Shown one piece after another: positions 1 through 64,000 of a stretch of 64,000 nucleotides of DNA. Source of the stretch: Halolamina pelagica (GTDB lineage Archaea > Halobacteriota > Halobacteria > Halobacteriales > Haloferacaceae). The stretch is from positions 248,001 through 312,000 of the forward strand of contig NZ_FOXI01000001.1 of NCBI RefSeq assembly GCF_900115675.1. The letters run 5' to 3'. The translations under genes were made by a program, and so were the position numbers. The first letter of the stretch is position 1. Each line of letters opens with the position of its first letter. Under the pieces are notes generated by a model. That model was not told where the DNA came from, did no database searches, and was given only the letters and a program-made list of their open reading frames with translations.

Positions 1-203
1 GCCTCTCGTGGGCCATCGCCGTCGTCCGCGTCGGCGTCTGGCCGGGCAACGTCGCCGCACTCGCCGGCTTTCTGTTGGTGACGTTCGTCGCGCTGCTCGG
101 CGTTGCCCGTCCCGAGTTGGCCGGCGGTCCCGAGGACCGAACGCCGATCTGGTGGGCCGCCGTCGTGGCCGCGGCCCTCGGGACGGTCGGGTTACTGCTC
201 TAG
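1..203 (+). CDS. C-terminal end of a membrane protein (truncated by window edge)
   Basis: Only the last 66 codons are inside the window (reading frame starts at base 3, stop TAG at 201-203). The visible part has two hydrophobic stretches separated by a short charged loop (about residues 15-42 and 53-66 of the fragment), so it is the end of an integral membrane protein. The stop lies head-to-head with the end of the phosphoesterase gene, overlapping it by 4 bases. I do not recognise the family. Confidence 0.55.
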   Translation, partial: LSWAIAVVRVGVWPGNVAALAGFLLVTFVALLGVARPELAGGPEDRTPIWWAAVVAAALGTVGLLL

Positions 204-973
204 ACCTCCCGATACGGGCCCAAGCGTGTCCCGTCGGTCAGGTACGCCTCGCCGTCGATCAGTGCGTCGGGGAGGAACGGCGCGAGGAAGGACTCGCCCT
301 CGACGTTGATCCACGTCCCGCCGGAGCGGTCGTTGAACGCGGGGAAGACCACCAGCTCCGCCCCGTTCCAGGTCAGTCCGTCCGCAGCCTCTCCCAGCGC
401 CTCGCGGAACGGCTCCCTCCGCAGGGGCCCGCGCAGCCACGCGCGTTCGACGCGGCTCCCGCCGACTTCGTCGGTCAACCGGACCGACGGGTGCTCGTGG
501 CCCATACAGAGCGTCGACGCCGAGAGCGCCTCGGCCCCGGGCCAGGTGTGGCCGTGGACGAGTCCCACGTCGTCGACCCGGGTCCCCTCGGTCGGGAGCT
601 GATCGATCCGGTCGGGGAACACGTCGGCGATACCCCCGTCGTGGTTCCCCGTCGCGAGCGTCAGCGGGACGCCCCGCGAGTCGAGCGCGTCGAGCAGGTC
701 GCGCACCTCCTCGGCCTCCTCGCCGTCGGGTTCGGCGATCCGGTGGACCAGGTCTCCCAGCACGACCACCCGGTCGGCGTCGGTCCGGTCGAGCAGCGCG
801 AGCAGTCGTCGCCGGCGCTCGTCGGCGTTCGAGTCGAGTTCGACGCCGCGCTCGTAGCGCAGGCCGATCTCGATGCCCGCGTGGTAGTCCGCGATCGCCA
901 GCGCGCGCTCGTCCCCCAACTCGAGCGTCGCCGCCGGCGCGCCGGGGACGGGTTCGACCGCTGGCTCGCCCAT
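200..973 (-). CDS. rpe: RPA-operon metallophosphoesterase
   Basis: A 257-residue calcineurin-like phosphoesterase. The metal-binding motifs come in order: Asp29-Tyr-His31, a Gly-Asp near residue 73 (VVLGDL), a GNHD near 110 and a GHT near 140 (VHGHTW). The ATG at 971-973 shares its A with the TGA of the upstream gene (TGATG), so translation is probably coupled. It is the last gene of a three-gene operon that matches the Haloferax rpa1-rpap1-rpe arrangement, where a phosphoesterase of unknown substrate accompanies the single-stranded-DNA-binding complex. A role in DNA repair is inferred from context. An in-frame ATG 13 codons upstream is rejected because it lies within rpap1. Confidence 0.88.
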   Translation of the reverse strand: MGEPAVEPVPGAPAATLELGDERALAIADYHAGIEIGLRYERGVELDSNADERRRRLLALLDRTDADRVVVLGDLVHRIAEPDGEEAEEVRDLLDALDSRGVPLTLATGNHDGGIADVFPDRIDQLPTEGTRVDDVGLVHGHTWPGAEALSASTLCMGHEHPSVRLTDEVGGSRVERAWLRGPLRREPFREALGEAADGLTWNGAELVVFPAFNDRSGGTWINVEGESFLAPFLPDALIDGEAYLTDGTRLGPYREV

Positions 974-2472
974 CAGATCGCCTTGAGCGTGCCGTCGTTG
1001 GGCTCGTAGCACTTCCCGCTCATCATCGCGCCCTGGATCGCGTCGTCGACGGCGTCGGGATCGGCGCCGTGCTCCTCGACGACGCGCTCGACCACCGCCT
1101 CGCGGTCGGCGCCGTCACCGTCGTCCAGCTCGGCCATCGCGTCCACGACGGCGTCCTCGAGGTCGTAATCGAGATCCGCCGACTCCTCCGCCGTGGATTC
1201 TTCGGTGGTCCCGCCCTCCTCGGTGATTTCGGACTCGATCTCCTCGAGCTCCTCCTCGGAGGTCGGCACGTTGATGCCGGCCTCGCCGGGTTCGTCGACC
1301 TCCGTGCCGGTCGAGAAGTCGGTGCCGAACTCCTCTTTGACCTCCCGGCGCTCGCTCTCGGTCAGCGCCTCCTCGTCGTCGACGGTCTCCTCGGGGTCGA
1401 AGTCCTCGAGGTCCTCGGCCTCGTTCTCGACGGTCTCCTGGACCGACTCGCCGGCGTCGAAGTCGCCGAGTTCCTCCTCGCCACTGTCGGCCGCCGCCTC
1501 GTCGGCCGCCGTGGCAGCCGTGGTTTCGGTCGCCGGTTCGTCGTCCGTCGTGTCGTCGGTTTCCGGCTCGGCGTCCGTCTCCCCGGCCCCCGAGCTCGTG
1601 GTCCCCTCACCGTCAGCCTCGCCGCTCGTCGACGCCGCGTCGACCGGCTCGGCGTCCTCGGTCGATCCCGCCGCGTCGTCCGCCTCTGCCGGCGTCGACC
1701 CCTCAGTGGCCGACTCGACCTGCTGTGCCGCGCCGTCGAGGTCGATATCCACCGCGGGGAGCGGGCCCAGTTCGGCGGAGCCTTCCGCCCCGGGTTCGGT
1801 CTCCAGCGCCCCGACAGAATCGCGTTCGCCCGCGACCTGTTCGACCGCCTCGACTGCGAGCGAGCGAACCGCTTCGAGGTAGACCGTGCCGGTGCCGTAG
1901 TGGTCGATGGCCTTCGGGATGCCGGCGGCTAACGAGGCGTCGACGGTCGCGGTTTCGAGCGCCGCACGGAGCTCCTCGCCTCGCAGGTCCGAGTCGAGCG
2001 CTTCCGCGAAGATCGCGACCCGGTGGAGCGTACGCTCGGCCGCCGAGACCACCCACCGATCCCGAGTGTCGGCCTCGACCTCGTTGATGCTCTCCGGACG
2101 GACGGAAGTGAACACGCGGTCGGAGTCCTCCGGCTCGAAGGTACGGGCCTTCCCCGAGAGCGCGACGAACGTCGGCGGCTCGGTACGGTTCAGGAACGCG
2201 TGCTCGTCCGGCTGGTACTGCCCGGCGTAGGTCACGAACGCGCCCGTGGGGTCGACGACGCGCCCGCGGAGGCTGTCCTCGTTGACCTGCTCGACCTCGG
2301 TGAGCACGCCGACGGCGAACAGGCGGTTCACGCGCGCGCCCGTCGGCGTGACGACGTAGTTCGGCGCGCGCTCCTCGTCGCTCTCGGAGTAGGAGAGCGA
2401 GGCGTCGTCGAACTCCGCGGCGAACAGCCGGCGGGCGATCTCGCGGTTGCCCGGGCCGGAGTCGGCGCTCAT
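973..2472 (-). CDS. rpap1: RPA-associated protein (rpap1-type, COG3390)
   Basis: A 499-residue protein. The first 130 residues look like an OB-fold typical of the RPA-associated family (VRVNRLFAVG near the start, then a beta-rich segment with YAGQY). Residues about 235-440 are a very long low-complexity acidic linker rich in Glu, Asp, Ser, Thr and Ala. A folded C-terminal segment of about 60 residues ends the protein, close to the winged-helix tail expected in this family. The ATG overlaps the rpa1 stop by ATGA and the stop overlaps rpe by TGATG, so the three genes form one tightly coupled operon. In Haloferax the partner protein binds its RPA and is needed for complex function. The long acidic linker is the least conserved-looking part. 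Confidence 0.88.
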   Translation of the reverse strand: MSADSGPGNREIARRLFAAEFDDASLSYSESDEERAPNYVVTPTGARVNRLFAVGVLTEVEQVNEDSLRGRVVDPTGAFVTYAGQYQPDEHAFLNRTEPPTFVALSGKARTFEPEDSDRVFTSVRPESINEVEADTRDRWVVSAAERTLHRVAIFAEALDSDLRGEELRAALETATVDASLAAGIPKAIDHYGTGTVYLEAVRSLAVEAVEQVAGERDSVGALETEPGAEGSAELGPLPAVDIDLDGAAQQVESATEGSTPAEADDAAGSTEDAEPVDAASTSGEADGEGTTSSGAGETDAEPETDDTTDDEPATETTAATAADEAAADSGEEELGDFDAGESVQETVENEAEDLEDFDPEETVDDEEALTESERREVKEEFGTDFSTGTEVDEPGEAGINVPTSEEELEEIESEITEEGGTTEESTAEESADLDYDLEDAVVDAMAELDDGDGADREAVVERVVEEHGADPDAVDDAIQGAMMSGKCYEPNDGTLKAI

Positions 2473-3746
2473 GCGCCCACCCCCAGCTCCGCGAGCAGGT
2501 CACGCGCGGCCGTTTCGGGGTCCTCGTCGACCGGCTCGAACGCGTCGGCGTTGAGGTTCGCGCCGTACTCGTCGACCGAGAGCGACCCGCGGGCGCTGTA
2601 GGCGTCGCCGACCAGCGCCGCCGCGATCTCCTCGGCGACCACCTCGCGGTCCATCGCCTCGCGGGCGGCCTCGCGGGCGTCGTCGAGGTCGCCGCCGTAG
2701 ATCCCCTCGGTGAGTTCGCGCCCGAGAATCACCGTACACGTCCCCGTGCCGTCGTCGAGGATCGCCTTCGTCCGGAGGTCGTCGACGCCCTCGACGTCGC
2801 CGTGGGAGCGACACTCGCCGTTCTGGATCGCGCGGTTGCACTCCGGACAGCGCTGGATCAGGCCCGAGCCGTCCCGGACCTCGATCACGTTGCCGGACAG
2901 TTCCACGTCGAACAGGCCGCCGGCCGTCACCGCCTCGCCGATCGACATCGACGGCGCCGTGTCGGTGACGGTCACGGGTTCGTCGAGGCTCTCGACCGTC
3001 GAGAACGCCGAGACGTTCACCGAGGGGGCGCCGCGGTACTCCCGGACGTACACGTCCTCGAGCCGGACGCTCTCGCCGGTCTCGATCTCCGGGTGTGGGT
3101 CCCAGTCGGTGAAGGGCAGCCGGCCCGTCTCGTCGCCGATGACCCCCGAGAGGATCTCGGTCTCGCCGTCCCGGCCGTCGATGGTGCGCTCCTCGACCTC
3201 GACGACGCTGACCTCGACCGTCCGGCCGCGGTCGCCGGGTTCGAGCTCGATCAGCTCGCGCTCGCCACCGATCTCGTTGGGGACTTCGAGTTCTTCGCTC
3301 TCCAGCGCGACGCTGGTGCTGTCGCCCAGGTTGAGCTCGGGGTGGCCCTCCCACTCGCGCACGCCGGCGTTGCCCACGGTGACGGTGTCGCCGGGCTCGA
3401 AGCCGAACTCCTGCCAGGCGGTGTAGGAGACCGTGCCGGTCTCGTCGGCGAACTCACCCTCCCGGATGGTGATGTCCTCGCCCTGATACCGGATCGAGCG
3501 AGTGCCCTTCGTGAGCACCCGGACCGTCACGGTGACGTTGTCGTGCTCGGTCGTCAGATCCGCCAAGTCGAGCGATTCGGGGGTGGCGTCGCCGCCACCG
3601 CCGCCGCCGTGCTTCCGGCGGACGCTCTGTTTGGCCTCGTCGATCGGAACGCTGTACTGGAGCAGGTTCTCCAGGTCCTCTTTGACCTCCTCTTTGTCAA
3701 CACCGAGAGCGGAGGCGAGCTCCTCGGCGTGGTTGTCTACGTCCAT
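2469..3746 (-). CDS. rpa1: Replication protein A, multi-OB-fold subunit
   Basis: A 425-residue single-stranded-DNA-binding protein. After a helical N-terminus and a glycine-rich linker (residues 46-52), OB-folds are recognisable at about 68-150, 175-255 and 275-400. The third holds a zinc finger with Cys300, Cys303, Cys312 and His315. It protects single-stranded DNA in replication and repair. The start ATG at 3746 was chosen over a 182-codon in-frame upstream extension because that extension is serine-rich, non-acidic and lies opposite the next gene, and because a TATA-like box sits 27 bases before this ATG. Gene order rpa-rpap-rpe supports the rpa1 assignment rather than rpa3. Confidence 0.92.
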   Translation of the reverse strand: MDVDNHAEELASALGVDKEEVKEDLENLLQYSVPIDEAKQSVRRKHGGGGGGDATPESLDLADLTTEHDNVTVTVRVLTKGTRSIRYQGEDITIREGEFADETGTVSYTAWQEFGFEPGDTVTVGNAGVREWEGHPELNLGDSTSVALESEELEVPNEIGGERELIELEPGDRGRTVEVSVVEVEERTIDGRDGETEILSGVIGDETGRLPFTDWDPHPEIETGESVRLEDVYVREYRGAPSVNVSAFSTVESLDEPVTVTDTAPSMSIGEAVTAGGLFDVELSGNVIEVRDGSGLIQRCPECNRAIQNGECRSHGDVEGVDDLRTKAILDDGTGTCTVILGRELTEGIYGGDLDDAREAAREAMDREVVAEEIAAALVGDAYSARGSLSVDEYGANLNADAFEPVDEDPETAARDLLAELGVGA

Positions 3747-3769
3747 CGTGCCGAGTTGGGCCGCGATAG

Positions 3770-3777
3770 CTAATAAG
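3770..3777 (-). promoter_or_regulatory. TATA box of the rpa1 operon
   Basis: The minus-strand sequence CTTATTAGC is centred 27-28 bases before the rpa1 ATG, the spacing expected for a leaderless haloarchaeal transcript. It is the only AT-rich patch between rpa1 and the divergent phosphatase gene. Confidence 0.6.
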
Positions 3778-3870
3778 CGTTCGTCCGCGCGACCCGCTTC
3801 ACGTCGCCGGCCGTGCGGAAGGCCGTGCCGGACCGAACCACCCTTGCGTCTCGGGCCGCACGAGGGGGGT

Positions 3871-4662
3871 ATGGACGCGACGACATCACTCTCTCTCGCC
3901 CGCGAGGCCGCGACGACCGGCGGTGAGGTCGCACACGGTGGATTCCGGGGTCCGCTCACGGTGGAGACGAAGGCGAACGAACTCGACTCGGTGACGGAGT
4001 TCGACCGGGAGGTCCAGCGACGGGTCGCGAACGTACTCCGCGCGGACGACCCCGAGGCGGTCATCGTCGGCGAGGAGGAGTTGCCGGAGATCGAGACCCG
4101 GAAGACGCTCCCCGAGTCGGGGACGGCGTGGATCGTCGACCCGATCGACGGAACCAACAACTTCGTCGTGGGCAACCGGATCTGGTGCTGTTCGGTCACC
4201 GCCGCCGAGGACGACGAGGCCGTCGCCGCGGTCAACGAGTTCCCCGCGCTCGGCGACTGTTTCGCCGCCGGCGACGAGGGGGCGACCCGCAACGGCGAAC
4301 CGATCAGCGTGAGTCAGCGCGGCCGACCCGAGACGTTCACGATCAATCCGGTCTTCGGCCTCTCGGAGACCAACCGTCGGAAACTGTCGGAGTACGTCTC
4401 CACCATCACCGAGGAGTTCGGCGACTGCCGCCGGTTCGGCAGCTCGCAGTTCGCGCTCTCCTCGGTGGCTGCGGGCGAACTCGACGCCGCCGTCTCGAGC
4501 ATGTCGCTCTCGCCGTGGGACACGGTCGGCGGCGTCCATCTGGTCCGGCAGGCCGGCGGCACCGTCACCGACCTGGCGGGGAACCGCTGGACCCCCGGCG
4601 CCGACGGGATCATCGCTTCGAACGGGAACGCACACGACGACCTCGTCGCCGCCTTCGAGTAG
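3871..4662 (+). CDS. Inositol monophosphatase / archaeal FBPase-family phosphatase
   Basis: A 263-residue member of the lithium-sensitive Mg-dependent phosphatase superfamily. It shows the metal-binding GEEE motif (about residue 71), the signature WIVDPIDGTNNF (about 87-98) and the C-terminal SPWDTVGG motif (about 214-221). Archaeal members of this clade hydrolyse inositol-1-phosphate and/or fructose-1,6-bisphosphate, and the sequence alone does not decide between them. The ATG at 3871 was chosen because the upstream in-frame extension runs through the divergent rpa promoter and is not protein-like. It ends directly against the stop of arfC (TAG at 4660-4662, opposite stop at 4663-4665). Confidence 0.88.
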   Translation: MDATTSLSLAREAATTGGEVAHGGFRGPLTVETKANELDSVTEFDREVQRRVANVLRADDPEAVIVGEEELPEIETRKTLPESGTAWIVDPIDGTNNFVVGNRIWCCSVTAAEDDEAVAAVNEFPALGDCFAAGDEGATRNGEPISVSQRGRPETFTINPVFGLSETNRRKLSEYVSTITEEFGDCRRFGSSQFALSSVAAGELDAAVSSMSLSPWDTVGGVHLVRQAGGTVTDLAGNRWTPGADGIIASNGNAHDDLVAAFE

Positions 4663-5343
4663 CTACTGCTCCTCCGCCCCCGCGTCGTAGGTCAGCACGA
4701 CACCGTCGTCGAGTCGCTCCACGTCCTCGAGCGACAGCGACGGGAACGCGTCGGGGTCCGTGAACCCCTCGCCGTCGGCCAGCGTCGGCGCGTCGCGGCC
4801 GCCGATCACGACGGGGCCGACGTAGACCGTGAGCCGGTCCACCAGCCCGGCGTCGAACAGCGAGAAGATGAGTTCGCCGCCCCCCTCGACCAGCAGGCGC
4901 TCGACGCCGTGGTCCTCGAGGCGCTCGAACGCTGCGGGGAGGTCGACCCGGCCCGACCCCGCCGTCACGACGGTCGCGCCGGCGGCCGACAGCGCCGCCA
5001 CGTCGGCCTCGTCGGCGTCCTCGCTCACCAGGACGTACGTCGCGGCCGCGTCGCCGAGGATCTCGGCGTCCGGCGGCGTCCGGGCACGCGAGTCGGCCAC
5101 GATCCGGGCGGGGGTGGCTGGCTCGCCGTCCCGCTCCCGTCGGTCGCGTCGCTCGTCGTCCTTGACAGTCAGCGAGGGATCGTCGGCCAGCACGGTGCCG
5201 ACGCCGACCAGCACGCCGTCGGACTCGGCCCGGAGCGCGTCCATCCGGTCGAAGTCGGCGGGCCCGGAGATCGCCACCTGCTCGCGTTCGCGGGTCGAGA
5301 GCTTCCCGTCGACGCTCTCGGCGGCGTTGACGTGGACGTGCAT
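4663..5343 (-). CDS. arfC: 2,5-diamino-6-ribosylamino-pyrimidinone 5'-phosphate reductase
   Basis: A 226-residue RibD-C/DHFR-like reductase that performs the NADPH-dependent side-chain reduction in archaeal riboflavin (and hence F420 and FAD) synthesis. It starts with the typical beta-strand MHVHVNAAESVDGKLS. It has GVGTVLADDPSLTV near residue 50, LLVEGGGEL in the middle and GPVVIGGRDAPTL near residue 180. No deaminase domain is attached, as is normal in archaea. The divergent gene at 5425 starts 81 bases away, so the two share a promoter region with AT-poor boxes. Confidence 0.9.
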   Translation of the reverse strand: MHVHVNAAESVDGKLSTREREQVAISGPADFDRMDALRAESDGVLVGVGTVLADDPSLTVKDDERRDRRERDGEPATPARIVADSRARTPPDAEILGDAAATYVLVSEDADEADVAALSAAGATVVTAGSGRVDLPAAFERLEDHGVERLLVEGGGELIFSLFDAGLVDRLTVYVGPVVIGGRDAPTLADGEGFTDPDAFPSLSLEDVERLDDGVVLTYDAGAEEQ

Positions 5344-5424
5344 ACGCCCCCTCCACGCGCCGGCGGGTCGACTCTTTCGGTCCGAGCGGGAACGCTCAAG
5401 TCCGGCCGTGCCCCAGCCCCGGCA

Positions 5425-6639
5425 ATGACCGTCAAGACGGAGGTGGCCGTGATCGGTGGCGGCGCGACCGGGGTCGGCGTCGCCCGGGACCTGGCGATGC
5501 GCGGCGTCGACGTGACGCTGCTCGAACGCGGCGCCGGGCTCAACGCCGGCACGTCGGGGCGTTCCCACGGCGTGCTCCACAGCGGCGCACGCTACGCCGA
5601 GTCCGACCCCGAGGGCGCCGCGGACTGCCTGCAGGAGAACCGGATCCTCCGAGAGATCGCGCCCGCCAGCATCGACGACGCCGGCGGGTTGTTCGTCCGG
5701 CTCGCCGATGACGACCCGGACTACTTCCGGCGGAAGCTCGACGCCTGTCGGGAGGTGGGGATGGAGCCGACGCTGCTCGACGCCCAGGAACTCCGGGAGC
5801 GCGTCCCCGATATCGCCGAGGGCGTCGAGCGAGGTTTCGCCGTCCCGGACGGTGTCGTCTCCCCTGCGCGCCTCGTGGCAGCCACCGCAGCCAGTGCCCG
5901 GGAGCACGGCGCCAGCATCCACACCGACGCGCGGGTGGCCGACATCGACGCCGGCACGGGTTCGTCGAAGCGCCTCACCGTCCGCGTCGACGACGGCCCC
6001 ACGATCGCCGCGGACGCGGTGGTTAACGCCGCGGGCCCGTGGGCCGGCGAGGTCGCCGCGATGGCCGGCGCGGAGCTGGGGATGCGACCCACTCGCGGCG
6101 TGATGGTCGCCGTCGACTACGCCGACCTGGGTCCCGTGCTGAACCGCTGCCGGGAGCCCGCGGACGGCGACATCGTGGTCCCGCACGGCGAGCAGGTCGT
6201 GCTCGGGACCACGAGCGTCGCCGTCGACGACCCCGACGAGTTCGAGCGGGCCGACTGGGAGGTCGACCGAACCGTCGAGGAGTGCGCGGCGATGCTCCCC
6301 GCACTCGCCGACGCCGCGATCGAACGGACGTACTGGGGGCTCCGCCCGCTCTACGAGCCCGACGAGCTCGATCGCGGAGGGAGGGGCATCTCCCGGGATT
6401 TCGCGCTCGTCGGCCACGACGCCGCGCCGGGACTGGTGAGCGTCGTCGGTGGGAAGCTCACCACCTACCGGCGCATGGCTGAGGCCGTTGCGGACCGCGT
6501 CTGTGGGGACCTCGGCGTCGACGACCCGTGCCGAACCGCCGCGGAACCGCTGCCGGGCGCCGACGAGCCGGAACGGCTCGACGAACTCGTCCGGGAGTTC
6601 GGTGCCGTGGGGCCGGCGGACAGCGACGTCGTTCGCTGA
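5425..6639 (+). CDS. GlpA-like FAD-dependent glycerol-3-phosphate dehydrogenase, short form
   Basis: 404 residues. The N-terminal FAD site is the GlpA/GlpD type (GGGATGVGVARDLAMRG, about residues 10-26), followed by the flavin-loop pattern SHGVLHSGARYAESDPEG, an APxW-like GPWAGE segment and, near residue 255, the GTTSVAVDDPDE motif. The C-terminus stops shortly after GGKLTTYRRMAEAVADRVC. Anaerobic GlpA proteins usually run to about 540-580 residues with a BFD-like iron-sulfur domain, which is absent. No glpB, glpC or glpK is adjacent. It is a lone dehydrogenase or a naturally shortened paralogue. I see no reading frame in the next 60 bases that would restore a longer protein. A TATA-like CGCTCAAG lies 28 bases before the ATG. 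Confidence 0.8.
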   Translation: MTVKTEVAVIGGGATGVGVARDLAMRGVDVTLLERGAGLNAGTSGRSHGVLHSGARYAESDPEGAADCLQENRILREIAPASIDDAGGLFVRLADDDPDYFRRKLDACREVGMEPTLLDAQELRERVPDIAEGVERGFAVPDGVVSPARLVAATAASAREHGASIHTDARVADIDAGTGSSKRLTVRVDDGPTIAADAVVNAAGPWAGEVAAMAGAELGMRPTRGVMVAVDYADLGPVLNRCREPADGDIVVPHGEQVVLGTTSVAVDDPDEFERADWEVDRTVEECAAMLPALADAAIERTYWGLRPLYEPDELDRGGRGISRDFALVGHDAAPGLVSVVGGKLTTYRRMAEAVADRVCGDLGVDDPCRTAAEPLPGADEPERLDELVREFGAVGPADSDVVR

Positions 6640-6698
6640 CCGCGGTCCGCGGCTGCCGGCTCCCGGAGGCTGAAGGTCGTTCCGCCCCTGGAACACGC

Positions 6699-7445
6699 AT
6701 GGCCTCCTACTTCGGCGTCTACCACTGGCGTCGACGCTTCCGGCGCCTGTTCGGCGCGCTCGCGCTCGTCGTCGCCGGGCTGCTGGCGTGGCGCCGCGGC
6801 GGACGCCTGGCTCGCCTCGTGGGCCTGGCGCTGGCCGCGGCGGGAGCGAAGCGCGGCTACGGCCCGCTCGACCGCGTGCTCTCGCCGCCGCCGTGGCAGC
6901 CCGACCGCTGGAAGTACCGCGCACCTCGAGAGGCGATGCCCTACGCCGACGCGGAGCGCGCGCTGGACGTCGGCTGCGGGACGGGGCGGTCGCTGGTCGG
7001 CCTCGCGCCAGCGGTGCCAGCGGACTGTCGCCTGACGGGCCTCGACGTGTTCGACGACCGCGTCATCCTCGGGAACGGGCCGGGACTCGCCCGACGGAAC
7101 GCCGCGGAAGCGGGACTGGGCGTCGACGTCGTCGCGGGCGACGCGGCGCGGCTCCCGGTCGCCGACGACACGCACGACGTGGTGACCGCCTGCCGAGTGC
7201 TCCACGACCTGCCGAAGGAAACCGCGGAGTCGGCGCTTACGGAGGCCCGACGCGTGCTCGGGCCGGAGGGGACGCTCGGGGTGCTGGAACTCCCGGTTCC
7301 GCACGACCCGGACGCGGACCCACTGGCGTACTGGCAGTCGCTCGTCGAGGACGCCGGGTTCGCCGTCGAGGAGGCGCGCGAGGTCGACGGCGGGAGCTAC
7401 TTCCTGCTGGTGGCGACGCCCGAGGGAGCGGTGGATTCGGGTTAG
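6699..7445 (+). CDS. Membrane-anchored class I SAM-dependent methyltransferase
   Basis: 248 residues. Residues about 15-50 form one or two membrane segments in an arginine-rich N-terminus, then a Rossmann methyltransferase follows with motif I ALDVGCGTGRSL (about residues 88-98), motif II LTGLDVFD and a post-motif DVVTACRVLHDLPKE. The substrate is not evident; related haloarchaeal proteins are annotated only as methyltransferase type 11. A TATA-like GCTGAAGG is centred 26 bases before the ATG. It points toward ileS, so the two genes converge with 125 bases between the stops. Confidence 0.8.
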   Translation: MASYFGVYHWRRRFRRLFGALALVVAGLLAWRRGGRLARLVGLALAAAGAKRGYGPLDRVLSPPPWQPDRWKYRAPREAMPYADAERALDVGCGTGRSLVGLAPAVPADCRLTGLDVFDDRVILGNGPGLARRNAAEAGLGVDVVAGDAARLPVADDTHDVVTACRVLHDLPKETAESALTEARRVLGPEGTLGVLELPVPHDPDADPLAYWQSLVEDAGFAVEEAREVDGGSYFLLVATPEGAVDSG

Positions 7446-7570
7446 CGAGCGGCCGGTGGGGGCAGGTCGGCGCGACGGGCTCCGGACTTGCGTGTTCGTC
7501 GCGCCGCAGTGGCCAGGTCACGCGACGGGCTGGTCCCGCCATCGTTCAAACGAGTTCGTCGGTGAGGGGC

Positions 7571-10500
7571 TCAGTCGTCGACCGGCTCGACGCCGATCGT
7601 CACGTCGACGCCCTCGATCCCCCACTCCTCGACGAGACCGTTCTCCTCGTCGATGTTTTCGACCGCGACGAACTCGGCGGCCCGCACCTCGTCGGCCACG
7701 AGGTCGCGCCGATCGTCGAAGAACCCGGCGACGCGCTCGTCGTCGATGTCGACCGCGACGCGGATCTCCTCCTCCACGTCGAGTTCGAGGCGCTTGCGGG
7801 TCTCCTGGACGCGGCGGATCAGGTCCCGCGCGTACCCCTCGCGCTCGATCTCCTCGGTGAGTTCGGTGTTCACGTAGACGCTGCCGCCCTCGAACTCGGC
7901 GCCGGAGACGCCCTCGGGCGGTTCGGACTCGTACTCGACCATCTCGTCGGTGAGTTCGACCGTCTCGCCGTCCACGTCGACGCCGCCTTCGACGGCCTCC
8001 CGCGGTTCGCCCCGGACCGCGGCCATCACGTCCTGTGCGTCGCCGCCGAACGCCGGCCCGACGACGCTCATCTGCGGGTCCGCGATCTCGACGAGGTCCT
8101 CGAACTTGTCGGTGACCGTGAGTTCCTGGGCGTTCACGCGCTCGAGGAACAGCTCCTCCAGGTCGCGCATCGCCGCGGCAACGTCCTCGTCGTCGGTCTC
8201 GATCACGACCTCCTGGACGGGCCAGCGGAGCTTCCGGCCGCCCTGCTGGCGCGCGTTCGCGGCGGCCTCCTCGACCTCGCGGAGCACGGCCATGTTCCGC
8301 TCCAGGTCGGGATCGTGCAGGTCGTCGTCGGGCGTCGGCGCCTCGAGCATGTGGACCGTCTCGGCCTCGCCGTCGAGGGTCTGGTACATCCGGTCGGCGA
8401 GGTACGGCGTGTAGGGGGCGAGCAGGCGGACGACCTCGTTCAGCACCGTCGAGAGCGTCGCGTAGGCGCCGCGCTTGCTCGCGGAGTCGGACTCCTCCCA
8501 CATGCGCTCGCGGATCGCCTTCACGTAGAACCGGCTCACGTCCTCGGTCACGAAGTCGAGCAGGACGTTGAGCGCGTCGTGGACCGCGTACTCCTCCCAG
8601 GCCGCCTCGGTCTCCTGTTCGACCGTCTGGAGCCGGGAGAGCACCCATTCGTCGACAACGCTCAGTTCGCCGTCGCTCAGGTCGGCCTCACCGGGGTCGT
8701 AGTCGTCCAGCTCCATGTACGGGAGCGGGAAGCGGAACACGTTCCAGAGGATGTTGAGCGTCGACTGCATCTCGCGGAGCCCCTCCCACTCGAAGCGCAG
8801 GTCGGCGCCGTGCTGGTCGTGGCTCAGCAGGTACGCCCGGAGCGGGTCGCGGCCGACCTCCTCGATGGCCTCGTGGGGCGTGACGATGTTGCCGAGGCTC
8901 TTGGACATCTTCCGGCCGTCGCTGTCCAGCGCGAACCCGTGCATCACGACCTCGTCGTAGGGGATCCGGTCGACGGCGGCGGTGCCCATGCCGAGCTGGG
9001 ACCAGAACCAGCCGCGGGTCTGGTCGTGGGCCTCGACGATCACGTCGGCGGGCCAGAACTCGTCGTGGGCCTCAGTCTCGCCGGGGAAGTCGAGCGTCCC
9101 CCACGAGGCGACCGAGGAGTCCAGCCACACGTCGAACACGTCGGGGACGCGGGTGAAGGTCGTGCCGTCCTCGGTGATCGTGAGGTCGTCGACGGTGGGC
9201 CGATGCAGGTCGAGTTCGTCGGCGTCGACGTCCTGATCGGCGCGCTCGGCGAGCTCGTCGCGGGTGCCGACGACGATCCAGTCGTCCTCGGTCGTCCCCT
9301 CGGCCGTGCTGCCCTCGGGCGTCCAGATCGGGATCGGGATGCCCCAGTATCGCTGCCGGGACACGTTCCAGTCCGGCGAGTCCTCGATGAAGTTCCGGAA
9401 GCGGTTGTCCCGCGCTTCGGGCGGGTGCCACTCGCTGTCCTCCATGTTCTCGAGCAGGTCCTCCTTCACGTCGGTGACCGTGATGAACCACTGCTCGGTC
9501 GCGAGGAAGATGATGTCCGTGTCACACCGCCAGCACTGCCCGTAGTCGTGGGTGTAGCTCTCGTGGGCGAGCAGGTGGCCGTTCTCGCGGAGGTCGTCGA
9601 TGATGTCGTCGTTGGCGTCGCGGACGAACTGGCCGGCGTACTCGCCGGCGCGCTCGTCGTACACGCCGTCGCTCCCGACCGGACAGAAGATGTCCAGCCC
9701 GAGCTCGTCGCCGCGCTCGAAGTCCTCCTGCCCGTGGCCGGGTGCGGAGTGGACCAGCCCGGTTCGGTCGGTCTCGACGTAGTCGGCGTGGTACACCTCG
9801 CCGGCGCCGACGAAGGATGGGTGATCCGGCACCTCCTCGGCGAGCGGGTGGTCGTACTGCCAGCCGATCAGCTCCTCGCCGGAGAGTTCCGCCTCGATCC
9901 CGTACTCGTCGTAGCCGCCCTTCTCCATCACCGACTCGACGCAGTCGGTCGCGAGGTAGAGCACGTCCTCCTCGCCGTTCCGTTCGGCCCGAACCTTCGC
10001 GTACGTCGCGGCCTCGTCGACGGCGATGAACGTGTTCGCGGGGACGGTCCACGGCGTCGTCGTCCACGCGACGAGGCTCCCCTCGCGAACCGCGAGCGGG
10101 AACTCCACGTAGATCGACGGGTCCTCGACCTGGTGGTACTCGACCTCGTTCTTCGCGATGGCCGTCTCACACCGGGGACACTGCGTGATCGAGCGCTTGC
10201 CCTGCTCGACCAGGTCGTTGTCGTGGGCCTGCGAGAACGCCCACCAGGCAGACTCCATGTACTCCGGCGAGACGGTCTGGTAGGGGTTCTCCCAGTCCAT
10301 CCAGACGCCGATGGACTGGAAGTCCTCGTCCATGTTCTCGCGGTTCTCGACGGCGAACCGCTTGCACTCCTCGATGAACTTCTCCATCCCGTAGTCCTCG
10401 ATGTCCTGTTTGGACTCGAAGCCGAGTTCCTGCTCGACCTTCGTCTCGATGGGCAGGCCGTGCATGTCGTAGCCTGGCCGGTCGGTGACGTTGTGGCCCT

Positions 10501-10723
10501 CCATCCGCTTGCGCCGGATCACCGAGTCCTTCAGGGTCTTGTTCCACGCGGTGCCGAGGTGCATCTGCCCGGAGGTGTACGGCGGCCCGTCGACGAAGAA
10601 GAACGGCGGGTCGTCGGCGTGTGCCTCCTTGGTCCGCTCGTAGGCGTCGTGATCGTCCCAGTACGCCGAGACGGTGTCCTCCACCGCCTGCGGGTCGTAC
10701 TGGTCCGGGACCTCTTCGTCCAT
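7571..10723 (-). CDS. ileS: Isoleucyl-tRNA synthetase
   Basis: 1050 residues, normal length for the archaeal/eukaryotic-type enzyme. It charges tRNA-Ile and edits mischarged valine. The class I HIGH motif reads HLGT at residues 55-58 and KMSKS is present near residue 605 (GRKMSKSLGN). Between them lies the CP1 editing domain. A cysteine pair (CPRC) lies near residue 190 in the editing/zinc region, and the tail carries an anticodon-binding domain plus the C-terminal extension found in archaeal enzymes. ATG 10723 is preferred over an upstream in-frame start 10 codons earlier because a TATA-like box sits 26 bases in front of it. The complementary strand carries a very long spurious frame. Confidence 0.97.
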   Translation of the reverse strand: MDEEVPDQYDPQAVEDTVSAYWDDHDAYERTKEAHADDPPFFFVDGPPYTSGQMHLGTAWNKTLKDSVIRRKRMEGHNVTDRPGYDMHGLPIETKVEQELGFESKQDIEDYGMEKFIEECKRFAVENRENMDEDFQSIGVWMDWENPYQTVSPEYMESAWWAFSQAHDNDLVEQGKRSITQCPRCETAIAKNEVEYHQVEDPSIYVEFPLAVREGSLVAWTTTPWTVPANTFIAVDEAATYAKVRAERNGEEDVLYLATDCVESVMEKGGYDEYGIEAELSGEELIGWQYDHPLAEEVPDHPSFVGAGEVYHADYVETDRTGLVHSAPGHGQEDFERGDELGLDIFCPVGSDGVYDERAGEYAGQFVRDANDDIIDDLRENGHLLAHESYTHDYGQCWRCDTDIIFLATEQWFITVTDVKEDLLENMEDSEWHPPEARDNRFRNFIEDSPDWNVSRQRYWGIPIPIWTPEGSTAEGTTEDDWIVVGTRDELAERADQDVDADELDLHRPTVDDLTITEDGTTFTRVPDVFDVWLDSSVASWGTLDFPGETEAHDEFWPADVIVEAHDQTRGWFWSQLGMGTAAVDRIPYDEVVMHGFALDSDGRKMSKSLGNIVTPHEAIEEVGRDPLRAYLLSHDQHGADLRFEWEGLREMQSTLNILWNVFRFPLPYMELDDYDPGEADLSDGELSVVDEWVLSRLQTVEQETEAAWEEYAVHDALNVLLDFVTEDVSRFYVKAIRERMWEESDSASKRGAYATLSTVLNEVVRLLAPYTPYLADRMYQTLDGEAETVHMLEAPTPDDDLHDPDLERNMAVLREVEEAAANARQQGGRKLRWPVQEVVIETDDEDVAAAMRDLEELFLERVNAQELTVTDKFEDLVEIADPQMSVVGPAFGGDAQDVMAAVRGEPREAVEGGVDVDGETVELTDEMVEYESEPPEGVSGAEFEGGSVYVNTELTEEIEREGYARDLIRRVQETRKRLELDVEEEIRVAVDIDDERVAGFFDDRRDLVADEVRAAEFVAVENIDEENGLVEEWGIEGVDVTIGVEPVDD

Positions 10724-10745
10724 ACCTCTTGGCTGTGTTGGGGCG

Positions 10746-10752
10746 CTTATCA
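10746..10752 (-). promoter_or_regulatory. TATA box of ileS
   Basis: Minus-strand TTGATAAGC is centred 26 bases before the ileS ATG, fitting a leaderless transcript. Confidence 0.5.
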
Positions 10753-10822
10753 ACCCGGTGGTCCGGCAGTCGCGCTGTCGGATCGCCGTGGGGACCGGGA
10801 GAATCGGCGTTCGCCCACCAGC

Positions 10823-10830
10823 CTATATAC
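10823..10830 (+). promoter_or_regulatory. TATA box before the ABC1 kinase leader ORF
   Basis: CTATATAC is one of the best TATA boxes in the window. Its centre is 27-28 bases before the ATG at 10854, not before the kinase start at 10900, so transcription should begin at the tiny upstream ORF. Confidence 0.65.
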
Positions 10831-10853
10831 GGTGCGTCCCCGAACCCCGGCGC

Positions 10854-10898
10854 ATGGTCAGTCAGACGGAGCGCACCCGTGGACGGCGGGTCCGCTGA
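10854..10898 (+). CDS. Candidate leaderless 14-residue leader ORF
   Basis: ATG at 10854 lies at leaderless distance from the TATA box. The frame encodes MVSQTERTRGRRVR and stops at 10896-10898, one base before the ATG of the ABC1 kinase. It is arginine-rich and too short to judge by codon use. A terminating ribosome could reinitiate on the kinase ATG. It may equally be a fortuitous frame if the kinase uses the in-frame GTG at 10879. Confidence 0.35.
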   Translation: MVSQTERTRGRRVR

Positions 10899-10899
10899 G

Positions 10900-12462
10900 A
10901 TGGCCGGGCTCGTCCGGCGGTACCTGTTAGTCGTCGTCCGGTTCCTTCCGTTCGCGATCGCCTTCCTGCGCGACCGGCGTCGGTTCCTGTTGTTCGGGCG
11001 GCGTCGACGTGTGGGCGAGGCCGTGCACCGTGAGCGGGCCGAACGCGTCCGGGACACGATGCTCGAACTCGGGCCCGCGTTCATCAAGGTCGGACAGGTG
11101 CTCTCCACGCGTCCCGACATCGTTCCGCCGACCTACACCGACGTGTTCGGCACGCTCCAGGACGAGATCCCCGAGGACGCCGGCGGGGACCCGCGGACGG
11201 TTCTGGAGGCGGAACTCGGCGACGAGCTCGACCTCTCGACGCTCGAACGCGTCGCGGGCGGGTCGCTCGCGTTCGTCTACACGGCCGCGTACGACGGTGA
11301 GCGGATCGCCCTCAAGGTCCGCCGCCCGGGGCTCAAGCCGATGATCGAGCGCGACCTCCGCGTGATCCGCGGCCTCCTCCCGCTCGTCACCCCGTTCCTC
11401 GACGAACGCCAGCGGTACTCGGTCCGGAACGTCGCCGACGACTTCGAGGAGATCGTCCTCGACGAACTCGACTTCGACCGCGAGCGGGAGATCATGGACG
11501 AGATCCGCGAGAACGTCGCCGACGACGACCGGGTCGTCGTCCCTGCCAGCTACCCGGAACTCTCGTCGGAACGCGTGCTGGCGATGGAGTACCTGACCGG
11601 CCGGAAGGTAACCGACGACGACGCGTTCGAGGGCGTCGACGTCGACGCACACGAGATGGCGAGGTGGATCACGGAGGTCTACCTCGAGATGGGACTGGTC
11701 GACGGCGTGTTCCACGCGGACCCGCACCCCGGGAACCTCGCGGTCACCGATGGCGGGCGCCTGCTCCTCTTCGACTTCGGGATGAGTGAACAGCTCCCAC
11801 GAGCCGTTCAGGAGGACGTCGTCGACCTCTACCGCGCGCTGGTCCGGCGCGACCTCGACGGCCTCGTCGACGCGTTGATCGCGCTCGACGTGCTCGAGTC
11901 GAGCGTCGACCGCGCCGAGGTCCGGCGCGTGCTCGAACTCGTCGTCGAGAACCTCTCCGGTCGCGCGGACGTGACGTGGCGCACCATCATCACCGAACTG
12001 ATGGGGTCGCTCCGTGAGTTCCCGTTCCGGATCCCGCCGGACGTGATGCTGCTGGTCCGGGTCGGGACCGTGGGCGAGGGGGTCTGCCGACAGCTCGATC
12101 CCGAGTTCGACTTCCTCGCGGCCGTCCGGGAGTTCCTGCTCGAACGGGGACTCATCGAGAACGAACTCGCGGCGCTCGTCGGGGAGACGGCGGCGGACGC
12201 CCAGCAGTCGATACCCGCGCTGGCCCGGCTCCCGACACGCCTCGACCTGACGCTCGACCAACTCGAACGCGGGGAACTCGTCGTCCGAACCGAACCGGCC
12301 GACGGCACACGGCGCGACCCCGCGCTCGGCTACGCGGTGCTGGCGGGCGCGTTGGCCGTCGCCGCGGCCGTTCTCACACTCGGTGCCACGCCGTACGCCG
12401 TCCCGGTGAGCGGCCTGGCCGCCGTTTTCCTCCTCGCCTATCTGGCTCGCCGGCACGGCTAG
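10900..12462 (+). CDS. ABC1/UbiB-family atypical protein kinase with C-terminal membrane anchor
   Basis: 520 residues. It shows the family-specific KxGQ motif (AFIKVGQVLSTRPD, near residue 62), the lysine strand IALKVRRPG, the catalytic loop HADPHPGN near residue 272 and the DFG motif in LLLFDFGMSE. Two hydrophobic helices end the protein (about residues 475-515), as in bacterial UbiB and mitochondrial ADCK relatives, which support quinone or lipid metabolism. ATG 10900 is taken as start because the protein then begins with the usual RxYLVVV...FLP...DRRRFLLFG segment. GTG at 10879 is a possible earlier start. It is divergent from ileS. Confidence 0.9.
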   Translation: MAGLVRRYLLVVVRFLPFAIAFLRDRRRFLLFGRRRRVGEAVHRERAERVRDTMLELGPAFIKVGQVLSTRPDIVPPTYTDVFGTLQDEIPEDAGGDPRTVLEAELGDELDLSTLERVAGGSLAFVYTAAYDGERIALKVRRPGLKPMIERDLRVIRGLLPLVTPFLDERQRYSVRNVADDFEEIVLDELDFDREREIMDEIRENVADDDRVVVPASYPELSSERVLAMEYLTGRKVTDDDAFEGVDVDAHEMARWITEVYLEMGLVDGVFHADPHPGNLAVTDGGRLLLFDFGMSEQLPRAVQEDVVDLYRALVRRDLDGLVDALIALDVLESSVDRAEVRRVLELVVENLSGRADVTWRTIITELMGSLREFPFRIPPDVMLLVRVGTVGEGVCRQLDPEFDFLAAVREFLLERGLIENELAALVGETAADAQQSIPALARLPTRLDLTLDQLERGELVVRTEPADGTRRDPALGYAVLAGALAVAAAVLTLGATPYAVPVSGLAAVFLLAYLARRHG

Positions 12463-12527
12463 TGGCCGGTCGGCGGCCGCCGTGCCGCGAGGGAGACGTT
12501 CAAACCGCCCGCCCGCCAACCCGTGGT

Positions 12528-13172
12528 ATGGCCGACGTCCCGCTCGAACACGCCCACCGCGAACCCGACAGCGACACAGCCGCCGCGGTCTTCGTCCTCC
12601 ACGGCCGCGGCGCCGACGAGAAGGACCTCCTGCCGGTCGCCCAACGGCTCCCCGGCGAGCGCCACGTGATCAGTTTCCGCGCGCCCGACCGCCTGCAGGG
12701 CGGCTACACCTGGTACGACCTCGACCTCTCGGCGGGCGGCCTCGAATCGAGCCAGCCCGACCCCGAGGGGTTCCGCCGCAGCCTCGACCTCGTCGCCGAG
12801 TCCGTCGACGCCGCCGTCGACGCCTACGACCTGGATCCGGATGACCTCGGTCTACTGGGGTTCAGTCAGGGCGCCATCACCAGCCTCTCGCTCGTCCTCG
12901 AACAGCCCGACACGTTCGCGTGGGTCGCCGCCCACCACGGCTACCTCGCGGAGTCCCACGCCGACCGCTCGCCCGAGGGCATCGCGGGCAAGCCGGTCTT
13001 CGTCGGCGCCGGCGCGGCCGACCAGATCATCCCGGCGAACCGGTGTGAGGCCGCCGCCGAGGGGATGCGCGAGGCCGGCGCCGACGTGAGCTTCGAGACC
13101 TTCACGGGCGGCCACGGGATCGGCCCGGACGAGCTCGACGCCGTCTCCGAGTTCGTCGAGCAGTCCGACTAA
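12528..13172 (+). CDS. Phospholipase/carboxylesterase-family alpha/beta hydrolase
   Basis: 214 residues, the full length of the small carboxylesterase family. The oxyanion strand AVFVLHGRGADEKD is near residue 22, the nucleophile elbow GFSQG near 110, the acid in GAADQIIP near 165 and the base in GGHGIG near 200, so the Ser-Asp-His triad is complete. It is a soluble cytosolic esterase with no signal peptide. A TATA-like GTTCAAACC is centred 25 bases before the ATG. Its stop overlaps the stop of the convergent gene by 4 bases. Confidence 0.87.
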   Translation: MADVPLEHAHREPDSDTAAAVFVLHGRGADEKDLLPVAQRLPGERHVISFRAPDRLQGGYTWYDLDLSAGGLESSQPDPEGFRRSLDLVAESVDAAVDAYDLDPDDLGLLGFSQGAITSLSLVLEQPDTFAWVAAHHGYLAESHADRSPEGIAGKPVFVGAGAADQIIPANRCEAAAEGMREAGADVSFETFTGGHGIGPDELDAVSEFVEQSD

Positions 13173-14527
13173 CCGGTCTCCGTCGCCGTCCCGTCCTCCG
13201 TCGTCGGCGTCTCCGTGGCGGTCGCGTTCCGGGCCGCGGACAACCAGTCCGGCGGCGTCACGTCGACGGCCTCGAACTGGTAGTCGAGCGCGAACCGGAC
13301 CTGCTCGCGCTCGCCGTCGTCGTCGCTGTCGGGCAGCGTGTAGCTCGCCCGGATCGTCGTGATCACGCCCCGGTTGGAGACGATCAGTAGCGCCTCGTAC
13401 TCCTCGACCTCGCTCTCGAGGAGGGCCGGCGCGTCGCCGTCGATCTCGACGCGATACGTCGGACAGTCGGTGTCGTACTCGATCGCACACGTGACGACCG
13501 CCTCGTCGGCGCCGACGAAGTAGCGGTAGAGGTACGTTTCGACGTTCGCGTCGATCGTCGTCGCCGGGTACTCCGCGAGGTCGTACCGTGCGTACCGCGT
13601 CTCGTTCGGGAAGCTGATCCGGCGGAACACGTCGCTCCCGCCGGCGTAGGTCTCGTCCGTGACCCGGGTCGACCAGTTGTCCTCCGGTCGAACGACCGCC
13701 CGCCGTCGCGCGTAGTGACTCGCGTTCGCGATCCGCGCCGTCGCGTTCCGGACCGTGTTCGCGCCCGTCGAGCTACCCGAGGGCGACGTGAGCTCCCACG
13801 CTACGACCCGCGATCGGTTCCGGACGCCATCGACGTGGGCCTCGGCCAGTGCCGTCGGGTCGACGACGCCCGCCCGCGTGACCCCGGGACTGAGCCCCGG
13901 CATCGCCGTCGGCGTCGGGCTTTCGGCGCCGATGGCGCCCCCGTCAGCCCCTTCCGGCGTCCCGTTGGCCACCGTGATCGGCGACTGGGTCGGGCCGTCA
14001 CCGCCCGTGAGCGGCGGGCCGGCGGCGACGACGCCGACGAGTACGACCAACAGGATCGCCACGATCGCTCGACGGTTCTCGCCGAGGGCGGGGATCGCCG
14101 CCAGCACGGTGTCGAGGAGGCCCGCCTCGTCCGCCTCGTCTGTGACAGTCCGCTCCAGCGGTCGATCGACCCCCTCCGCGTAGATCTCGGCGGCGGTCTC
14201 GCGCTCGATCCCGTACAGCAGCAGGTCGCGCAGATCCGCGGGCGGGACGTACGCGACGCCCGCCTCCACCGCGGCCGCCTGGACGGCCTCGCGGTCGCGT
14301 GCGGCCACGATCGTGTCGACGCCGTCCAGATCCGGGGTCCCGAACCGGCCGGGGTCGGCGACCCGGATCCGCCGTCGGTCGTCGCCCCGTTCTGCGACGA
14401 CGACGCCGGCCTCGACGGTCGTCTCCCAGCCGCGGGCGGCCCAGACCGCGCTGACGAACTCGGTCCGCTCGCTCGCTGGGAGGCCGCGGAACTCGCTCGC
14501 GAACGCGTCGACGGAGACCGGCGGCAT
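13169..14527 (-). CDS. Haloarchaeal membrane protein with restriction-endonuclease-like N-terminal domain
   Basis: 452 residues. The first 100 residues resemble the Mrr/restriction-endonuclease-like fold that haloarchaea attach to membrane proteins: a helix with FVSAVWAARGWETTVE, then short strands ending in a helix containing LLLYGIERETA. A single hydrophobic segment lies near residues 162-182. The rest is a predicted extracytoplasmic domain with threonine-rich linkers and a beta-rich region. The catalytic PD-(D/E)xK residues are not evident, so nuclease activity is doubtful and a sensor role is possible. ATG 14527 has a TATA-like CTTTTGG 27 bases upstream; an in-frame ATG nine codons earlier is less likely. 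Confidence 0.6.
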   Translation of the reverse strand: MPPVSVDAFASEFRGLPASERTEFVSAVWAARGWETTVEAGVVVAERGDDRRRIRVADPGRFGTPDLDGVDTIVAARDREAVQAAAVEAGVAYVPPADLRDLLLYGIERETAAEIYAEGVDRPLERTVTDEADEAGLLDTVLAAIPALGENRRAIVAILLVVLVGVVAAGPPLTGGDGPTQSPITVANGTPEGADGGAIGAESPTPTAMPGLSPGVTRAGVVDPTALAEAHVDGVRNRSRVVAWELTSPSGSSTGANTVRNATARIANASHYARRRAVVRPEDNWSTRVTDETYAGGSDVFRRISFPNETRYARYDLAEYPATTIDANVETYLYRYFVGADEAVVTCAIEYDTDCPTYRVEIDGDAPALLESEVEEYEALLIVSNRGVITTIRASYTLPDSDDDGEREQVRFALDYQFEAVDVTPPDWLSAARNATATETPTTEDGTATETG

Positions 14528-14587
14528 TGGTGGGTACTGGGCTGACGACTCCAAAAGCGCACCGGCGACGGCGCGACCGCCGGCCCC

Positions 14588-15601
14588 TCAGAGCCCCGGG
14601 ACGAACCCGACCGCGCCGACAGTCTCGAGCACCATCCAGGAGAGGAACACCGCGTAGACGCCGAGCAGCACCGTGGCCTCGCGATCCGAGAGGTGGAGAT
14701 CCGTCCGGAGCATGGTGAACAGCGCCACCGTGGCGACGACGAGGAACGCCATCATCGGTACTGCGACGCCGTAGTTCACCACGGCGCCGCCGGCGAGCAC
14801 GATCCCCGCGGGCACGGCTACCAGCAGGTCGAACACGTTGCTCCCGAGCACGTTCCCGAGGCTGGTGATCCCCCGGCCCTTCCGTGCGGCGCGGACCGAG
14901 ACCAGCGTGTCCGGGAGCGAGGTGGCGGCGGCGACGACCGTGAGCCCCCAGACCGCCTCGGGGACGCCGAGGGTCGTGGCGAACACGTCGGCGCCGTAGA
15001 CGAACCCCTCGACGGCGACGAGCACGAGCGCGAGGCTGAGCAGGAGTGACCCCCACTGTCGTCGCACGTTGACTGACTCCGTCAGCGGTTCGGCGACGTA
15101 CTCGACGGTGTCCGCGTACTGGATGAACACGTAGAGCCCGTAGAGCGCGATGGGGAGCATCCCGAGCCACGGGGGGATATCCGCGACCAGCCGGCCGCTC
15201 TCGTGGGGGTAGTAGATGACACCCAGCGAGAACACAAGCAGGAGCGCGGCGACGGAGAGCATGTAGAACAGCGCCTCCTTGTACACCACGTCGCGGTTGG
15301 CGTTCAGCTCGTCCTCGGCCAGCAGCGCGGAGACGCCGGGGATCACGAGCACGTTGAACACCGCCGAGCCGACGACGGCGCCGACGCCCAGGTCGAACGT
15401 GTCGTGGATCACCACCGACAGCACTGCGATGGAGAGTTCGGGGAAGCTCGAACCGATCGCGGCGACGACCGACCCCTGTATCACCGGCGGTAGCCCGTAG
15501 TGGCCGGCGAGCTGGTTGCTGGCCTCCTCCAGCATATCCGACCCCAGCCAGACGACGGCGGTCGCGACGACCGTGACGACGGTCGCGAGCAGCACCGACA
15601 T
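14588..15601 (-). CDS. Sodium/calcium exchanger-family membrane protein (YrbG-like)
   Basis: 337 residues with about ten membrane helices. Both inverted alpha repeats of the CaCA superfamily are visible: GSVVAAIGSSFPELSIAVLS in the first half and AAATSLPDTLVSVRAARKG followed by GNVLGSNVFDLL in the second. These form the ion-binding site for Ca/Na or similar antiport across the cytoplasmic membrane. ATG 15601 has a TATA-like GTTTTGAG centred 26 bases upstream; a long in-frame serine-rich extension upstream is not protein-like. A more distant relative is encoded at 39759-41090. Confidence 0.9.
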   Translation of the reverse strand: MSVLLATVVTVVATAVVWLGSDMLEEASNQLAGHYGLPPVIQGSVVAAIGSSFPELSIAVLSVVIHDTFDLGVGAVVGSAVFNVLVIPGVSALLAEDELNANRDVVYKEALFYMLSVAALLLVFSLGVIYYPHESGRLVADIPPWLGMLPIALYGLYVFIQYADTVEYVAEPLTESVNVRRQWGSLLLSLALVLVAVEGFVYGADVFATTLGVPEAVWGLTVVAAATSLPDTLVSVRAARKGRGITSLGNVLGSNVFDLLVAVPAGIVLAGGAVVNYGVAVPMMAFLVVATVALFTMLRTDLHLSDREATVLLGVYAVFLSWMVLETVGAVGFVPGL

Positions 15602-15758
15602 GGACGGGCGTTCAAACGGCCCACTCAAAACGGCACCGTCCGACGGCGACGGGCGCGCTCGATCGAGTTCGGGTACCCACCGCGATCGGTGAACCGATCC
15701 CCGGCACCGATCAGCCGCGTTCGGTAGCCCTAAACGCGCGCACCCCCAATCCGGGGGT

Positions 15759-16130
15759 ATGAGCGTCGCCAAGACCGTCGAGGACCTCGGCGCCGAACTG
15801 GGGGAGCGGATCGCCGCCACTGACGAGTACGAGCGCTTCGAGGAAGCCAAACGGGCCGTCGAGGGGAGCGAGGAGGCCCAGCAGCGCATCTCCGAGTTCG
15901 AGTCGCTCCGCGCCGAGCTCACCACGGCCCGCCAGACCGGCGAGGCCGATCAGGAACTGGTCGACGAGGTCCGGCAGGCCCAACACGAGCTCCACTCGCT
16001 GCCGGAGATGGCCGAGTACCTCGAGGCCGAGGAGGAACTGCAGGCCCGCCTGCAGGCGGTGAACAACGCTATCTCCTCGGAGCTCGTCGTCGACTTCGGC
16101 GGCGAAGCCGGCGGCTGCTGTCGAGACTAG
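15759..16130 (+). CDS. YlbF-family (RicF-like) protein
   Basis: 123 residues, almost entirely helical and coiled-coil, with the YlbF/YmcA pattern: an alternating helix around YERFEEAKRAVEGSEEAQ, a second around QAQHELHSLPEMAEYLEAEE, and a short C-terminal tail ending in a Cys-Cys pair (GGCCRD). In bacteria such proteins act in RNA processing complexes; the archaeal role is unknown. A TATA-like CCCTAAAC lies 27 bases before the ATG. Confidence 0.8.
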   Translation: MSVAKTVEDLGAELGERIAATDEYERFEEAKRAVEGSEEAQQRISEFESLRAELTTARQTGEADQELVDEVRQAQHELHSLPEMAEYLEAEEELQARLQAVNNAISSELVVDFGGEAGGCCRD

Positions 16131-16196
16131 CACGCGACGCGACGGCGGCGGTCGAGACCCCGAGATTTCTTGCCGGATCACGCGACCAGTAGCGCC

Positions 16197-16829
16197 ATGC
16201 TCGCGATCGCCGGCGGCAAGGGCGGGGTCGGGAAGACGACCACGACGCTCGGGCTCGCCGCCGCGCTCCCCGACCGCCCGCTCGTCGTCGACGCCGACAG
16301 GGACATGCCCGACCTGCACGCCCTCGCCCGCGTTCCGCGCTCGAACGAGGACCCCACGGACGACCCGCCACTGGCCGCCGATCACGGTTGTCGCGTCCTC
16401 CCCGTCCCCAACGGAGAGCTCCCGCCGGCAGCCGAGCGGTTGGCAGCGGTCCGGGCGGACTGGGAAGCGGATGGTGCCCCTGCCCGATCGACGGTACTGG
16501 TCGACACCCCCGCAGGTGCCGGCATCGACGCCGCGACGCCGCTGCGGGCCGCCGATGGGGCGGTGCTGGTCAGCACGGCCTGTGCCCCGGCGCTCCGGAA
16601 CGCCGCCAAGACGGCAGCGATGGCCCGGGCGGTCGACACGCCCGTCGTCGGTGCCGTGCTGACCCGTACCGCCGTTCGCCCCCCGAACGCTGCCGAGCTG
16701 CTCGGCTGTCCGGTGCTCGCCGCCGTCCCGAGGGTCGACGGCCGGCCGCTCGATGCCCGACGGGTCCGGGAACGCTACGAGCGGGCCGCCACGGCGCTCC
16801 GGGACCGGGCGGACGTGGTCCCTGGCTGA
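16197..16829 (+). CDS. MinD/ParA-like deviant Walker ATPase
   Basis: 210 residues. The deviant Walker A motif is at the very N-terminus (GGKGGVGKTTTT, residues 6-17), with DADRDMPDLHALA in the switch position and VLVDTPAGAG as Walker B. It is shorter than MinD (about 250-270) and lacks an obvious amphipathic C-terminal membrane helix. ATG 16197 was chosen over a TTG nine codons earlier because ATTTCTT is centred about 28 bases upstream. It is followed after 45 bases by a RecA/KaiC-like gene with its own promoter. No partner protein is adjacent, so its cargo is unknown. Confidence 0.82.
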   Translation: MLAIAGGKGGVGKTTTTLGLAAALPDRPLVVDADRDMPDLHALARVPRSNEDPTDDPPLAADHGCRVLPVPNGELPPAAERLAAVRADWEADGAPARSTVLVDTPAGAGIDAATPLRAADGAVLVSTACAPALRNAAKTAAMARAVDTPVVGAVLTRTAVRPPNAAELLGCPVLAAVPRVDGRPLDARRVRERYERAATALRDRADVVPG

Positions 16830-16842
16830 TACCCGCACGGAA

Positions 16843-16850
16843 CGCTTTTG
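16843..16850 (+). promoter_or_regulatory. TATA box of the KaiC-like gene
   Basis: CGCTTTTG is centred 28 bases before the ATG at 16875, so this gene has a promoter independent of the MinD-like gene just upstream. Confidence 0.55.
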
Positions 16851-16874
16851 CCCCCCAAACGAGTAACGCTCCCC

Positions 16875-17501
16875 ATGGCTCGGCGGCTCTCGACAGGCAT
16901 CAACGTCCTCGACCGGGAGCTCGAGGGCGGTCTCCCCGCGGGCTCTATCGTGCTGCTCACCGCGGAGCCCGCCAGCCAGTCCGAGCTGTTCCTCTACGAA
17001 CTCACGGCCGCACGGCCGACGCTGTACCTGACGACCGTCCGGTCCGATCAGGCCGTCATCGACGGCATCGAGCGGACCAACACCCGTACCGGCGACCCGA
17101 ACGTCCGCGACGTGGGCGGCGACGCGCCGCTGGACCAGGCGAACCGCCTGATCGGTACCCTCCCCGAGGGGGCGACGCTGATCATCGACGTGGTCGACAG
17201 CTTAGAGCGCTACGACCGCGCTCGCTTCCGGCGCTTCCTCAACGAGCTCCAGACGGTGATGGTGAACACCGGCGGGCTCGCGATCCTGCACGGGTTGAAC
17301 GGCGTCGACGTGCCGGACAACCGCGACGTGACCGCCCACGTCGCCGACGTGGTGTTCGACCTGCGGACGACCATCACCAACGCCGAGATCGAGAACCGTC
17401 TCGTCGTCCCCAAGTTCCGCGGCGGCAAGGCGCTGGCCGAACCGATCAAGCTCCGGCTGGCCGAGAGCGTCAACATCGACACCTCGCGGGACATCGCCTG
17501 A
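16875..17501 (+). CDS. RecA/KaiC/Rad55-like protein with degenerate P-loop
   Basis: 208 residues. The fold signature is that of single-domain KaiC/Rad55 proteins: TGINVLDRELEGGLPAGSIV at residues 7-26, a strand TLYLTTVRS, Walker B-like TLIIDVVDSLERY and a C-terminal strand region with VPKFRGGKAL. At the P-loop position the sequence reads TAEPASQSELF, which lacks the GxxGxGK[T/S] core, so ATP binding is unlikely in the canonical way. It probably acts as a regulatory or scaffold member of the family. The convergent beta-propeller gene ends 25 bases after it. Confidence 0.72.
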   Translation: MARRLSTGINVLDRELEGGLPAGSIVLLTAEPASQSELFLYELTAARPTLYLTTVRSDQAVIDGIERTNTRTGDPNVRDVGGDAPLDQANRLIGTLPEGATLIIDVVDSLERYDRARFRRFLNELQTVMVNTGGLAILHGLNGVDVPDNRDVTAHVADVVFDLRTTITNAEIENRLVVPKFRGGKALAEPIKLRLAESVNIDTSRDIA

Positions 17502-17526
17502 CGCGCATCCTCCCGACCCCACACCC

Positions 17527-18696
17527 TCAGTTCTCGCCGCGGGCGATCACGCCGCTGCTGCTCGACTGAAACAGCGCCCCGTCCGTGACGATCGGTTGCC
17601 CGCCCCCGTCCGTCGAAACCGTCCACCGCTCTCTGCCGTCCGTGACTGCCCGTGCAGTGAGGCCACGATCGCCGTCGCGGAACACCACCGCGTCGCCGGC
17701 GACCGTCGGCGTCCCGACCCGGCCGTCGTCGACCTCGTGACGCCACGCCTCCTCGCCGTCCCGGTCGATCGCGTAGAGTCGGTCGCCCGCCGGGACGAAC
17801 ACGCGCTCGTCCCCGACAGCTACTGCCCGCGGGTCGGGTTCGAGCACGTTGACCGTCCAGCGGTGCTGACCGTCGGTATCGAGCGCGGTCACCATCCCGT
17901 GGCTTCGAACGACCACGAGGTCCTCCGTCACCACCGGCCCCTCGGTCACGGCACCGGTCGAGACTCGCCAGTGCTCCTCGCCGGTGTCGGCGTCGAGGGC
18001 GACGACGCCGGTGTTCCCGGACGCCGAGCCGAGGTACAGCGTGCCGTCGTGGACGGCGACCGCGTTCGGGAAGGTTCGCCCGCCGTCGCCGGCGTCGATC
18101 CGGCGGGTCCACCGCACGTCCCCCGCCAGCGCGCCGAGCGCGTGGACGCGACCCCGCCAGTCGCCGACGTACACGACGCCCTCGGCGACCGTCGGCGGCG
18201 CGGTGAGGCGGGCCGCCACGTCGTTGAGCCACTCCTCCTCGCCGTATCGCGGGTTGAAACAGACGACGCGGCCGCGTTCGGTCGATCGCTTCGCACCGAC
18301 GACGATTCGGTCCGGGCTCACGGCGGGGGCGCCGTTGGGCTGGACGCGGAGGGGCACCTGCCAGCGGAGCTCCCCGTCGCCGGCCGACAGCGCGTACAGT
18401 CGGTATCGGGAGCGCGCCGTCCCGCTGACGGCGTCGGCGGGGACGTACAGGTCGCCGTCGGCCAGCGACGGCGTCCTGACCCCGCGAACGTCGTCGAACT
18501 CGGTCCGCCAGACACGGGTCGGCTCGCTCGGGCCGGCGTCGACGCGGCGCGCGTGGCCGGCGTCCCGCCCGTCCATCGGCCACTTCCCGTCGACTGTCCC
18601 GAGGTCGTTCGAGGCCGAGCCGACCGACAGACAGCCGGAGAGCGCCGCGCCAACCCCGAGCGCGGCCAACAGGTCCCGACGCGTTGTGGAGGGCAT
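17527..18696 (-). CDS. PQQ-binding-like beta-propeller lipoprotein
   Basis: 389 residues. The N-terminus is a twin-arginine lipoprotein signal (TTRRDLLAALGVGAALSGC), so it is exported folded and lipid-anchored outside the membrane. The mature part consists of repeated propeller blades of the PQQ/BamB type, with recurring patterns such as VYVGDWRGRVHALGALAGDV, LYLGSASGNTGVVALDADTG and ERVFVPAGDRLYAIDRDGEE. This kind of protein usually scaffolds or binds quinone cofactors; no catalytic residues can be assigned. A TATA-like TTCAACTTG is centred 27 bases before the ATG. It is divergent from the ABC transporter at 18878. Confidence 0.82.
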   Translation of the reverse strand: MPSTTRRDLLAALGVGAALSGCLSVGSASNDLGTVDGKWPMDGRDAGHARRVDAGPSEPTRVWRTEFDDVRGVRTPSLADGDLYVPADAVSGTARSRYRLYALSAGDGELRWQVPLRVQPNGAPAVSPDRIVVGAKRSTERGRVVCFNPRYGEEEWLNDVAARLTAPPTVAEGVVYVGDWRGRVHALGALAGDVRWTRRIDAGDGGRTFPNAVAVHDGTLYLGSASGNTGVVALDADTGEEHWRVSTGAVTEGPVVTEDLVVVRSHGMVTALDTDGQHRWTVNVLEPDPRAVAVGDERVFVPAGDRLYAIDRDGEEAWRHEVDDGRVGTPTVAGDAVVFRDGDRGLTARAVTDGRERWTVSTDGGGQPIVTDGALFQSSSSGVIARGEN

Positions 18697-18742
18697 ACAC
18701 TCGACACCCCGCGGCGACAAGTTGAACCTTGCGACCATTAGG

Positions 18743-18767
18743 TTCGCTATCGCGAATAACGATTTAC
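18743..18767. repeat. 25-bp near-repeat, copy 1 (partner at 23104)
   Basis: This intergenic site matches the one at 23104-23128 in 21 of 25 positions, sharing TTCG, TATCGCG and ACGATTTAC in the same register. Copy 1 also contains a perfect dyad, TTCGC-TATC-GCGAA. It lies between the divergent beta-propeller and ABC ATPase genes, in the most AT-rich part of that gap. It could be a regulator site or one end of a short acquired segment. Confidence 0.4.
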
Positions 18768-18877
18768 GAGTTGGATTAGCCCCACACGCAACTGTCGAAG
18801 GACACCGCGCCGAGAGACCGGGGCGGCAACTGAACCGACCGTTACGTCCTTCCGGAGTGGGCCCATCACCCCGACAA

Positions 18878-19666
18878 ATGAGCCGCCGACAGGGAGACGC
18901 CGTGATCGACGTGACGGAGCTGACGGTACGGTTCGACGACGTGCTCGCGCTCGATTCGGTCTCCCTGTCGGTCGACGCCGGCGAGTTCGTCACCGTCGTC
19001 GGGCCCTCGGGGTGTGGGAAGACCACGCTGCTCCGGAGCGTCGGCGGGCTCCAGTCACCCACTGCGGGCGAAGTCAGGGTCGACGGCGATCCCCCCGAGT
19101 CGGCGCAGGCGGCCGGCGACCTCGGCGTCGTCTTCCAGTCCCACACCTTGTTCCCCTGGAAGACGGCGTTGGAGAACGTCACCTTCCTCCGGGAACTCGC
19201 CGGTCGGGACCCCGATCGCGACCGTGCTCGCGAGCGCCTCGTCGCCGCGGGACTGGGCGGCGCCGTCGACGCCTATCCCCGGGAGCTCTCCGGCGGGATG
19301 TGCCAGCGCGTCGCCATCGTTCGCGCGATGCACCTCGGTGCGTCGACGCTGCTGATGGACGAACCGTTCGGCGAACTCGACGAACTCACGCGTTACGACA
19401 TGGCCGCCTCGGTGCTCGATAGCTGGCGTGACTCCGACCGGACGGTGCTGTTCGTGACCCACAGCGTCCCGGAGGCGGTGCTGCTGGGCGACAGGGTGAT
19501 CGTGATGGCCGACGACCCCGGACGGATCGTCGACCGTGTGTCCGTCTCGGTCCCGAGACCCCGCGAGGAGGCGACGATGGACACGCCCGCGTTCGCCGAC
19601 CAGGTCGCCGACATCAGGCGGGTACTCCGGCAGAACCGCACCGAGGACACACACCCCGACAGATGA
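18878..19666 (+). CDS. ABC transporter ATPase, nitrate/sulfonate/thiamine-precursor type
   Basis: 262 residues with all ABC motifs: Walker A GPSGCGKTT near residue 45, Q-loop VVFQSHTLFPW, signature LSGGMCQR near 145, Walker B LLMDEPFGELD and the switch His in FVTHSVPEA. The length and HTLFPWKT segment fit the SsuB/TauB/ThiZ clade. It is the first gene of the left half of a split transporter and overlaps the permease gene by ATGA. The promoter is not clear: a weak GTTACG box lies 35 bases before the ATG. Confidence 0.9.
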   Translation: MSRRQGDAVIDVTELTVRFDDVLALDSVSLSVDAGEFVTVVGPSGCGKTTLLRSVGGLQSPTAGEVRVDGDPPESAQAAGDLGVVFQSHTLFPWKTALENVTFLRELAGRDPDRDRARERLVAAGLGGAVDAYPRELSGGMCQRVAIVRAMHLGASTLLMDEPFGELDELTRYDMAASVLDSWRDSDRTVLFVTHSVPEAVLLGDRVIVMADDPGRIVDRVSVSVPRPREEATMDTPAFADQVADIRRVLRQNRTEDTHPDR

Positions 19667-20415
19667 CCGCCGGTCGCCTTCCCGAGTGGGCGTACCCCGC
19701 CGTGACCCTCGTCGGCGCCGTCGTCCTCTGGGCCGGGTTCGTGAGCCTGTTCGACGTGCCGGCGTACCTGCTTCCCCACCCCCTCGCGGTGGGGCGACGC
19801 CTCGCGGGCGATCCGGGGCTCTACGCCGACGCCGCCGTGGCGACGACGGTCAAGGTACTGGTCGGCGGCGCCGCGGGCTCGCTGGCCGGGTTCGTGCTCG
19901 GTGTCGCCGTCGGCGAACTGCCGCCGCTCTGGCGGGCGGTCTCGCCGTACTTGATCGCGGCACGCGTGCTCCCCGTCGTCGCGATCGCCCCGCTGCTGCT
20001 GATCTACTTCGGCACCGGGTTCGCCACCGGGATCGCGTTCGTGGCGCTGATGACGCTGTTCCCGATGGCCGTGAGCACCGCCGCCGGCTTCCGGCAGACC
20101 CCCGAGGCAGCGCTCGACCTCGCGGCATCCGTCGACGCCCCCCGACACCGCGTCCTGCTCTCGATACGGCTTCCCTACGCCGTTCCCGACGTGGTCGGCG
20201 GCCTCCGACAGGCGGCGACGCTGGCCGTCGTGGGAAGCGTGCTCGCGGAGTGGTTCGTCGCCGACAGCGGGCTGGGCTACCTGATCCTCGTCGCCGCCGA
20301 GAACGTCCGCCCCGACGTGTTACTCGCCGCGCTGTCGGTCGTGTTCCTCGTCGGGTTTTCGCTCTACGGCGCGGTCGGCCTGCTCGGTTCGCGCCTCCGT
20401 CGGGCCGTCGCGTGA
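19663..20415 (+). CDS. ABC transporter permease (left half)
   Basis: 250 residues with about six membrane helices and the BPD-type cytoplasmic EAA-like loop (DLAASVDAPRHRVLLSIRLP, about residues 150-169). It belongs to the SsuC/TauC/ThiX permease family. It overlaps the ATPase gene by ATGA, so the two are co-translated. Its TGA at 20413-20415 stands directly against the stop of the second permease; the two stops form the palindrome TGATCA. The two permeases probably form a heterodimer served by the one ATPase. Confidence 0.87.
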   Translation: MTAGRLPEWAYPAVTLVGAVVLWAGFVSLFDVPAYLLPHPLAVGRRLAGDPGLYADAAVATTVKVLVGGAAGSLAGFVLGVAVGELPPLWRAVSPYLIAARVLPVVAIAPLLLIYFGTGFATGIAFVALMTLFPMAVSTAAGFRQTPEAALDLAASVDAPRHRVLLSIRLPYAVPDVVGGLRQAATLAVVGSVLAEWFVADSGLGYLILVAAENVRPDVLLAALSVVFLVGFSLYGAVGLLGSRLRRAVA

Positions 20416-21177
20416 TCAGTCCGCGATCCCCCAACGCCGCCTCACGGCTCGCTCGAGGAGCGCTGCGGTCCCGTAGAACGCCACTCCGAAGAGGGCGATC
20501 ACGATGAGGTACGCGAACAGTTCGGCCGTCCGGACGAACCGGCCCGCTTCCCAGACGCCCGCACCGAGGCCGCCCCGCAGCGCGAGGAGTTCGGCGACGA
20601 CCGTCCCCGTCACCGCGAGCGCGGCGCCGAGTTTCACCCCCGCGAACACGCTCGGGAGCGCCGCCGGCACGCGAACCGAGCGGAACGTCTGCCACTCCGA
20701 CGCGCCGACGGAGGCCAACAGGTCGAGCGACGCCTGGGGCGTCGACGCCAGCCCATCGATCGAGGCGACAGTGACCGGAAACGTCGTCATCAGGGAGACG
20801 AGCAGGACCCGGACCGGGACGCCCGTCCCGAACCAGAGCAACACCAGCGGCGCCACGGCGGTCAGCGGTGCGATCCGGAACCCGACGACCGTCGGTTCGA
20901 CGACCGCCCGACCCGGGGCGGAGCTAACTGCCACGAACGCGAGGCCGAGCCCGATCACCGAACCGAGGCCGAGCCCCCCGGCCGCCGTGAACCCCGAAAT
21001 CGCCACTGCTCGGGCGAACGTCGACGGCTCGGCGATGACGGTGGCGACGACCGCCGCCGGGGCCGGGAGGAGTATCCGCGGCGTCGTCGCCGCGGCCACG
21101 TGCCACCAGCCGAGGAGGACGAGCGACACCACGGCGGGCGGCCCGACCCGTCCGACAAGTCCGGAGCGAGGGATCAC
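20416..21177 (-). CDS. ABC transporter permease (right half)
   Basis: 253 residues with about six membrane helices and an EAA-like loop (DLLASVGASEWQTFRSVRVP). It is similar in plan to the permease at 19663 but clearly diverged. The start is the GTG at 21177, whose GTGA overlap with the substrate-binding-protein stop couples the genes; upstream in-frame codons belong to the other gene's territory. Haloarchaeal NMT1/THI5-type systems with two different permeases are plausible but the two-strand arrangement is unusual. Confidence 0.85.
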   Translation of the reverse strand: MIPRSGLVGRVGPPAVVSLVLLGWWHVAAATTPRILLPAPAAVVATVIAEPSTFARAVAISGFTAAGGLGLGSVIGLGLAFVAVSSAPGRAVVEPTVVGFRIAPLTAVAPLVLLWFGTGVPVRVLLVSLMTTFPVTVASIDGLASTPQASLDLLASVGASEWQTFRSVRVPAALPSVFAGVKLGAALAVTGTVVAELLALRGGLGAGVWEAGRFVRTAELFAYLIVIALFGVAFYGTAALLERAVRRRWGIAD

Positions 21178-22205
21178 GAGACGCGTTCGGCGTACTCGCC
21201 GACGTACTCGTCGTCCGTGTCGAGGTACTCGTTGGTCCAGACGCCGGCGGGATCGGCGACCTCGCCCGAGTCCGCCTCGCGGAGCGCGTCGGCGACGGTG
21301 GTCCAGGGGGCGGACTCGTGCCAGCCCCAGCCGTGCGCCTCGACGGCAGGTCCGACCACGTGCGCTTCGGCCATCCGGTCCCACGTGGCCCGTGTCTGTT
21401 CGCGCACCTCGGCGAGGCTCTCGTTGGCGTCGACGACGGCGTCGACGCCGGCTTCGGGGTTGTTCGTCGCCCACGCGGCGCCGCGGGCGGTCCCCCGGAG
21501 GAACGCGCGCACCGTCTCGGGGTTCTCCGCGGCGTAGTCGGGGGCGGTCGCGAGCAGGTGGCCGTAGGCCGGGACCTGCTCGGCGACCTGCAGGCTGTCC
21601 ACGGTCGCGCCCTGATAGCGAGCGTCGATGGCGTCCCCGAACACGCCGCCCGCGGCGTCGACGTCGCCGTCGAGCAGGCGCTGGACGGTGTTGTAGCCGG
21701 CGTCGACGAGTTCGACCTCCTCACGGACGTCGACGGCCTCGAGGTACAGTTCGGTCAGCTTCCGCACCATCCCCGGGCCCGTCCCGACACGCGTGCCGGC
21801 GAGCTGCCCGGGATCGTCGAGCGGTTCGCCAAGCGATTCCCGCGTCGCGAACACGACGGTCGGGGTTCGCTGCATCATCACCGCGATCGAGGTGACGTCG
21901 ACGCCGCCGCCGTCGGTCAGCAGCACCTGATCGCTGCTCGTGACTGCGAACTCCGTGTTCCCCAGCCCGGCTTGCCGGGCGGCGAAATCCGACCCGTCGC
22001 CCCCGCGGATCTCCGAGACGGTGATCCCCTCCTCCTCGTAGAACCCCTGCGCTCTGGCCGCGTAGTAGGGCACGTGCAGCCCGTTGGGCGTCCAGTTCAA
22101 CAGCAGGCTCACGCTGTCGGAGCCGCCCCGTGGGAGGCCGACACAGCCGGCGGTGAGGGCGCCGGCGCCGAGCGAGGCGAGGACCGAGCGTCTGGTCCGT
22201 GACAC
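21174..22205 (-). CDS. NMT1/THI5-like ABC transporter substrate-binding lipoprotein
   Basis: 343 residues. A twin-arginine lipoprotein signal (RTRRSVLASLGAGALTAGC) anchors it outside the membrane. The mature start LLLNWTPNGLHVPYYAARAQ matches the ThiY/THI5 pattern for binding thiamine pyrimidine precursors, and the GxYxEEGxxV segment follows. Sulfonate or nitrate cannot be excluded. GTG 22205 is the start; a TATA-like AATAAAC complement is centred 27-28 bases upstream. It heads the right half of the transporter and is coupled to the second permease. Confidence 0.85.
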   Translation of the reverse strand: MSRTRRSVLASLGAGALTAGCVGLPRGGSDSVSLLLNWTPNGLHVPYYAARAQGFYEEEGITVSEIRGGDGSDFAARQAGLGNTEFAVTSSDQVLLTDGGGVDVTSIAVMMQRTPTVVFATRESLGEPLDDPGQLAGTRVGTGPGMVRKLTELYLEAVDVREEVELVDAGYNTVQRLLDGDVDAAGGVFGDAIDARYQGATVDSLQVAEQVPAYGHLLATAPDYAAENPETVRAFLRGTARGAAWATNNPEAGVDAVVDANESLAEVREQTRATWDRMAEAHVVGPAVEAHGWGWHESAPWTTVADALREADSGEVADPAGVWTNEYLDTDDEYVGEYAERVS

Positions 22206-22349
22206 GGCCGCTACCGGGGTCCCGTCGGAAATAAACGTAGCGGATAGCCGACTGGGGCGTGGTAACGCATTACAGACTCTCTCTCGCCCGAATTCGGCCG
22301 ATACCGGGGTCCGATAACGGAACCGATAAACGGTTCACAGCCGTAGTGC

Positions 22350-23030
22350 GTGACCGTGAAAGTACCAGACAGCGCGAGCCGACGGTCCCTCCTGCGAACG
22401 ATCGGTGCCGGTGTCGTTGCGACGTCAGTCGTCGCCGGTTCAGCGGGCGCACAGGAGTCGGAGACGGCAACCGGCGGCGAGACCCACGAGGTCAGCATGG
22501 TCTCGAGCGACGACGGCGAGTACTACTTCGACCCCGTCGGGCTCCACGTCCAGCCCGGGGACACGATCCGGTGGACGATCGAGAGCGGCTCCCACAACGT
22601 CGTCTCCTACGACGAGCGCATCCCGGAGGGCGCCGACACCTTCGACACCGAGGTCATCAGCGAGGGCTCACACGAACTGACCTTCTCCACGGAAGGCACG
22701 TACGACTACTACTGCATGCCCCACCAGTCGCTGGGGATGGTCGGCCGGTTCGTCGTCAGCGAGCCCGGCGGCCCCGCCGAGGGGAGCAGCCCCCAACACG
22801 GCGACGTGCCCGAATCGAGCGCGATCGTCGAGCAGGGATCCATCGCTTACGACGAGTTCACCGGTAGCGACGAGACGGCGACGCCGGAGAGCACGCCGAC
22901 GGACACCGCGACCGCCGCCCCCGACGACGAGACCACCGAGGCCAGCGGCCCCGGGTTCACGGCGACCGGCGCGCTCTCGGCTATCGGCGCCGGCGCGCTG
23001 CTGCGGGCCTACCGTAACCGCGACGAGTAA
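22350..23030 (+). CDS. Halocyanin-like blue copper protein with PGF-CTERM-like tail
   Basis: 226 residues. A twin-arginine signal (SRRSLLRTIGAGVVATSVVA) is followed by a plastocyanin fold whose type 1 copper ligands are visible as His82, Cys122, His125 and Met130. After a Thr/Pro/Glu-rich linker the C-terminus reads GPGFTATGALSAIGAGALL then RAYRNR, which looks like an archaeosortase PGF-CTERM signal (tripartite: PGF, hydrophobic helix, basic end). It would be a surface-attached electron carrier. The start is GTG 22350 or GTG 22356; the TATA-like GATAAA at 22325-22330 favours the latter slightly. Confidence 0.85.
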   Translation: MTVKVPDSASRRSLLRTIGAGVVATSVVAGSAGAQESETATGGETHEVSMVSSDDGEYYFDPVGLHVQPGDTIRWTIESGSHNVVSYDERIPEGADTFDTEVISEGSHELTFSTEGTYDYYCMPHQSLGMVGRFVVSEPGGPAEGSSPQHGDVPESSAIVEQGSIAYDEFTGSDETATPESTPTDTATAAPDDETTEASGPGFTATGALSAIGAGALLRAYRNRDE

Positions 23031-23103
23031 CCCCTCACGGGGTGCAGCGGCGATTTTTCGACGCGTCTTCTCGGGAGTGGTGACCCGTCCCGCCACACCC
23101 GAT

Positions 23104-23128
23104 TTCGATATCGCGGAATACGATTTAC
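23104..23128. repeat. 25-bp near-repeat, copy 2 (partner at 18743)
   Basis: This is the second copy of the intergenic motif at 18743, 21 of 25 identical. It includes the perfect 8-bp palindrome CGATATCG. It lies between two convergent genes (halocyanin and recombinase), where no promoter is expected, which argues against a plain promoter element. Confidence 0.4.
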
Positions 23129-23138
23129 ACGTCGGCGC

Positions 23139-24170
23139 TCAGTCGAACCGGTAGACGTGTGAGAGGTACGTCTCCCGGACCTGGTCCCCCCAGTTGTGGG
23201 TGTACGTGTCGATCACGTCGCTGGCCACGTCCCCGCGGAGGTACTTCACGATGCCCCTGTCGCCGGTCCGATCCCGGAGGTGGGTGGTGAAGAAGTGCCG
23301 GAAGTAGTGGGGCGTGACGTTCTCCCCCGCGCCGGCGCCGGTCTCGTACCAGCCCATCTCCTCGGCGTACCCGCGAACGTAGTGTCGTACCGCCCTGGCG
23401 GAGAGTCGTCGGCCCCAGTCGGTGGCCGTCGAGACGAACAGCGGGTCGGCCTCGCTCGGGGTATCCGGGCGGATCGCCAGCCAGCGTCGGAGCGACCGTC
23501 GGAGTTCGTCGTCGACGGGGATCACCGTCGAGCGTTTGCGCTTGTTCGACTCCTCCCGGACCTCGCCGTTGTAGGCCTCGCCCCGGGCGGGCGCGCTGTC
23601 GACGTAGACCGCGTCGCCGCGGCCGTCCAGCTGGGGCCGGCCGTCGAGGTCGTACCCCTCGAGTCCGGGGTCCGCCAACCGGAGGTCCCGGCAGTCGAGG
23701 TTACAGAGCTCGCCCACGCGCATCCCGGTTTTCAACAGCGTGAGGACGACCGCGTGGTGGAGCGGGTGGCGGATCCGCCCGAGGAACTCCCCCATCGTCG
23801 CCACGTCCACGTCGCGCCGTTCGGGGTCCTTCTCGATGGACTCGTCCATCTCCTCCATCACTAGCGCCATGGGGTTCTCGTCGAACGCGCCCACCCGGTT
23901 CATGTAGTCGTAGAACCGGTTGACGGTGGTCGCGTAGGTCGCGACGGTGCTCGGTGAGAGCTCGTCCCGCACCGAGTGGACCCACGCGAGACAGTCGCGG
24001 TGGCCGGCCGATCCGGCGTCGACGCCGCGGTCGTCGAGGAAGGCGGCGAACCCCCTGAGAACCCGCTCGTAGGCGTCACGGGTGCGCTCGGCCCGACCGT
24101 GCATCTCCATGTCCTCGAGGTAGTAGTCGATCGGATCGGCCACCTCGGGATCCGCCTGCCTACTCGCCAT
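23139..24170 (-). CDS. XerC/D-like tyrosine recombinase, haloarchaeal chromosomal type
   Basis: 343 residues. The N-terminal SAM-like core-binding domain covers about residues 10-110 and the catalytic domain follows. The first catalytic Arg is in TGMRVGEL near residue 150, the HxxR box is His288-Arg291, and the nucleophile is Tyr323 in DTYTHN. The usual second His/Trp in the G-H box is Asp314 here (LRGDVASD). It overlaps the upstream ribbon-helix-helix gene by 11 bases, so the two are co-expressed. No tRNA, att site or cargo genes of a prophage are nearby, so a resident Xer-like role is more likely than a phage integrase. Confidence 0.87.
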   Translation of the reverse strand: MASRQADPEVADPIDYYLEDMEMHGRAERTRDAYERVLRGFAAFLDDRGVDAGSAGHRDCLAWVHSVRDELSPSTVATYATTVNRFYDYMNRVGAFDENPMALVMEEMDESIEKDPERRDVDVATMGEFLGRIRHPLHHAVVLTLLKTGMRVGELCNLDCRDLRLADPGLEGYDLDGRPQLDGRGDAVYVDSAPARGEAYNGEVREESNKRKRSTVIPVDDELRRSLRRWLAIRPDTPSEADPLFVSTATDWGRRLSARAVRHYVRGYAEEMGWYETGAGAGENVTPHYFRHFFTTHLRDRTGDRGIVKYLRGDVASDVIDTYTHNWGDQVRETYLSHVYRFD

Positions 24171-24558
24171 CGAGAACGTACCCCCCCTTCCGGCCGCTGT
24201 AGCGGATCGCCTCGGACTCCTGGGTGATCCGGTCGAGCCGGTCCTCGAAGTCCCCGAGGACCGCGTCAACCAGTTCCTCCCAGTCGACCGCCTCGTCGGC
24301 CGAGAGTGTCCCGTGGACCCGCGCTTCGAGGCCGTCACCCCTGGGGTCGGCGCCCGGAGAACCGCCCTGCTCGGGGTTACTCGGTCCCCCGGACTCGTCG
24401 GCCGCCTCGAAGCCGCTGCGGCCCGCCTGGACCATCGTCCGGACGAACTCACTCTGACTCATCCCGAGTTCGTCGGCGGCCTCGCGCCACGCCTCGCGCT
24501 GGTGGGCAGGGACTCGCGTCTTGACCTGGACCGTCTCGCTGTCGGCGTCTGCGCCCAT
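24160..24558 (-). CDS. Ribbon-helix-helix protein paired with recombinase (DUF5805-like)
   Basis: 132 residues. Residues 9-45 fit a ribbon-helix-helix DNA-binding domain: a beta-strand VQVKTRVP, a helix QREAWREAADELG and a second helix SQSEFVRTMVQAGR. A Gly/Pro-rich linker leads to a helical C-terminal domain (DWEELVDAVLGDFEDRLDRI). ATG 24558 has a TATA-like GTTAATG centred 29 bases upstream and a perfect palindrome just beyond it. The overlap with the recombinase suggests an accessory or regulator that binds DNA near the recombinase target or promoter. Confidence 0.78.
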   Translation of the reverse strand: MGADADSETVQVKTRVPAHQREAWREAADELGMSQSEFVRTMVQAGRSGFEAADESGGPSNPEQGGSPGADPRGDGLEARVHGTLSADEAVDWEELVDAVLGDFEDRLDRITQESEAIRYSGRKGGYVLDGE

Positions 24559-24598
24559 GGGTCGTGGCTCTGTCGCGGGCCACATTAACGTACCGGAA

Positions 24599-24624
24599 GC
24601 GAGGATTAGGGCCTTAATCCTCGC
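24599..24624. promoter_or_regulatory. 26-bp palindrome (10-6-10) upstream of the RHH-recombinase operon
   Basis: The arms GCGAGGATTA and TAATCCTCGC are perfect inverted copies separated by six bases (GGGCCT). The site lies about 10 bases beyond the TATA box of the operon. Two readings fit: an autoregulatory operator for the ribbon-helix-helix protein, or a dif-like crossover site, since tyrosine recombinases of the Xer family use two binding arms of about 11 bp around a 6-bp centre. Confidence 0.6.
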
Positions 24625-24735
24625 GGTGGGGACCGAACACCCGCCGAAAGCTGGTACCGGTTGCGTTTATTTCGATCATTTGGTGCCGGCAAGGTCGATT
24701 ACGCTGCTCTCGTCGTCCGGTCCCGCTAACGTCGA

Positions 24736-26145
24736 TTACCGTGTGAGCTCGAACGGCGGGTCGGCGTCCTCGGGAAGCGGGTTCTCGTAGCCGTCCACTT
24801 CCCCTTCGAACTCCTCCCGGGCCGCAGCCAGTCGCTGGTCGTCAGTGAGTAGATCCAGCGCCGTGCCGGCCAGCAGCTTGGCGGCGTAGGGGACCGCGGA
24901 CCGGCCGAAGTCCCCGTTGGCGACGACGGCCTGCCAGGAGTGGCCCGGAGTGCCGAGTGCCCACGTCGTCGCGCGGAACTGTGCCGTCGGCGTGATCTGG
25001 CTCACTTCGCCCACGTCGGTCGAGCCGCCGCCGGTCTCGCCGTCGTCGAAGGCGTCCATCGGTTCCCCGTACAGTGCGGCGTCGGCGGCGGCCTCGTCGT
25101 GTGGCGGTTCGAACTCCGAGAGGCTGTCCTCGATAGCGCCTTCTGGGAAGGTTTCCTGCAGTTCCCCGGCGAGTTCGTGCTCCTCGCTGTCGAACTCGAC
25201 CGCCCCGAGTTCGGCCATGTTCTCGCGGAACGTGTCCGCGATGGCGCCGTTGGAGACCAGTCGGTGACAGCCCGTGTAGTACCGCTCGCTCACCGTCGTC
25301 CGGGTCATCGTCGCCGCGCCGTCGGCGACCTCGCGCAGCCACGCGGTCACGCGCTCGACGCCCTCGCGCGTGGGCGCACGCACGAAGTACCAGACCGAGG
25401 CTTCGGCGGGGACGACGTTGGGCGCGTCGCCGCCCTCCTGGACGTTGTAGTGGACGCGCACCTCCTCGGGGACGTGTTCGCGCATGTACTCGACGCCCGT
25501 GTTGAGGAGTTGAACGGCATCGAGCGCGCTCCGGCCGGACTCCGGCGACGCCGCGGCGTGGGCGCTCTCGCCCTCGAAGGTGAAGGAAAGCGAGTCGAGC
25601 GCGAGCGAACTCCCGCGCTGGGGGGCGGTGTGATCGCTGGGGTGCCAGGTGACGGCGGCGTCGAGGTCGTCGAAGACGCCGTCCCGGGCCATGAACGTCT
25701 TGCCGACCAGCGTCTCCTCGGCGGGGCAGCCGTAGAACCGCAGTTCGCCGTCGGCATCCCCCCGTTCCAGCGCCCGGGACACGGCGATCGCGGCGCCGAC
25801 GCCCGCCGTGCCGAACAGGTTGTGCCCGCAGCCGTGGCCCGGGCCGGCGGCCTCGATCGGCTCCCGCTCCGCGCTGACGGCCTGTGAGAGCCCCGGCAGC
25901 GCGTCGTACTCCCCGAGGATCCCGATGGTGGGTCCGTCGCCGGATCCGTAGCTCGCGACGAACGCCGTGGGCATGTCGCCGACGCCCGCCTCGATCTCGA
26001 AGCCGGCCGCGTCGAGCGTCTCGCGGAGCAGCCTGCTGGCTCGCTCCTCGTGGAGGCCCAGCTCCGGGTGCTCCCACTGCTCCACGGCGAGCTCGTCCAT
26101 CCGTTCGGCCAAGTCGTCGACGTCCGCGAACAGTCGCTGTTTCAC
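24736..26145 (-). CDS. abgB: M20-family amidohydrolase, aminobenzoyl-glutamate hydrolase B-like
   Basis: 469 residues, the usual AbgB length. Metal-binding features of M20 peptidases are visible: GILGEYDALPG near residue 80, GHGCGHNLFG near 105, a catalytic-region PAEE near 145 and the dimerisation-domain SAHAAASPESGRSALDA near 200. It removes acyl or aminobenzoyl groups from amino acids; the exact substrate is open. The start is GTG 26145: a TATA-like GTTAAGC is centred 28 bases upstream and the protein then starts at the usual helix. A 100-codon in-frame upstream extension is low-complexity and rejected. Confidence 0.85.
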   Translation of the reverse strand: MKQRLFADVDDLAERMDELAVEQWEHPELGLHEERASRLLRETLDAAGFEIEAGVGDMPTAFVASYGSGDGPTIGILGEYDALPGLSQAVSAEREPIEAAGPGHGCGHNLFGTAGVGAAIAVSRALERGDADGELRFYGCPAEETLVGKTFMARDGVFDDLDAAVTWHPSDHTAPQRGSSLALDSLSFTFEGESAHAAASPESGRSALDAVQLLNTGVEYMREHVPEEVRVHYNVQEGGDAPNVVPAEASVWYFVRAPTREGVERVTAWLREVADGAATMTRTTVSERYYTGCHRLVSNGAIADTFRENMAELGAVEFDSEEHELAGELQETFPEGAIEDSLSEFEPPHDEAAADAALYGEPMDAFDDGETGGGSTDVGEVSQITPTAQFRATTWALGTPGHSWQAVVANGDFGRSAVPYAAKLLAGTALDLLTDDQRLAAAREEFEGEVDGYENPLPEDADPPFELTR

Positions 26146-26392
26146 GCCCCGAGCGGGGGCTGGCGGGGGCTTAACTCCTCGGCCGGCGGTGAGTGAGGCC
26201 TGTTCCGGCGCTTCCGAGGTGTCGTCGGTGTGTCTTGTAAACTTCATAGCGCTATATCGAAAACCCGCGCCCGTCCAACCGGGCCGGGCGGACTGCCGGA
26301 ACTGATCACTGAGCGGGCTGCCGACCGAATTCTCGCGACGACCGCTCAGGACATTCCCCAAGACTAACCGCTCCCCTCCCGAACCCGTCGAC

Positions 26393-27328
26393 ATGGCCGA
26401 CAGCGGAAACTTCGACGGGGACGGGCGGTCGGTGCGAGTCATCGGCGCGCCGACGGACTACGGGCAGGATCGCCGTGGCGTCGACATGGGGCCGTCAGCG
26501 ATCCGCTACGGAGGGCTGAGTGACGGGTTGGCGGAGGCCGGGGTGGCCACCGAAGACACGGGGGACCTACTCGTCCCGCGGGCTGAGGAGCGCGATCCGG
26601 ACTACCGGACGCCCAGCGAGGGGAAGGCCCGCTTCCTCCGGGAGACCGAGGACGTCTGTAGCCGGCTCGCGAGCGAGGTCCGGGAGTCGCTCGCGGACGG
26701 GCACACGCCGCTGGTGTTGGGCGGCGACCACTCGATCGCCATCGGGACCGTGTCCGGGGCCGCCGCGGAGGCCGACGTCGGCGCCGTCTGGTTCGACGCC
26801 CACGGCGACCTGAACACCCCGACGACGACACCCTCCGGTAACGTCCACGGGATGCCGCTCGCGGCGTTGCTGGGTGTCAGGGAGTGGGAGGACGTCGACT
26901 GGGCCAACGCCCCGCGTCTCGCCCCCGAGAACGTCGCCATCGTGGGGCTGCGGTCGCTCGACGACGCCGAGCGGGAGATCCTTCGGGACAGCCCGATCAG
27001 CGCGTACACGATGTCGGAGATCGACGACCGGAGCCTGGCCGACGTCGTCGAGGACGCGCTGGCGGTCGCGAGCGACGGCACCGAGGGGTATCACGTCAGC
27101 CTCGATCTCGACTGGCTGGATCCGACGATCGCGCCCGGCGTCGGGACGCCGGTTCGGGGCGGTGTCGACTACCGGGAGGCTCACCACGCGATGGAGCAGG
27201 TCGCCGAGGACGGCGGCATGCGCTCGATGGAGCTCGTCGAGGTCAACCCGACGCTCGACCAGCACAACGAGACCGCCGAACTGGCCGTCGAACTCGCGGC
27301 CAGCGCCTTCGGCAAGCGCATCCTGTAG
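26393..27328 (+). CDS. rocF: Arginase
   Basis: 311 residues of the ureohydrolase family, hydrolysing arginine to ornithine and urea with two Mn ions. Metal ligands are visible in GGDHSIA, DAHGDLNTP and DLDWLDP. The segment TTTPSGNVHGMPLAALLG and the C-terminal pattern ELVEVNPTLD...FGKRIL are typical of arginase rather than agmatinase. In haloarchaea this enzyme feeds arginine catabolism, but no other arginine genes are adjacent. A TATA-like GACTAACC is centred 28 bases before the ATG. It is divergent from the M20 hydrolase with a 247-base gap that holds only promoter-like sequence and a 10-bp palindrome (ATAGCGCTAT at 26246-26255). Confidence 0.85.
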   Translation: MADSGNFDGDGRSVRVIGAPTDYGQDRRGVDMGPSAIRYGGLSDGLAEAGVATEDTGDLLVPRAEERDPDYRTPSEGKARFLRETEDVCSRLASEVRESLADGHTPLVLGGDHSIAIGTVSGAAAEADVGAVWFDAHGDLNTPTTTPSGNVHGMPLAALLGVREWEDVDWANAPRLAPENVAIVGLRSLDDAEREILRDSPISAYTMSEIDDRSLADVVEDALAVASDGTEGYHVSLDLDWLDPTIAPGVGTPVRGGVDYREAHHAMEQVAEDGGMRSMELVEVNPTLDQHNETAELAVELAASAFGKRIL

Positions 27329-27370
27329 ATACCCACGTTCGTGTATTTCTCGACTGGATCGGACAGCAAC

Positions 27371-27377
27371 GTTTACA
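27371..27377 (+). promoter_or_regulatory. TATA box of purD
   Basis: GTTTACA is centred 28 bases before the purD ATG, in the AT-richest part of the 73-base gap after the arginase gene. Confidence 0.6.
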
Positions 27378-27401
27378 CTCCCGTGCTCATACTCTCCGGG
27401 C

Positions 27402-28709
27402 ATGTCCGAGACCGTACTGGTTGTCGGCGGCGGCGGTCGGGAACACGCGATCACGCGTGCGCTGGCGCCCGACGCCGAGGTCTACGCGCTTTCGAGCAAC
27501 CGCAACCCCGGGATCGCCGCGCTGGCGGCGGGAACCGAGACGGCCGAGGAGACTGACACCGACGCCGTCGTCGAGTACGCCGAGTCCGTCGGCGCCGACG
27601 CGGCGGTCGTGGGGCCCGAGGCGGCGCTCGCGGCGGGTGCCGCCGACGCGCTGAACGCGGCGGGGGTGTTCACGTTCGGCCCGACAGCCGACGCCGCCCG
27701 GATCGAGACGGACAAAGCGTTCCAACGGGAGTTCATGGCCGACAACGACATCCCCGGGACGCCCGGGTTCGAGACGTTCGACGACGCCGCGGCGGCGGCC
27801 GACTACGTCGAGTCCGTCGGGGAGGACGTGGCGGTCAAGCCGACGGGACTCACCGGCGGGAAGGGCGTCCGAGTGACCGGCGACCAGGTGAGCCACGAGG
27901 AGGCCGCCGCCTACGTTCGCGGGAGCGACCACGACGAGTGGGTGATCGAGGAGCGACTGGTGGGCGAGGAGTTCACCGTTCAGGCGTTCGTCGCCGACGG
28001 GGAGGTCCGGCCGACCCCCGCCGTCCAGGACCACAAGCGCGCCTACGAGGGCGACGAGGGGCCGAACACCGGGGGGATGGGGAGTTACAGCGACGCCGGG
28101 CCGACGCTCCCGTTCATGACGCAGGAGGACTACCACGACGCCGTCGACGTGCTCGAGGCGACCGTCGGCGCGCTCCCGGAGTACACGGGCGTCCTGTACG
28201 GCCAGTTCATGCTCACTGCCGAGGGGCCGACGGTGGTCGAGTTCAACGCCCGCTTCGGCGACCCCGAGGCGATGAACGTGCTCCCGGTCATGGAGACGCC
28301 GCTGCTCGACGTCGTTGTCGCCGCCCGGGAGGGCGAGCGCCTCCCGGAACCGCGGTTCGCGAACCGCGCGACGGTCTGTAAGTACGCGGTCCCGGCGGGC
28401 TACCCGACGGATCCCGATTCCGGCGCCGAGATCGAGGTCGACGAGGCGACGGTCGAGGCAGCCGCGACGGCCCACGGCGGCGACGCGTTGCTGTTCTACG
28501 CCTCCGTCGACGCCCGGGAGGCAGGGCTGTTCACCACGACCTCGCGATCGTTCGCGGTCGTCGGGCTCGGCGACGACATCCCGACGGCGGAGGGGATCGC
28601 TTCGGACGCGCTCGACGCTGCGGGCGAGGGACTCCGGATCAGGGAGGACATCGGGACCGAGGCGCTGGTCCGGTCGCGGGTAGACCACATGGCGTCGCTA
28701 CGGGACTGA
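27402..28709 (+). CDS. purD: Phosphoribosylamine-glycine ligase (GAR synthetase)
   Basis: 435 residues, full length. It catalyses the second step of purine synthesis. The N-terminal nucleotide-fold ETVLVVGGGGREHAI, the ATP-grasp lysine VAVKPTGLTGGKGV near residue 145, the signature RFGDPEA near residue 283 and EFNARF just before it are all present. ATG 27402 begins exactly at the conserved N-terminal strand and has a TATA box at leaderless distance. It appears monocistronic. Confidence 0.96.
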   Translation: MSETVLVVGGGGREHAITRALAPDAEVYALSSNRNPGIAALAAGTETAEETDTDAVVEYAESVGADAAVVGPEAALAAGAADALNAAGVFTFGPTADAARIETDKAFQREFMADNDIPGTPGFETFDDAAAAADYVESVGEDVAVKPTGLTGGKGVRVTGDQVSHEEAAAYVRGSDHDEWVIEERLVGEEFTVQAFVADGEVRPTPAVQDHKRAYEGDEGPNTGGMGSYSDAGPTLPFMTQEDYHDAVDVLEATVGALPEYTGVLYGQFMLTAEGPTVVEFNARFGDPEAMNVLPVMETPLLDVVVAAREGERLPEPRFANRATVCKYAVPAGYPTDPDSGAEIEVDEATVEAAATAHGGDALLFYASVDAREAGLFTTTSRSFAVVGLGDDIPTAEGIASDALDAAGEGLRIREDIGTEALVRSRVDHMASLRD

Positions 28710-28731
28710 GAGGTCCGAAAAGGGGAGGCTA

Positions 28732-28911
28732 CTACTCGAACTGCTGGACGACTTCGAGGTCGCGATCGGTCCGCATGAACTGTGCGAGCCGGCGGGTCGC
28801 GTGACAGTCGGGGCAGCTGAGGTTCTGGTCGGTGTCGGGCAGGTCGCTCGGGTTCGACTCCCACTCTTTGTTACACTCCGGACACAGTAGACGGACGAAC
28901 GCTTCGACCAT
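28732..28911 (-). CDS. Small zinc-ribbon protein
   Basis: 59 residues. Two cysteine pairs form a zinc ribbon: LCPECNKEW at residues 9-17 and LSCPDCHATR at 31-40. The C-terminus has RTDRDLEVVQQFE. The composition and pattern are those of a conserved haloarchaeal small zinc-finger family of unknown function. A TATA-like GCTTTATCG is centred 28 bases before the ATG. It converges on purD with 22 bases between stops. Confidence 0.8.
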   Translation of the reverse strand: MVEAFVRLLCPECNKEWESNPSDLPDTDQNLSCPDCHATRRLAQFMRTDRDLEVVQQFE

Positions 28912-28953
28912 GTCCTTCAGTGGGACCCGGCGGCCGATAAAGCTTGTCGCGGA

Positions 28954-29565
28954 TCAGGCGGGGTGAGTCATGTTCGCCATCAGCTGGCGGACGTTGGGTC
29001 CCTCCTCGTCCTCGCGCTCCTGCGGGAAGATGCCGATGGGGACCACCACGTCCGACTCGTGGTTGAAGTTCGCGATGAGCAGGAACACCGGCACCTCGTT
29101 GCCGTCGACGGTGACGGTCGCGGAGAGCTTCGTGACGGTCCGGGTGGAACCGAGCACGTCGACCTCCTCCTCTGACTCGCGGCTCACGTCGCTCATGCCG
29201 TCGAACCGCTGCTGGAAGCGCTGGGCGAGCTCCTTGTTGCTCATGTTCGAGATGGGGTTGAACGTCTGGCCCGCGACCCCGACCTGCGGGGAGGTGAAGG
29301 CCGCGAAGACGCCGACGTCCGAACTGCCGAGCGGCCCGAGGTCGATCTCCTTCCGGTACTCGGTCACGGTGTTGGTGATCTCGACGTCCTGGCCCGCGAA
29401 CGTCCGGCTCATGGTCGGCTCGCGCTGGCCGGTCCGTTCGTAGCCCGTGTCGCCGGTGTCGGTCACCGCGAACTCGGCGCTGAAGCTCGTCGATCCGCTA
29501 CAGCCGGCCAGTCCCGCGATCCCGGCGACCGTTAACGTACCGACTGCTCGGCGAGTTAGCTCCAT
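28954..29565 (-). CDS. Haloarchaeal lipoprotein of DUF6517 type
   Basis: 203 residues. The N-terminus is a lipoprotein signal (TRRAVGTLTVAGIAGLAGC) with a twin-arginine start. The mature protein is a beta-rich domain of about 170 residues containing ITNTVTEYRKEIDLG and the C-terminal LIANFNHESDVVVPIGIFP, and it ends with a methionine-rich helix. Function is unknown. ATG 29565 follows a TATA-like GCTTATGC by 27 bases; an in-frame upstream ATG is rejected because the signal peptide starts here. Confidence 0.78.
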   Translation of the reverse strand: MELTRRAVGTLTVAGIAGLAGCSGSTSFSAEFAVTDTGDTGYERTGQREPTMSRTFAGQDVEITNTVTEYRKEIDLGPLGSSDVGVFAAFTSPQVGVAGQTFNPISNMSNKELAQRFQQRFDGMSDVSRESEEEVDVLGSTRTVTKLSATVTVDGNEVPVFLLIANFNHESDVVVPIGIFPQEREDEEGPNVRQLMANMTHPA

Positions 29566-29650
29566 GGAGTACGCTTCCCGGGAACGGGCATAAGCTTCGT
29601 GGCCATCGTTCCGCGGGAACGACACGTCGTGGGCGGATCGGACGGTTCGC

Positions 29651-30226
29651 TCAGCTCCCCGGGAGGATGTCCCCGAGCGCGCCGCCGATCGCCATCCCGA
29701 CGAAACAGACCGCCGTCTGGCAGAGCGCCACCCACGGCGCCGCCCAGTCGACGCGACCCCAGCCGGTCATCATCGCGAACGCGGCGACTGCAGCGATCGT
29801 GAGCAGCCCCGTCGGTCGGCGGGGGATCACGCCGAAAAGCGGGTCCACGACGCGGACGTCCTGGATCTCGGCCACGTAGAGCAGGCCGACGACGATACCG
29901 ATCCCCGACAGGACGGTCCCGAGGAAGTACAGCGGGTGGAGCGCGAGATACTCGCCGGCCTCCAGGGTTCCGCCCTCGATCGCCATCGGGATCCCGAACA
30001 CGACGCTGCCGACCAGCGCCTCGGCGGCGTCGTGGCGGTCGAACCCCCGTATCACCCGGCCGAACACGGGCGGCGTCTCGTCGATGCGTCTGGCCATCCG
30101 GATGGTGTCGCGAACGCGGGACTGGGTTTCCTCGTCCCCGTCCGCGACGGCGAGTTCCAACGCTTCGAGTTCGTCGAGCAGGTCGTCGACGTCCGGTTCG
30201 TCCTCGGGTTCGGTCTCGACGGCCAT
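29651..30226 (-). CDS. DUF2391-family integral membrane protein
   Basis: 191 residues. A charged helical N-terminus of about 60 residues (DDLLDELEALE region) precedes four or more membrane helices, with the family segment GFDRHDAAEALVGSVVFGIPMAIEGG at the start of the first; this pattern is typical of the DUF2391/TIGR02587 membrane family. Function is unknown. The ATG at 30226 follows directly on the TGA of a short upstream ORF and has a strong Shine-Dalgarno sequence GGAGGTGA ending 6 bases before it, which is unusual in this mostly leaderless genome. Confidence 0.8.
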   Translation of the reverse strand: MAVETEPEDEPDVDDLLDELEALELAVADGDEETQSRVRDTIRMARRIDETPPVFGRVIRGFDRHDAAEALVGSVVFGIPMAIEGGTLEAGEYLALHPLYFLGTVLSGIGIVVGLLYVAEIQDVRVVDPLFGVIPRRPTGLLTIAAVAAFAMMTGWGRVDWAAPWVALCQTAVCFVGMAIGGALGDILPGS

Positions 30227-30295
30227 TCAGTCACCTCCCGACGTGGCGGCTCGGTTCGGGACGCCCCGACTCGTCCCGACAGCGTTGCTCGGCAT
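30227..30295 (-). CDS. Candidate leaderless 22-residue leader ORF
   Basis: ATG 30295 is 28-29 bases after a TATA-like CGCTTAC. The frame encodes 22 residues ending in ATSGGD and stops at 30227-30229, immediately before the ATG of the DUF2391 gene. The GGAGGTGA that serves that gene lies inside the last codons. High G/C at third positions (17 of 22) is compatible with coding. It may be a small protein or a translation-coupling leader. Confidence 0.45.
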   Translation of the reverse strand: MPSNAVGTSRGVPNRAATSGGD

Positions 30296-30320
30296 ACGCG
30301 AGTTCGTGACGGCGCCGAAG

Positions 30321-30327
30321 GTAAGCG
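30321..30327 (-). promoter_or_regulatory. TATA box before the DUF2391 leader ORF
   Basis: Minus-strand CGCTTAC is centred 29 bases before ATG 30295 and 98 bases before the DUF2391 ATG. No other AT-rich box lies between it and the membrane-protein gene. Confidence 0.45.
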
Positions 30328-30482
30328 TTTGGCTGGCGGGGAGGCGTCGGGTCGCGCGGGACCTCTCGCACTCCGTGCTGGTCTCCCACGCGGCGGGTCT
30401 CAGGGCACGTGGGCGCTGGTCCCGGCATCCCTCTTCAACGTTCGTCCGGTCACTCAAGTGGGAAGGCGCGACCACGTCCGAC

Positions 30483-32855
30483 ATGCCTAAACTGGCCGCC
30501 GCCCAGTCGTCGGTAGTGAGTTGGCGCGACCTGTTCGGCCACCCCGAACCCTACCCCGAGCAGCGCGACGGCATCGAGGCGGCCGTCGAGGCGGCCGAGA
30601 ACGACGGCTTCCTCGCGCTGGAGGGGGCCTGCGGCACGGGGAAGACGATGCTCGCGCTCTCGGCGGGGCTGGATCGCGTGCGCGATCCGGAGTCGGGGTT
30701 CGAGCGCGTGCTCGTGTTGACCAGCGTCAAGCAGCAACTGCGCCAGTTCGAGGACGACCTCCGGACGATCAACGAGAACCTGCCCGCGAAGCACGATCCC
30801 GTCTCGGGGCTCACCCTCGTCGGGAAGGCCGACGTGTGCCCCTACGCCCGCGAGAACCGCGGCGGCGTCGACGACGAGAACGTCTACGACCGCTGTGAGG
30901 GACTCCGTGAACGTACCCGGAACCTCGTCGGCGACGGCGGCCCGACGACGGCGGACGGGCTGGCGAGTGGGGCCCGCAGCCAGCAGGTTGGCATCGCCGA
31001 CTCGGGCAGCAGCGGTGCCGACTACCTCGAGACGGCCGGGGAACCGACCCCGTACCGCCCGGACACGGAGGAGTACGGCACCGGAACCGGGAGCACGGAG
31101 TACTGCCCGTTCTACGCGCAGTACCTCGCCGACCTGCCCGAGGACGGCGATCCGGCGGAGGCCGTCCCGTTCGACTTCACCGATCGGGGGTTGATCGACA
31201 CCGAGGAACTGGTCAGTCTCGCCGCGGGTCACGGCAGCTGCCCGCACTCGATCATGGGCGCGGTTCTCGGCCACATGGAGGTCGTGATCGGGAACTACTA
31301 CCACGCGTTCGACCCCACCACCTCCGGGCAGTTCACCGGCGCGCTCGTCGACGACTCGACGTTCGTGGTCTGTGACGAGGCCCACATGCTCGAACCGCGG
31401 GTGCGGGATCTCGTCAGCGACGGCGTGGGCGACCGGACGCTCCGGGACGCGGTCTCGGAGCTGACTCGCGTCGTCCAGGCGGTCGAGTTCGACGACGAAC
31501 CGACGCCGTCGACGGGTACCGACGACGCCGACCTCGTCCGCGGCGAACTCCAGGAGAGCGACGTGAAACTGGACGAGCTCCGGAACGTGCGGGAGTTCTG
31601 CGAGTCGCTCCGCGAGGAACTGGACCGCCGGGTGAAGGCACACCTCGACAGCGAGCGCCCGGGCTGGCGCGCCGAACTGAACGAACTGGACGGCGCCGAA
31701 CTCCCGCTCCGGGATCCGGAGACGCCCGGGACCGACGAGATCACGGACTGGGCCGAGCGTGCGGGGTTCGGCGAGGCGGTCTGGTCGCGTGCGGAGGTGG
31801 TCGGCGCCGTCGTCACCAGGATCCTGAACGAGTTGGAGGACGAGGACGCCTCCCGAGCGGTCACGACGGTCGGGCGGGTGCTGAACGCGTGGTACCGCGA
31901 GGACCACGAGTCCTTCTTCCGGGAGATCGAGTTGGAGCGAACGTGGGACGAGACCGAGCGCCCGGACTCGTGGCGACGGGCGTACAACGCGCGGCTCTCC
32001 CTGCACAACTGCGTCCCCAGCCGGGCCATCGGCGACCGCCTCGCCGAGTTCGGCGGCGGCGTGCTGATGTCCGCGACGCTGGAACCGCTCGACGTGTTCC
32101 GCGAGGTGACCGGATTGAACCACCTCGAACGCGAGGGACGGCCGGTCACGACCCGGAGCTACGGTCTCGGGTTCCCCGAGGACAACCGCGAGTCCTTCGC
32201 CGTCGACGCGCCGAAGTTCACCTACGGGAACCGTGGGGAACCGGGCGAGGCCACCGAGTGTCGGCGCCTGCACGTCGACGCCGCCGCGGCGGTCGCACGC
32301 TCGCCGGGGAACGTCCTCGTCGGGATGCCCAGCTACGGCGAAGCGGAGTGGATGGCCGAGCGACTGGAGGGGCGGCTCGACGAGCCGGTGCTGCTCGACA
32401 GCTCCTCGACCGACGAGGTGACCGAGGAGCTGAAAGCCGAGTTCTTCCGGGGCGAGCCGAAGGTGCTGGTGACGAGCATCCGCGGTACACTGACCGAGGG
32501 CGTCGACTACCAGGGCGACCGGCTCGCAGCCGCGGTGGTCTGTGGCGTCCCGATCATCAACACCGCCTCGCCCCGTACCCGGGCGGTGCGGACGGCGTAC
32601 GACCGCGAGTTCGGGGACGGGTTCGAGACGGCCCTGACCGTTCCCGCGGTCCGCAAGGCCCGGCAGGCCATCGGCCGCGTCATCCGTGGGCCCGAGGAGG
32701 TGGGGATCCGTGCGCTCGTCGACGCCCGCTACGCCCGGAAATCGTGGAACTCCGTCCGGGAGTACCTCCCCGAACCGGAGCGCGCGGAGTTCCAGCCCGT
32801 CTCGTCGGACATGCTGGAACTCGGCGTCGACCGGTTCTGGGACCAGCATCGGTGA
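30483..32855 (+). CDS. Rad3/XPD-like ATP-dependent DNA helicase (superfamily 2)
   Basis: 790 residues. Motif I is GACGTGKTMLAL near residue 53 and motif II is VVCDEAHML near residue 300. Between them lie four cysteines that can hold the 4Fe-4S cluster of XPD/DinG helicases (in VCPYAREN, YDRCEG, EYCPFYAQ and GSCPHS). C-terminal motifs include VLVTSIRGTLTEGVDYQG and AIGRVIRGPEEVG (motif VI). It unwinds DNA in repair. ATG 30483 has a TATA-like CACTCAAGTG centred 28 bases upstream; upstream in-frame codons are not protein-like. It is divergent from the DUF2391 unit. Confidence 0.92.
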   Translation: MPKLAAAQSSVVSWRDLFGHPEPYPEQRDGIEAAVEAAENDGFLALEGACGTGKTMLALSAGLDRVRDPESGFERVLVLTSVKQQLRQFEDDLRTINENLPAKHDPVSGLTLVGKADVCPYARENRGGVDDENVYDRCEGLRERTRNLVGDGGPTTADGLASGARSQQVGIADSGSSGADYLETAGEPTPYRPDTEEYGTGTGSTEYCPFYAQYLADLPEDGDPAEAVPFDFTDRGLIDTEELVSLAAGHGSCPHSIMGAVLGHMEVVIGNYYHAFDPTTSGQFTGALVDDSTFVVCDEAHMLEPRVRDLVSDGVGDRTLRDAVSELTRVVQAVEFDDEPTPSTGTDDADLVRGELQESDVKLDELRNVREFCESLREELDRRVKAHLDSERPGWRAELNELDGAELPLRDPETPGTDEITDWAERAGFGEAVWSRAEVVGAVVTRILNELEDEDASRAVTTVGRVLNAWYREDHESFFREIELERTWDETERPDSWRRAYNARLSLHNCVPSRAIGDRLAEFGGGVLMSATLEPLDVFREVTGLNHLEREGRPVTTRSYGLGFPEDNRESFAVDAPKFTYGNRGEPGEATECRRLHVDAAAAVARSPGNVLVGMPSYGEAEWMAERLEGRLDEPVLLDSSSTDEVTEELKAEFFRGEPKVLVTSIRGTLTEGVDYQGDRLAAAVVCGVPIINTASPRTRAVRTAYDREFGDGFETALTVPAVRKARQAIGRVIRGPEEVGIRALVDARYARKSWNSVREYLPEPERAEFQPVSSDMLELGVDRFWDQHR

Positions 32856-32910
32856 CCGCGAGCGTCCCTCCGTCTTCGAACTCCCCGTCCGCGGCCACGG
32901 GAGCCGCTCG

Positions 32911-33136
32911 TCAGCGCTCCTCGCTCGTCGCCGCCCACGGGTAGTACTTCGGGGTATCCCCGCCGGGGAGCCGGTAGCCGGCGTACACGAGTCCCCTCCC
33001 GGGGCGCCGACGACCACGAGGGCGAGCAGCGCGATAACCGGAGCCCGCCGGCGACCAGCAGCAACAGGAACTGCGAGAGACCGGCAAGTAGCACTACGCT
33101 GCCCGCGACGAACACGAGATGCGGGACCAGCGTCAC
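32911..33136 (-). pseudogene. Decayed small membrane-protein gene with two frame changes
   Basis: The minus strand reads like one short membrane protein split over three frames: a first hydrophobic helix (VTLVPHLVFVAGSVVLLAG), then after one frame change a second helix (APVIALLALVVVGA), then after another change GRGLVYAGYRLPGGDTPKYY and a normal stop at 32911. Each piece is open only in its own frame and they join in order. The first frame extends upstream to about 33190 without an ATG or GTG. A strong TATA-like box CAAATATATCC lies at 33206-33216. The rest of the gap 32856-33289 shows nothing else. Sequencing error is the alternative. Confidence 0.5.
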
Positions 33137-33289
33137 CGGTGGGCGGGGCAGCCAGCCCCGTTCGATCCCGTCCGTTTTGCCCAGGTTCGCCTGGTTCCCC
33201 GGCCCGGATATATTTGGAGCGTACCCTGTTCGCTGGACGCGACGGGTTCGGTCTCGAAAAAGACGGGGTCGGTTCGGCGGGTCGTGAGC

Positions 33290-35928
<2,639 letters not shown>

Positions 35929-35934
35929 TTTAAT
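35929..35934 (+). promoter_or_regulatory. TATA box of the candidate structured RNA
   Basis: TTTAAT in CCATTTAATG is centred 27 bases before base 35959, where the folded segment begins. A second AT-rich box, CAATATAG, lies 14 bases further upstream. Confidence 0.5.
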
Positions 35935-35959
35935 GTTCGGCACCCACTACCTCCTCAGT

Positions 35960-36070
35960 GCAGTAAGGAAGACTCCCGACCGTGACGCCGACGCATTCCG
36001 GCATCTCCCCCCACCCCACATCGCAACGGTTCGGGACGCCCACGCGACAGTGGGCGGATCTTCCTTACTT
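35960..36070 (+). ncRNA. Candidate structured RNA with a three-way junction
   Basis: A 108-base segment closes with a perfect 11-bp helix (AGTAAGGAAGA at 35962-35972 with TCTTCCTTACT at 36059-36069). Inside are two arms. The first pairs TCCCGACCGT (35974-35983) with ACGGTTCGGGA (36026-36036) with one bulged base, and contains an inner GCCG/CGGC hairpin and a C-rich single-stranded loop. The second is a 7-bp hairpin CGCCCAC/GTGGGCG (36037-36043 with 36050-36056). One base separates the outer helix from arm A and none separates the two arms. A TATA box sits at the right distance and a T-rich tract follows. It does not match 5S rRNA, SRP RNA, RNase P RNA or tRNA. A short mobile element with inverted ends is the main alternative. 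Confidence 0.55.
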
Positions 36071-36193
36071 GCTTCTTAGGGCCGAGCGCTGTGGGTTGCG
36101 TGAGACCCGTTCGACACGGTCGCGAAAACGTGTGCAGTGACTACCCGCTCGGTGTCGCCGGGACGGTCGCGGGAGGGGTGACAGGTCGCCGCG

Positions 36194-36439
36194 TCAGAAC
36201 GTCGGTTCGTCCTCGTTCCCCCCCTCCTGCATCGCGGGGTCCTGCTGGTCCTCGACCGTCTGGGTGAACAGGTCGCTGTCCATCTCCTCGGTGGGTTCCT
36301 CCTCGATGTCGTACGCCGAGACGCCGCGCTGGAGCAGGTCCTCGACGGCCCGCTCACGGTTGAGGAACTCGCCGGACTCCACGAGACGGTTGAGTTCGCC
36401 GGTAATACGGTCGGGGAGGTCGACCTCGATCTGCGCCAT
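36194..36439 (-). CDS. Small ribbon-helix-helix (CopG/DUF7120-like) regulator
   Basis: 81 residues. The first 42 form a ribbon-helix-helix: strand IEVDLPDRI, helix TGELNRLVESG, and helix NRERAVEDLLQRGV. The tail is acidic and disordered (DIEEEPTEEMDSD onwards). It probably binds DNA as a dimer. It is divergent from the HSL-type esterase with 76 bases between the starts, so the two could be co-regulated. The TATA-like GCAAAGTTC is 32 bases before the ATG. In-frame codons upstream are arginine- and cysteine-rich and rejected. Confidence 0.78.
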   Translation of the reverse strand: MAQIEVDLPDRITGELNRLVESGEFLNRERAVEDLLQRGVSAYDIEEEPTEEMDSDLFTQTVEDQQDPAMQEGGNEDEPTF

Positions 36440-36484
36440 GTCTCCCCCTCCATGCTGGAGCGGTGTGAACTTTGCGCTCGGTGG

Positions 36485-36490
36485 GTATAT
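36485..36490 (+). promoter_or_regulatory. TATA box of the HSL-type esterase
   Basis: GTATAT is centred 28 bases before the GTG at 36516. This favours that GTG as start over the ATG at 36489, which lies inside the box itself. Confidence 0.5.
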
Positions 36491-36515
36491 GCACCGTCGC
36501 TCCCAACCCCGGTCC

Positions 36516-37439
36516 GTGCAAGCGGACGCGATCGACCCGCAGGCGGAGGCCGCCCTCGAGCGTCGACGGCTCTCACTCCCGCACAGTCGGGTCGGGCTCA
36601 AGCTCCTCCGGCCGGTCGCACGGCTCGTGAGTCGGTACGGGACCCGGAACCGACCCGCCGTCGGATCCGTAACCGATCTGCGGATCCCCGGGCCGGCCGG
36701 CGATGTTCGCGCGCGACGCTACCGGCCGCCGGACGCTGGCGACGTGCCCACGGTGGTGTTCTTCCACGGCGGCGGCTACGTGCTCGGCGGGCTCGAGACC
36801 CACGACGTGCTCTGCCGGCGGCTGACCCGCGAGAGCGGCTGTGCGGTGCTCTCCGTCGCCTACCGGCTCGCCCCCGAACACCCGTTCCCCGCCGCCGTCG
36901 AGGACTGCTACGCCGCGACGGAGTGGGCGGCCGCGAACCCCGATCGTCTCGGCGGCGCCGACGGGCTCGCGGTCGCGGGCGACAGCGCGGGCGGGACGCT
37001 CGCGGCGGTCGTCGCCCTGATGGCCGCCGAACGCGACGGCCCGGACCTCGCCCACCAGGCGCTGATCTACCCCGCGACCGGCGTCGAACAGCGCCATGAA
37101 TCGGTCCGGCGGAACGCGGGCATCGTGCTCGACCGGGCCGACCTCCGGTTCTTCGAGGACTGTTACATCGAGAACGAGATCCACCGACGGAACCCCTACG
37201 CGGACCCGAGCAACGCGGGCGACCTCTCGGGGGTCGCGCCCGCGACGGTGATCACTGCCGGGTTCGATCCGCTCCGGGATGGGGGAAAGAACTACGCCGA
37301 ACAGCTACTCGCCGACGGCGTCGACGTGCGCTACGAGAACTACCCGGCACAGGTCCACGGGTTCGCGACGATGGCCATCGACGCCGCCGAGGACGTGGCC
37401 GCCGGGATCGGGCGGGATCTCGGGGCGGCGTTGCGGTAG
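36516..37439 (+). CDS. Hormone-sensitive-lipase-family alpha/beta hydrolase
   Basis: 307 residues from GTG 36516 (316 if ATG 36489 is used). The HSL signature is complete: oxyanion-hole FFHGGGYVLGG near residue 83, nucleophile AGDSAGG near 157, Asp in GFDPLRD near 252 and His in QVHGFATM near 283. It hydrolyses short-chain esters; the true substrate is unknown. No signal peptide is present, so it is cytosolic. It is divergent from the ribbon-helix-helix gene. Confidence 0.87.
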   Translation: MQADAIDPQAEAALERRRLSLPHSRVGLKLLRPVARLVSRYGTRNRPAVGSVTDLRIPGPAGDVRARRYRPPDAGDVPTVVFFHGGGYVLGGLETHDVLCRRLTRESGCAVLSVAYRLAPEHPFPAAVEDCYAATEWAAANPDRLGGADGLAVAGDSAGGTLAAVVALMAAERDGPDLAHQALIYPATGVEQRHESVRRNAGIVLDRADLRFFEDCYIENEIHRRNPYADPSNAGDLSGVAPATVITAGFDPLRDGGKNYAEQLLADGVDVRYENYPAQVHGFATMAIDAAEDVAAGIGRDLGAALR

Positions 37440-37485
37440 CCGGCCGGACACGTTCTCGTCGTCGGGTTCGGAAAAGCCGACCCCG

Positions 37486-39546
37486 TCAGTGGTCCTCGAA
37501 CCAGGTCGCCAACTCCTCGAGCCGGTGGATCGCGCGGTCGGGATCGCCGATGTTGTGGTGCTCGCCCGGGTAGATCACCAGCCGCGAGTCGACGCCCTGT
37601 TTCCGGACGGAGACGAACAGCTGTTCGGCCTGCGTCGGCGGGCAGCGCCAGTCCTCCTCGCCCGCGGTGATCAGGAGCGGCGTGTCCACCTGATCCACGT
37701 CGGTGATCGACGAGATCTCGCGGTAGGTGTCGACGTTCTCCCACGGCAGCCCGAACTCGTCCTCGTGCCAGAGGTGGTTGTCGTCGGTGCCGAACGTGGC
37801 GTAGAAGTCGTAGATGCCGTGCTCTGCGGCGGCGCCGGCGAAGATGTCGGTCTTGGTGACCGCCGCGGCGGTGGTGATGCCGCCGTAGGAGAAGCCGGTG
37901 AGGTAGAGTCGGTCCTCGTCGGCCCAGCCCTCCTCGACGAGGTGTTCGACGCCGGTTTTCACGTCGTCGACCTCCTTGTCGCCGCGAGTGCCCCGGAGGC
38001 GCTCGGCGAACTCCTGGCCGTAGGAGGTCGAGCCGCGGTAGTTGGTCCGCAGTACGATGTACCCCTTGCTCGTCCAGAACAGCTGGTCGAAGCCGAACGC
38101 CGGCGAGTCGTAGGACATCGGCCCGCCGTGGACCGAGGAGACTACCGGGTGCGGCTCGGGGTCCTCGGGGTCGAACTCCGGCGGGAGGTACGCGAGCCCG
38201 TGGATCGTGACGCCGTCGGAGTTCTCCCAGGACACCCGGACACAGTCGTGGGGCTCGTCGACGAGGTCGGCGTTGACCTCGCTGACCTGTGCGAGTCCCG
38301 CCTCGTCGGCCTCGGTACCCTTCTCCGCCTCCAGGCCTTCACGACCCATCGCGTAGACGTCGGCGCCGTCCTCGGGGTCGTCCATCCGGAACGCGAGCGT
38401 CTCGCCGCCGTCGCTGACTGACAGGCCGGAGACGGACCTGCTGCGCCCCTGCGCGACGAACACGCGCTCGGGGTCGTCGCTGTGAGCGTCGAGACGCACC
38501 ATCCGGGTGTTGCCCTCGTCGCCGAACAGCCCCACGAGCGTGTCGTCGTCGAGCCACTGGGGGTTGCCGCCGAACGCGATCGTGCGGTCGAGCGAGCCGG
38601 AGACCGAGTCGAACTCGCCGCTTTCCACGTCGAGGACGTACGCCTCGGTCGGCTTGTACCAGTTGTAGGGTTCGCCGCCGCCGACGGCGATACGGCTGCC
38701 GTCGGGCGACCACTCGGGCGCGGCGACGCGCAGGCCGGCGTCGGTGACCTGCTCGTAGCCCGTGCCGTCCGGGCGGATCGTGTAGACGTTGCGAACGTGC
38801 GTGTCGTCGGGATCCTCCTCGTGCTGGGCGACGAAGGCGATGCGGTCGCCGTCGGGCGACCACGCCGGCTGGAGGCCGCGGCGGTCGCCCTTCTCCGCGT
38901 CGTCGACGGCCCCATCGAGGCGGACCGTCTCGCGGCTCTCGGCGTCGACGACGAACAGGTAGCTCGACACCTCGTCGAGCCAGCCCGCGCCGTCGCCCTT
39001 GTGCTGGAGGCGGTCGATCTCGATGGGCCCGTCGTCCTCGCGCTGGCGGAGGTACTCCTCGTCCGCCTCCGTCGGGTCCCGGGCCGAGATCACGATGCGT
39101 TCGCCGTCCGGCGCCCAGTCGAACTCGGCGACGCCGTAGTCGCGGTCGGTGAGTTGGCGTGCGTCGCCGCCGCGGGCCATGTCGAACGACCAGACCTGCG
39201 GCTTCGGGCCGTCGCCGACCGGCTCGCCGTTCTCCTCGTCGTCGTCTTCCGCCTCGATCTCGGAGCCGTTCTCCACGGCGAGGCCGGCGTCGGTCTCGCG
39301 GGCCGCGACGAACGCCAGTCGGTCGCCGTCGGGCGACCACTGCGGGCTGGACGCGCTGGAGGCGCGGGTGAGTCGGTAGGGTTCGGCGGAGCCGTCGGTC
39401 GGTGCGACGAACAGCGACGTGTGGCGGTCGTCCTCCTCGGCGTCGAACTCGCTGACCAGGAACGCCACACGCTCCCCGTCGGGGGAGACGGCGGCACCGG
39501 ACGCGATCGAGAAGTCGTAGAACCGCTCGGGGGTGAGTTCGTCCAC
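37486..39546 (-). CDS. S9-family prolyl-oligopeptidase/acylaminoacyl-peptidase-like
   Basis: 686 residues. The first 420 form a WD40-like TolB propeller with repeated PxWSPDGxRIA units; the rest is the S9 alpha/beta hydrolase with nucleophile GFSYGG near residue 553, Asp in GEEDWRCPP and His in PGEHHNIG. It removes amino acids or acyl groups from short peptides in the cytosol. The start is the GTG at 39546: a TATA-like GTTTTTCATC is centred 26 bases upstream, and upstream codons in frame are not acidic. Confidence 0.9.
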   Translation of the reverse strand: MDELTPERFYDFSIASGAAVSPDGERVAFLVSEFDAEEDDRHTSLFVAPTDGSAEPYRLTRASSASSPQWSPDGDRLAFVAARETDAGLAVENGSEIEAEDDDEENGEPVGDGPKPQVWSFDMARGGDARQLTDRDYGVAEFDWAPDGERIVISARDPTEADEEYLRQREDDGPIEIDRLQHKGDGAGWLDEVSSYLFVVDAESRETVRLDGAVDDAEKGDRRGLQPAWSPDGDRIAFVAQHEEDPDDTHVRNVYTIRPDGTGYEQVTDAGLRVAAPEWSPDGSRIAVGGGEPYNWYKPTEAYVLDVESGEFDSVSGSLDRTIAFGGNPQWLDDDTLVGLFGDEGNTRMVRLDAHSDDPERVFVAQGRSRSVSGLSVSDGGETLAFRMDDPEDGADVYAMGREGLEAEKGTEADEAGLAQVSEVNADLVDEPHDCVRVSWENSDGVTIHGLAYLPPEFDPEDPEPHPVVSSVHGGPMSYDSPAFGFDQLFWTSKGYIVLRTNYRGSTSYGQEFAERLRGTRGDKEVDDVKTGVEHLVEEGWADEDRLYLTGFSYGGITTAAAVTKTDIFAGAAAEHGIYDFYATFGTDDNHLWHEDEFGLPWENVDTYREISSITDVDQVDTPLLITAGEEDWRCPPTQAEQLFVSVRKQGVDSRLVIYPGEHHNIGDPDRAIHRLEELATWFEDH

Positions 39547-39696
39547 GCACGGGATGTGAACCGAGTGATGAAAAACGTACGCCCCGCGGCCGTTCTGTCG
39601 GTCGGTCGTCCGTCCCGGCACCCCGTTGCAGTCGCCGGACTAGGTCCGGCTCGCGAACGGGAGGTTCGTTCTCGGGGAGGAGACGAGCAGTCGTCC

Positions 39697-39756
39697 TGTC
39701 CGGCCGACCGGGGCCGGACAGATCAGTCGTCCGTCACGGCAGACGGTCGCCGTGAC
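39697..39756 (-). terminator. Tandem hairpins after the Na/Ca exchanger gene
   Basis: Two perfect stem-loops stand in a row downstream of the minus-strand gene: GTCACGGC/GCCGTGAC (39733-39740 with 39749-39756) and TGTCCGGCC/GGCCGGACA (39697-39705 with 39712-39720). Each is separated from the next element by the same 11-mer GATCAGTCGTC on the plus strand, which also spans the gene's stop codon. Transcription termination or 3'-end protection is the simplest role. Confidence 0.5.
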
Positions 39757-39758
39757 GA

Positions 39759-41090
39759 TCAGTCGTCGGTAAAGGGGTGCTCCTCGGGGTTGCCGTGGAC
39801 GGCGCTCCTGATGATCCGGCGCGTGTCGCGTACGAGTTGGACGAGTTCCCCACGGCGGGTGGCGAACAGGCCGAGCGCGAGGACGACGTACGTCGCCGTG
39901 AACAGGTGGAGCAGTTCGATCTCCGTGACCGGCAGGTGGACGACCTCCCGGAGCGCGAGGAACTCGAGGACCACCTGCGAGAGGAACAGCACCAGCAGGA
40001 CGAGCGCCTCGCGGACGTCGATCTCGAAGTTGATGACCAACGCGATGGCGAACAGCGACTGGGCGGCGGTGATCCAGATCTCGGCGGCCTGCTTGGCGTC
40101 GAACGCCAGCGCGCCGTACTCCCCGAGCGCGATCGAGTGGACGATCACCAGCGTCCCGATCAGCAGGGTCCACTGGTTCAGCTTCGAGGAGATGAGGGCG
40201 TTGAACCCCGCCGTCGAGCGCGCCTTCCGCACCAGCACGACGACGACGATGAGCTCCGGCGACTCGGAGGCCAGCGGCGCGATCCACTGGATCATGAAGA
40301 AGGAGGGGACGCCGATGTCCTCGCCCAGCAGCTCGAGGCTGTGAGCGAACGGCTCGACGGCGGTGAAGATGATCAGCCCGGAGAACAGGAACAGCGCGAT
40401 CACCGTCAGCGCCCGGAACGGGTTGGGGATCCGCCCCAGCATCGCCGGGACGCCGACGTGTTCGACGTCCTCCTCGGGCTCGCCCCGGAGGACGACGCCG
40501 ATGTAGAGGACGTACAGCCCCACGAGGACGGCCATATCGAAGACGTCGATGCCGGCGCCGAGGGGGACGAGGAAGGCCCACACCGTCGCGGCCAGCAGGA
40601 ACGAGATCTCGAGGCTGATGTCCCGATCGAGCGAGACGGCGTTCTTCAGGAACCCGCGCCGGTCCTTCACCGCCGTGTCCCGGCTCGCTCCGGCGCGGTA
40701 GACGGTGAACAGCGCGATCCCGGCCCAGCCGATCCCGATCAGGATGCGGTTCGCCCCGGTCATGTTCGCGACGGCGAGGTTGCCGGCTTCGATGCCGGCG
40801 GGCGTGCCGGCCTGGACGCCCGCCTGCCACGCGTACAGCGCGTCGACGGCGTACTCCGGCGCCACCGCCAACACCGCGAGCACGGCGATGGCGAACGCCC
40901 GCGGGACGTCCTTCTCCGCGGTTTCGGCGCCCCAAGTCAGCAGGAACGACGCTCCGAGGATCCCGATCCCGGCGACGGCGACGGTCGGCCCCGCCGTGAG
41001 CCCGTCGGCCATCCCGGTCAGCCATCCGCCCAACCACGGGAGCGTCAGTACTGCTGCGACGCAGAGCGCTCCGAGCTTTCTCGTGTTCAT
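39759..41090 (-). CDS. Sodium/calcium exchanger-family membrane protein
   Basis: 443 residues with about eleven to twelve membrane helices. Alpha-repeat motifs of the CaCA superfamily are seen in VAPEYAVDALYAWQAG in the first half and WIAPLASESPELIVVVVLV in the second. It is larger than the YrbG-like relative at 14588 and belongs to a different branch; the transported ion is not certain. ATG 41090 starts an N-terminal helix; a TATA-like GTTTTTACC lies about 35 bases upstream. An in-frame extension of 150 codons before it is not protein-like. Confidence 0.85.
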   Translation of the reverse strand: MNTRKLGALCVAAVLTLPWLGGWLTGMADGLTAGPTVAVAGIGILGASFLLTWGAETAEKDVPRAFAIAVLAVLAVAPEYAVDALYAWQAGVQAGTPAGIEAGNLAVANMTGANRILIGIGWAGIALFTVYRAGASRDTAVKDRRGFLKNAVSLDRDISLEISFLLAATVWAFLVPLGAGIDVFDMAVLVGLYVLYIGVVLRGEPEEDVEHVGVPAMLGRIPNPFRALTVIALFLFSGLIIFTAVEPFAHSLELLGEDIGVPSFFMIQWIAPLASESPELIVVVVLVRKARSTAGFNALISSKLNQWTLLIGTLVIVHSIALGEYGALAFDAKQAAEIWITAAQSLFAIALVINFEIDVREALVLLVLFLSQVVLEFLALREVVHLPVTEIELLHLFTATYVVLALGLFATRRGELVQLVRDTRRIIRSAVHGNPEEHPFTDD

Positions 41091-41475
41091 TCCGGTTGGA
41101 CTGAGCGAGCACCGGGGTCGGTAAAAACCACAGGATAGCGACGACGCCGGGGTTTCCACGGGTTCTGAGCGCCTCAGCCGCCGATTCGGGGCTGATCCCG
41201 CTCGCTCCCCGAAACTCACGGGAGCGGCAGTCTGTCCGCGAGGTTCGGGGGGTACGGGGCGAAACGAACGGGGACGGGTGGGTAGTGGGGCGTGACTGAA
41301 CATTCTGGAAATTTCGAACTTCCTTCGGTGTATCGACGGTTCAGGCATCGTGAGAAATCTTAAGTGGGCGCCGCCGGACGGTCGAACGTATGCTTCCGGA
41401 GGCTGCAGTCGTGCAAACGGGGACGCGTCGGGGCACTCCGTCCGGTCGGACTCCACGTTGTGGGGTGGCAGCCTG
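41091..41475. other. Divergent intergenic region between exchanger and parA
   Basis: Apart from promoters and a 28-codon leader ORF, this 385-base region holds a hairpin CGCTCCC/GGGAGCG (41203-41226), a weaker stem-loop with CAGCC/GGCTG arms (41174-41195) and an imperfect dyad GGAAATTTCGAACTTCC (41307-41323) about 33 bases before the parA-side TATA box. The dyad could be an operator or a partition site for the ParA-type pair. No gene was found. Confidence 0.45.
41356..41364 (+). promoter_or_regulatory. TATA box before the parA leader ORF
   Basis: AATCTTAAG is centred 29 bases before ATG 41390 and 115 bases before the ParA ATG. It is the only good box in the region, so transcription should start at the leader ORF. 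Confidence 0.55.
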
Positions 41476-41476
41476 A
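41390..41476 (+). CDS. Candidate leaderless 28-residue leader ORF of parA
   Basis: ATG 41390 is at leaderless distance from the TATA box. The frame encodes 28 residues (starts MLPEAAVVQTG, rich in Arg, Gly and Thr) and its TGA overlaps the parA ATG as TGATG. Third-position GC is only about 57 percent and the peptide is basic, so the peptide itself may not matter. The architecture suggests that ParA is made by reinitiation after this leader. Confidence 0.4.
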   Translation: MLPEAAVVQTGTRRGTPSGRTPRCGVAA

Positions 41477-42288
41477 TGGGACGCGCGGTCAGCGTCTCGC
41501 TCCAGAAAGGCGGCGTCGGCAAGACCACCATCGCGATCAACCTCGTGGACGCGCTCGCGGCCCGGGGTCACGACGTGTTGCTCGTCGACCTCGATCAGCA
41601 GGGCAACGCTACGGAGGGCGTCGGCCTGAAGGACGCCTACGAGCGCGACAGCCCCCACGTCGGCGACGTGCTCACCGACGACGACCCCGTCGACGCCGCC
41701 GAGACCGTCGTCGAGCGCGACGGGTTCGACGTGCTGCCCGCCCACGTGGACCTCGACGAGATCGAGGACCGCATCCGGAACTCCACGTTCGGGATGCTGT
41801 GGGTCCGCCGCCGGATCGTCGACCAGCTGCTCGGCGACGCCTACGACTACATCGTCGTCGACTCGCCGCCGAGTCTGGGGCCGCTCTCGGACGCGGCGCT
41901 GATCGGGACCGGCAGCGTGATCGTCCCGCTACTGATGAGCGAGCCCAGCGTCAGCGGGTTCGAGCGCATGTGGGACCAGCAGGTCGTCCCCATCCGGAAC
42001 GAGGTGGACCTGGAACTGCTCGCGGTCGTGCCCAACGACCTCTCGGGCAACAACGAGGAGCGACGCATCATCGAGGACCTGGAGGACTCGCCGTTCGAGG
42101 AGCACCTCCCCGAGTTCTGCCGGTCCGACGAGTTCGACGACCCCGACTCCCCGGGGCCGGGGATCCGCCACCGCATCGCGTTCAGTCGCGCGTGGCGGGA
42201 CGGCCGGACGCTCCGGGAGTACGACCCGGACAACGACATGCTCGACAGACTCGACCGACTCGCCGAGATCGTGGAGAACGATGCCTGA
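41476..42288 (+). CDS. parA: ParA/Soj-family ATPase
   Basis: 270 residues. Deviant Walker A QKGGVGKTTIAINL is at residues 10-23, switch DLDQQGNAT near 41 and Walker B YIVVDSPPSLGPLSD near 125. It has the size of plasmid and chromosome partition ParA proteins, which form ATP-dependent dimers on DNA and move or position cargo. The next gene overlaps it by 8 bases and is probably its partner. No ParB with a helix-turn-helix is nearby. An in-frame upstream extension is rejected in favour of ATG 41476. Confidence 0.87.
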   Translation: MGRAVSVSLQKGGVGKTTIAINLVDALAARGHDVLLVDLDQQGNATEGVGLKDAYERDSPHVGDVLTDDDPVDAAETVVERDGFDVLPAHVDLDEIEDRIRNSTFGMLWVRRRIVDQLLGDAYDYIVVDSPPSLGPLSDAALIGTGSVIVPLLMSEPSVSGFERMWDQQVVPIRNEVDLELLAVVPNDLSGNNEERRIIEDLEDSPFEEHLPEFCRSDEFDDPDSPGPGIRHRIAFSRAWRDGRTLREYDPDNDMLDRLDRLAEIVENDA

Positions 42289-42607
42289 CGACAACCGATT
42301 CGCCGGCCTCTCGGACGCCGACGAGGGCGCCGACGACGACGCCGAGGAACCGACCGACACCACCGAGGCCGAGGACGGTAACGGCCCCGCCTTCGAGTTC
42401 GACGCGACCACCGCCAAGAGCATCTACGTGCGACCGGAGACCCTCGAGACGCTGGAGGACGCGGAGTTCGAGGTCGAGATGCTGCTGCGACGCGAACACG
42501 ACATCCGGGACGTGACCGGCCGGGAGTTCCACGACGCCGCAGTACAGGTGCTCGCCGACCACGCCGACGAGGTCGTCGAGCAGATCCTCGACGAGCGCGA
42601 CGACTGA
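42281..42607 (+). CDS. Small acidic partner protein of ParA
   Basis: 108 residues, overlapping parA by 8 bases. The first 45 residues are a disordered acidic tail. The rest is a helical domain starting with a short strand KSIYVRPETLETLEDAEFE, which resembles a ribbon-helix-helix-like dimer core in its order of strand and helices, then HDAAVQVLADHADEVVEQIL. It likely supplies the DNA- or cargo-binding partner for ParA. I do not recognise a named family. Confidence 0.7.
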   Translation: MPDDNRFAGLSDADEGADDDAEEPTDTTEAEDGNGPAFEFDATTAKSIYVRPETLETLEDAEFEVEMLLRREHDIRDVTGREFHDAAVQVLADHADEVVEQILDERDD

Positions 42608-42621
42608 GTTTCCCGATCCGT

Positions 42622-43590
42622 TCAGAGCTCGAGCTCCTCGCTCACGTCGTCGATGAACCGCGCCTGATCCGGGCTGGTCGAGAGGAACTCGATCTCGTCG
42701 AACCCCGCCTCGCGGTGTTCGTCGACGACCTCCCGAACCTCCGCCGGGTCGTCGGTGATCAGCCCCCAGTCGTCCCAGTCCGCTTTCGGAACCTGCTTGC
42801 CGCGGCGCTCGACCTCCCGGGGGTCGTACACGTCCTCGGAGAAGTCGACCGCCATCGACCCGGTCCAGAACTCGACGGCGTCGAGCGCCGCCCCGGGGTC
42901 GTCGGCGTAGGAGACACTGAACTGCCGGATGCGGTCGATGTCGTCGGGGTCGCGGCCGGCCTCCTCGGCGCCGGCCTCGATGGCGGGAACGAGCTTCTCC
43001 CGATACGTCTCGGGGTCGACCAGCGTGAGGAGGCCGTCGGCGTACTCGCCGGCGACCCTGGCGCTCTTTGGCCCGTTGGCGGCGACGAACAGCCGCGGGC
43101 GTTCCTCGGGGAGCGTGTACAGTTTGGCGTCGTCGGCCGACCAGTGGTGGCCGTCGTAGCTGAGCCGTTCGCCGTCCCAGAGGCGGGTGATGATCTCGCA
43201 GGCGTCCCGCATCCGGCGGTTGCGCTCGGGGTAGTCCGGCCAGTCGTACCCCAGGGGGCGCTCGTTCATCGCTTCGCCGGTCGCGAGCGTGAGGTGGACT
43301 CGGCCGGGCGCCATCGTCGCCAGCGTCGCGAACGTCTGGGCGATCAGTCCGGGGTGGTAGCGGCCGATCGCGGGCGTGACGCCGGTGCCCATGCGCACCT
43401 CGTCGGTGCGTTCGAGCGCGGCGCCCAGCCACGGCCACGCGGCGCCGCAGTGGGCGTCGGTGTGCCACCACGGGTGGAAGTGGTCGCTGGTCCAGACGGT
43501 GTCGAAGCCGGCCGCTTCGGCTCGGGTGGCGTGATCGAGCAGTTCGGTCGGACCGTACTGCTCGTGAGCCGCGAATACGCCGATGTTCAT
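42622..43590 (-). CDS. F420-type LLM-class oxidoreductase (TIGR03557-like)
   Basis: 322 residues, a TIM-barrel luciferase-like monooxygenase-superfamily enzyme. In haloarchaea this class normally uses coenzyme F420. The N-terminal strand IGVFAAHEQYGP, the WTSDHFHPWW motif near residue 35, GTGVTPAIGRYHP near 70 and LATGEAMNE near 105 match the F420-dependent glucose-6-phosphate-dehydrogenase-related subgroup. The substrate is unknown. A TATA-like CTTTTTTGC is centred 28 bases before the ATG. It converges with the ParA partner gene. Confidence 0.85.
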   Translation of the reverse strand: MNIGVFAAHEQYGPTELLDHATRAEAAGFDTVWTSDHFHPWWHTDAHCGAAWPWLGAALERTDEVRMGTGVTPAIGRYHPGLIAQTFATLATMAPGRVHLTLATGEAMNERPLGYDWPDYPERNRRMRDACEIITRLWDGERLSYDGHHWSADDAKLYTLPEERPRLFVAANGPKSARVAGEYADGLLTLVDPETYREKLVPAIEAGAEEAGRDPDDIDRIRQFSVSYADDPGAALDAVEFWTGSMAVDFSEDVYDPREVERRGKQVPKADWDDWGLITDDPAEVREVVDEHREAGFDEIEFLSTSPDQARFIDDVSEELEL

Positions 43591-43640
43591 ACGGCGACTC
43601 GGGGCGGCAGCAGCAAAAAAGAGCCGCCGGGTCGGGCCGA

Positions 43641-45494
43641 TCAGTTCGGCTGGGCCTCGGTGTCGATCTCGACGTCGCTGTACTTCCCGAGCGCGCCGAG
43701 CTGGCCGAACAGCGGCATGTCGACCCAGTCGTAGCTGAACCGCTCGTTGGCGGGGTAGCCGTAGTTGATCAGCGCGCAGTCCTCCCAGTTGGCCTCCTCG
43801 AGCTTGCGGATCGCGTCGGCGCGAGCCTGGCGGTCCTCCTCGGTGTCGCGCTTGTTGTTCTGCATCGTCTGCCAGGCCTCGCGGGCGCGCTGGGAGGCGT
43901 CGGTCTCGACCCAGTTGAGCCCCACCAGCGGCGGCGCGTCGACGCCCTCGTTGTTGGTGGTCCGGGTGTTCGGCGGGTACAGCAGCGCGAGCACGTTCAT
44001 CGGGTCGGCCCACGCCATCCCCCAGGAGCCGAGCCCGGAGTCGCGGTTGCCCGCGAACTCCCGGTCGAGCAGCGTCGAGAACTCGGCGGTGTTGATCGTG
44101 AGGTCGATGTGGGCAGCCGAGAGCTGGTCACGCAGGTTCCCCGCGATCTGGCTGTTCGTCGAGCCGGGGGTGTTGATGATCTCGAACTCGTAGGGGTCGT
44201 CCTGACTGTAGCCGGCATCCTCCATCAGCGCACGGGCGGACTCGATGTCGGACTCGTTGTAGCCGTAGGGGTAGTTCTCGCGGGCGTGCTCCTCGGCGGC
44301 CTCCGGGCCGCCCGGCCACAGCGACCGCGGCGTCATGTGGTAGCCCGGCGTCTGGCGTCCCTTGTACGCGTCGGCGGCGAGCTCCTCGTGGTTCATCACG
44401 TACGCGACCGCCTTCCGTGCGGGCTCGATCACGTTGTTCGTGTTGAACAGCATGAAGCTGGTCGAGAGCCCGGCGATCCGGAGGTAGTCGACGGTCTCGT
44501 CGTTCTGGAGCGGCCCGTAGGTCCCGATCTGGCGCCCGATGTCGTCTGTCTCCTCGACGCTGACCTTCTCCGGGTCGTACTGCGCGTTGGGGATGGGGAA
44601 CGCGTCGACGTTCCGGTTCATCGCGTAGTTGAACTGCGCGTTCGGGTCGGCGATCACCTGCCAGTGGATCCGGTCGATGCTCGGTTCCTCGCCGTAGTAG
44701 TCGTCGAACGCGACCACCGACGCCTCGTTGTCGGGGCTCCAGTTCTCGAACTCGAAGGGGCCGGTGCCGACGGGCTCGCTGGTGAACTCGTCGTAGGCCA
44801 TCTGGCCGTCGTACCCGTCGATGTCGCCGACGATCCCCTCGGGAACGATCACGAACGAGGAGTCGGCCATGATGTCGATGCCCGCGTAGTACGGCGAGGA
44901 GAGCGTCACCTCGACCGTGTAGTCGTCGACGGCCTCGACGGCGAGGCTGCCGGGGACGTAGTTCCCCTCGTCGTCGGTCTCGTGTTCGACGCCGAGGTCG
45001 CCGAGCAGCACGTAGTCCGACGTGGAGTTGCTCGACCCGGCCAGTCGCTCCCAGGAGTAGACGACCGCGTCGGCGGTGACCTCGTCGCCGTTGTGCGCGA
45101 CCACGTTCTCCCGGAGCGAGAACGTGTACACGGTGCCGTCGTCGGAGACGTCGACGCTCTCGGCGATCGCGTTGGTCACGTCGGCGGTCCCGTGGGGTTT
45201 GCCGACGAGCCCGTCGAACATCTGGGAGACCTTCACGGCCTCCGTCGTGAGGACGGTCGCGATCGGGTCGAGCGTGTTCGCCGACTCGTTGATGAGCCGG
45301 AGGGTCGTCTGGTCGTCGCCGCCGGCCGGCGTGTCGTCGCCGGTCGCCTCGGTGTCGGTATCGGTGTCGGTCCCGAGTTCGCCCGGCGGCGTCTCCTCAC
45401 CGCCGTCGGTACAGCCCGCGAGCGCGCCCGCAGCCGCGAGCCCGCCGGTCGCCTTGAGGAACTGCCGTCGTTGCAGTTCGTCTGAATCAGCCAT
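43641..45494 (-). CDS. dppA: Dipeptide/oligopeptide ABC transporter substrate-binding lipoprotein
   Basis: 617 residues. A twin-arginine lipoprotein signal (RRQFLKATGGLAAAGALAGC) is followed by a Thr/Asp linker and a family 5 solute-binding domain (LDPIATVLTTEAVKVSQMFD at its start, then VYTFSLRENVVAHNGDEVTA). It binds peptides outside the cell and hands them to the permease encoded by the divergent dppBCDF operon. ATG 45494 is preferred to one seven codons earlier because a TATA-like AAAACCTAACC is centred 28 bases before it. Confidence 0.92.
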   Translation of the reverse strand: MADSDELQRRQFLKATGGLAAAGALAGCTDGGEETPPGELGTDTDTDTEATGDDTPAGGDDQTTLRLINESANTLDPIATVLTTEAVKVSQMFDGLVGKPHGTADVTNAIAESVDVSDDGTVYTFSLRENVVAHNGDEVTADAVVYSWERLAGSSNSTSDYVLLGDLGVEHETDDEGNYVPGSLAVEAVDDYTVEVTLSSPYYAGIDIMADSSFVIVPEGIVGDIDGYDGQMAYDEFTSEPVGTGPFEFENWSPDNEASVVAFDDYYGEEPSIDRIHWQVIADPNAQFNYAMNRNVDAFPIPNAQYDPEKVSVEETDDIGRQIGTYGPLQNDETVDYLRIAGLSTSFMLFNTNNVIEPARKAVAYVMNHEELAADAYKGRQTPGYHMTPRSLWPGGPEAAEEHARENYPYGYNESDIESARALMEDAGYSQDDPYEFEIINTPGSTNSQIAGNLRDQLSAAHIDLTINTAEFSTLLDREFAGNRDSGLGSWGMAWADPMNVLALLYPPNTRTTNNEGVDAPPLVGLNWVETDASQRAREAWQTMQNNKRDTEEDRQARADAIRKLEEANWEDCALINYGYPANERFSYDWVDMPLFGQLGALGKYSDVEIDTEAQPN

Positions 45495-45515
45495 ACCCGT
45501 TCCTGTTTGAGCCAA

Positions 45516-45526
45516 CGGTTAGGTTT
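45516..45526 (-). promoter_or_regulatory. TATA box of dppA
   Basis: Minus-strand AAAACCTAACC is centred about 28 bases before the dppA ATG. Confidence 0.5.
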
Positions 45527-45600
45527 TGCGGTGGTTTCAGGCCCCTCGTTTCCGAGGAGAAATACGTTCTTGCCGGCGATTCGGCCGGCTGGGGGAAGAC

Positions 45601-45609
45601 GTATTAACG
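45601..45609 (+). promoter_or_regulatory. TATA box of the dppBCDF operon
   Basis: GTATTAACG is centred 29 bases before the dppB ATG. With the dppA box 80 bases away on the other strand, both halves of the transporter are driven from one short divergent promoter region. Confidence 0.6.
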
Positions 45610-45633
45610 GGCGGCTAATTGGTCCGTCCACGA

Positions 45634-46650
45634 ATGAGTCGCTGGAGTTACTTCGCGCGCAGGGTTCTCCTGATGATCCCTATCGTCTTCTTCGGGACCA
45701 CGATCACCTTCGTGATCCTCCGGATGGGGCCGATCGATCCGGCCGCGGCGGTGATCGGGGCGTCGGGCGACACCGAGGCGTACACGTCGGTCCGGCGGAG
45801 CCTCGGACTCGACCAACCGCTCTGGCTTCAGTACGTCGACTACCTCCGAGACCTGTTCACGCTGCAGTTCGGCTACTCGTGGGTCGTCAACCGCGGGCGC
45901 CCGGTCTGGGAGCTGATCGGCGTCTACGCGCCCCGGACGATCTGGCTGGGGTTCTGGTCGGTGATGCTCCCGCTGTTCGTCGGGCTCCCCCTTGGGTTCT
46001 ACGCCGGCCTCAACCCTAACACGCTGAGCGACTACGTCGCCTCCTTCGGCGGCATCGTCTGGCGGGCGATGCCCAACTTCTGGCTCGCGGTGATCTTCGT
46101 GGCCGTGCTCACCCAGTCCGAACAGCTGTTCGGGTTCCAGTGGGAGTCCTGGCTCGTCGAGACGAACATCGTCACGCCGCCGGAGCTCCAGCGGCTCTGG
46201 GTCCCCGAGAACTTCTTCGGGGCGTTCAAGGCGATCCTGCCCGCCGCGCTCGTGCTCGGCTCGGCGTCGATGGGCAACGAGATGCGGATCGGTCGGACCG
46301 CGGTGCTGGAGACGAAAAACGAGAACTACGTCGAGACCGCCCGCGCGAAGGGCGTCCCCGGCCGAAAGATCGTCTACAAGCACGTGTTCCGGAACGCGCT
46401 CATCCCGCTGGTGCCGATCATCACGGGCGAGGCGTTCCTCCTCCTGGGCGGGAGCGTGCTCGTCGAGACGGTGTTCAGCATCAACGGGCTCGGCTACCTG
46501 TTCTACGCGGCGACGATCAACGCCGACCTGCCGCTCGTAGGCTCGCTGATGTTCTTCTTCATCCTGCTGTCGGTCGGCATCAACATCGTGCAGGACCTGC
46601 TCTACACGTTGATCGATCCCCGCGTCGGCTACGGGGGTGAGGGCGCGTGA
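45634..46650 (+). CDS. dppB: Dipeptide ABC transporter permease DppB
   Basis: 338 residues with the DppB/OppB layout: an N-terminal helix (RRVLLMIPIVFFGTTITFVI), a loop with DQPLWLQYVDYL, then five helices and the EAA motif YVETARAKGVPGRKIVYKHV near residue 235. It forms a heterodimeric channel with DppC. Start ATG 45634 lies at leaderless distance from a TATA box. The stop overlaps the dppC GTG by 4 bases (GTGA). Confidence 0.92.
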   Translation: MSRWSYFARRVLLMIPIVFFGTTITFVILRMGPIDPAAAVIGASGDTEAYTSVRRSLGLDQPLWLQYVDYLRDLFTLQFGYSWVVNRGRPVWELIGVYAPRTIWLGFWSVMLPLFVGLPLGFYAGLNPNTLSDYVASFGGIVWRAMPNFWLAVIFVAVLTQSEQLFGFQWESWLVETNIVTPPELQRLWVPENFFGAFKAILPAALVLGSASMGNEMRIGRTAVLETKNENYVETARAKGVPGRKIVYKHVFRNALIPLVPIITGEAFLLLGGSVLVETVFSINGLGYLFYAATINADLPLVGSLMFFFILLSVGINIVQDLLYTLIDPRVGYGGEGA

Positions 46651-48110
46651 GCGTCGTCGACGACGAGGACGCGACGCTGCGGGAACGGCTGGCGGACGAG
46701 CCCGTACCCGCCCTGCGCGTGCTCGCGGTCGTCGCCGTGCTGGTCGCCGTCGAGTTCGGCGCGCTCGCGAACCTCGTGATGAGTCTCCCGTGGGACGCGG
46801 TCGGCGCGGCACTCCCCGGCTTCCTGCAGGGGGCCGCGGCGACGATCGCGGGCGTCGGCGACGGGCTCGCCGGCCTCCCGACGCTGCTCTCGCGGTCGGT
46901 GATCGACAACGCCGGCTACCAACTCCCCTCGGGCGAGTGGGTGGGAACGTTCATGGGGCTCTCGCCGGCGGCCGCGTGGCTGCTCCGGGTCGCCCTGATC
47001 TACGCCTACGGGTTCGTGTGGCTGCTCGTCGGCTGGTGGAGCTACCTGGTCTACCGCGACAACTACCGCCACGCCGACTGGGCGCCCGTCGACGACATGG
47101 TCGGACGCTTCCGCAACCACTCGTGGGGGCTGTTCGGGCTGGCGATCATCTTCGCGTTCGTCGTGCTCGCGGTGTTCGCGCCCGCGCTGGGGCCGACGAC
47201 CGTCGACGCCAACATCGCCGACCCGTACCTCCACTCGATCGAGTACTACAGCGAGGAGACCGGCGGCGTTGAGGAGATCTACGTCGGCGACGCCAACGGC
47301 GAGTCACAGTCCCGCGGCCAGGGCGGCGAGAACGTCGGGCCGATGCAGTACGACCAGTACGACAGGTTCCACCCCTTCGGCACCCTGCCGAGCGGGAAGG
47401 ACCTGTTCACCTTCATGGCGGCGGGGGCGCGCGTGTCGCTGTTCATCGGCGTCGCCAGCCTCGTCCTCGCCGGCGGGGCCGCCGTCGTGTTCGCGCTCGC
47501 GACGGCGTACTACAAGGGCCTGGTCGACCTGGGGATCGTGATCGCCAGCGACAGCATCCAGGCGCTCCCCCAGCTGCTGGTGATCATGCTCGCCTCCTTC
47601 GTGCTCTCCGGAACCTGGCTCGCGAACCTCTACAACGGGGGTGTCGTGCTGGCGCTGCTGTTCGGGCTGACCGGCTGGCCGGGGCTCTGGCGCGCGGTGC
47701 GTGGCCCCGCGCTGCAGGTCTCCGAGCGGGAGTGGATCGACGCCGCCAAGAGCTTCGGCCAGCGCCCGTCGGTCACGATGCGCAAGCACATGCTCCCCTA
47801 CGTGGTGGGCTACCTGCTGATCTACGCCTCGCTCACGCTCGGGGGCGTCATCATCGGCGTCGCCGGGCTCTCCTTCCTCGGGCTGGGGATCAACGCCCCC
47901 ACGCCGGAGTGGGGCCGGGCGGTCAGCGCGGGCCAGCCCTACGTCGCCACGCCCTCGTGGCACATCTCGCTGCTCCCCGGCATCTTGATCGTGATCGTCG
48001 TCACCGGCTTCAACGCGCTGGGCGACGGGATCCGCGACGCCATCGACCCCCAGAGCGACGTGGAAACCGGCCAACAGGACCAGACCGCGGCTGCAGGGGG
48101 TGGTGCCTGA
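46647..48110 (+). CDS. dppC: Dipeptide ABC transporter permease DppC with extended N-terminus
   Basis: 487 residues against about 300 for typical DppC. The extra first 150 residues carry two membrane helices (around residues 25-45 and 112-132) before the usual first DppC helix (GLFGLAIIFAFVVLAVFAPAL). A long extracytoplasmic loop precedes the core permease with EAA motif EWIDAAKSFGQRPSVTMRKH. It starts with GTG overlapping dppB and its stop overlaps dppD as TGATG. The extension may adapt the complex to the archaeal envelope. Confidence 0.9.
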   Translation: MSVVDDEDATLRERLADEPVPALRVLAVVAVLVAVEFGALANLVMSLPWDAVGAALPGFLQGAAATIAGVGDGLAGLPTLLSRSVIDNAGYQLPSGEWVGTFMGLSPAAAWLLRVALIYAYGFVWLLVGWWSYLVYRDNYRHADWAPVDDMVGRFRNHSWGLFGLAIIFAFVVLAVFAPALGPTTVDANIADPYLHSIEYYSEETGGVEEIYVGDANGESQSRGQGGENVGPMQYDQYDRFHPFGTLPSGKDLFTFMAAGARVSLFIGVASLVLAGGAAVVFALATAYYKGLVDLGIVIASDSIQALPQLLVIMLASFVLSGTWLANLYNGGVVLALLFGLTGWPGLWRAVRGPALQVSEREWIDAAKSFGQRPSVTMRKHMLPYVVGYLLIYASLTLGGVIIGVAGLSFLGLGINAPTPEWGRAVSAGQPYVATPSWHISLLPGILIVIVVTGFNALGDGIRDAIDPQSDVETGQQDQTAAAGGGA

Positions 48111-49240
48111 TGGTCGCCGATTCGTCGCGATCGGACGCCGGGACGGCCGCGGAGCCGGCCGACGACCGCCTGCTCGAAGTGGAGAACCTCCAGACCGTGT
48201 TCCACACCGAGCGCGAGACGATCCGGGCCGTCGACGGGATCTCCTTCGGCATCGCCGAGGGCGAGACGCTGGGTCTCGTCGGCGAGTCCGGCTCCGGGAA
48301 GTCCGTCACCGCCCGCTCCATCATGGGGCTGGTCGACTCGCCCGGCGAACTCCTGCCCGACAGCTCGATCCGGTTCGACGGCCGCGAACTCACCGGACTG
48401 AGCGAGACGCAGTACGAGAGCGTCCGCGGCGGCGGCGTCGCGATGGTGTTCCAGGACCCGCTGTCGACGCTCAACCCCGTCTACACGGTCGGCAACCAGA
48501 TCGAGGAGGCGCTCTCGCTGCATCGCGGGCTCTCCGGATTGGAAGCCACCGAGAAGGCGATCGAACTGCTGGAGGACGTGGGGATCCCCGACGCCGCGAG
48601 GCGCGTCTCGGAGTACCCCCACGAGTTCTCCGGCGGGATGCGCCAGCGCGCCGTGATCGCGATGGCGCTGGCCTGCGACCCGGACCTGCTGATCTGCGAC
48701 GAGCCGACGACCGCGCTCGACGTGACGATCCAGGCCCAGATCCTCGAACTGCTCGCGGACCTCCAGGAGGAACACGGGCTGAGCATCCTCTTCATCACCC
48801 ACGACATGGGCGTCATCGCGGAGGTCTGTGACCGCGTCGCCGTCATGTACGCCGGCGAGGTGGTCGAACAGGCGCCGGTCGTGGAGCTGTTCGAGAACCC
48901 GCGGCACCCCTACACTCGGGGGCTGCTCCGCTCGATCCCGAGCACCCAGCGCGGCGCCGACCGCCTCGAGACCATCGAGGGCGAGGTGCCGACGCCGAAC
49001 GCGCCCGCGACGGACTGCCGGTTCGCGCCGCGCTGTCCCGAGGCGTTCGACGCCTGCCGGGAGGTCCACCCGGAGCCGGTGCCCGTCGCGACCGAGACCG
49101 CCGACGCGGACGCCGACCACACCGCGGCCTGCCTGCTCTACCCCGAGGACGAGACCCGGGAGCAGGCGGTCGACCGTCACGCGATCGAGGACGCGCCACC
49201 CGGAGCCGGGGCCGTCGATTCCGGAGGTGAGTCGCGATGA
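48110..49240 (+). CDS. dppD: Dipeptide ABC transporter ATPase DppD
   Basis: 376 residues with Walker A GESGSGKSV near residue 60, Q-loop VFQDPLSTLNP, signature FSGGMRQR near 178 and Walker B LLICDEPTTALD. The C-terminal oligopeptide-transporter domain holds the cysteine set of this family (CRFAPRCPEAFDAC, then a last Cys in AACLLYP). Starts and stops overlap neighbours (TGATG and ATGA), so it is translated together with dppC and dppF. Confidence 0.93.
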   Translation: MVADSSRSDAGTAAEPADDRLLEVENLQTVFHTERETIRAVDGISFGIAEGETLGLVGESGSGKSVTARSIMGLVDSPGELLPDSSIRFDGRELTGLSETQYESVRGGGVAMVFQDPLSTLNPVYTVGNQIEEALSLHRGLSGLEATEKAIELLEDVGIPDAARRVSEYPHEFSGGMRQRAVIAMALACDPDLLICDEPTTALDVTIQAQILELLADLQEEHGLSILFITHDMGVIAEVCDRVAVMYAGEVVEQAPVVELFENPRHPYTRGLLRSIPSTQRGADRLETIEGEVPTPNAPATDCRFAPRCPEAFDACREVHPEPVPVATETADADADHTAACLLYPEDETREQAVDRHAIEDAPPGAGAVDSGGESR

Positions 49241-50592
49241 GCCGCCCGGGTCCCGAGCGTACGGCGACCGGACTGGCCGGGCTGGACTGCGACCCCGGGG
49301 AGACGCTGCTCTCGGTGCGCGACCTCCGGACGTACTACGAGTCGGGCGACCTCATCGGCGGCCAGCCCGTGAAAGCCGTCGACGGCGTCAGCTTCGACGT
49401 GAAGAAGGGCGAGACGCTGGGGATCGTCGGCGAGTCCGGCTGCGGGAAGACCACGCTGGGGCGGACGCTGGTCCGCCTCGAGGCCGCGACCGGCGGCGAG
49501 GTCCGCGTCGGCGACGACGACGTGACCCAACTCTCCGGGGAGGACCTGCAGGCCTGGCGCCGGAACGCCCAGGTCGTCTTCCAGGACCCCGAGTCGAGCC
49601 TGAACGACCGGATGACCGTCGGCGAGATCGTGCGCGAGCCGCTCGACGTCCACGACTGGGGGACGCCCGCCGAGCGCCGCGCTCGCGTGCGCAGCCTGCT
49701 GGAGAAGGTCGGCCTGCAGGAGGAGCACTACTACCGCTACCCCCACCAGTTCTCCGGGGGCCAGCGCCAGCGCGTGGGGATCGCCCGCGCGCTGGCCTTA
49801 GAGCCGGAGTTCGTCGTCCTCGACGAGCCCGTCTCCGCGCTGGACGTGAGCGTGCAGGCCCAGATCCTGAACCTCCTGATGGACCTCCAGGAGGAACTCG
49901 GGCTCACCTACCTGTTCATCGCCCACGACCTGAGCGTGGTCGAGCACATCTGCGACCGCGTCGCGGTGATGTACCTCGGCAACGTGATGGAGCTCGGGCC
50001 GACGGAGGAGCTGTTCGAGGACCCCGCGAACCCCTACACGCGGGCGCTGCTGTCGGCCGTCCCCGAGCCGGACCCGACCGCCGAGATCGACCGGATGACC
50101 CTGCGCGGGACGCCGCCGAGCCCGCGGGACCCGCCGCAGGGGTGCCCGTTCTCGACGCGCTGCCCGGTCAAGATCCGCCCGGAGGGATTCGAGGACGTCG
50201 ACGACGAGACGTGGGAGGCGATCGAGGTGTTCCGCGAGACGCTGCGGGCCCGCAGCCGTGCCGAGCGCTCGCTCTCGGAGCAGGCCCGCGAGTTCCTCGG
50301 CTTCGAGACCCGCTTCGCCACCGTCGACGAGGTCGTCGAGGAGCTGTTCGCCGACCGCGAGCTGCCGGGCTCGATCCGGGAGCCGGTCGACCGCGCGACC
50401 GACCTCGCCCGCGACGGCGACGAGGCGCCCGCGCTCGACCACCTCCGTGAGGAACTCGGGAGCGTCTGTGACCACGAGCCGCCGGCGGCCCACGGCGTCG
50501 ACGCGACCGCACGCGAGAGCCGCTGTCACCGCCACGACGACGAGTACGAGGAGCCCGCGGCGGTCGGCCCGTCGGTCGGCGACGCGGAGTGA
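49237..50592 (+). CDS. dppF: Dipeptide ABC transporter ATPase DppF
   Basis: 451 residues; typical DppF is about 330. ABC motifs are complete: Walker A GESGCGKTTL near residue 65, VFQDPESSLNDRM, signature FSGGQRQR near 173 and Walker B FVVLDEPVSALD. After CPFSTRCP near residue 305 the family cysteine site is interrupted by about 90 extra residues, largely helical and charged (ARSRAERSLSEQAREF region), before the final Cys residues near 410-430. The extension is unusual and of unknown role. Confidence 0.92.
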   Translation: MSRPGPERTATGLAGLDCDPGETLLSVRDLRTYYESGDLIGGQPVKAVDGVSFDVKKGETLGIVGESGCGKTTLGRTLVRLEAATGGEVRVGDDDVTQLSGEDLQAWRRNAQVVFQDPESSLNDRMTVGEIVREPLDVHDWGTPAERRARVRSLLEKVGLQEEHYYRYPHQFSGGQRQRVGIARALALEPEFVVLDEPVSALDVSVQAQILNLLMDLQEELGLTYLFIAHDLSVVEHICDRVAVMYLGNVMELGPTEELFEDPANPYTRALLSAVPEPDPTAEIDRMTLRGTPPSPRDPPQGCPFSTRCPVKIRPEGFEDVDDETWEAIEVFRETLRARSRAERSLSEQAREFLGFETRFATVDEVVEELFADRELPGSIREPVDRATDLARDGDEAPALDHLREELGSVCDHEPPAAHGVDATARESRCHRHDDEYEEPAAVGPSVGDAE

Positions 50593-51065
50593 TGGCCGAC
50601 GACTGGCGACCCCCGGGCAGCCCGCCAGGGGACCGCGGCGTCCGGTTCCGCCTGCGACAGGCCGTCGACGCGCTGGTGTACGGGCTCGTGTTCACGCTCG
50701 TCGTGTTCGTCGGCAGCGGCGCCGTCTCCCTCGCACTCGGCGTGGGCTGGTTCGGGGTGGAGCTGGTGCTCTTCTTCCTCGGCGTGTCCCTGCTGGCCTA
50801 CGCCGCGTTCCAACTCCGCCCGGCCAAGCGCTGGGACGTGGAGTTCGAGGAGGACGGTTACCGGATCGTCCGCCCCGAGGAGGGCGGCCGGGTCGTCGGG
50901 AGTCGCGAGGAGTCGCAGTTCCAAGCGACCGTTCAACGCGTCCCCCCGCTGCCGACGCTGGGTCTCGAACCGGAAGCGCGGCTCTCGCCGGCGGCGAAAC
51001 TGTTCGTGGCGGCGGCGATGCTGCTGCTCGCGTCGCTGGTGCTCGAGATCGTCGTGTTCTGGTGA
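50592..51065 (+). CDS. Small membrane protein, last gene of the dpp operon
   Basis: 157 residues. The ATG shares a base with the dppF TGA (TGATG), so it belongs to the operon. It has two membrane helices near residues 22-65 (LVFTLVVFVGSGAVSLALG and LFFLGVSLLAYAAF), a cytoplasmic loop and one more at the C-terminus (KLFVAAAMLLLASLVLEIVV). I do not recognise a function; a link to peptide uptake is inferred from position only. Confidence 0.72.
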   Translation: MADDWRPPGSPPGDRGVRFRLRQAVDALVYGLVFTLVVFVGSGAVSLALGVGWFGVELVLFFLGVSLLAYAAFQLRPAKRWDVEFEEDGYRIVRPEEGGRVVGSREESQFQATVQRVPPLPTLGLEPEARLSPAAKLFVAAAMLLLASLVLEIVVFW

Positions 51066-51103
51066 GGGGAGGGTTTTTCCCTCCGCTTCCCCCGAATCCG
51101 GGC

Positions 51104-51619
51104 ATGGACCGCGACGACGGCGTGGCAGACGCCGACCACGATACGCGGAGGGAGGGAAGCGCGGCCGCCGTCGAGGACGCACACCGCATCGCCGACGAGC
51201 GGCGCGAGGACGGCTGGGAGGCCGTCGTCGTCCCGGCGGTCGACACGGCGCCGGTGCCCGACGACGCCGACCGGGGCTACTCGGGGTTCGTCCACGTCGT
51301 CCCCGAGAGCGTCGCCGACGAGGTGGCCGCGGCCTGTGAGCGCGCGGCGTTCCCGCAGTACGACGCCTACCGCCGGCAGGTCGGCGGGGACCTCTTCTTC
51401 GTCGTCGAACTGCTCGATCCGGCGACGGAAACCGTGGTGCTGATCGCCGGCACCTACCGCGCGACCGACGCGGTGGCGCTGTACCGCCAGGCGAGCCGGG
51501 AGGGAACCGTTCGGACCCACCTCAAGCGGCTGAACGGTGAGCGCCTCGGCTCGGTCGAACACGAGTCGATCGAGAAGCTGTTTCCCGAGGGGATCGAGAC
51601 GCTGGCCGGGAGAAGCTGA
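51104..51619 (+). CDS. Haloarchaeal conserved protein of unknown function
   Basis: 171 residues, soluble, acidic. It starts with a helix around AAAVEDAHRIADERREDGWE, continues with alternating strands and helices (SGFVHVVPESVADEV, GGDLFFVVELLDPATETVVLIAG) and ends with RLGSVEHESIEKLFPEG. The pattern suggests a conserved haloarchaeal alpha/beta domain, but no known function or motif can be assigned. A TATA-like GGTTTTTCC is centred 29 bases before the ATG. Confidence 0.7.
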   Translation: MDRDDGVADADHDTRREGSAAAVEDAHRIADERREDGWEAVVVPAVDTAPVPDDADRGYSGFVHVVPESVADEVAAACERAAFPQYDAYRRQVGGDLFFVVELLDPATETVVLIAGTYRATDAVALYRQASREGTVRTHLKRLNGERLGSVEHESIEKLFPEGIETLAGRS

Positions 51620-51620
51620 G

Positions 51621-51914
51621 TCAGTCCCCGCTGGCGGCGCCTTCGGCCGTCTCCGCCTCCGCGGGGTCGGGCTCCGAGTCGGGGCTGTTCGCGGTGTACA
51701 CTCGCTTGCGGGCGTCCTGCAGGCAGATCTCCTCGGTTACCAGTCCCGCCGACTCCAGCCGGCCGAGCGCGTCGCGCACGGTCCGGCCCGCGAGTTGGGT
51801 CTCCTCGGTGACCTCGCTCTGGGTCATTCGGTCGTGTTCCTGCAGCACGAGGTGGACCAGCTTCGCGCTGGGCGGGAGGTCGGCCATCTCCGCCTCCGTG
51901 GCGACTTCGCTCAC
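51621..51914 (-). CDS. Winged-helix transcription regulator (MarR/ArsR-like)
   Basis: 97 residues from GTG 51914. A winged helix covers about residues 14-72: LPPSAKLVHLVLQEHD, then the recognition part TQSEVTEETQLAGRTVRDAL and wing VTEEICLQDARKRVY. The tail is acidic and disordered. GTG overlaps the stop of a 30-residue upstream micro-gene (GTGA) and has GAGGGG eight bases before it, so it is translated by coupling. ATG 51887 inside the frame is a less likely start. Target genes are unknown. Confidence 0.8.
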   Translation of the reverse strand: MSEVATEAEMADLPPSAKLVHLVLQEHDRMTQSEVTEETQLAGRTVRDALGRLESAGLVTEEICLQDARKRVYTANSPDSEPDPAEAETAEGAASGD

Positions 51915-52003
51915 TGTCGCCCCTCGCCGCTGGTAGTTGTCGGCCGCTCAGTCGCCTCGAAGGCGTCGGTCTCGATCGATCCGTTCGGGATGTTTTCGCG
52001 CAC
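51911..52003 (-). CDS. Leaderless 30-residue micro-protein coupled to the winged-helix gene
   Basis: GTG 52003 (or 52009) is about 28 bases after a TATA-like GCTTAAG. It encodes 30 residues (begins MRENIPNGSIETDAFEATE) with acidic character and about 80 percent G/C at third positions, as expected for a real haloarchaeal gene. Its TGA overlaps the GTG of the winged-helix gene. Function is unknown; it is the most gene-like of the short leader ORFs in this window. Confidence 0.55.
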   Translation of the reverse strand: MRENIPNGSIETDAFEATERPTTTSGEGRQ

Positions 52004-52027
52004 GGACACCCGTATGCGCGCGCGACC

Positions 52028-52034
52028 CTTAAGC
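52028..52034 (-). promoter_or_regulatory. TATA box of the micro-gene/winged-helix unit
   Basis: Minus-strand GCTTAAG is centred 28 bases before GTG 52003. Confidence 0.5.
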
Positions 52035-52045
52035 GATTCTTGACC

Positions 52046-52082
52046 CCGAGGTAACCCGGTGACACGAATGTTACCGCCTCGG
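52046..52082 (-). terminator. Hairpin after the rhodanese gene
   Basis: CCGAGGTAAC (52046-52055) pairs with GTTACCGCCTCGG (52070-52082) with a three-base bulge. It starts 17 bases after the stop of the rhodanese gene and just before the next minus-strand promoter, a fitting place for a terminator. Confidence 0.4.
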
Positions 52083-52098
52083 ACGGCCCGTTCGACGC

Positions 52099-52932
52099 CT
52101 ACCGAATCGTGCCCTCGGCGAACTCGCCCAGCGGCCGGGAGCGAGTGAACGCCGGCGTCGAGACTCGGACGGGCGTCTCGGCGTCGACGCCCGCGAACCG
52201 CAGGTGGATGGAGAACCCCCCGTCGTCGCCGATCGGCGCCGCCTCGTACTGCCGCCCGGCCGACGCCCACGCGTACTCGCCGGCGTACTCCGGGTCGATC
52301 TCGCCGTCGAGGCGCCACTCCGAGACGGCCGCCGCGTCGCCGTCGCCGAACGCCGTCCCGGCCATCGGGTAGTTCCGGTCGGACCACTCGCGGAACCCCT
52401 CGTCGATGACGTAGACGTTCTCGAAGCCGGCCTTCCGGAGCCCTGCGGCCCGCACCGAGGAGAGGTGGTGCGGACAGCCACAGTAGGCGACGATGCGCTC
52501 GTCGGTCGGCCAGCCGTCGATGCCGCCGCCGGTCGAGCCCTGCTGTGCCGGCGAGAGGACGCTCCCGTAGAGGTGCGACCGGGTGTACTGGTCCAGCCCT
52601 CGCGCGTCGACGAACCGCGCGGCGGCGCGGCGGAACCACGCGTGGGCAGCGTCGATCGGGAGCAGCCGAACCGTCTCGCCGTTGACCGACAGCGTCTCCA
52701 GCGCGTCGGGATCGACGTCCGGCGCCGCCGGCGGGTCGGGGAACTCAGGCGGGTAGCCGTCCGCCGGGTCGGTGTCGTCGGGGTAGTCGCCGTTCGCGAC
52801 GAACGTCTCCTCGAGCGTGCCGGGGTGTTCGAACGGCGCCACGCCGCTCTCGTCGCCGCCACCGGAGCTACAGCCCGCGACTGCCGCCGTCGACGCCGCC
52901 CCGAGCGCGGCGAGGTACTCGCGTCGGTTCAC
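52099..52932 (-). CDS. Rhodanese-domain lipoprotein
   Basis: 277 residues. A twin-arginine-like lipoprotein signal ends at the lipobox Cys21 (RREYLAALGAASTAAVAGC). The rhodanese domain covers about 85-205: FVDARGLDQYTRSHLYGSV, active-site loop VAYCGCPHHLSS with Cys151, then KAGFENVYVIDEGFREWS. A C-terminal beta domain of about 70 residues follows. It is probably an extracellular sulfurtransferase or a sulfur-binding protein. The start is GTG 52932, about 27 bases after a TATA-like CTGTATGGG. Confidence 0.84.
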   Translation of the reverse strand: MNRREYLAALGAASTAAVAGCSSGGGDESGVAPFEHPGTLEETFVANGDYPDDTDPADGYPPEFPDPPAAPDVDPDALETLSVNGETVRLLPIDAAHAWFRRAAARFVDARGLDQYTRSHLYGSVLSPAQQGSTGGGIDGWPTDERIVAYCGCPHHLSSVRAAGLRKAGFENVYVIDEGFREWSDRNYPMAGTAFGDGDAAAVSEWRLDGEIDPEYAGEYAWASAGRQYEAAPIGDDGGFSIHLRFAGVDAETPVRVSTPAFTRSRPLGEFAEGTIR

Positions 52933-52977
52933 ACGTCGTGTTCGGTGTCGACCCCCATACAGGCTTCGTCCGCGGCG

Positions 52978-53637
52978 TTACGACCGGTCGACGCCGACCG
53001 CCCGGACGGGCGCGCCGTCACCCCCGAGGGCGATCGGCTGGGCGCGGAGCTCGACCCGCGCCGGGACCGCGCCGAGGTTCGTCAGGTTCTCGAAGACGAG
53101 GACGCCCCCGCCCAGCAGCGCGTGGTGGGCGCCGAAGGGGTCGCGGTCGCCGAGGGCTAGCTCGCCCGCTGCCGGCGGCGTCGGATCGGGGCTGAACGCG
53201 TCGATCCCGACGGCCAGGTCCCGCTCGGCGCAGCGCTCGGCCGCGTTCACCGAGAGGTACGGGTGGTCCCGGTAGCGCTCGCTCCCCCAGTACCGGTCCC
53301 AGCCGGTTCGGAAGAGGACGCAGTCGGCGCCGGGTGCGGTCTCGGAGCCCGGGACGCGCGCTTCGGGGATCGGCTCTCGAGCGTCGAGGTCGCCGCACTC
53401 GACGACGACGGCGTCGCGGACGAACGCCGAGACGGGGTAGGCGTCGAGCGTCGCCCCGTCGGCTTCGGTGTGTGAGGGCGCATCGACGTGGGTGCCGGCG
53501 TGGCTCCCGCAGGCGAGCCGACTGACCCGGCAGCCGTCTTCCTCGTACGTGTCGGCGGCGTCGACGCTGACTTCCGGGTCGCCGGGGTAGACCGGCATCC
53601 CGGACTCGATGGGGTGGGTGAGGTCGTGGAGCGTCAT
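52978..53637 (-). CDS. Cyclase-family (kynurenine formamidase-like) hydrolase
   Basis: 219 residues. The metal-binding signature SHAGTHVDAPSH near residue 45 defines the cyclase/KynB family. The N-terminal LTHPIESGMPVYPGDPEV and C-terminal FENLTNLGAVPA are typical. It hydrolyses an amide or lactone; no tryptophan-pathway genes are nearby, so the formamidase role is not assured. It overlaps the upstream amidohydrolase by ATGA and they form an operon. Confidence 0.85.
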   Translation of the reverse strand: MTLHDLTHPIESGMPVYPGDPEVSVDAADTYEEDGCRVSRLACGSHAGTHVDAPSHTEADGATLDAYPVSAFVRDAVVVECGDLDAREPIPEARVPGSETAPGADCVLFRTGWDRYWGSERYRDHPYLSVNAAERCAERDLAVGIDAFSPDPTPPAAGELALGDRDPFGAHHALLGGGVLVFENLTNLGAVPARVELRAQPIALGGDGAPVRAVGVDRS

Positions 53638-55193
53638 CGACCGTCGTAGGCTATCTCGCCGTCGACGATCGTCAGCTCGACGCCGATCTCGTCGAACGAG
53701 TCGGGGTGCTCGTAGGGGTCGGCGTCGAGCACGACCGCGTCGCCGAAGCGCCCGGGTTCGAGCACGCCCTTCTCGTCCTCCCGGAACTCCGCGTAGGCCG
53801 CGCCGCGGGTGTACGCTGCGAGCGCCTCGTCGACGGTGAGGCGTTGGCTCTCGTGGGGCGAGTCGACGGCGAACTGCATCCCGTACAGCGGCCCCGGCGG
53901 CATCTTGTCGCTCCCGAACGCCAGCGGGACGCCGGCGTCGAGCACGTCGCGGTAGCGGTTGTTCTCCGGGCGCACGTCGGCGTCGAGGCGGTTCTCGTAG
54001 AGCCCGTCGTCGCCGTTCCACTGCAGAAAGTTGGGCTGCATCGACGCCACGATGCCCGCGTCGGCCATTCGCTCGACGGCCTCGTCGGTCGCGAGTTCCA
54101 CGTGCTCGATCCGGAGCCGCGGGTCGAACTCGTCGTCGTACGCTTCGAGGGCGCGCTCGTACTCGTCGATCACGACGTCGATGGCTTCGCCGCCGATCGC
54201 GTGGGTGGCGATCTGCTGGTTCGTGCGCGCGGCGTGGGCGAACCACTCCCGGAGCTGCTCGCGGTCGTTGACCATCTCGCCGAAGCCGCCGCCGGCGAAC
54301 TCGCGATGGGTCTTGGCCGTCTCGGAGCCGATCGAGCCGTCCGAGAACGTCTTGAGGCCGCCGAGGCGCAGCCAGTCGTCGCCGAACCCGGAGGCGAACT
54401 CGAGGTCGGAGAGCGACTCGGCCTGCCACTGCGGGACGTAGAACGTCGTCCGGAGGTCGAGGTCGTTCTCGCGCCAGTGGGCGAACAGCGCCTCCTGCTG
54501 GACGTAGCCGTGGTCGCGGACGCGGGTCAGCCCCGCGACCGTCTGGATCGACGTGACGCCGAGTTCGTGGTAGTGGTCGATCGCGGCGTCGAGCGCGTCG
54601 CGAGCCTTCGGCACCTCGGGGTAGGAGGCCGCACGCACGCGGCCCGTGGCGTCCTCGACGACCCGCCCCGTGGGATCGCCGCTCTCGGTCCGGACGTCGT
54701 GTTCGACGCCGTCGAAGTCGACCGCCTCCAGCCCGCGGCTGTTGAGCGTCGCCGAGTGGCCGTCGACGCGGACGGCGACGATCGGGTGCGCCTCCGACAC
54801 CGAATCGAGTTCGGCCCTCGTGAGGTAGTCGCGCTCGCCCGCGGGCCAGGTGCTCTCGTCGTAGCTGAACCCGAGCACCCACTCGCCCGCCGGCGTCGAT
54901 GCGGCGTTCTCGGCCAGCAGGTCGAGCGCCGCCTCGCGGTCGTCGGCCGCCGAGAGGTCGGTCTCCAGCAGGCCGATCCCGACCGAGAAGACGTGGGTGT
55001 GGGCGTCGTTGAACCCCGGGAGGACCGTCCGACCGTCGAGGTCGACCACGTCGGCGTCGGTGGCCGCCGCTTCGACCCTTTCGGGGTCGCCGACGGCGGC
55101 GACGCGACCGTCACGGAACAGGACCGCCTCGGCGGTCGTCCGGTCGTCGTCGAGCGTGTGGACCGTCCCACCGCGTACCAGCAGTTCGGACAT
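53634..55193 (-). CDS. Amidohydrolase (YtcJ-like, amidohydrolase 3 family)
   Basis: 519 residues. The metal motif LPGFNDAHTHVFS is near residue 65, then GFSYDESTWPAG and, in the second half, ATHAIGGEAIDVVIDEYE and the catalytic FGSDKMPPGPLYG near 425. Family members cleave amides or formyl groups; the substrate is unknown. It is the first gene of a two-gene operon with the cyclase. A TATA-like CGCTTAACC is centred 27 bases before the ATG. Confidence 0.85.
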   Translation of the reverse strand: MSELLVRGGTVHTLDDDRTTAEAVLFRDGRVAAVGDPERVEAAATDADVVDLDGRTVLPGFNDAHTHVFSVGIGLLETDLSAADDREAALDLLAENAASTPAGEWVLGFSYDESTWPAGERDYLTRAELDSVSEAHPIVAVRVDGHSATLNSRGLEAVDFDGVEHDVRTESGDPTGRVVEDATGRVRAASYPEVPKARDALDAAIDHYHELGVTSIQTVAGLTRVRDHGYVQQEALFAHWRENDLDLRTTFYVPQWQAESLSDLEFASGFGDDWLRLGGLKTFSDGSIGSETAKTHREFAGGGFGEMVNDREQLREWFAHAARTNQQIATHAIGGEAIDVVIDEYERALEAYDDEFDPRLRIEHVELATDEAVERMADAGIVASMQPNFLQWNGDDGLYENRLDADVRPENNRYRDVLDAGVPLAFGSDKMPPGPLYGMQFAVDSPHESQRLTVDEALAAYTRGAAYAEFREDEKGVLEPGRFGDAVVLDADPYEHPDSFDEIGVELTIVDGEIAYDGR

Positions 55194-55246
55194 ACAGGGC
55201 GACCGGGTGGAGCGAGGTTAAGCGTTCCCACGACCGCCCGCGCGGA

Positions 55247-56701
55247 TCAGTCGACGGCGCTCGCGTCGTCCTGTTCGGGGCGGATCTCGCGGCTGATCTC
55301 CTTCCACTTGCCGCTGTTGAACCGCCAGTAGTTGACCGCCGCCGGCACGGTCGTCTCGGCGATGAAGGCGAGGTAGACCCCCCAGATCCCCAGCGGCGTC
55401 ACCGACCCGATGTAGATCAGCGGGATCGAGGCGCCGAACATGCCCAGGAGCTGACTCAGGAACGGGACGCGGGTGTCGCCGCTGGCGTCGAGCGGGCCGA
55501 TGGAGGAACCCGAGATCCCCCGGAACAGCATCGCGACGCAGGCCGCGTAGATCAGGCTCACCGCGATCGGCTCCGTCGCCGGGGGGGAGTCGGGGTTGAT
55601 GAACAGGCTCACCATCGGCCGCGCGAAGACGGCCGCGATCAGCGCCGAGACGGCGTAGGTCGCGACCGAGAACCGGATGATGTCGCGGCCGTACGCCTCC
55701 GCGAGCGCCTCCTTCCCCTGGCCCAGCGCCTGCCCGGTGAGGCTGGAGGAGGCGAGGCCGAACCCCCAGCCGGGCGTGTTCATGATCCCCCAGATGCGTC
55801 GGGCGACGACGAACGCCGCGAGCGTGCCGTCGCGGTAGGTCCCCAGGATCGCGAGCATCGGGAACTCCGCGGCCGTCCAGACGAGGTTGCGTGCGCCGAC
55901 AGGGGTACCGATCCGGACGAGGTCCTTGAGCGTGTCGCCGTCGACGTAGGTACCCACGGGGTTGATCTCCACCGGGAACTGGCCGAAGCCGGGTGCGCTG
56001 CCCCGCGAGAGCCCGAAGGCGAAGGCGCTCACGGCGAACACGTTCGAGAGCACCGTCCCCAGCGCCGCGCCGGCGACGCCCCAGCCGAGGACGATGATGA
56101 ACACCGCGTTCAGCACGATGTTGACGACGGCGCCGCCGGCCCGGACCTGCATCGCGGTGTAGGCGTCGTCGGCGCCGACGAGCACGCGACTCCCGACGAG
56201 GTTCAGTCCGGCGAAGGGGATGCCGAGGCCGACGATCCGGAGGTAGCGTGCGCCGTACTCGATCTGGGTCGGGTCGCTGTTGATGAGCCCCACGAGCTCG
56301 GTCGGGAACAGCCAGAACACGACGACGACGGGCAGCGAGACCACGATAACGAGCAGCGCACTGGAGCGGACCGCGAGCCCGAGTTGCTCGTAGGCGTCGG
56401 CGCCGTAGCGCTGGGAGACCAGCGCGATCGTCCCGCCCGCGACGCCGCCCCCGATGGCGAACGCCAGCCCCCAGAACGGGCCGGCGACGCCGACGCCGGC
56501 GATCGCGTCGGCGCCGAGCACCGCCCCCACCATCGCCACGTCGGCGGCGTTTTTCGACATGCGGGCGACGCCGGTGACGATCCGGGGCCAGGCCAGGTCC
56601 GCGGTCTCGACCGCCCGCTCGCGGTCGATCAGCCCGGCGCGGGCGAGCGCCAGCCCGATGTAGAGGATCGGGAGCCGGAGAACGGCAGCAGTACGGGACA
56701 C
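55247..56701 (-). CDS. MATE-family efflux transporter
   Basis: 484 residues with about twelve membrane helices in two halves. N-terminal IVTGVARMSKNAADVAMVGA and GGGVAGGTIALVSQRYGA fit the MATE pattern, and the second half repeats it (GLASSSLTGQALGQGKEALA). It would export cationic or hydrophobic compounds by Na or proton antiport. The start is GTG 56701, 29 bases after a TATA-like CAAACCCTTTCGC. It lies downstream of, but separate from, an MFS transporter on the same strand. Confidence 0.88.
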   Translation of the reverse strand: MSRTAAVLRLPILYIGLALARAGLIDRERAVETADLAWPRIVTGVARMSKNAADVAMVGAVLGADAIAGVGVAGPFWGLAFAIGGGVAGGTIALVSQRYGADAYEQLGLAVRSSALLVIVVSLPVVVVFWLFPTELVGLINSDPTQIEYGARYLRIVGLGIPFAGLNLVGSRVLVGADDAYTAMQVRAGGAVVNIVLNAVFIIVLGWGVAGAALGTVLSNVFAVSAFAFGLSRGSAPGFGQFPVEINPVGTYVDGDTLKDLVRIGTPVGARNLVWTAAEFPMLAILGTYRDGTLAAFVVARRIWGIMNTPGWGFGLASSSLTGQALGQGKEALAEAYGRDIIRFSVATYAVSALIAAVFARPMVSLFINPDSPPATEPIAVSLIYAACVAMLFRGISGSSIGPLDASGDTRVPFLSQLLGMFGASIPLIYIGSVTPLGIWGVYLAFIAETTVPAAVNYWRFNSGKWKEISREIRPEQDDASAVD

Positions 56702-56809
56702 CGTCTCCGCGTTCTGCCCCGACTGCGAAAGGGTTTGCCCATCCTGCCGGGTTCGCCGGATTCGGCGGCGCCGCGTGGCCGGCGTCAGTGACCCCGTACA
56801 GTCGGCCGC

Positions 56810-58000
56810 TCACTCGTCGACGGGCGTCGACACGAGGTGGACGAGGACGGTCCCCACAACCAGCAGCCCGCCCGCCGCCGCCAGCGCGGCGCCCGGCGAG
56901 GCGGCGTCGGAGAGCAGTCCGCTGCCGAGCTGGAACGGGATCACGCTCAGCCCGCTGACCATCGACATCGCGCTCAGCGTCGTCGCCCGCCCGACGGCGT
57001 CGATACGGTCGTTGACGTACTGGCTCGCGAACACGCGAGTCGCCTCCGAGAGCCCGCGGATCAGCACGAACGCGAGGAAGGCCGAGACCGGCAGCACCCA
57101 CTGGCCGACGAGCAACAGGCCGACGCCGAGCGGGACGGCGACGAACCAGAGCCGGAGCCCGACGGTCTCCCGGATCCACTCGGCCCGGTAGGTGAAGCCG
57201 GCGGCAGCGAGGCTGATGGCGGCGTAGTACCACCCCAGCAGCGTCTCCACGTCGCCCAGCGGGTAGCCCGCCGCGACGGTCTCGATCCGCGGCTGGAGGA
57301 AGATGAAGGCGAGGTACGTCGCCGCCGAGAACAGCACGTAGTAGAGCGCGAGGAACGCCCGGAGCCGCGGGTCCGCGAAGGCGGCGCGCACGGCGTCGAG
57401 GCTGGCCGACAGCGTCGTCCGGTCGCTCGGGTCGTCGGCGTCGGCGCGGTCGTCGTCCGCGGTCAGGAGGATGGCGGCGCCGACGCCCGTCACCGCGGCG
57501 GCGGCGAAGAACGGGTAGGCTAGTTCGACCGACGCGAGGTACCCCCCGGCGACGGCGGCGGCGACGCCCGCGGTCAGCGCGAACGACTCGCCGCGGCCGC
57601 GCAGGTCCGAGAACGACTGGTCGTCGCCGACCAGGGAGTCGTAGATCCACGCGTCCTCGGTGCCGGATCGGAACGTGTAGCCGAGCGACCAGCAGACGTA
57701 CAGCGCGAGGAAGGCCGGGAACGGGTCGGTCAGCCGTCCGGCCAGCCCGAGTCCCAGCAGCGTGAGCGTGATCACCAGCGTGCCGAGCACGAGCCCGTTT
57801 CGCCGCCCGAGTCGGTCGCCGAGGTAGCCCGTCGGGATCTCGCCGACCACCGTCGTCACGTTGTAGGCGGCCTCGAGCACCGTGATCTGGAAGAAGGAGA
57901 GCCCGGCGCTGGCGAAGTAGAGGTACATGATCGGCCGGTAGAGCTCCACCGCCTTCGTGGCCTTGTAGGCGTAGTAGCGCGCGACGGCGGTCGAAGCCAT
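56810..58000 (-). CDS. Major facilitator superfamily transporter
   Basis: 396 residues with about twelve helices. The MFS motif A is seen between helices 2 and 3 as GYLGDRLGRRNGLVLG near residue 55. A long intracellular loop (ADDDRADADDPSDRTT region) separates the halves. The substrate is not evident; the size and SGTEDAWIYDSL segment resemble drug or tetracycline-type exporters. ATG 58000 has a TATA-like CGCTTTCCACG centred 28 bases upstream. Confidence 0.87.
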   Translation of the reverse strand: MASTAVARYYAYKATKAVELYRPIMYLYFASAGLSFFQITVLEAAYNVTTVVGEIPTGYLGDRLGRRNGLVLGTLVITLTLLGLGLAGRLTDPFPAFLALYVCWSLGYTFRSGTEDAWIYDSLVGDDQSFSDLRGRGESFALTAGVAAAVAGGYLASVELAYPFFAAAAVTGVGAAILLTADDDRADADDPSDRTTLSASLDAVRAAFADPRLRAFLALYYVLFSAATYLAFIFLQPRIETVAAGYPLGDVETLLGWYYAAISLAAAGFTYRAEWIRETVGLRLWFVAVPLGVGLLLVGQWVLPVSAFLAFVLIRGLSEATRVFASQYVNDRIDAVGRATTLSAMSMVSGLSVIPFQLGSGLLSDAASPGAALAAAGGLLVVGTVLVHLVSTPVDE

Positions 58001-58086
58001 CGTCCGATCCGGACCCGCCAGCGTGGAAAGCGTTCCGGGTTCGGCGGGCCACAAGAGCTACCGCACCCGGACCCGAACGTGCGGGT

Positions 58087-58563
58087 ATGAGCAACAGCGA
58101 CGAGTCGACGCCCGACGGGACCGGTGGCGACGACGGGACGACGGCGCCGGAGAACGATACCGAGTCGACGGCGACCGAAACGGAGGGCTCGCCCACGACC
58201 CCCGGCGAGGGCGAGGTGTACTGCCGGGACTGCGGCGCGGTGATCAGCGAGAAGGCCGAGATCTGCCCGAAGTGTGGCGTGCGCCAGCAGTCGCCCGAGT
58301 CGTCGCTCGACGACGTGATCGAGGTGCTCACCAACGGGGAGAACCCGTTCGTCGCGGCGGTCTACTCGGCGATCCTGCCGGGACTCGGGCAGTTCTACAA
58401 CCGCGAGCCGGGCAAGGGGGCGGCGATCATCGTCGCCAGCTTCGTCGCGGTGCTCTCGATGGCGGTGCTGGTCGGGTTCCTGCTCTACCCCGCGATCTGG
58501 CTGTACGCGGTGTACGACGCCTACGTCGTCGCCGACGGCCGCGAGCCGCCGCTGGGGAGCTAA
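58087..58563 (+). CDS. Zinc-ribbon plus TM2-type membrane protein
   Basis: 158 residues. After an acidic Thr-rich N-terminus, a zinc ribbon lies near residues 45-65 (VYCRDCGAVISEKAEICPKC), followed by a TM2-like pair of membrane helices (NPFVAAVYSAILPGLGQFYN, then IIVASFVAVLSMAVLVGFLL). Such proteins are common in haloarchaea; their role is unknown. The start has no convincing TATA box (weak CAAGAGCT at 27 bases). Confidence 0.78.
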   Translation: MSNSDESTPDGTGGDDGTTAPENDTESTATETEGSPTTPGEGEVYCRDCGAVISEKAEICPKCGVRQQSPESSLDDVIEVLTNGENPFVAAVYSAILPGLGQFYNREPGKGAAIIVASFVAVLSMAVLVGFLLYPAIWLYAVYDAYVVADGREPPLGS

Positions 58564-58799
58564 TCGAACAGGACCGCCACCACGAGGAAGATGCTGTGGT
58601 GGACCACGACGATCCAGAGCAGGGCGGTCGCGATCGGGCCCGGCGGGCGTTCGACCCCGCCGCCGCTCAGGATCACCGCCACCGCGGGGAGGACGAAAAA
58701 CGCCACTACGAGGTAGGCGTGGGCGTACCGCCCCGGGAGCCGATCGAACACGTCGTGGTCGGTCGCCGACACAGTTCCGGCGTCGCCGTCGCGGGACAT
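58560..58799 (-). CDS. Small two-helix membrane protein
   Basis: 79 residues with two membrane helices (AYLVVAFFVLPAVAVILSG and IATALLWIVVVHHSIFLVVA). ATG 58799 has GGAGGGG nine bases upstream, so it looks Shine-Dalgarno-led rather than leaderless. A GTG 14 codons earlier is in frame and possible. Its stop overlaps the stop of the zinc-ribbon gene. Function is unknown. Confidence 0.65.
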   Translation of the reverse strand: MSRDGDAGTVSATDHDVFDRLPGRYAHAYLVVAFFVLPAVAVILSGGGVERPPGPIATALLWIVVVHHSIFLVVAVLFD

Positions 58800-58860
58800 A
58801 ACCCCTCCGGAGGCCGACCGAGTGCCGAAGGCTGAAGCCACCCCGTACCGTCGATCCGCT

Positions 58861-59859
58861 GTGTACAACGTCGCAATCGTCGGCTGCGGGGTCATCGGCC
58901 ACCGCCTCGCCGACGCGTTCAGCGCACACGAGGGGACGACGGTCTGGGGCGCCTGCGACCTCGTCGCCTCGAAGGTCGAATCGTTCGCCGAGGAGTACGA
59001 CTGTGCGGCCTACACCGACTACGAGACGATAGTCGCCGAGGACGCCGTCGACGTCGTCTACGTCGGCGTGCCGCCGACGGTCCACCGCGAGGTGGTCGAG
59101 GCCGCCATCGACGCCGAGAAGGCGGTCATCTGCGAGAAGCCGATCGCCGAAGACGCCACGGTCGGCGCCGAACTCGTCGCCCTGGAGGAGTCGACCGACC
59201 GCCCGACGGCGATCAACCTCCCGTTCCGCTACACGCCCGGCGTGCGGGAGCTGATCGACCGCGTCGACGCCGGCGAGATCGGCGAGTCCCAGCGCATCGA
59301 ACTCACGTTCCGGTTCCCCCAGTGGCCCCGGGAGTGGCAGGACGTGGAGTGGCTCGCCGGCCGCGAGCAGGGCGGCCCGCTGCGCGAAGTGGGGACCCAC
59401 TACCTCTTCGGCGTGCAGGAGGCGTTCGGGGCCGTCGACTGGGTGAACGCCGATATCGACTACACCGCGCCCGACCGGTACGAGGAGTCCATCACCGGCT
59501 ACTTCGGCGTCGAGGGAATCGGCGGCACGATCGACCTGCTGGCCGACTGCGGCGCCGACGAGCAGAACTCGATGACCGTCGTCGGCACCGAGGGGTCGCT
59601 GACGCTGCTCGACTGGTACCGCCTCGCCGAGAGCGCGGAGGGCGAGGAGCAGCAGGTCGTCGTCGACGACCCCGGCGAGAACACGCTGGCGCTGGTCGAC
59701 GAGTTCGTCGCGGAGCTGGACAGTGAGAGGCGGCAGTCGTCAGCCGCCGACTCGGGCGGCGACCTGGTGAGCTTCGCGGAAGCGAACCGGGTGCAGGAGG
59801 TCGTCGACGCGATCTTCGCGTCGGAGGGTGAGCGAGTGGTCGTCGACACCGAAGCGTAG
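58861..59859 (+). CDS. Gfo/Idh/MocA-family oxidoreductase
   Basis: 332 residues from GTG 58861. The NAD(P)-binding fold VYNVAIVGCGVIGHRLADAF is at the N-terminus, the catalytic EKP motif in VICEKPIAED near residue 95 and a C-terminal alpha/beta domain with GGPLREVGTHYLFG near 175. Family members oxidise or reduce sugars and their derivatives; the substrate is unknown. No sugar genes are adjacent. The GTG was chosen because the protein then starts at the first beta-strand, with a weak box GCTGAAGCC 28 bases upstream. Confidence 0.85.
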   Translation: MYNVAIVGCGVIGHRLADAFSAHEGTTVWGACDLVASKVESFAEEYDCAAYTDYETIVAEDAVDVVYVGVPPTVHREVVEAAIDAEKAVICEKPIAEDATVGAELVALEESTDRPTAINLPFRYTPGVRELIDRVDAGEIGESQRIELTFRFPQWPREWQDVEWLAGREQGGPLREVGTHYLFGVQEAFGAVDWVNADIDYTAPDRYEESITGYFGVEGIGGTIDLLADCGADEQNSMTVVGTEGSLTLLDWYRLAESAEGEEQQVVVDDPGENTLALVDEFVAELDSERRQSSAADSGGDLVSFAEANRVQEVVDAIFASEGERVVVDTEA

Positions 59860-59872
59860 GAGCGCGCGTTTT

Positions 59873-61135
59873 CTACCGCCGCATCAGCAGCAGCCCCACC
59901 GCACTCGCGACGGCGGCGATGACCGCGAGCACGACGAACAGCGCCGTCGGGGTGCCGTAGGTCAGGATCGTCCCCGCGATCCCGGCGCCGAGGGCGCCGA
60001 TGCCGAACACGCCCAGGTACGTGTAGCCGTAGGAGAGCCCGCGGGCGGCCTCGGGGGTGTACTCGGCGACCGCGGCCTGGTACATCGGCTGGACCGTGAA
60101 CAGCGCGAAGCCCAGCACGGCGCTGATGACCAGCAGCGGCACGGCGCCGGCGGAGGCCAGCGGCATGAACACCAGCGCGATCAGGGACATCCCGCCGAAG
60201 GCGAGCATGATCCCCCGCGCGGGGGCGATGATGTCGGTCAGTCGGCCGCCGACGTACTGGCCGGCGACGCCGACCGCGAGCAGGCCGGAGTAGACGTAGT
60301 TCGCGGGCTCCTGCTCGGTGCCGGCGAGTTCGATGGGCTGGAACGTCTCCAGGCCGGCGAGGAGTTCCGGCAGGAACGTGAGTACGCCACGGTAGTACAG
60401 GCCCGAGCAGATGACGACGACGAACACGAACGCGAACGAACTCTTGACCAGCGAGCCGGAGATCCGGAGGAACGCGCCCAGCGAGTCCGGGCTCTCGGCG
60501 TCGTCGTCGACGTCCTCCTCGTCGGCGGCGCTGGACTCGTCCACGTCGAGCAGCAGCGCCGCGCCGGCGGCGACGAAGGCCGGCACCGCGAGCACCGCGG
60601 CGACGGTCTCCCAGTCCATGAACGCGAGCATGATCGTCGTGGCCAGCGGGCCGGCGGCGATGCCGACGTTGCCGGCCATCCCGTGGAGCGCGAACCCGCG
60701 CCCGCGCTCGGAGACGCCCTTACTGATCAGTGCGAGGCCGGCCGGGTGGTAGACGCTCGCGGCGGCGCCCCAGAGCACCAGCGCGACCGCGATCGCGACC
60801 ACGGCCGGACTCGTCGACAGCAGCGGGAGCCCCTCGAGCACGCCGGCGGCCGTCGAGGGGGCGACCGAGAGCACCAGGAACGAGCCCCCCATCCCGGTCA
60901 GACACAGCGCGATCAGCGTTCGAGAGCCGTAGCGGTCCGCCAGAACCCCGCCCGGCAGCGCGCCGATACCGAACAGCGCCATCCCCACGGCGACGACCGC
61001 ACCCAGTTCCGCGGCGGTCGTCGTGAACTGGGTGAGCCAGATCCCGACCATGATCGGTACTGACAGTTCGTACGTGTGGACCAGCGCGTGGGCCGTGCCC
61101 GCGAGCCCGACGATCCGCCGGTCGTTTCCGTCCAT
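59873..61135 (-). CDS. Major facilitator superfamily transporter
   Basis: 420 residues with about twelve helices. Motif A-like GVLADRYGSRTLIALCLTG is near residue 58, and the long middle loop is acidic (DESSAADEEDVDDDAESPDS). The substrate is unknown; the pattern fits sugar-phosphate- or fosmidomycin-type antiporters only loosely. ATG 61135 has a TATA-like CCTTTGAAG centred 29 bases upstream, so an upstream ATG 25 codons earlier is rejected. Confidence 0.86.
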   Translation of the reverse strand: MDGNDRRIVGLAGTAHALVHTYELSVPIMVGIWLTQFTTTAAELGAVVAVGMALFGIGALPGGVLADRYGSRTLIALCLTGMGGSFLVLSVAPSTAAGVLEGLPLLSTSPAVVAIAVALVLWGAAASVYHPAGLALISKGVSERGRGFALHGMAGNVGIAAGPLATTIMLAFMDWETVAAVLAVPAFVAAGAALLLDVDESSAADEEDVDDDAESPDSLGAFLRISGSLVKSSFAFVFVVVICSGLYYRGVLTFLPELLAGLETFQPIELAGTEQEPANYVYSGLLAVGVAGQYVGGRLTDIIAPARGIMLAFGGMSLIALVFMPLASAGAVPLLVISAVLGFALFTVQPMYQAAVAEYTPEAARGLSYGYTYLGVFGIGALGAGIAGTILTYGTPTALFVVLAVIAAVASAVGLLLMRR

Positions 61136-61212
61136 GTGCTCCCTGCTGATGCGGACCGGCTTCAAAGGACGGATTCGCCGCGCCGCCCGGTCCCCTCGGG
61201 AGAAAACCATCA

Positions 61213-61222
61213 GTTATATTTA
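61213..61222 (+). promoter_or_regulatory. TATA box of the methionine-synthase-like gene
   Basis: GTTATATTTA is the strongest TATA-like box in the window, centred 27 bases before ATG 61244, which begins a leaderless message. Confidence 0.7.
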
Positions 61223-61243
61223 CCGCCCTAAGTATTATCAGAC

Positions 61244-62398
61244 ATGACGACCCCCGACGACCGGATCGAGACGACTCACATCGGGAGCCTCCCGCGTCCC
61301 CCTGAACTGCTCGACCTCCTCCGGACGCGCGAGTCAGGCGGCGAGGTCGACGCCGACGAGTGGGACCGCGTGAGTACTGAGGCGACGGAGGACGTCGTCG
61401 AGCGCCAGCTCGCGACGGGCATCGACGAGATCAACAACGGCGAGCAGTCCCGCGTCTCCTTCAACTTCTACGTCGGCGACCGGCTCACGAACATCGGCGG
61501 CAAGCGCGAACAGGAGCTGTGGGCCGACCTGCAGGAGTATCCCGCGGTCGCCGAGGACACGTTCGAGACGGACGTGATCGACCTCGCGAAACAGCCCGCG
61601 GTCACCGGCGAGATCCGCTACGACGGCCACGAGCAGGCCGAACGGGAGGTCGAGACGTTCCGCGAGACGCTCGAGGGCACCGGCGTCGACGTCGAGGACA
61701 CCTTCTTCACCACCGCCTCGCCGAGCGTCGTCGCCGCAACGCACGTCGACGAACACTACGACGACCACGAGGAGTACGTCTACGCCATCGCCGACGCGAT
61801 GGCCGAGGAGTACCAGATCTTCGCCGACACGGGCGCGACCATCCAGATCGACGCGCCGGACCTGCTGGCGACCGGCCACAGCCACCTGTTCGCGGACGAC
61901 ACCGTCGAGGAGTTCCGCGGCGTGGTCGAGATGCACGTCGACGCGCTCAACGAGGCGCTCTCGGGCATCCCCGAGGAGCAGGTCCGCCTGCACACCTGTT
62001 GGGGGAGCTACGAGGGCCCGCACCACCTCGACACCGACCTCGTGGACATGCTGCCGACGCTGTACGAGGCCGACATCTCCGGGCTCAGCGTCGAGCAGGC
62101 GAACCCGCGCCACCAGCACGAGTACCGCGCGTTCGCCGAGCACCCGCTGCCCGACGGCTGGACGCTCATCCCGGGCGTCGTCGACGTGAAGACCAACATC
62201 ATCGACCACCCCGAGACGATCGCCGACCGCATCGAGCGCGTGGCGAACGTGGTCCCGGACGACACCGAGATCGTCGCCGCGCCGGACTGCGGGTTCGGCA
62301 CGCAGGCCGGCCTCGGCATGGTCCACCCCGACATCGCGTGGCCCAAACTCGAAGCGCTCGTCGAGGGCGCGGAGATCGCCTCCGATCGCCTGCGGTAG
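61244..62398 (+). CDS. MetE-like cobalamin-independent methionine synthase C-terminal-type protein
   Basis: 384 residues. It resembles the catalytic C-terminal barrel of MetE: HIGSLPRP at residues 12-19, the zinc-ligand HTCWGSY near 249 and a second Cys in APDCGFGTQ near 347. Archaeal methionine synthases often consist of this barrel alone, using a methyl-cobamide protein or methyl-tetrahydropterin donor, and are sometimes paired with an N-terminal homologue. No second copy is adjacent here, so whether it makes methionine is inferred. It has a strong promoter of its own. Confidence 0.82.
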   Translation: MTTPDDRIETTHIGSLPRPPELLDLLRTRESGGEVDADEWDRVSTEATEDVVERQLATGIDEINNGEQSRVSFNFYVGDRLTNIGGKREQELWADLQEYPAVAEDTFETDVIDLAKQPAVTGEIRYDGHEQAEREVETFRETLEGTGVDVEDTFFTTASPSVVAATHVDEHYDDHEEYVYAIADAMAEEYQIFADTGATIQIDAPDLLATGHSHLFADDTVEEFRGVVEMHVDALNEALSGIPEEQVRLHTCWGSYEGPHHLDTDLVDMLPTLYEADISGLSVEQANPRHQHEYRAFAEHPLPDGWTLIPGVVDVKTNIIDHPETIADRIERVANVVPDDTEIVAAPDCGFGTQAGLGMVHPDIAWPKLEALVEGAEIASDRLR

Positions 62399-62440
62399 GA
62401 CCACAACGCTCTTCTTTAGGCTCACCAAAATCCTGGGCAG

Positions 62441-62992
62441 ATGCGGCTCACCCGACGGGACGCGCTCGCGGCGCTGTCGGCGGTCGGCGCCGGCGGCGTC
62501 GCCGGCTGTTCCGCGCCGAGTGCAGCGCGGGACGACGAGACGACGACGGCGAGCGACGCGAACCCGCCCGAACTCGGCGAGGACGAGTTGGAGACGCTGG
62601 TCGCGCTCGCGGCCGTCCTCTACCCAAGCGAGGTCGAGAACGCCGCCGAGTTCGTGGAGGCGTACGTCCGACCGCGCGTGCGCGACCGGCCGGAGCACGG
62701 GCGCGGGATGGTCGCCGCGATCGAAACGCTCGACGAGTACGCCGAGAACCTCGAAGGCGAACGCTACGCCGCGCTCGACGCCGCGGCGAGGGAGGAGCTG
62801 CTCGCCTACATGGCCGTCGACACGGCCGACCCGGACCCCGACGGCGACGACGACGAGCGCGTGCGCTACTACCTCGTGAACGATCTGCTGTTCGGCCTCT
62901 ACGCGTCGCCGACGGGGGCGTCGCTGGCCGGACTCGAGAACCCGCCGGGATATCCGGGTGGGACAGCGAGCTACCAGAAGGGGCCGGAATGA
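62441..62992 (+). CDS. Gluconate-2-dehydrogenase subunit 3-like lipoprotein (gamma subunit)
   Basis: 183 residues. A twin-arginine lipoprotein signal (TRRDALAALSAVGAGGVAGC) is followed by the helical domain of the small subunit that accompanies FAD-GMC dehydrogenases (LETLVALAAVLYPSEVEN, then VRYYLVNDLLFGLYASP and PGYPGGTASYQKGP). In bacteria this subunit carries the flavoprotein through the Tat pathway as a hitchhiker. It overlaps the next gene by ATGA. A TATA-like TTCTTTAGG is centred 26 bases before the ATG. Confidence 0.85.
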   Translation: MRLTRRDALAALSAVGAGGVAGCSAPSAARDDETTTASDANPPELGEDELETLVALAAVLYPSEVENAAEFVEAYVRPRVRDRPEHGRGMVAAIETLDEYAENLEGERYAALDAAAREELLAYMAVDTADPDPDGDDDERVRYYLVNDLLFGLYASPTGASLAGLENPPGYPGGTASYQKGPE

Positions 62993-64000
62993 GTCAACCG
63001 GACCGAACACCCACGGAGAACGCCGACGTGTGCGTCGTCGGTGCCGGGCCCGCGGGCGCGATCGTCGCCGACCGCCTCGCGAGCGCGGGTCACGAGGTGA
63101 TCGTGCTGGAGGCTGGCCCGCGGTTCGACCCCGACGAGCGCGAGGAGCGTATGGAGACCCACCTCCGGCCCGGCGACGACACGCCGATCTGGGGGATGGG
63201 CGGGCCCCGGGACGCCTACACCTCGGGCGGTGAGCGGCTCTACCCCCTCAACGCCGCCCGCGTGAAGGGCGTCGGCGGCTCGACACTCCACTGGCAGGGG
63301 ATGGTGATGCGGATGCACGAGCAGGACTTCCGGGTGGACTCGGAGCTGGGGGTCGCCGAGGACTGGCCCGTCGACTACGACGACCTCCGGCCCTACTACG
63401 CCGCCGCAGAGGAGGCGCTCGCTGTCGCCGGCGCGTCGGACAACCCGTTCGCGCCGCCACGGGAGGAGCCCCACCCGATGCCCGCGTTCCCGCCCTCCTA
63501 CAGCGACTCGCTGTTCGCGGAGGCCTGCGAGGAACTGGGGATCGCCACCCACTCGGTGCCGAACGCACGGAACTCCGAGCCAACCGACGAGGCCAGCGCC
63601 TGCGTGGGCTACGGCACCTGTCGCCCGGTCTGTCCCTCGGGCGCGAAGTACGACGCGACCCGCCACGTCGACAGCGCCCAGGAGGGGGGCGCCAGGGTCG
63701 TCGACGAGGTGCCGGTCCAGCGGCTCGAACACGACGACTCGGGCGAGAAGGTGACTGCTGCTGTCTATGTGACTCCCGAGGGTAAGGAGTACCGACAGGA
63801 GGCCGACGAGTTCGTCCTCGCCGCCGGCGGCGTCGAGACGCCGCGCTTGCTCCTCCTCTCCGAGAGCGAGCAGTACCCCGACGGGCTGGCGAACGGTTCC
63901 GGCGCGGTCGGGCGGTACTTCATGGACCACCTGTTCGCCGGCGTCGGCGGCCGCCTCGACGAGCGCACCCGCCAGAAGCACGTCGGCTTCAACACGACCG
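62989..64000 (+). CDS. FAD-GMC oxidoreductase, gluconate/glucose dehydrogenase-type (truncated by window end)
   Basis: 337 residues of the N-terminal part are visible. The FAD-binding motif VVGAGPAGAIVADRLASAG is at about residues 17-35, with VIVLEAGPRF after it and a GGSTLHWQG near 97. Cys205, Cys211 and Cys215 have the C-x5-C-x3-C spacing that binds a 3Fe-4S cluster in the large subunit of FAD-dependent glucose dehydrogenases. No signal peptide is present, fitting export with the Tat-signal small subunit encoded just upstream. The sugar substrate is unknown. A cytochrome subunit may follow outside the window. Confidence 0.88.
   Translation, partial: MSQPDRTPTENADVCVVGAGPAGAIVADRLASAGHEVIVLEAGPRFDPDEREERMETHLRPGDDTPIWGMGGPRDAYTSGGERLYPLNAARVKGVGGSTLHWQGMVMRMHEQDFRVDSELGVAEDWPVDYDDLRPYYAAAEEALAVAGASDNPFAPPREEPHPMPAFPPSYSDSLFAEACEELGIATHSVPNARNSEPTDEASACVGYGTCRPVCPSGAKYDATRHVDSAQEGGARVVDEVPVQRLEHDDSGEKVTAAVYVTPEGKEYRQEADEFVLAAGGVETPRLLLLSESEQYPDGLANGSGAVGRYFMDHLFAGVGGRLDERTRQKHVGFNTT

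Follow-up and report, generated by a model that had tools for sequence, protein, structure and literature searches.

A conserved three-way-junction RNA of Halolamina as a candidate antisense sRNA for the start codon region of DUF7563 mRNAs

The window, that is, the whole 64,000-nucleotide stretch of Halolamina pelagica DNA analysed here, almost certainly encodes a structured non-coding RNA, as predicted from its sequence. Rfam lacks this family, which as a kind would be a variant of antisense sRNA. With a probability of about 0.5, it is proposed that this RNA acts in trans as an antisense sRNA on the mRNAs of small zinc-finger proteins of the DUF7563 family. A TATAGCC-type promoter would drive + strand transcription of a non-coding RNA of ~125-150 nt, and this RNA would fold into a rigid three-way junction in which the loop of the P2 arm presents a seed. 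This seed would pair in trans with AUG CCx GAA UGC, the start codon and codons 2-4 (M-P-E-C) of DUF7563 mRNAs, and such pairing would block the initiation of translation. A near-leaderless mRNA has no Shine-Dalgarno sequence to mask, so the start codon with codons 2-4 is the obvious site to cover. The RNA would then be the genus-wide member of a haloarchaeal antisense sRNA family with one seed, (G)GCAUUCCGGCA.

In RNA folding, positions 35940-36080 form a three-way junction of -54.7 kcal/mol (z = -5.41) that none of 200 shuffles equals, which bears out the original prediction that a fold of this kind is unlikely to be chance. Against the covariance model of the genus, the window copy scores 128.6 bits (E = 1.3e-35). 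The parts of the RNA, in window coordinates, are as follows.

35956 to 36080, + strand: structured non-coding RNA, three-way junction (covariance-model span; from fold, covariance-model match and covariation)
35962 to 35972, + strand: P1 closing helix, 5' strand, exact complement of 36059-36069, with two-sided pair changes in relatives
36059 to 36069, + strand: P1 closing helix, 3' strand, exact complement of 35962-35972
35975 to 35983, + strand: P2, 5' strand (fold, covariation)
36026 to 36035, + strand: P2, 3' strand with one bulge (fold, covariation)
35987 to 36002, + strand: P2a mini-hairpin GCCG-ACGCATTC-CGGC, which presents the seed (fold; invariant)
36005 to 36022, + strand: C-rich unpaired loop, a C-run followed by CCACCCCACATC; conserved
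36037 to 36056, + strand: P3 hairpin (fold, covariation), with a (C)CCACA loop in most relatives
36061 to 36078, + strand: T-rich tail, possible 3' end, read directly from the sequence

The closing helix had been described as a perfect 11-bp pairing, and it is exact (AGTAAGGAAGA/TCTTCCTTACT) and the sole such pair in the 64 kb, where 0.08 matches are expected. The 7-bp inner hairpin of the original prediction is recovered as P3 (36037-36043 with 36050-36056) and its inner 4-bp hairpin as P2a (35987-35990 with 35999-36002), whose pairing is not probed by covariation because it is invariant. The inner helix has the single bulge ascribed to it and is 9 bp long plus the bulge, instead of 10 bp. 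The description also needs correcting in that P2 and P3 are separated, in most relatives, by a longer linker or an additional arm that is lacking in the window copy. The match of the T-rich tail to a terminator is weak and does not exceed that of shuffled sequences.

The RNA is found in all seven Halolamina genomes examined, the window genome included, in single copy in each. A covariance model run over 391 genomes of the class returned strong matches in Halolamina only. Weak covariance matches of 20-24 bits that resemble coding sequence by eye were rejected as full-fold homologues beyond the genus, as were blastn matches in genomes G039 and G065, which are short and lie in apparent coding sequence. 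A pattern scan of named genomes gave real matches only in Halolamina (rubra, pelagica, salifodinae), three further matches looking like chance, and the viral, plasmid and phage collections gave no match, or chance matches in apparent genes. The two neighbouring genes in the window are the following.

33290 to 35449, - strand: katG, catalase-peroxidase, within the fetched flank in four of the seven genomes
36194 to 36439, - strand: ribbon-helix-helix gene, DUF7120/PF23434, 81 aa, adjoining the RNA in all seven genomes (synteny)

In the other three genomes, the upstream gene ends in a helix-turn-helix region that by eye resembles bacterioopsin-activator regulators.

The most conserved part of the RNA is the P2 loop and not a stem; it consists of CCGACGCATTCCGGCATC plus the C-rich run, and contains the seed.

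35993 to 36005, + strand: hyperconserved seed GCATTCCGGCATC, invariant in 7/7, reverse complement (12/13) of the DUF7563 start codon region

In each of the seven folds, the six 5'-most bases of the seed are unpaired to 91% or more; the four bases that follow are paired in P2a. Across the seven Halolamina genomes there are 14 copies of the 11-mer GCATTCCGGCA and none of its reversed control. A role of the C-rich loop as another antisense region was rejected: elsewhere its matches include a recurrent sense coding motif and no conserved antisense target. This loop may bind a protein.

To GCATTCCGGCATC with at most one mismatch, 31 matches were obtained in the seven Halolamina genomes, no gene having been preselected, compared with 8 for the reversed control. 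The only sites matched in all seven genomes are the RNA itself and GATGCCCGAATGC, the start of the DUF7563 zinc-finger gene (Pfam PF24444). Seed and DUF7563 start are complementary at 12 of 13 positions in every Halolamina genome, and exactly so in other genera. Because the genes are orthologues, the seven Halolamina matches count as one event, and the chance of such a match at some gene start is, by a rough estimate, a few percent. All seven Halolamina genes have a C opposite the central C of the seed, and this fixed C:C mismatch therefore divides the Halolamina duplex into 6 + 6 bp. The duplex predicted with the target of the window genome has -21.3 kcal/mol, an energy that 5 of 204 other gene starts match, so energy alone is not specific enough to single out DUF7563. 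The orientation of the motif is always antisense in DUF7563 genes and always sense in the RNAs, a rule that is predicted by base-pairing and not by a shared protein site. The Halolamina DUF7563 genes also have a conserved GCAAGGCAAG(C/T)TTTAC(A/G)TG box ~30 nt before the ATG, as would suit an mRNA that has hardly any leader.

Across genera, no compensatory change of seed and target was found, and a candidate for one, at L280, proved to be the start of another gene. In 20 DUF7563 starts from other genomes, picked as not known exact matches, the first codons are spelled in many ways. The sequence ATGCCGGAATGC is a common natural spelling of M-P-E-C, and DUF7563 starts with exactly this spelling occur in many genomes of the order in which no seed RNA was noticed short of a detailed search. 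No mention of DUF7563 was found in the literature searched, where the sole paper that names both Halolamina and sRNA is a Haloquadratum transcriptome.

The motif recurs at other loci, both in Halolamina and outside it. In Halolamina genome G001, four loci (L046, L058, L059 and L053) bear it inside hairpins or flanked by them, CCCACA loops being frequent, and L053 has a counterpart, L050, in genome G003. In a third Halolamina genome, G006, locus L056 bears GCATTCCGGCA together with a second near-copy, ACATTCCGGCA. Genome G011, of another genus of the family, has 15 matches to the seed 11-mer versus 1 for the reversed control; three of these are exact, antisense matches at DUF7563 start codons (ATG CCG GAA TGC, M-P-E-C), and most of the remainder are intergenic. 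Four G011 loci (L101, L105, L108 and L109) and one in G063 (L116) are dispersed, sRNA-like and diverse in their stems, and consist of a 5' hairpin, single-stranded GGCATTCCGGCA and a terminator-like hairpin with a T-run. In G063 and G048, a seed RNA lies 302 and 285 nt, respectively, downstream of a DUF7563 start with an exact 11-12-nt match (L114 527-840 and L173 512-810), and in Halolamina G001 (L119/L059) a seed RNA lies 129 nt upstream of a DUF7563 gene. Independent support for the target comes from the exact G011 matches and from these seed RNAs close to DUF7563 starts. The 5' stretch CGATGCGGTTCGCACTCA before the seed is common to L059 of Halolamina and L104 of G011. A wider proposal, to which we give somewhat less than even odds, is that sibling sRNAs with one seed, GGCAUUCCGGCA, silence small zinc-finger regulators in several haloarchaeal genera at the near-leaderless 5' ends of their mRNAs.

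Several further observations concern these loci. The placement of seed RNAs beside DUF7563 genes in two genera, on the downstream side in G063 and G048 and on the upstream side in G001, resembles a gene-plus-antisense-RNA module. L053 and L050 have, at about position 1500, a conserved intergenic stretch in which a GGACGG...CCGTCC hairpin precedes GAGAGAGTGAGTTTGCATTCCGGCATTACAC; this is probably one more seed RNA. Upstream of the seed copy of L058 (G001), at ~1400-1520, tandem hairpins have the loops TTCCCACA, TTCCACA and CCCCCCACA, which suggests a repeated protein-binding loop. L056 1380-1630 (G006:C1, about 2511990-2512240), found at 2.4e-4 with the model of the window RNA, is a second RNA-like locus with two TATAGCC, a small hairpin and a long stem that presents one loop with both seed copies.

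It is also conceivable, if on balance unlikely, that the RNA is real and its conserved loops are protein-binding sites, the molecule serving as an RNP scaffold or as a sponge that titrates a protein through its CCCACA-type loops and GCAUUCCGGCA. The C-rich P2 loop, almost as conserved as the seed and without a conserved antisense target, would fit this, as would the recurrence of CCCACA in the P3 loops of most relatives and in hairpin loops of L046, L058 and L059, and the imperfect Halolamina match to DUF7563. Protein sites would leave unexplained, however, both why, in several genera, the motif runs antisense to start codons that all belong to a single gene family and why seed RNAs adjoin DUF7563 genes.

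Covariation and strand bear on the fold and on a further alternative. Two-sided changes were found in 7 of 33 pairs (shuffle mean 2.9; 1 of 500 shuffles as high) and the covariation score exceeded 500 of 500 shuffles when the homologues were aligned to the covariance model, pair counts that are biased in favour of the model because the alignment was fitted to it. When these sequences were aligned independently with MAFFT, two-sided changes remained in 6 of 33 pairs, and the covariation term was not favourable. In the alignment to the model, 93.9% of cells are paired, compared with 33-49% once the partner strand is slid, and the outer stem is re-formed from other bases in G003 and G001. Compensatory changes in homologues, which had been named beforehand as the evidence for an RNA, are thus present. 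Read on the + strand, the alignment has 12 G-U cells versus 2 A-C cells, which therefore places the RNA on this strand.

Upstream of the RNA, two elements have to be compared.

35918 to 35924, + strand: invariant element TATAGCC, probable TATA/promoter or operator element, the only match in 64 kb
35929 to 35934, + strand: TTTAAT, the TATA box of the original prediction; not conserved

TTTAAT is kept in only three of the seven Halolamina copies, with TTAA in a fourth, whereas ATAGCC (35919-35924) is identical in all seven and lies at a fixed spacing, 33-35 nt before TGC(A/G)GTA, the first stem. The TATA box had thus probably been placed on the wrong element; TATAGCC is more likely the promoter element, and would act as a TATA box or as an operator. 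TATAGCC is also carried upstream by at least two further motif loci of Halolamina, the seed loci L046 and L056. It was rejected as a common promoter motif, AGTATAGCC being found elsewhere in the genus mostly in other contexts. In five relatives (L040, L042-L045), an inverted or partial copy (GGCTATACTGA, GGCTATACTGATAG or CTGATAG/CTATCAG) lies ~30-40 nt 5' of TATAGCC, about 106-117 nt upstream of the seed, an arrangement that resembles a two-half-site operator.

These data make it improbable that the locus is a cis element of the ribbon-helix-helix gene, whether as the structured 3' end of its minus-strand mRNA, as a bidirectional terminator of this mRNA, or as an RNA antisense to the end of the gene. 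The RNA does point at the 3' end of the ribbon-helix-helix gene in all seven genomes, and the minus strand also folds stably. Against this stand the 12 : 2 ratio of G-U to A-C cells, the TATAGCC element and T-rich tail that suit the + strand, an extra conservation that is located in loops and not in a terminator stem, and the recurrence of seed RNAs with TATAGCC at L046 and L056.

Still less credence is given to GCATTCCGGCA being a DNA operator, for example of an autoregulating DUF7563 protein, with an RNA-like fold that is incidental. Autoregulation would also give a motif at DUF7563 starts and in intergenic DNA, but the stems of the window RNA covary, and at other loci the motif lies between hairpins always in the same orientation, followed by hairpins that resemble terminators. 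The MITE-like short inverted-repeat mobile element that the original prediction had kept as its alternative, suggested by the 11-bp terminal inverted repeat that bounds the segment, is refuted for Halolamina by one copy per genome, the same neighbour in 7/7, terminal sequences that change by compensation in G003 and G001, and the lack of a match in plasmids or phages.

With respect to known RNAs, Rfam 15 gave no match at the gathering threshold in the window or in 11 related loci; the best sub-threshold match reached 16.4 bits, versus 40 needed, and lay on the opposite strand. ARAGORN found no tRNA or tmRNA, and no Rfam guide-RNA family model for H/ACA or C/D RNAs scored above threshold. The earlier judgement that the RNA is not a 5S, 7S, RNase P or tRNA agrees with these searches. 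The homologues are 125-150 nt long, and none of their reading frames stays open across the whole set of seven. Without Rfam coverage, the window RNA is a new family for annotation.

The proposed antisense action can be compared with a few described systems. In Methanosarcina mazei, an unstructured region of sRNA162 pairs in trans with the mRNA of a regulator and masks its translation start, and the sRNA masks a ribosome binding site within a bicistronic mRNA (PMC3510493). By description, the window RNA would be similar as an archaeal sRNA with trans pairing at a translation start. It would differ in where its seed pairs, namely on the start codon and the codons just after it in an mRNA that probably has next to no leader, in the placement of this seed within one arm of a three-way junction, and in having sibling RNAs with the same seed. 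In Haloferax volcanii, the intergenic sRNA s479 has one short motif that is predicted to contact many mRNAs, and its binding to znuC1 mRNA was seen by gel shift (PMC8155600). The window RNA would likewise be an intergenic sRNA of haloarchaea that interacts through a single short motif, while s479 has a different motif (GCCGAAGCG), pairs inside the coding region and adjoins CRISPR genes. Also in Haloferax volcanii, sRNA132 is intergenic and has a phosphate transporter operon as its proposed mRNA target (PMC6560208). It and the window RNA are both haloarchaeal intergenic RNAs with a proposed mRNA target, and the targets differ. We know of no motif that is common to the two.

In bacteria, the sibling sRNAs of the cuckoo/alpha-r14, LhrC and RsaE families occur as several RNAs per genome with one exposed C-rich or antisense loop, and these loops target Shine-Dalgarno sequences. 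The target proposed here is, in contrast, archaeal, and within one protein family it spans the start codon together with codons 2-4. In the literature searched, no start-codon-directed, shared-seed sRNA regulon on one protein family was found described in archaea, and such a regulon would, if true, be new. Most haloarchaeal mRNAs are leaderless and lack a Shine-Dalgarno sequence, and the way in which sRNAs control translation in these organisms has been stated to be unresolved (PMC8155600); the window RNA with its seed is a concrete candidate for sRNA control of such mRNAs. As a class, the zinc-finger micro-proteins of haloarchaea influence swarming and biofilm formation as well as growth on glycerol (PMC6562870), none of them shown to be DUF7563. 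A second branch of DUF7563 (MPxCDHCGSHVS; L211-L235) has, in many genera, a conserved 5' leader hairpin, ACCGGCA...TGCCGG, which ends ~7 nt before the ATG, carries GGTGG in its loop and is possibly cis-regulatory.
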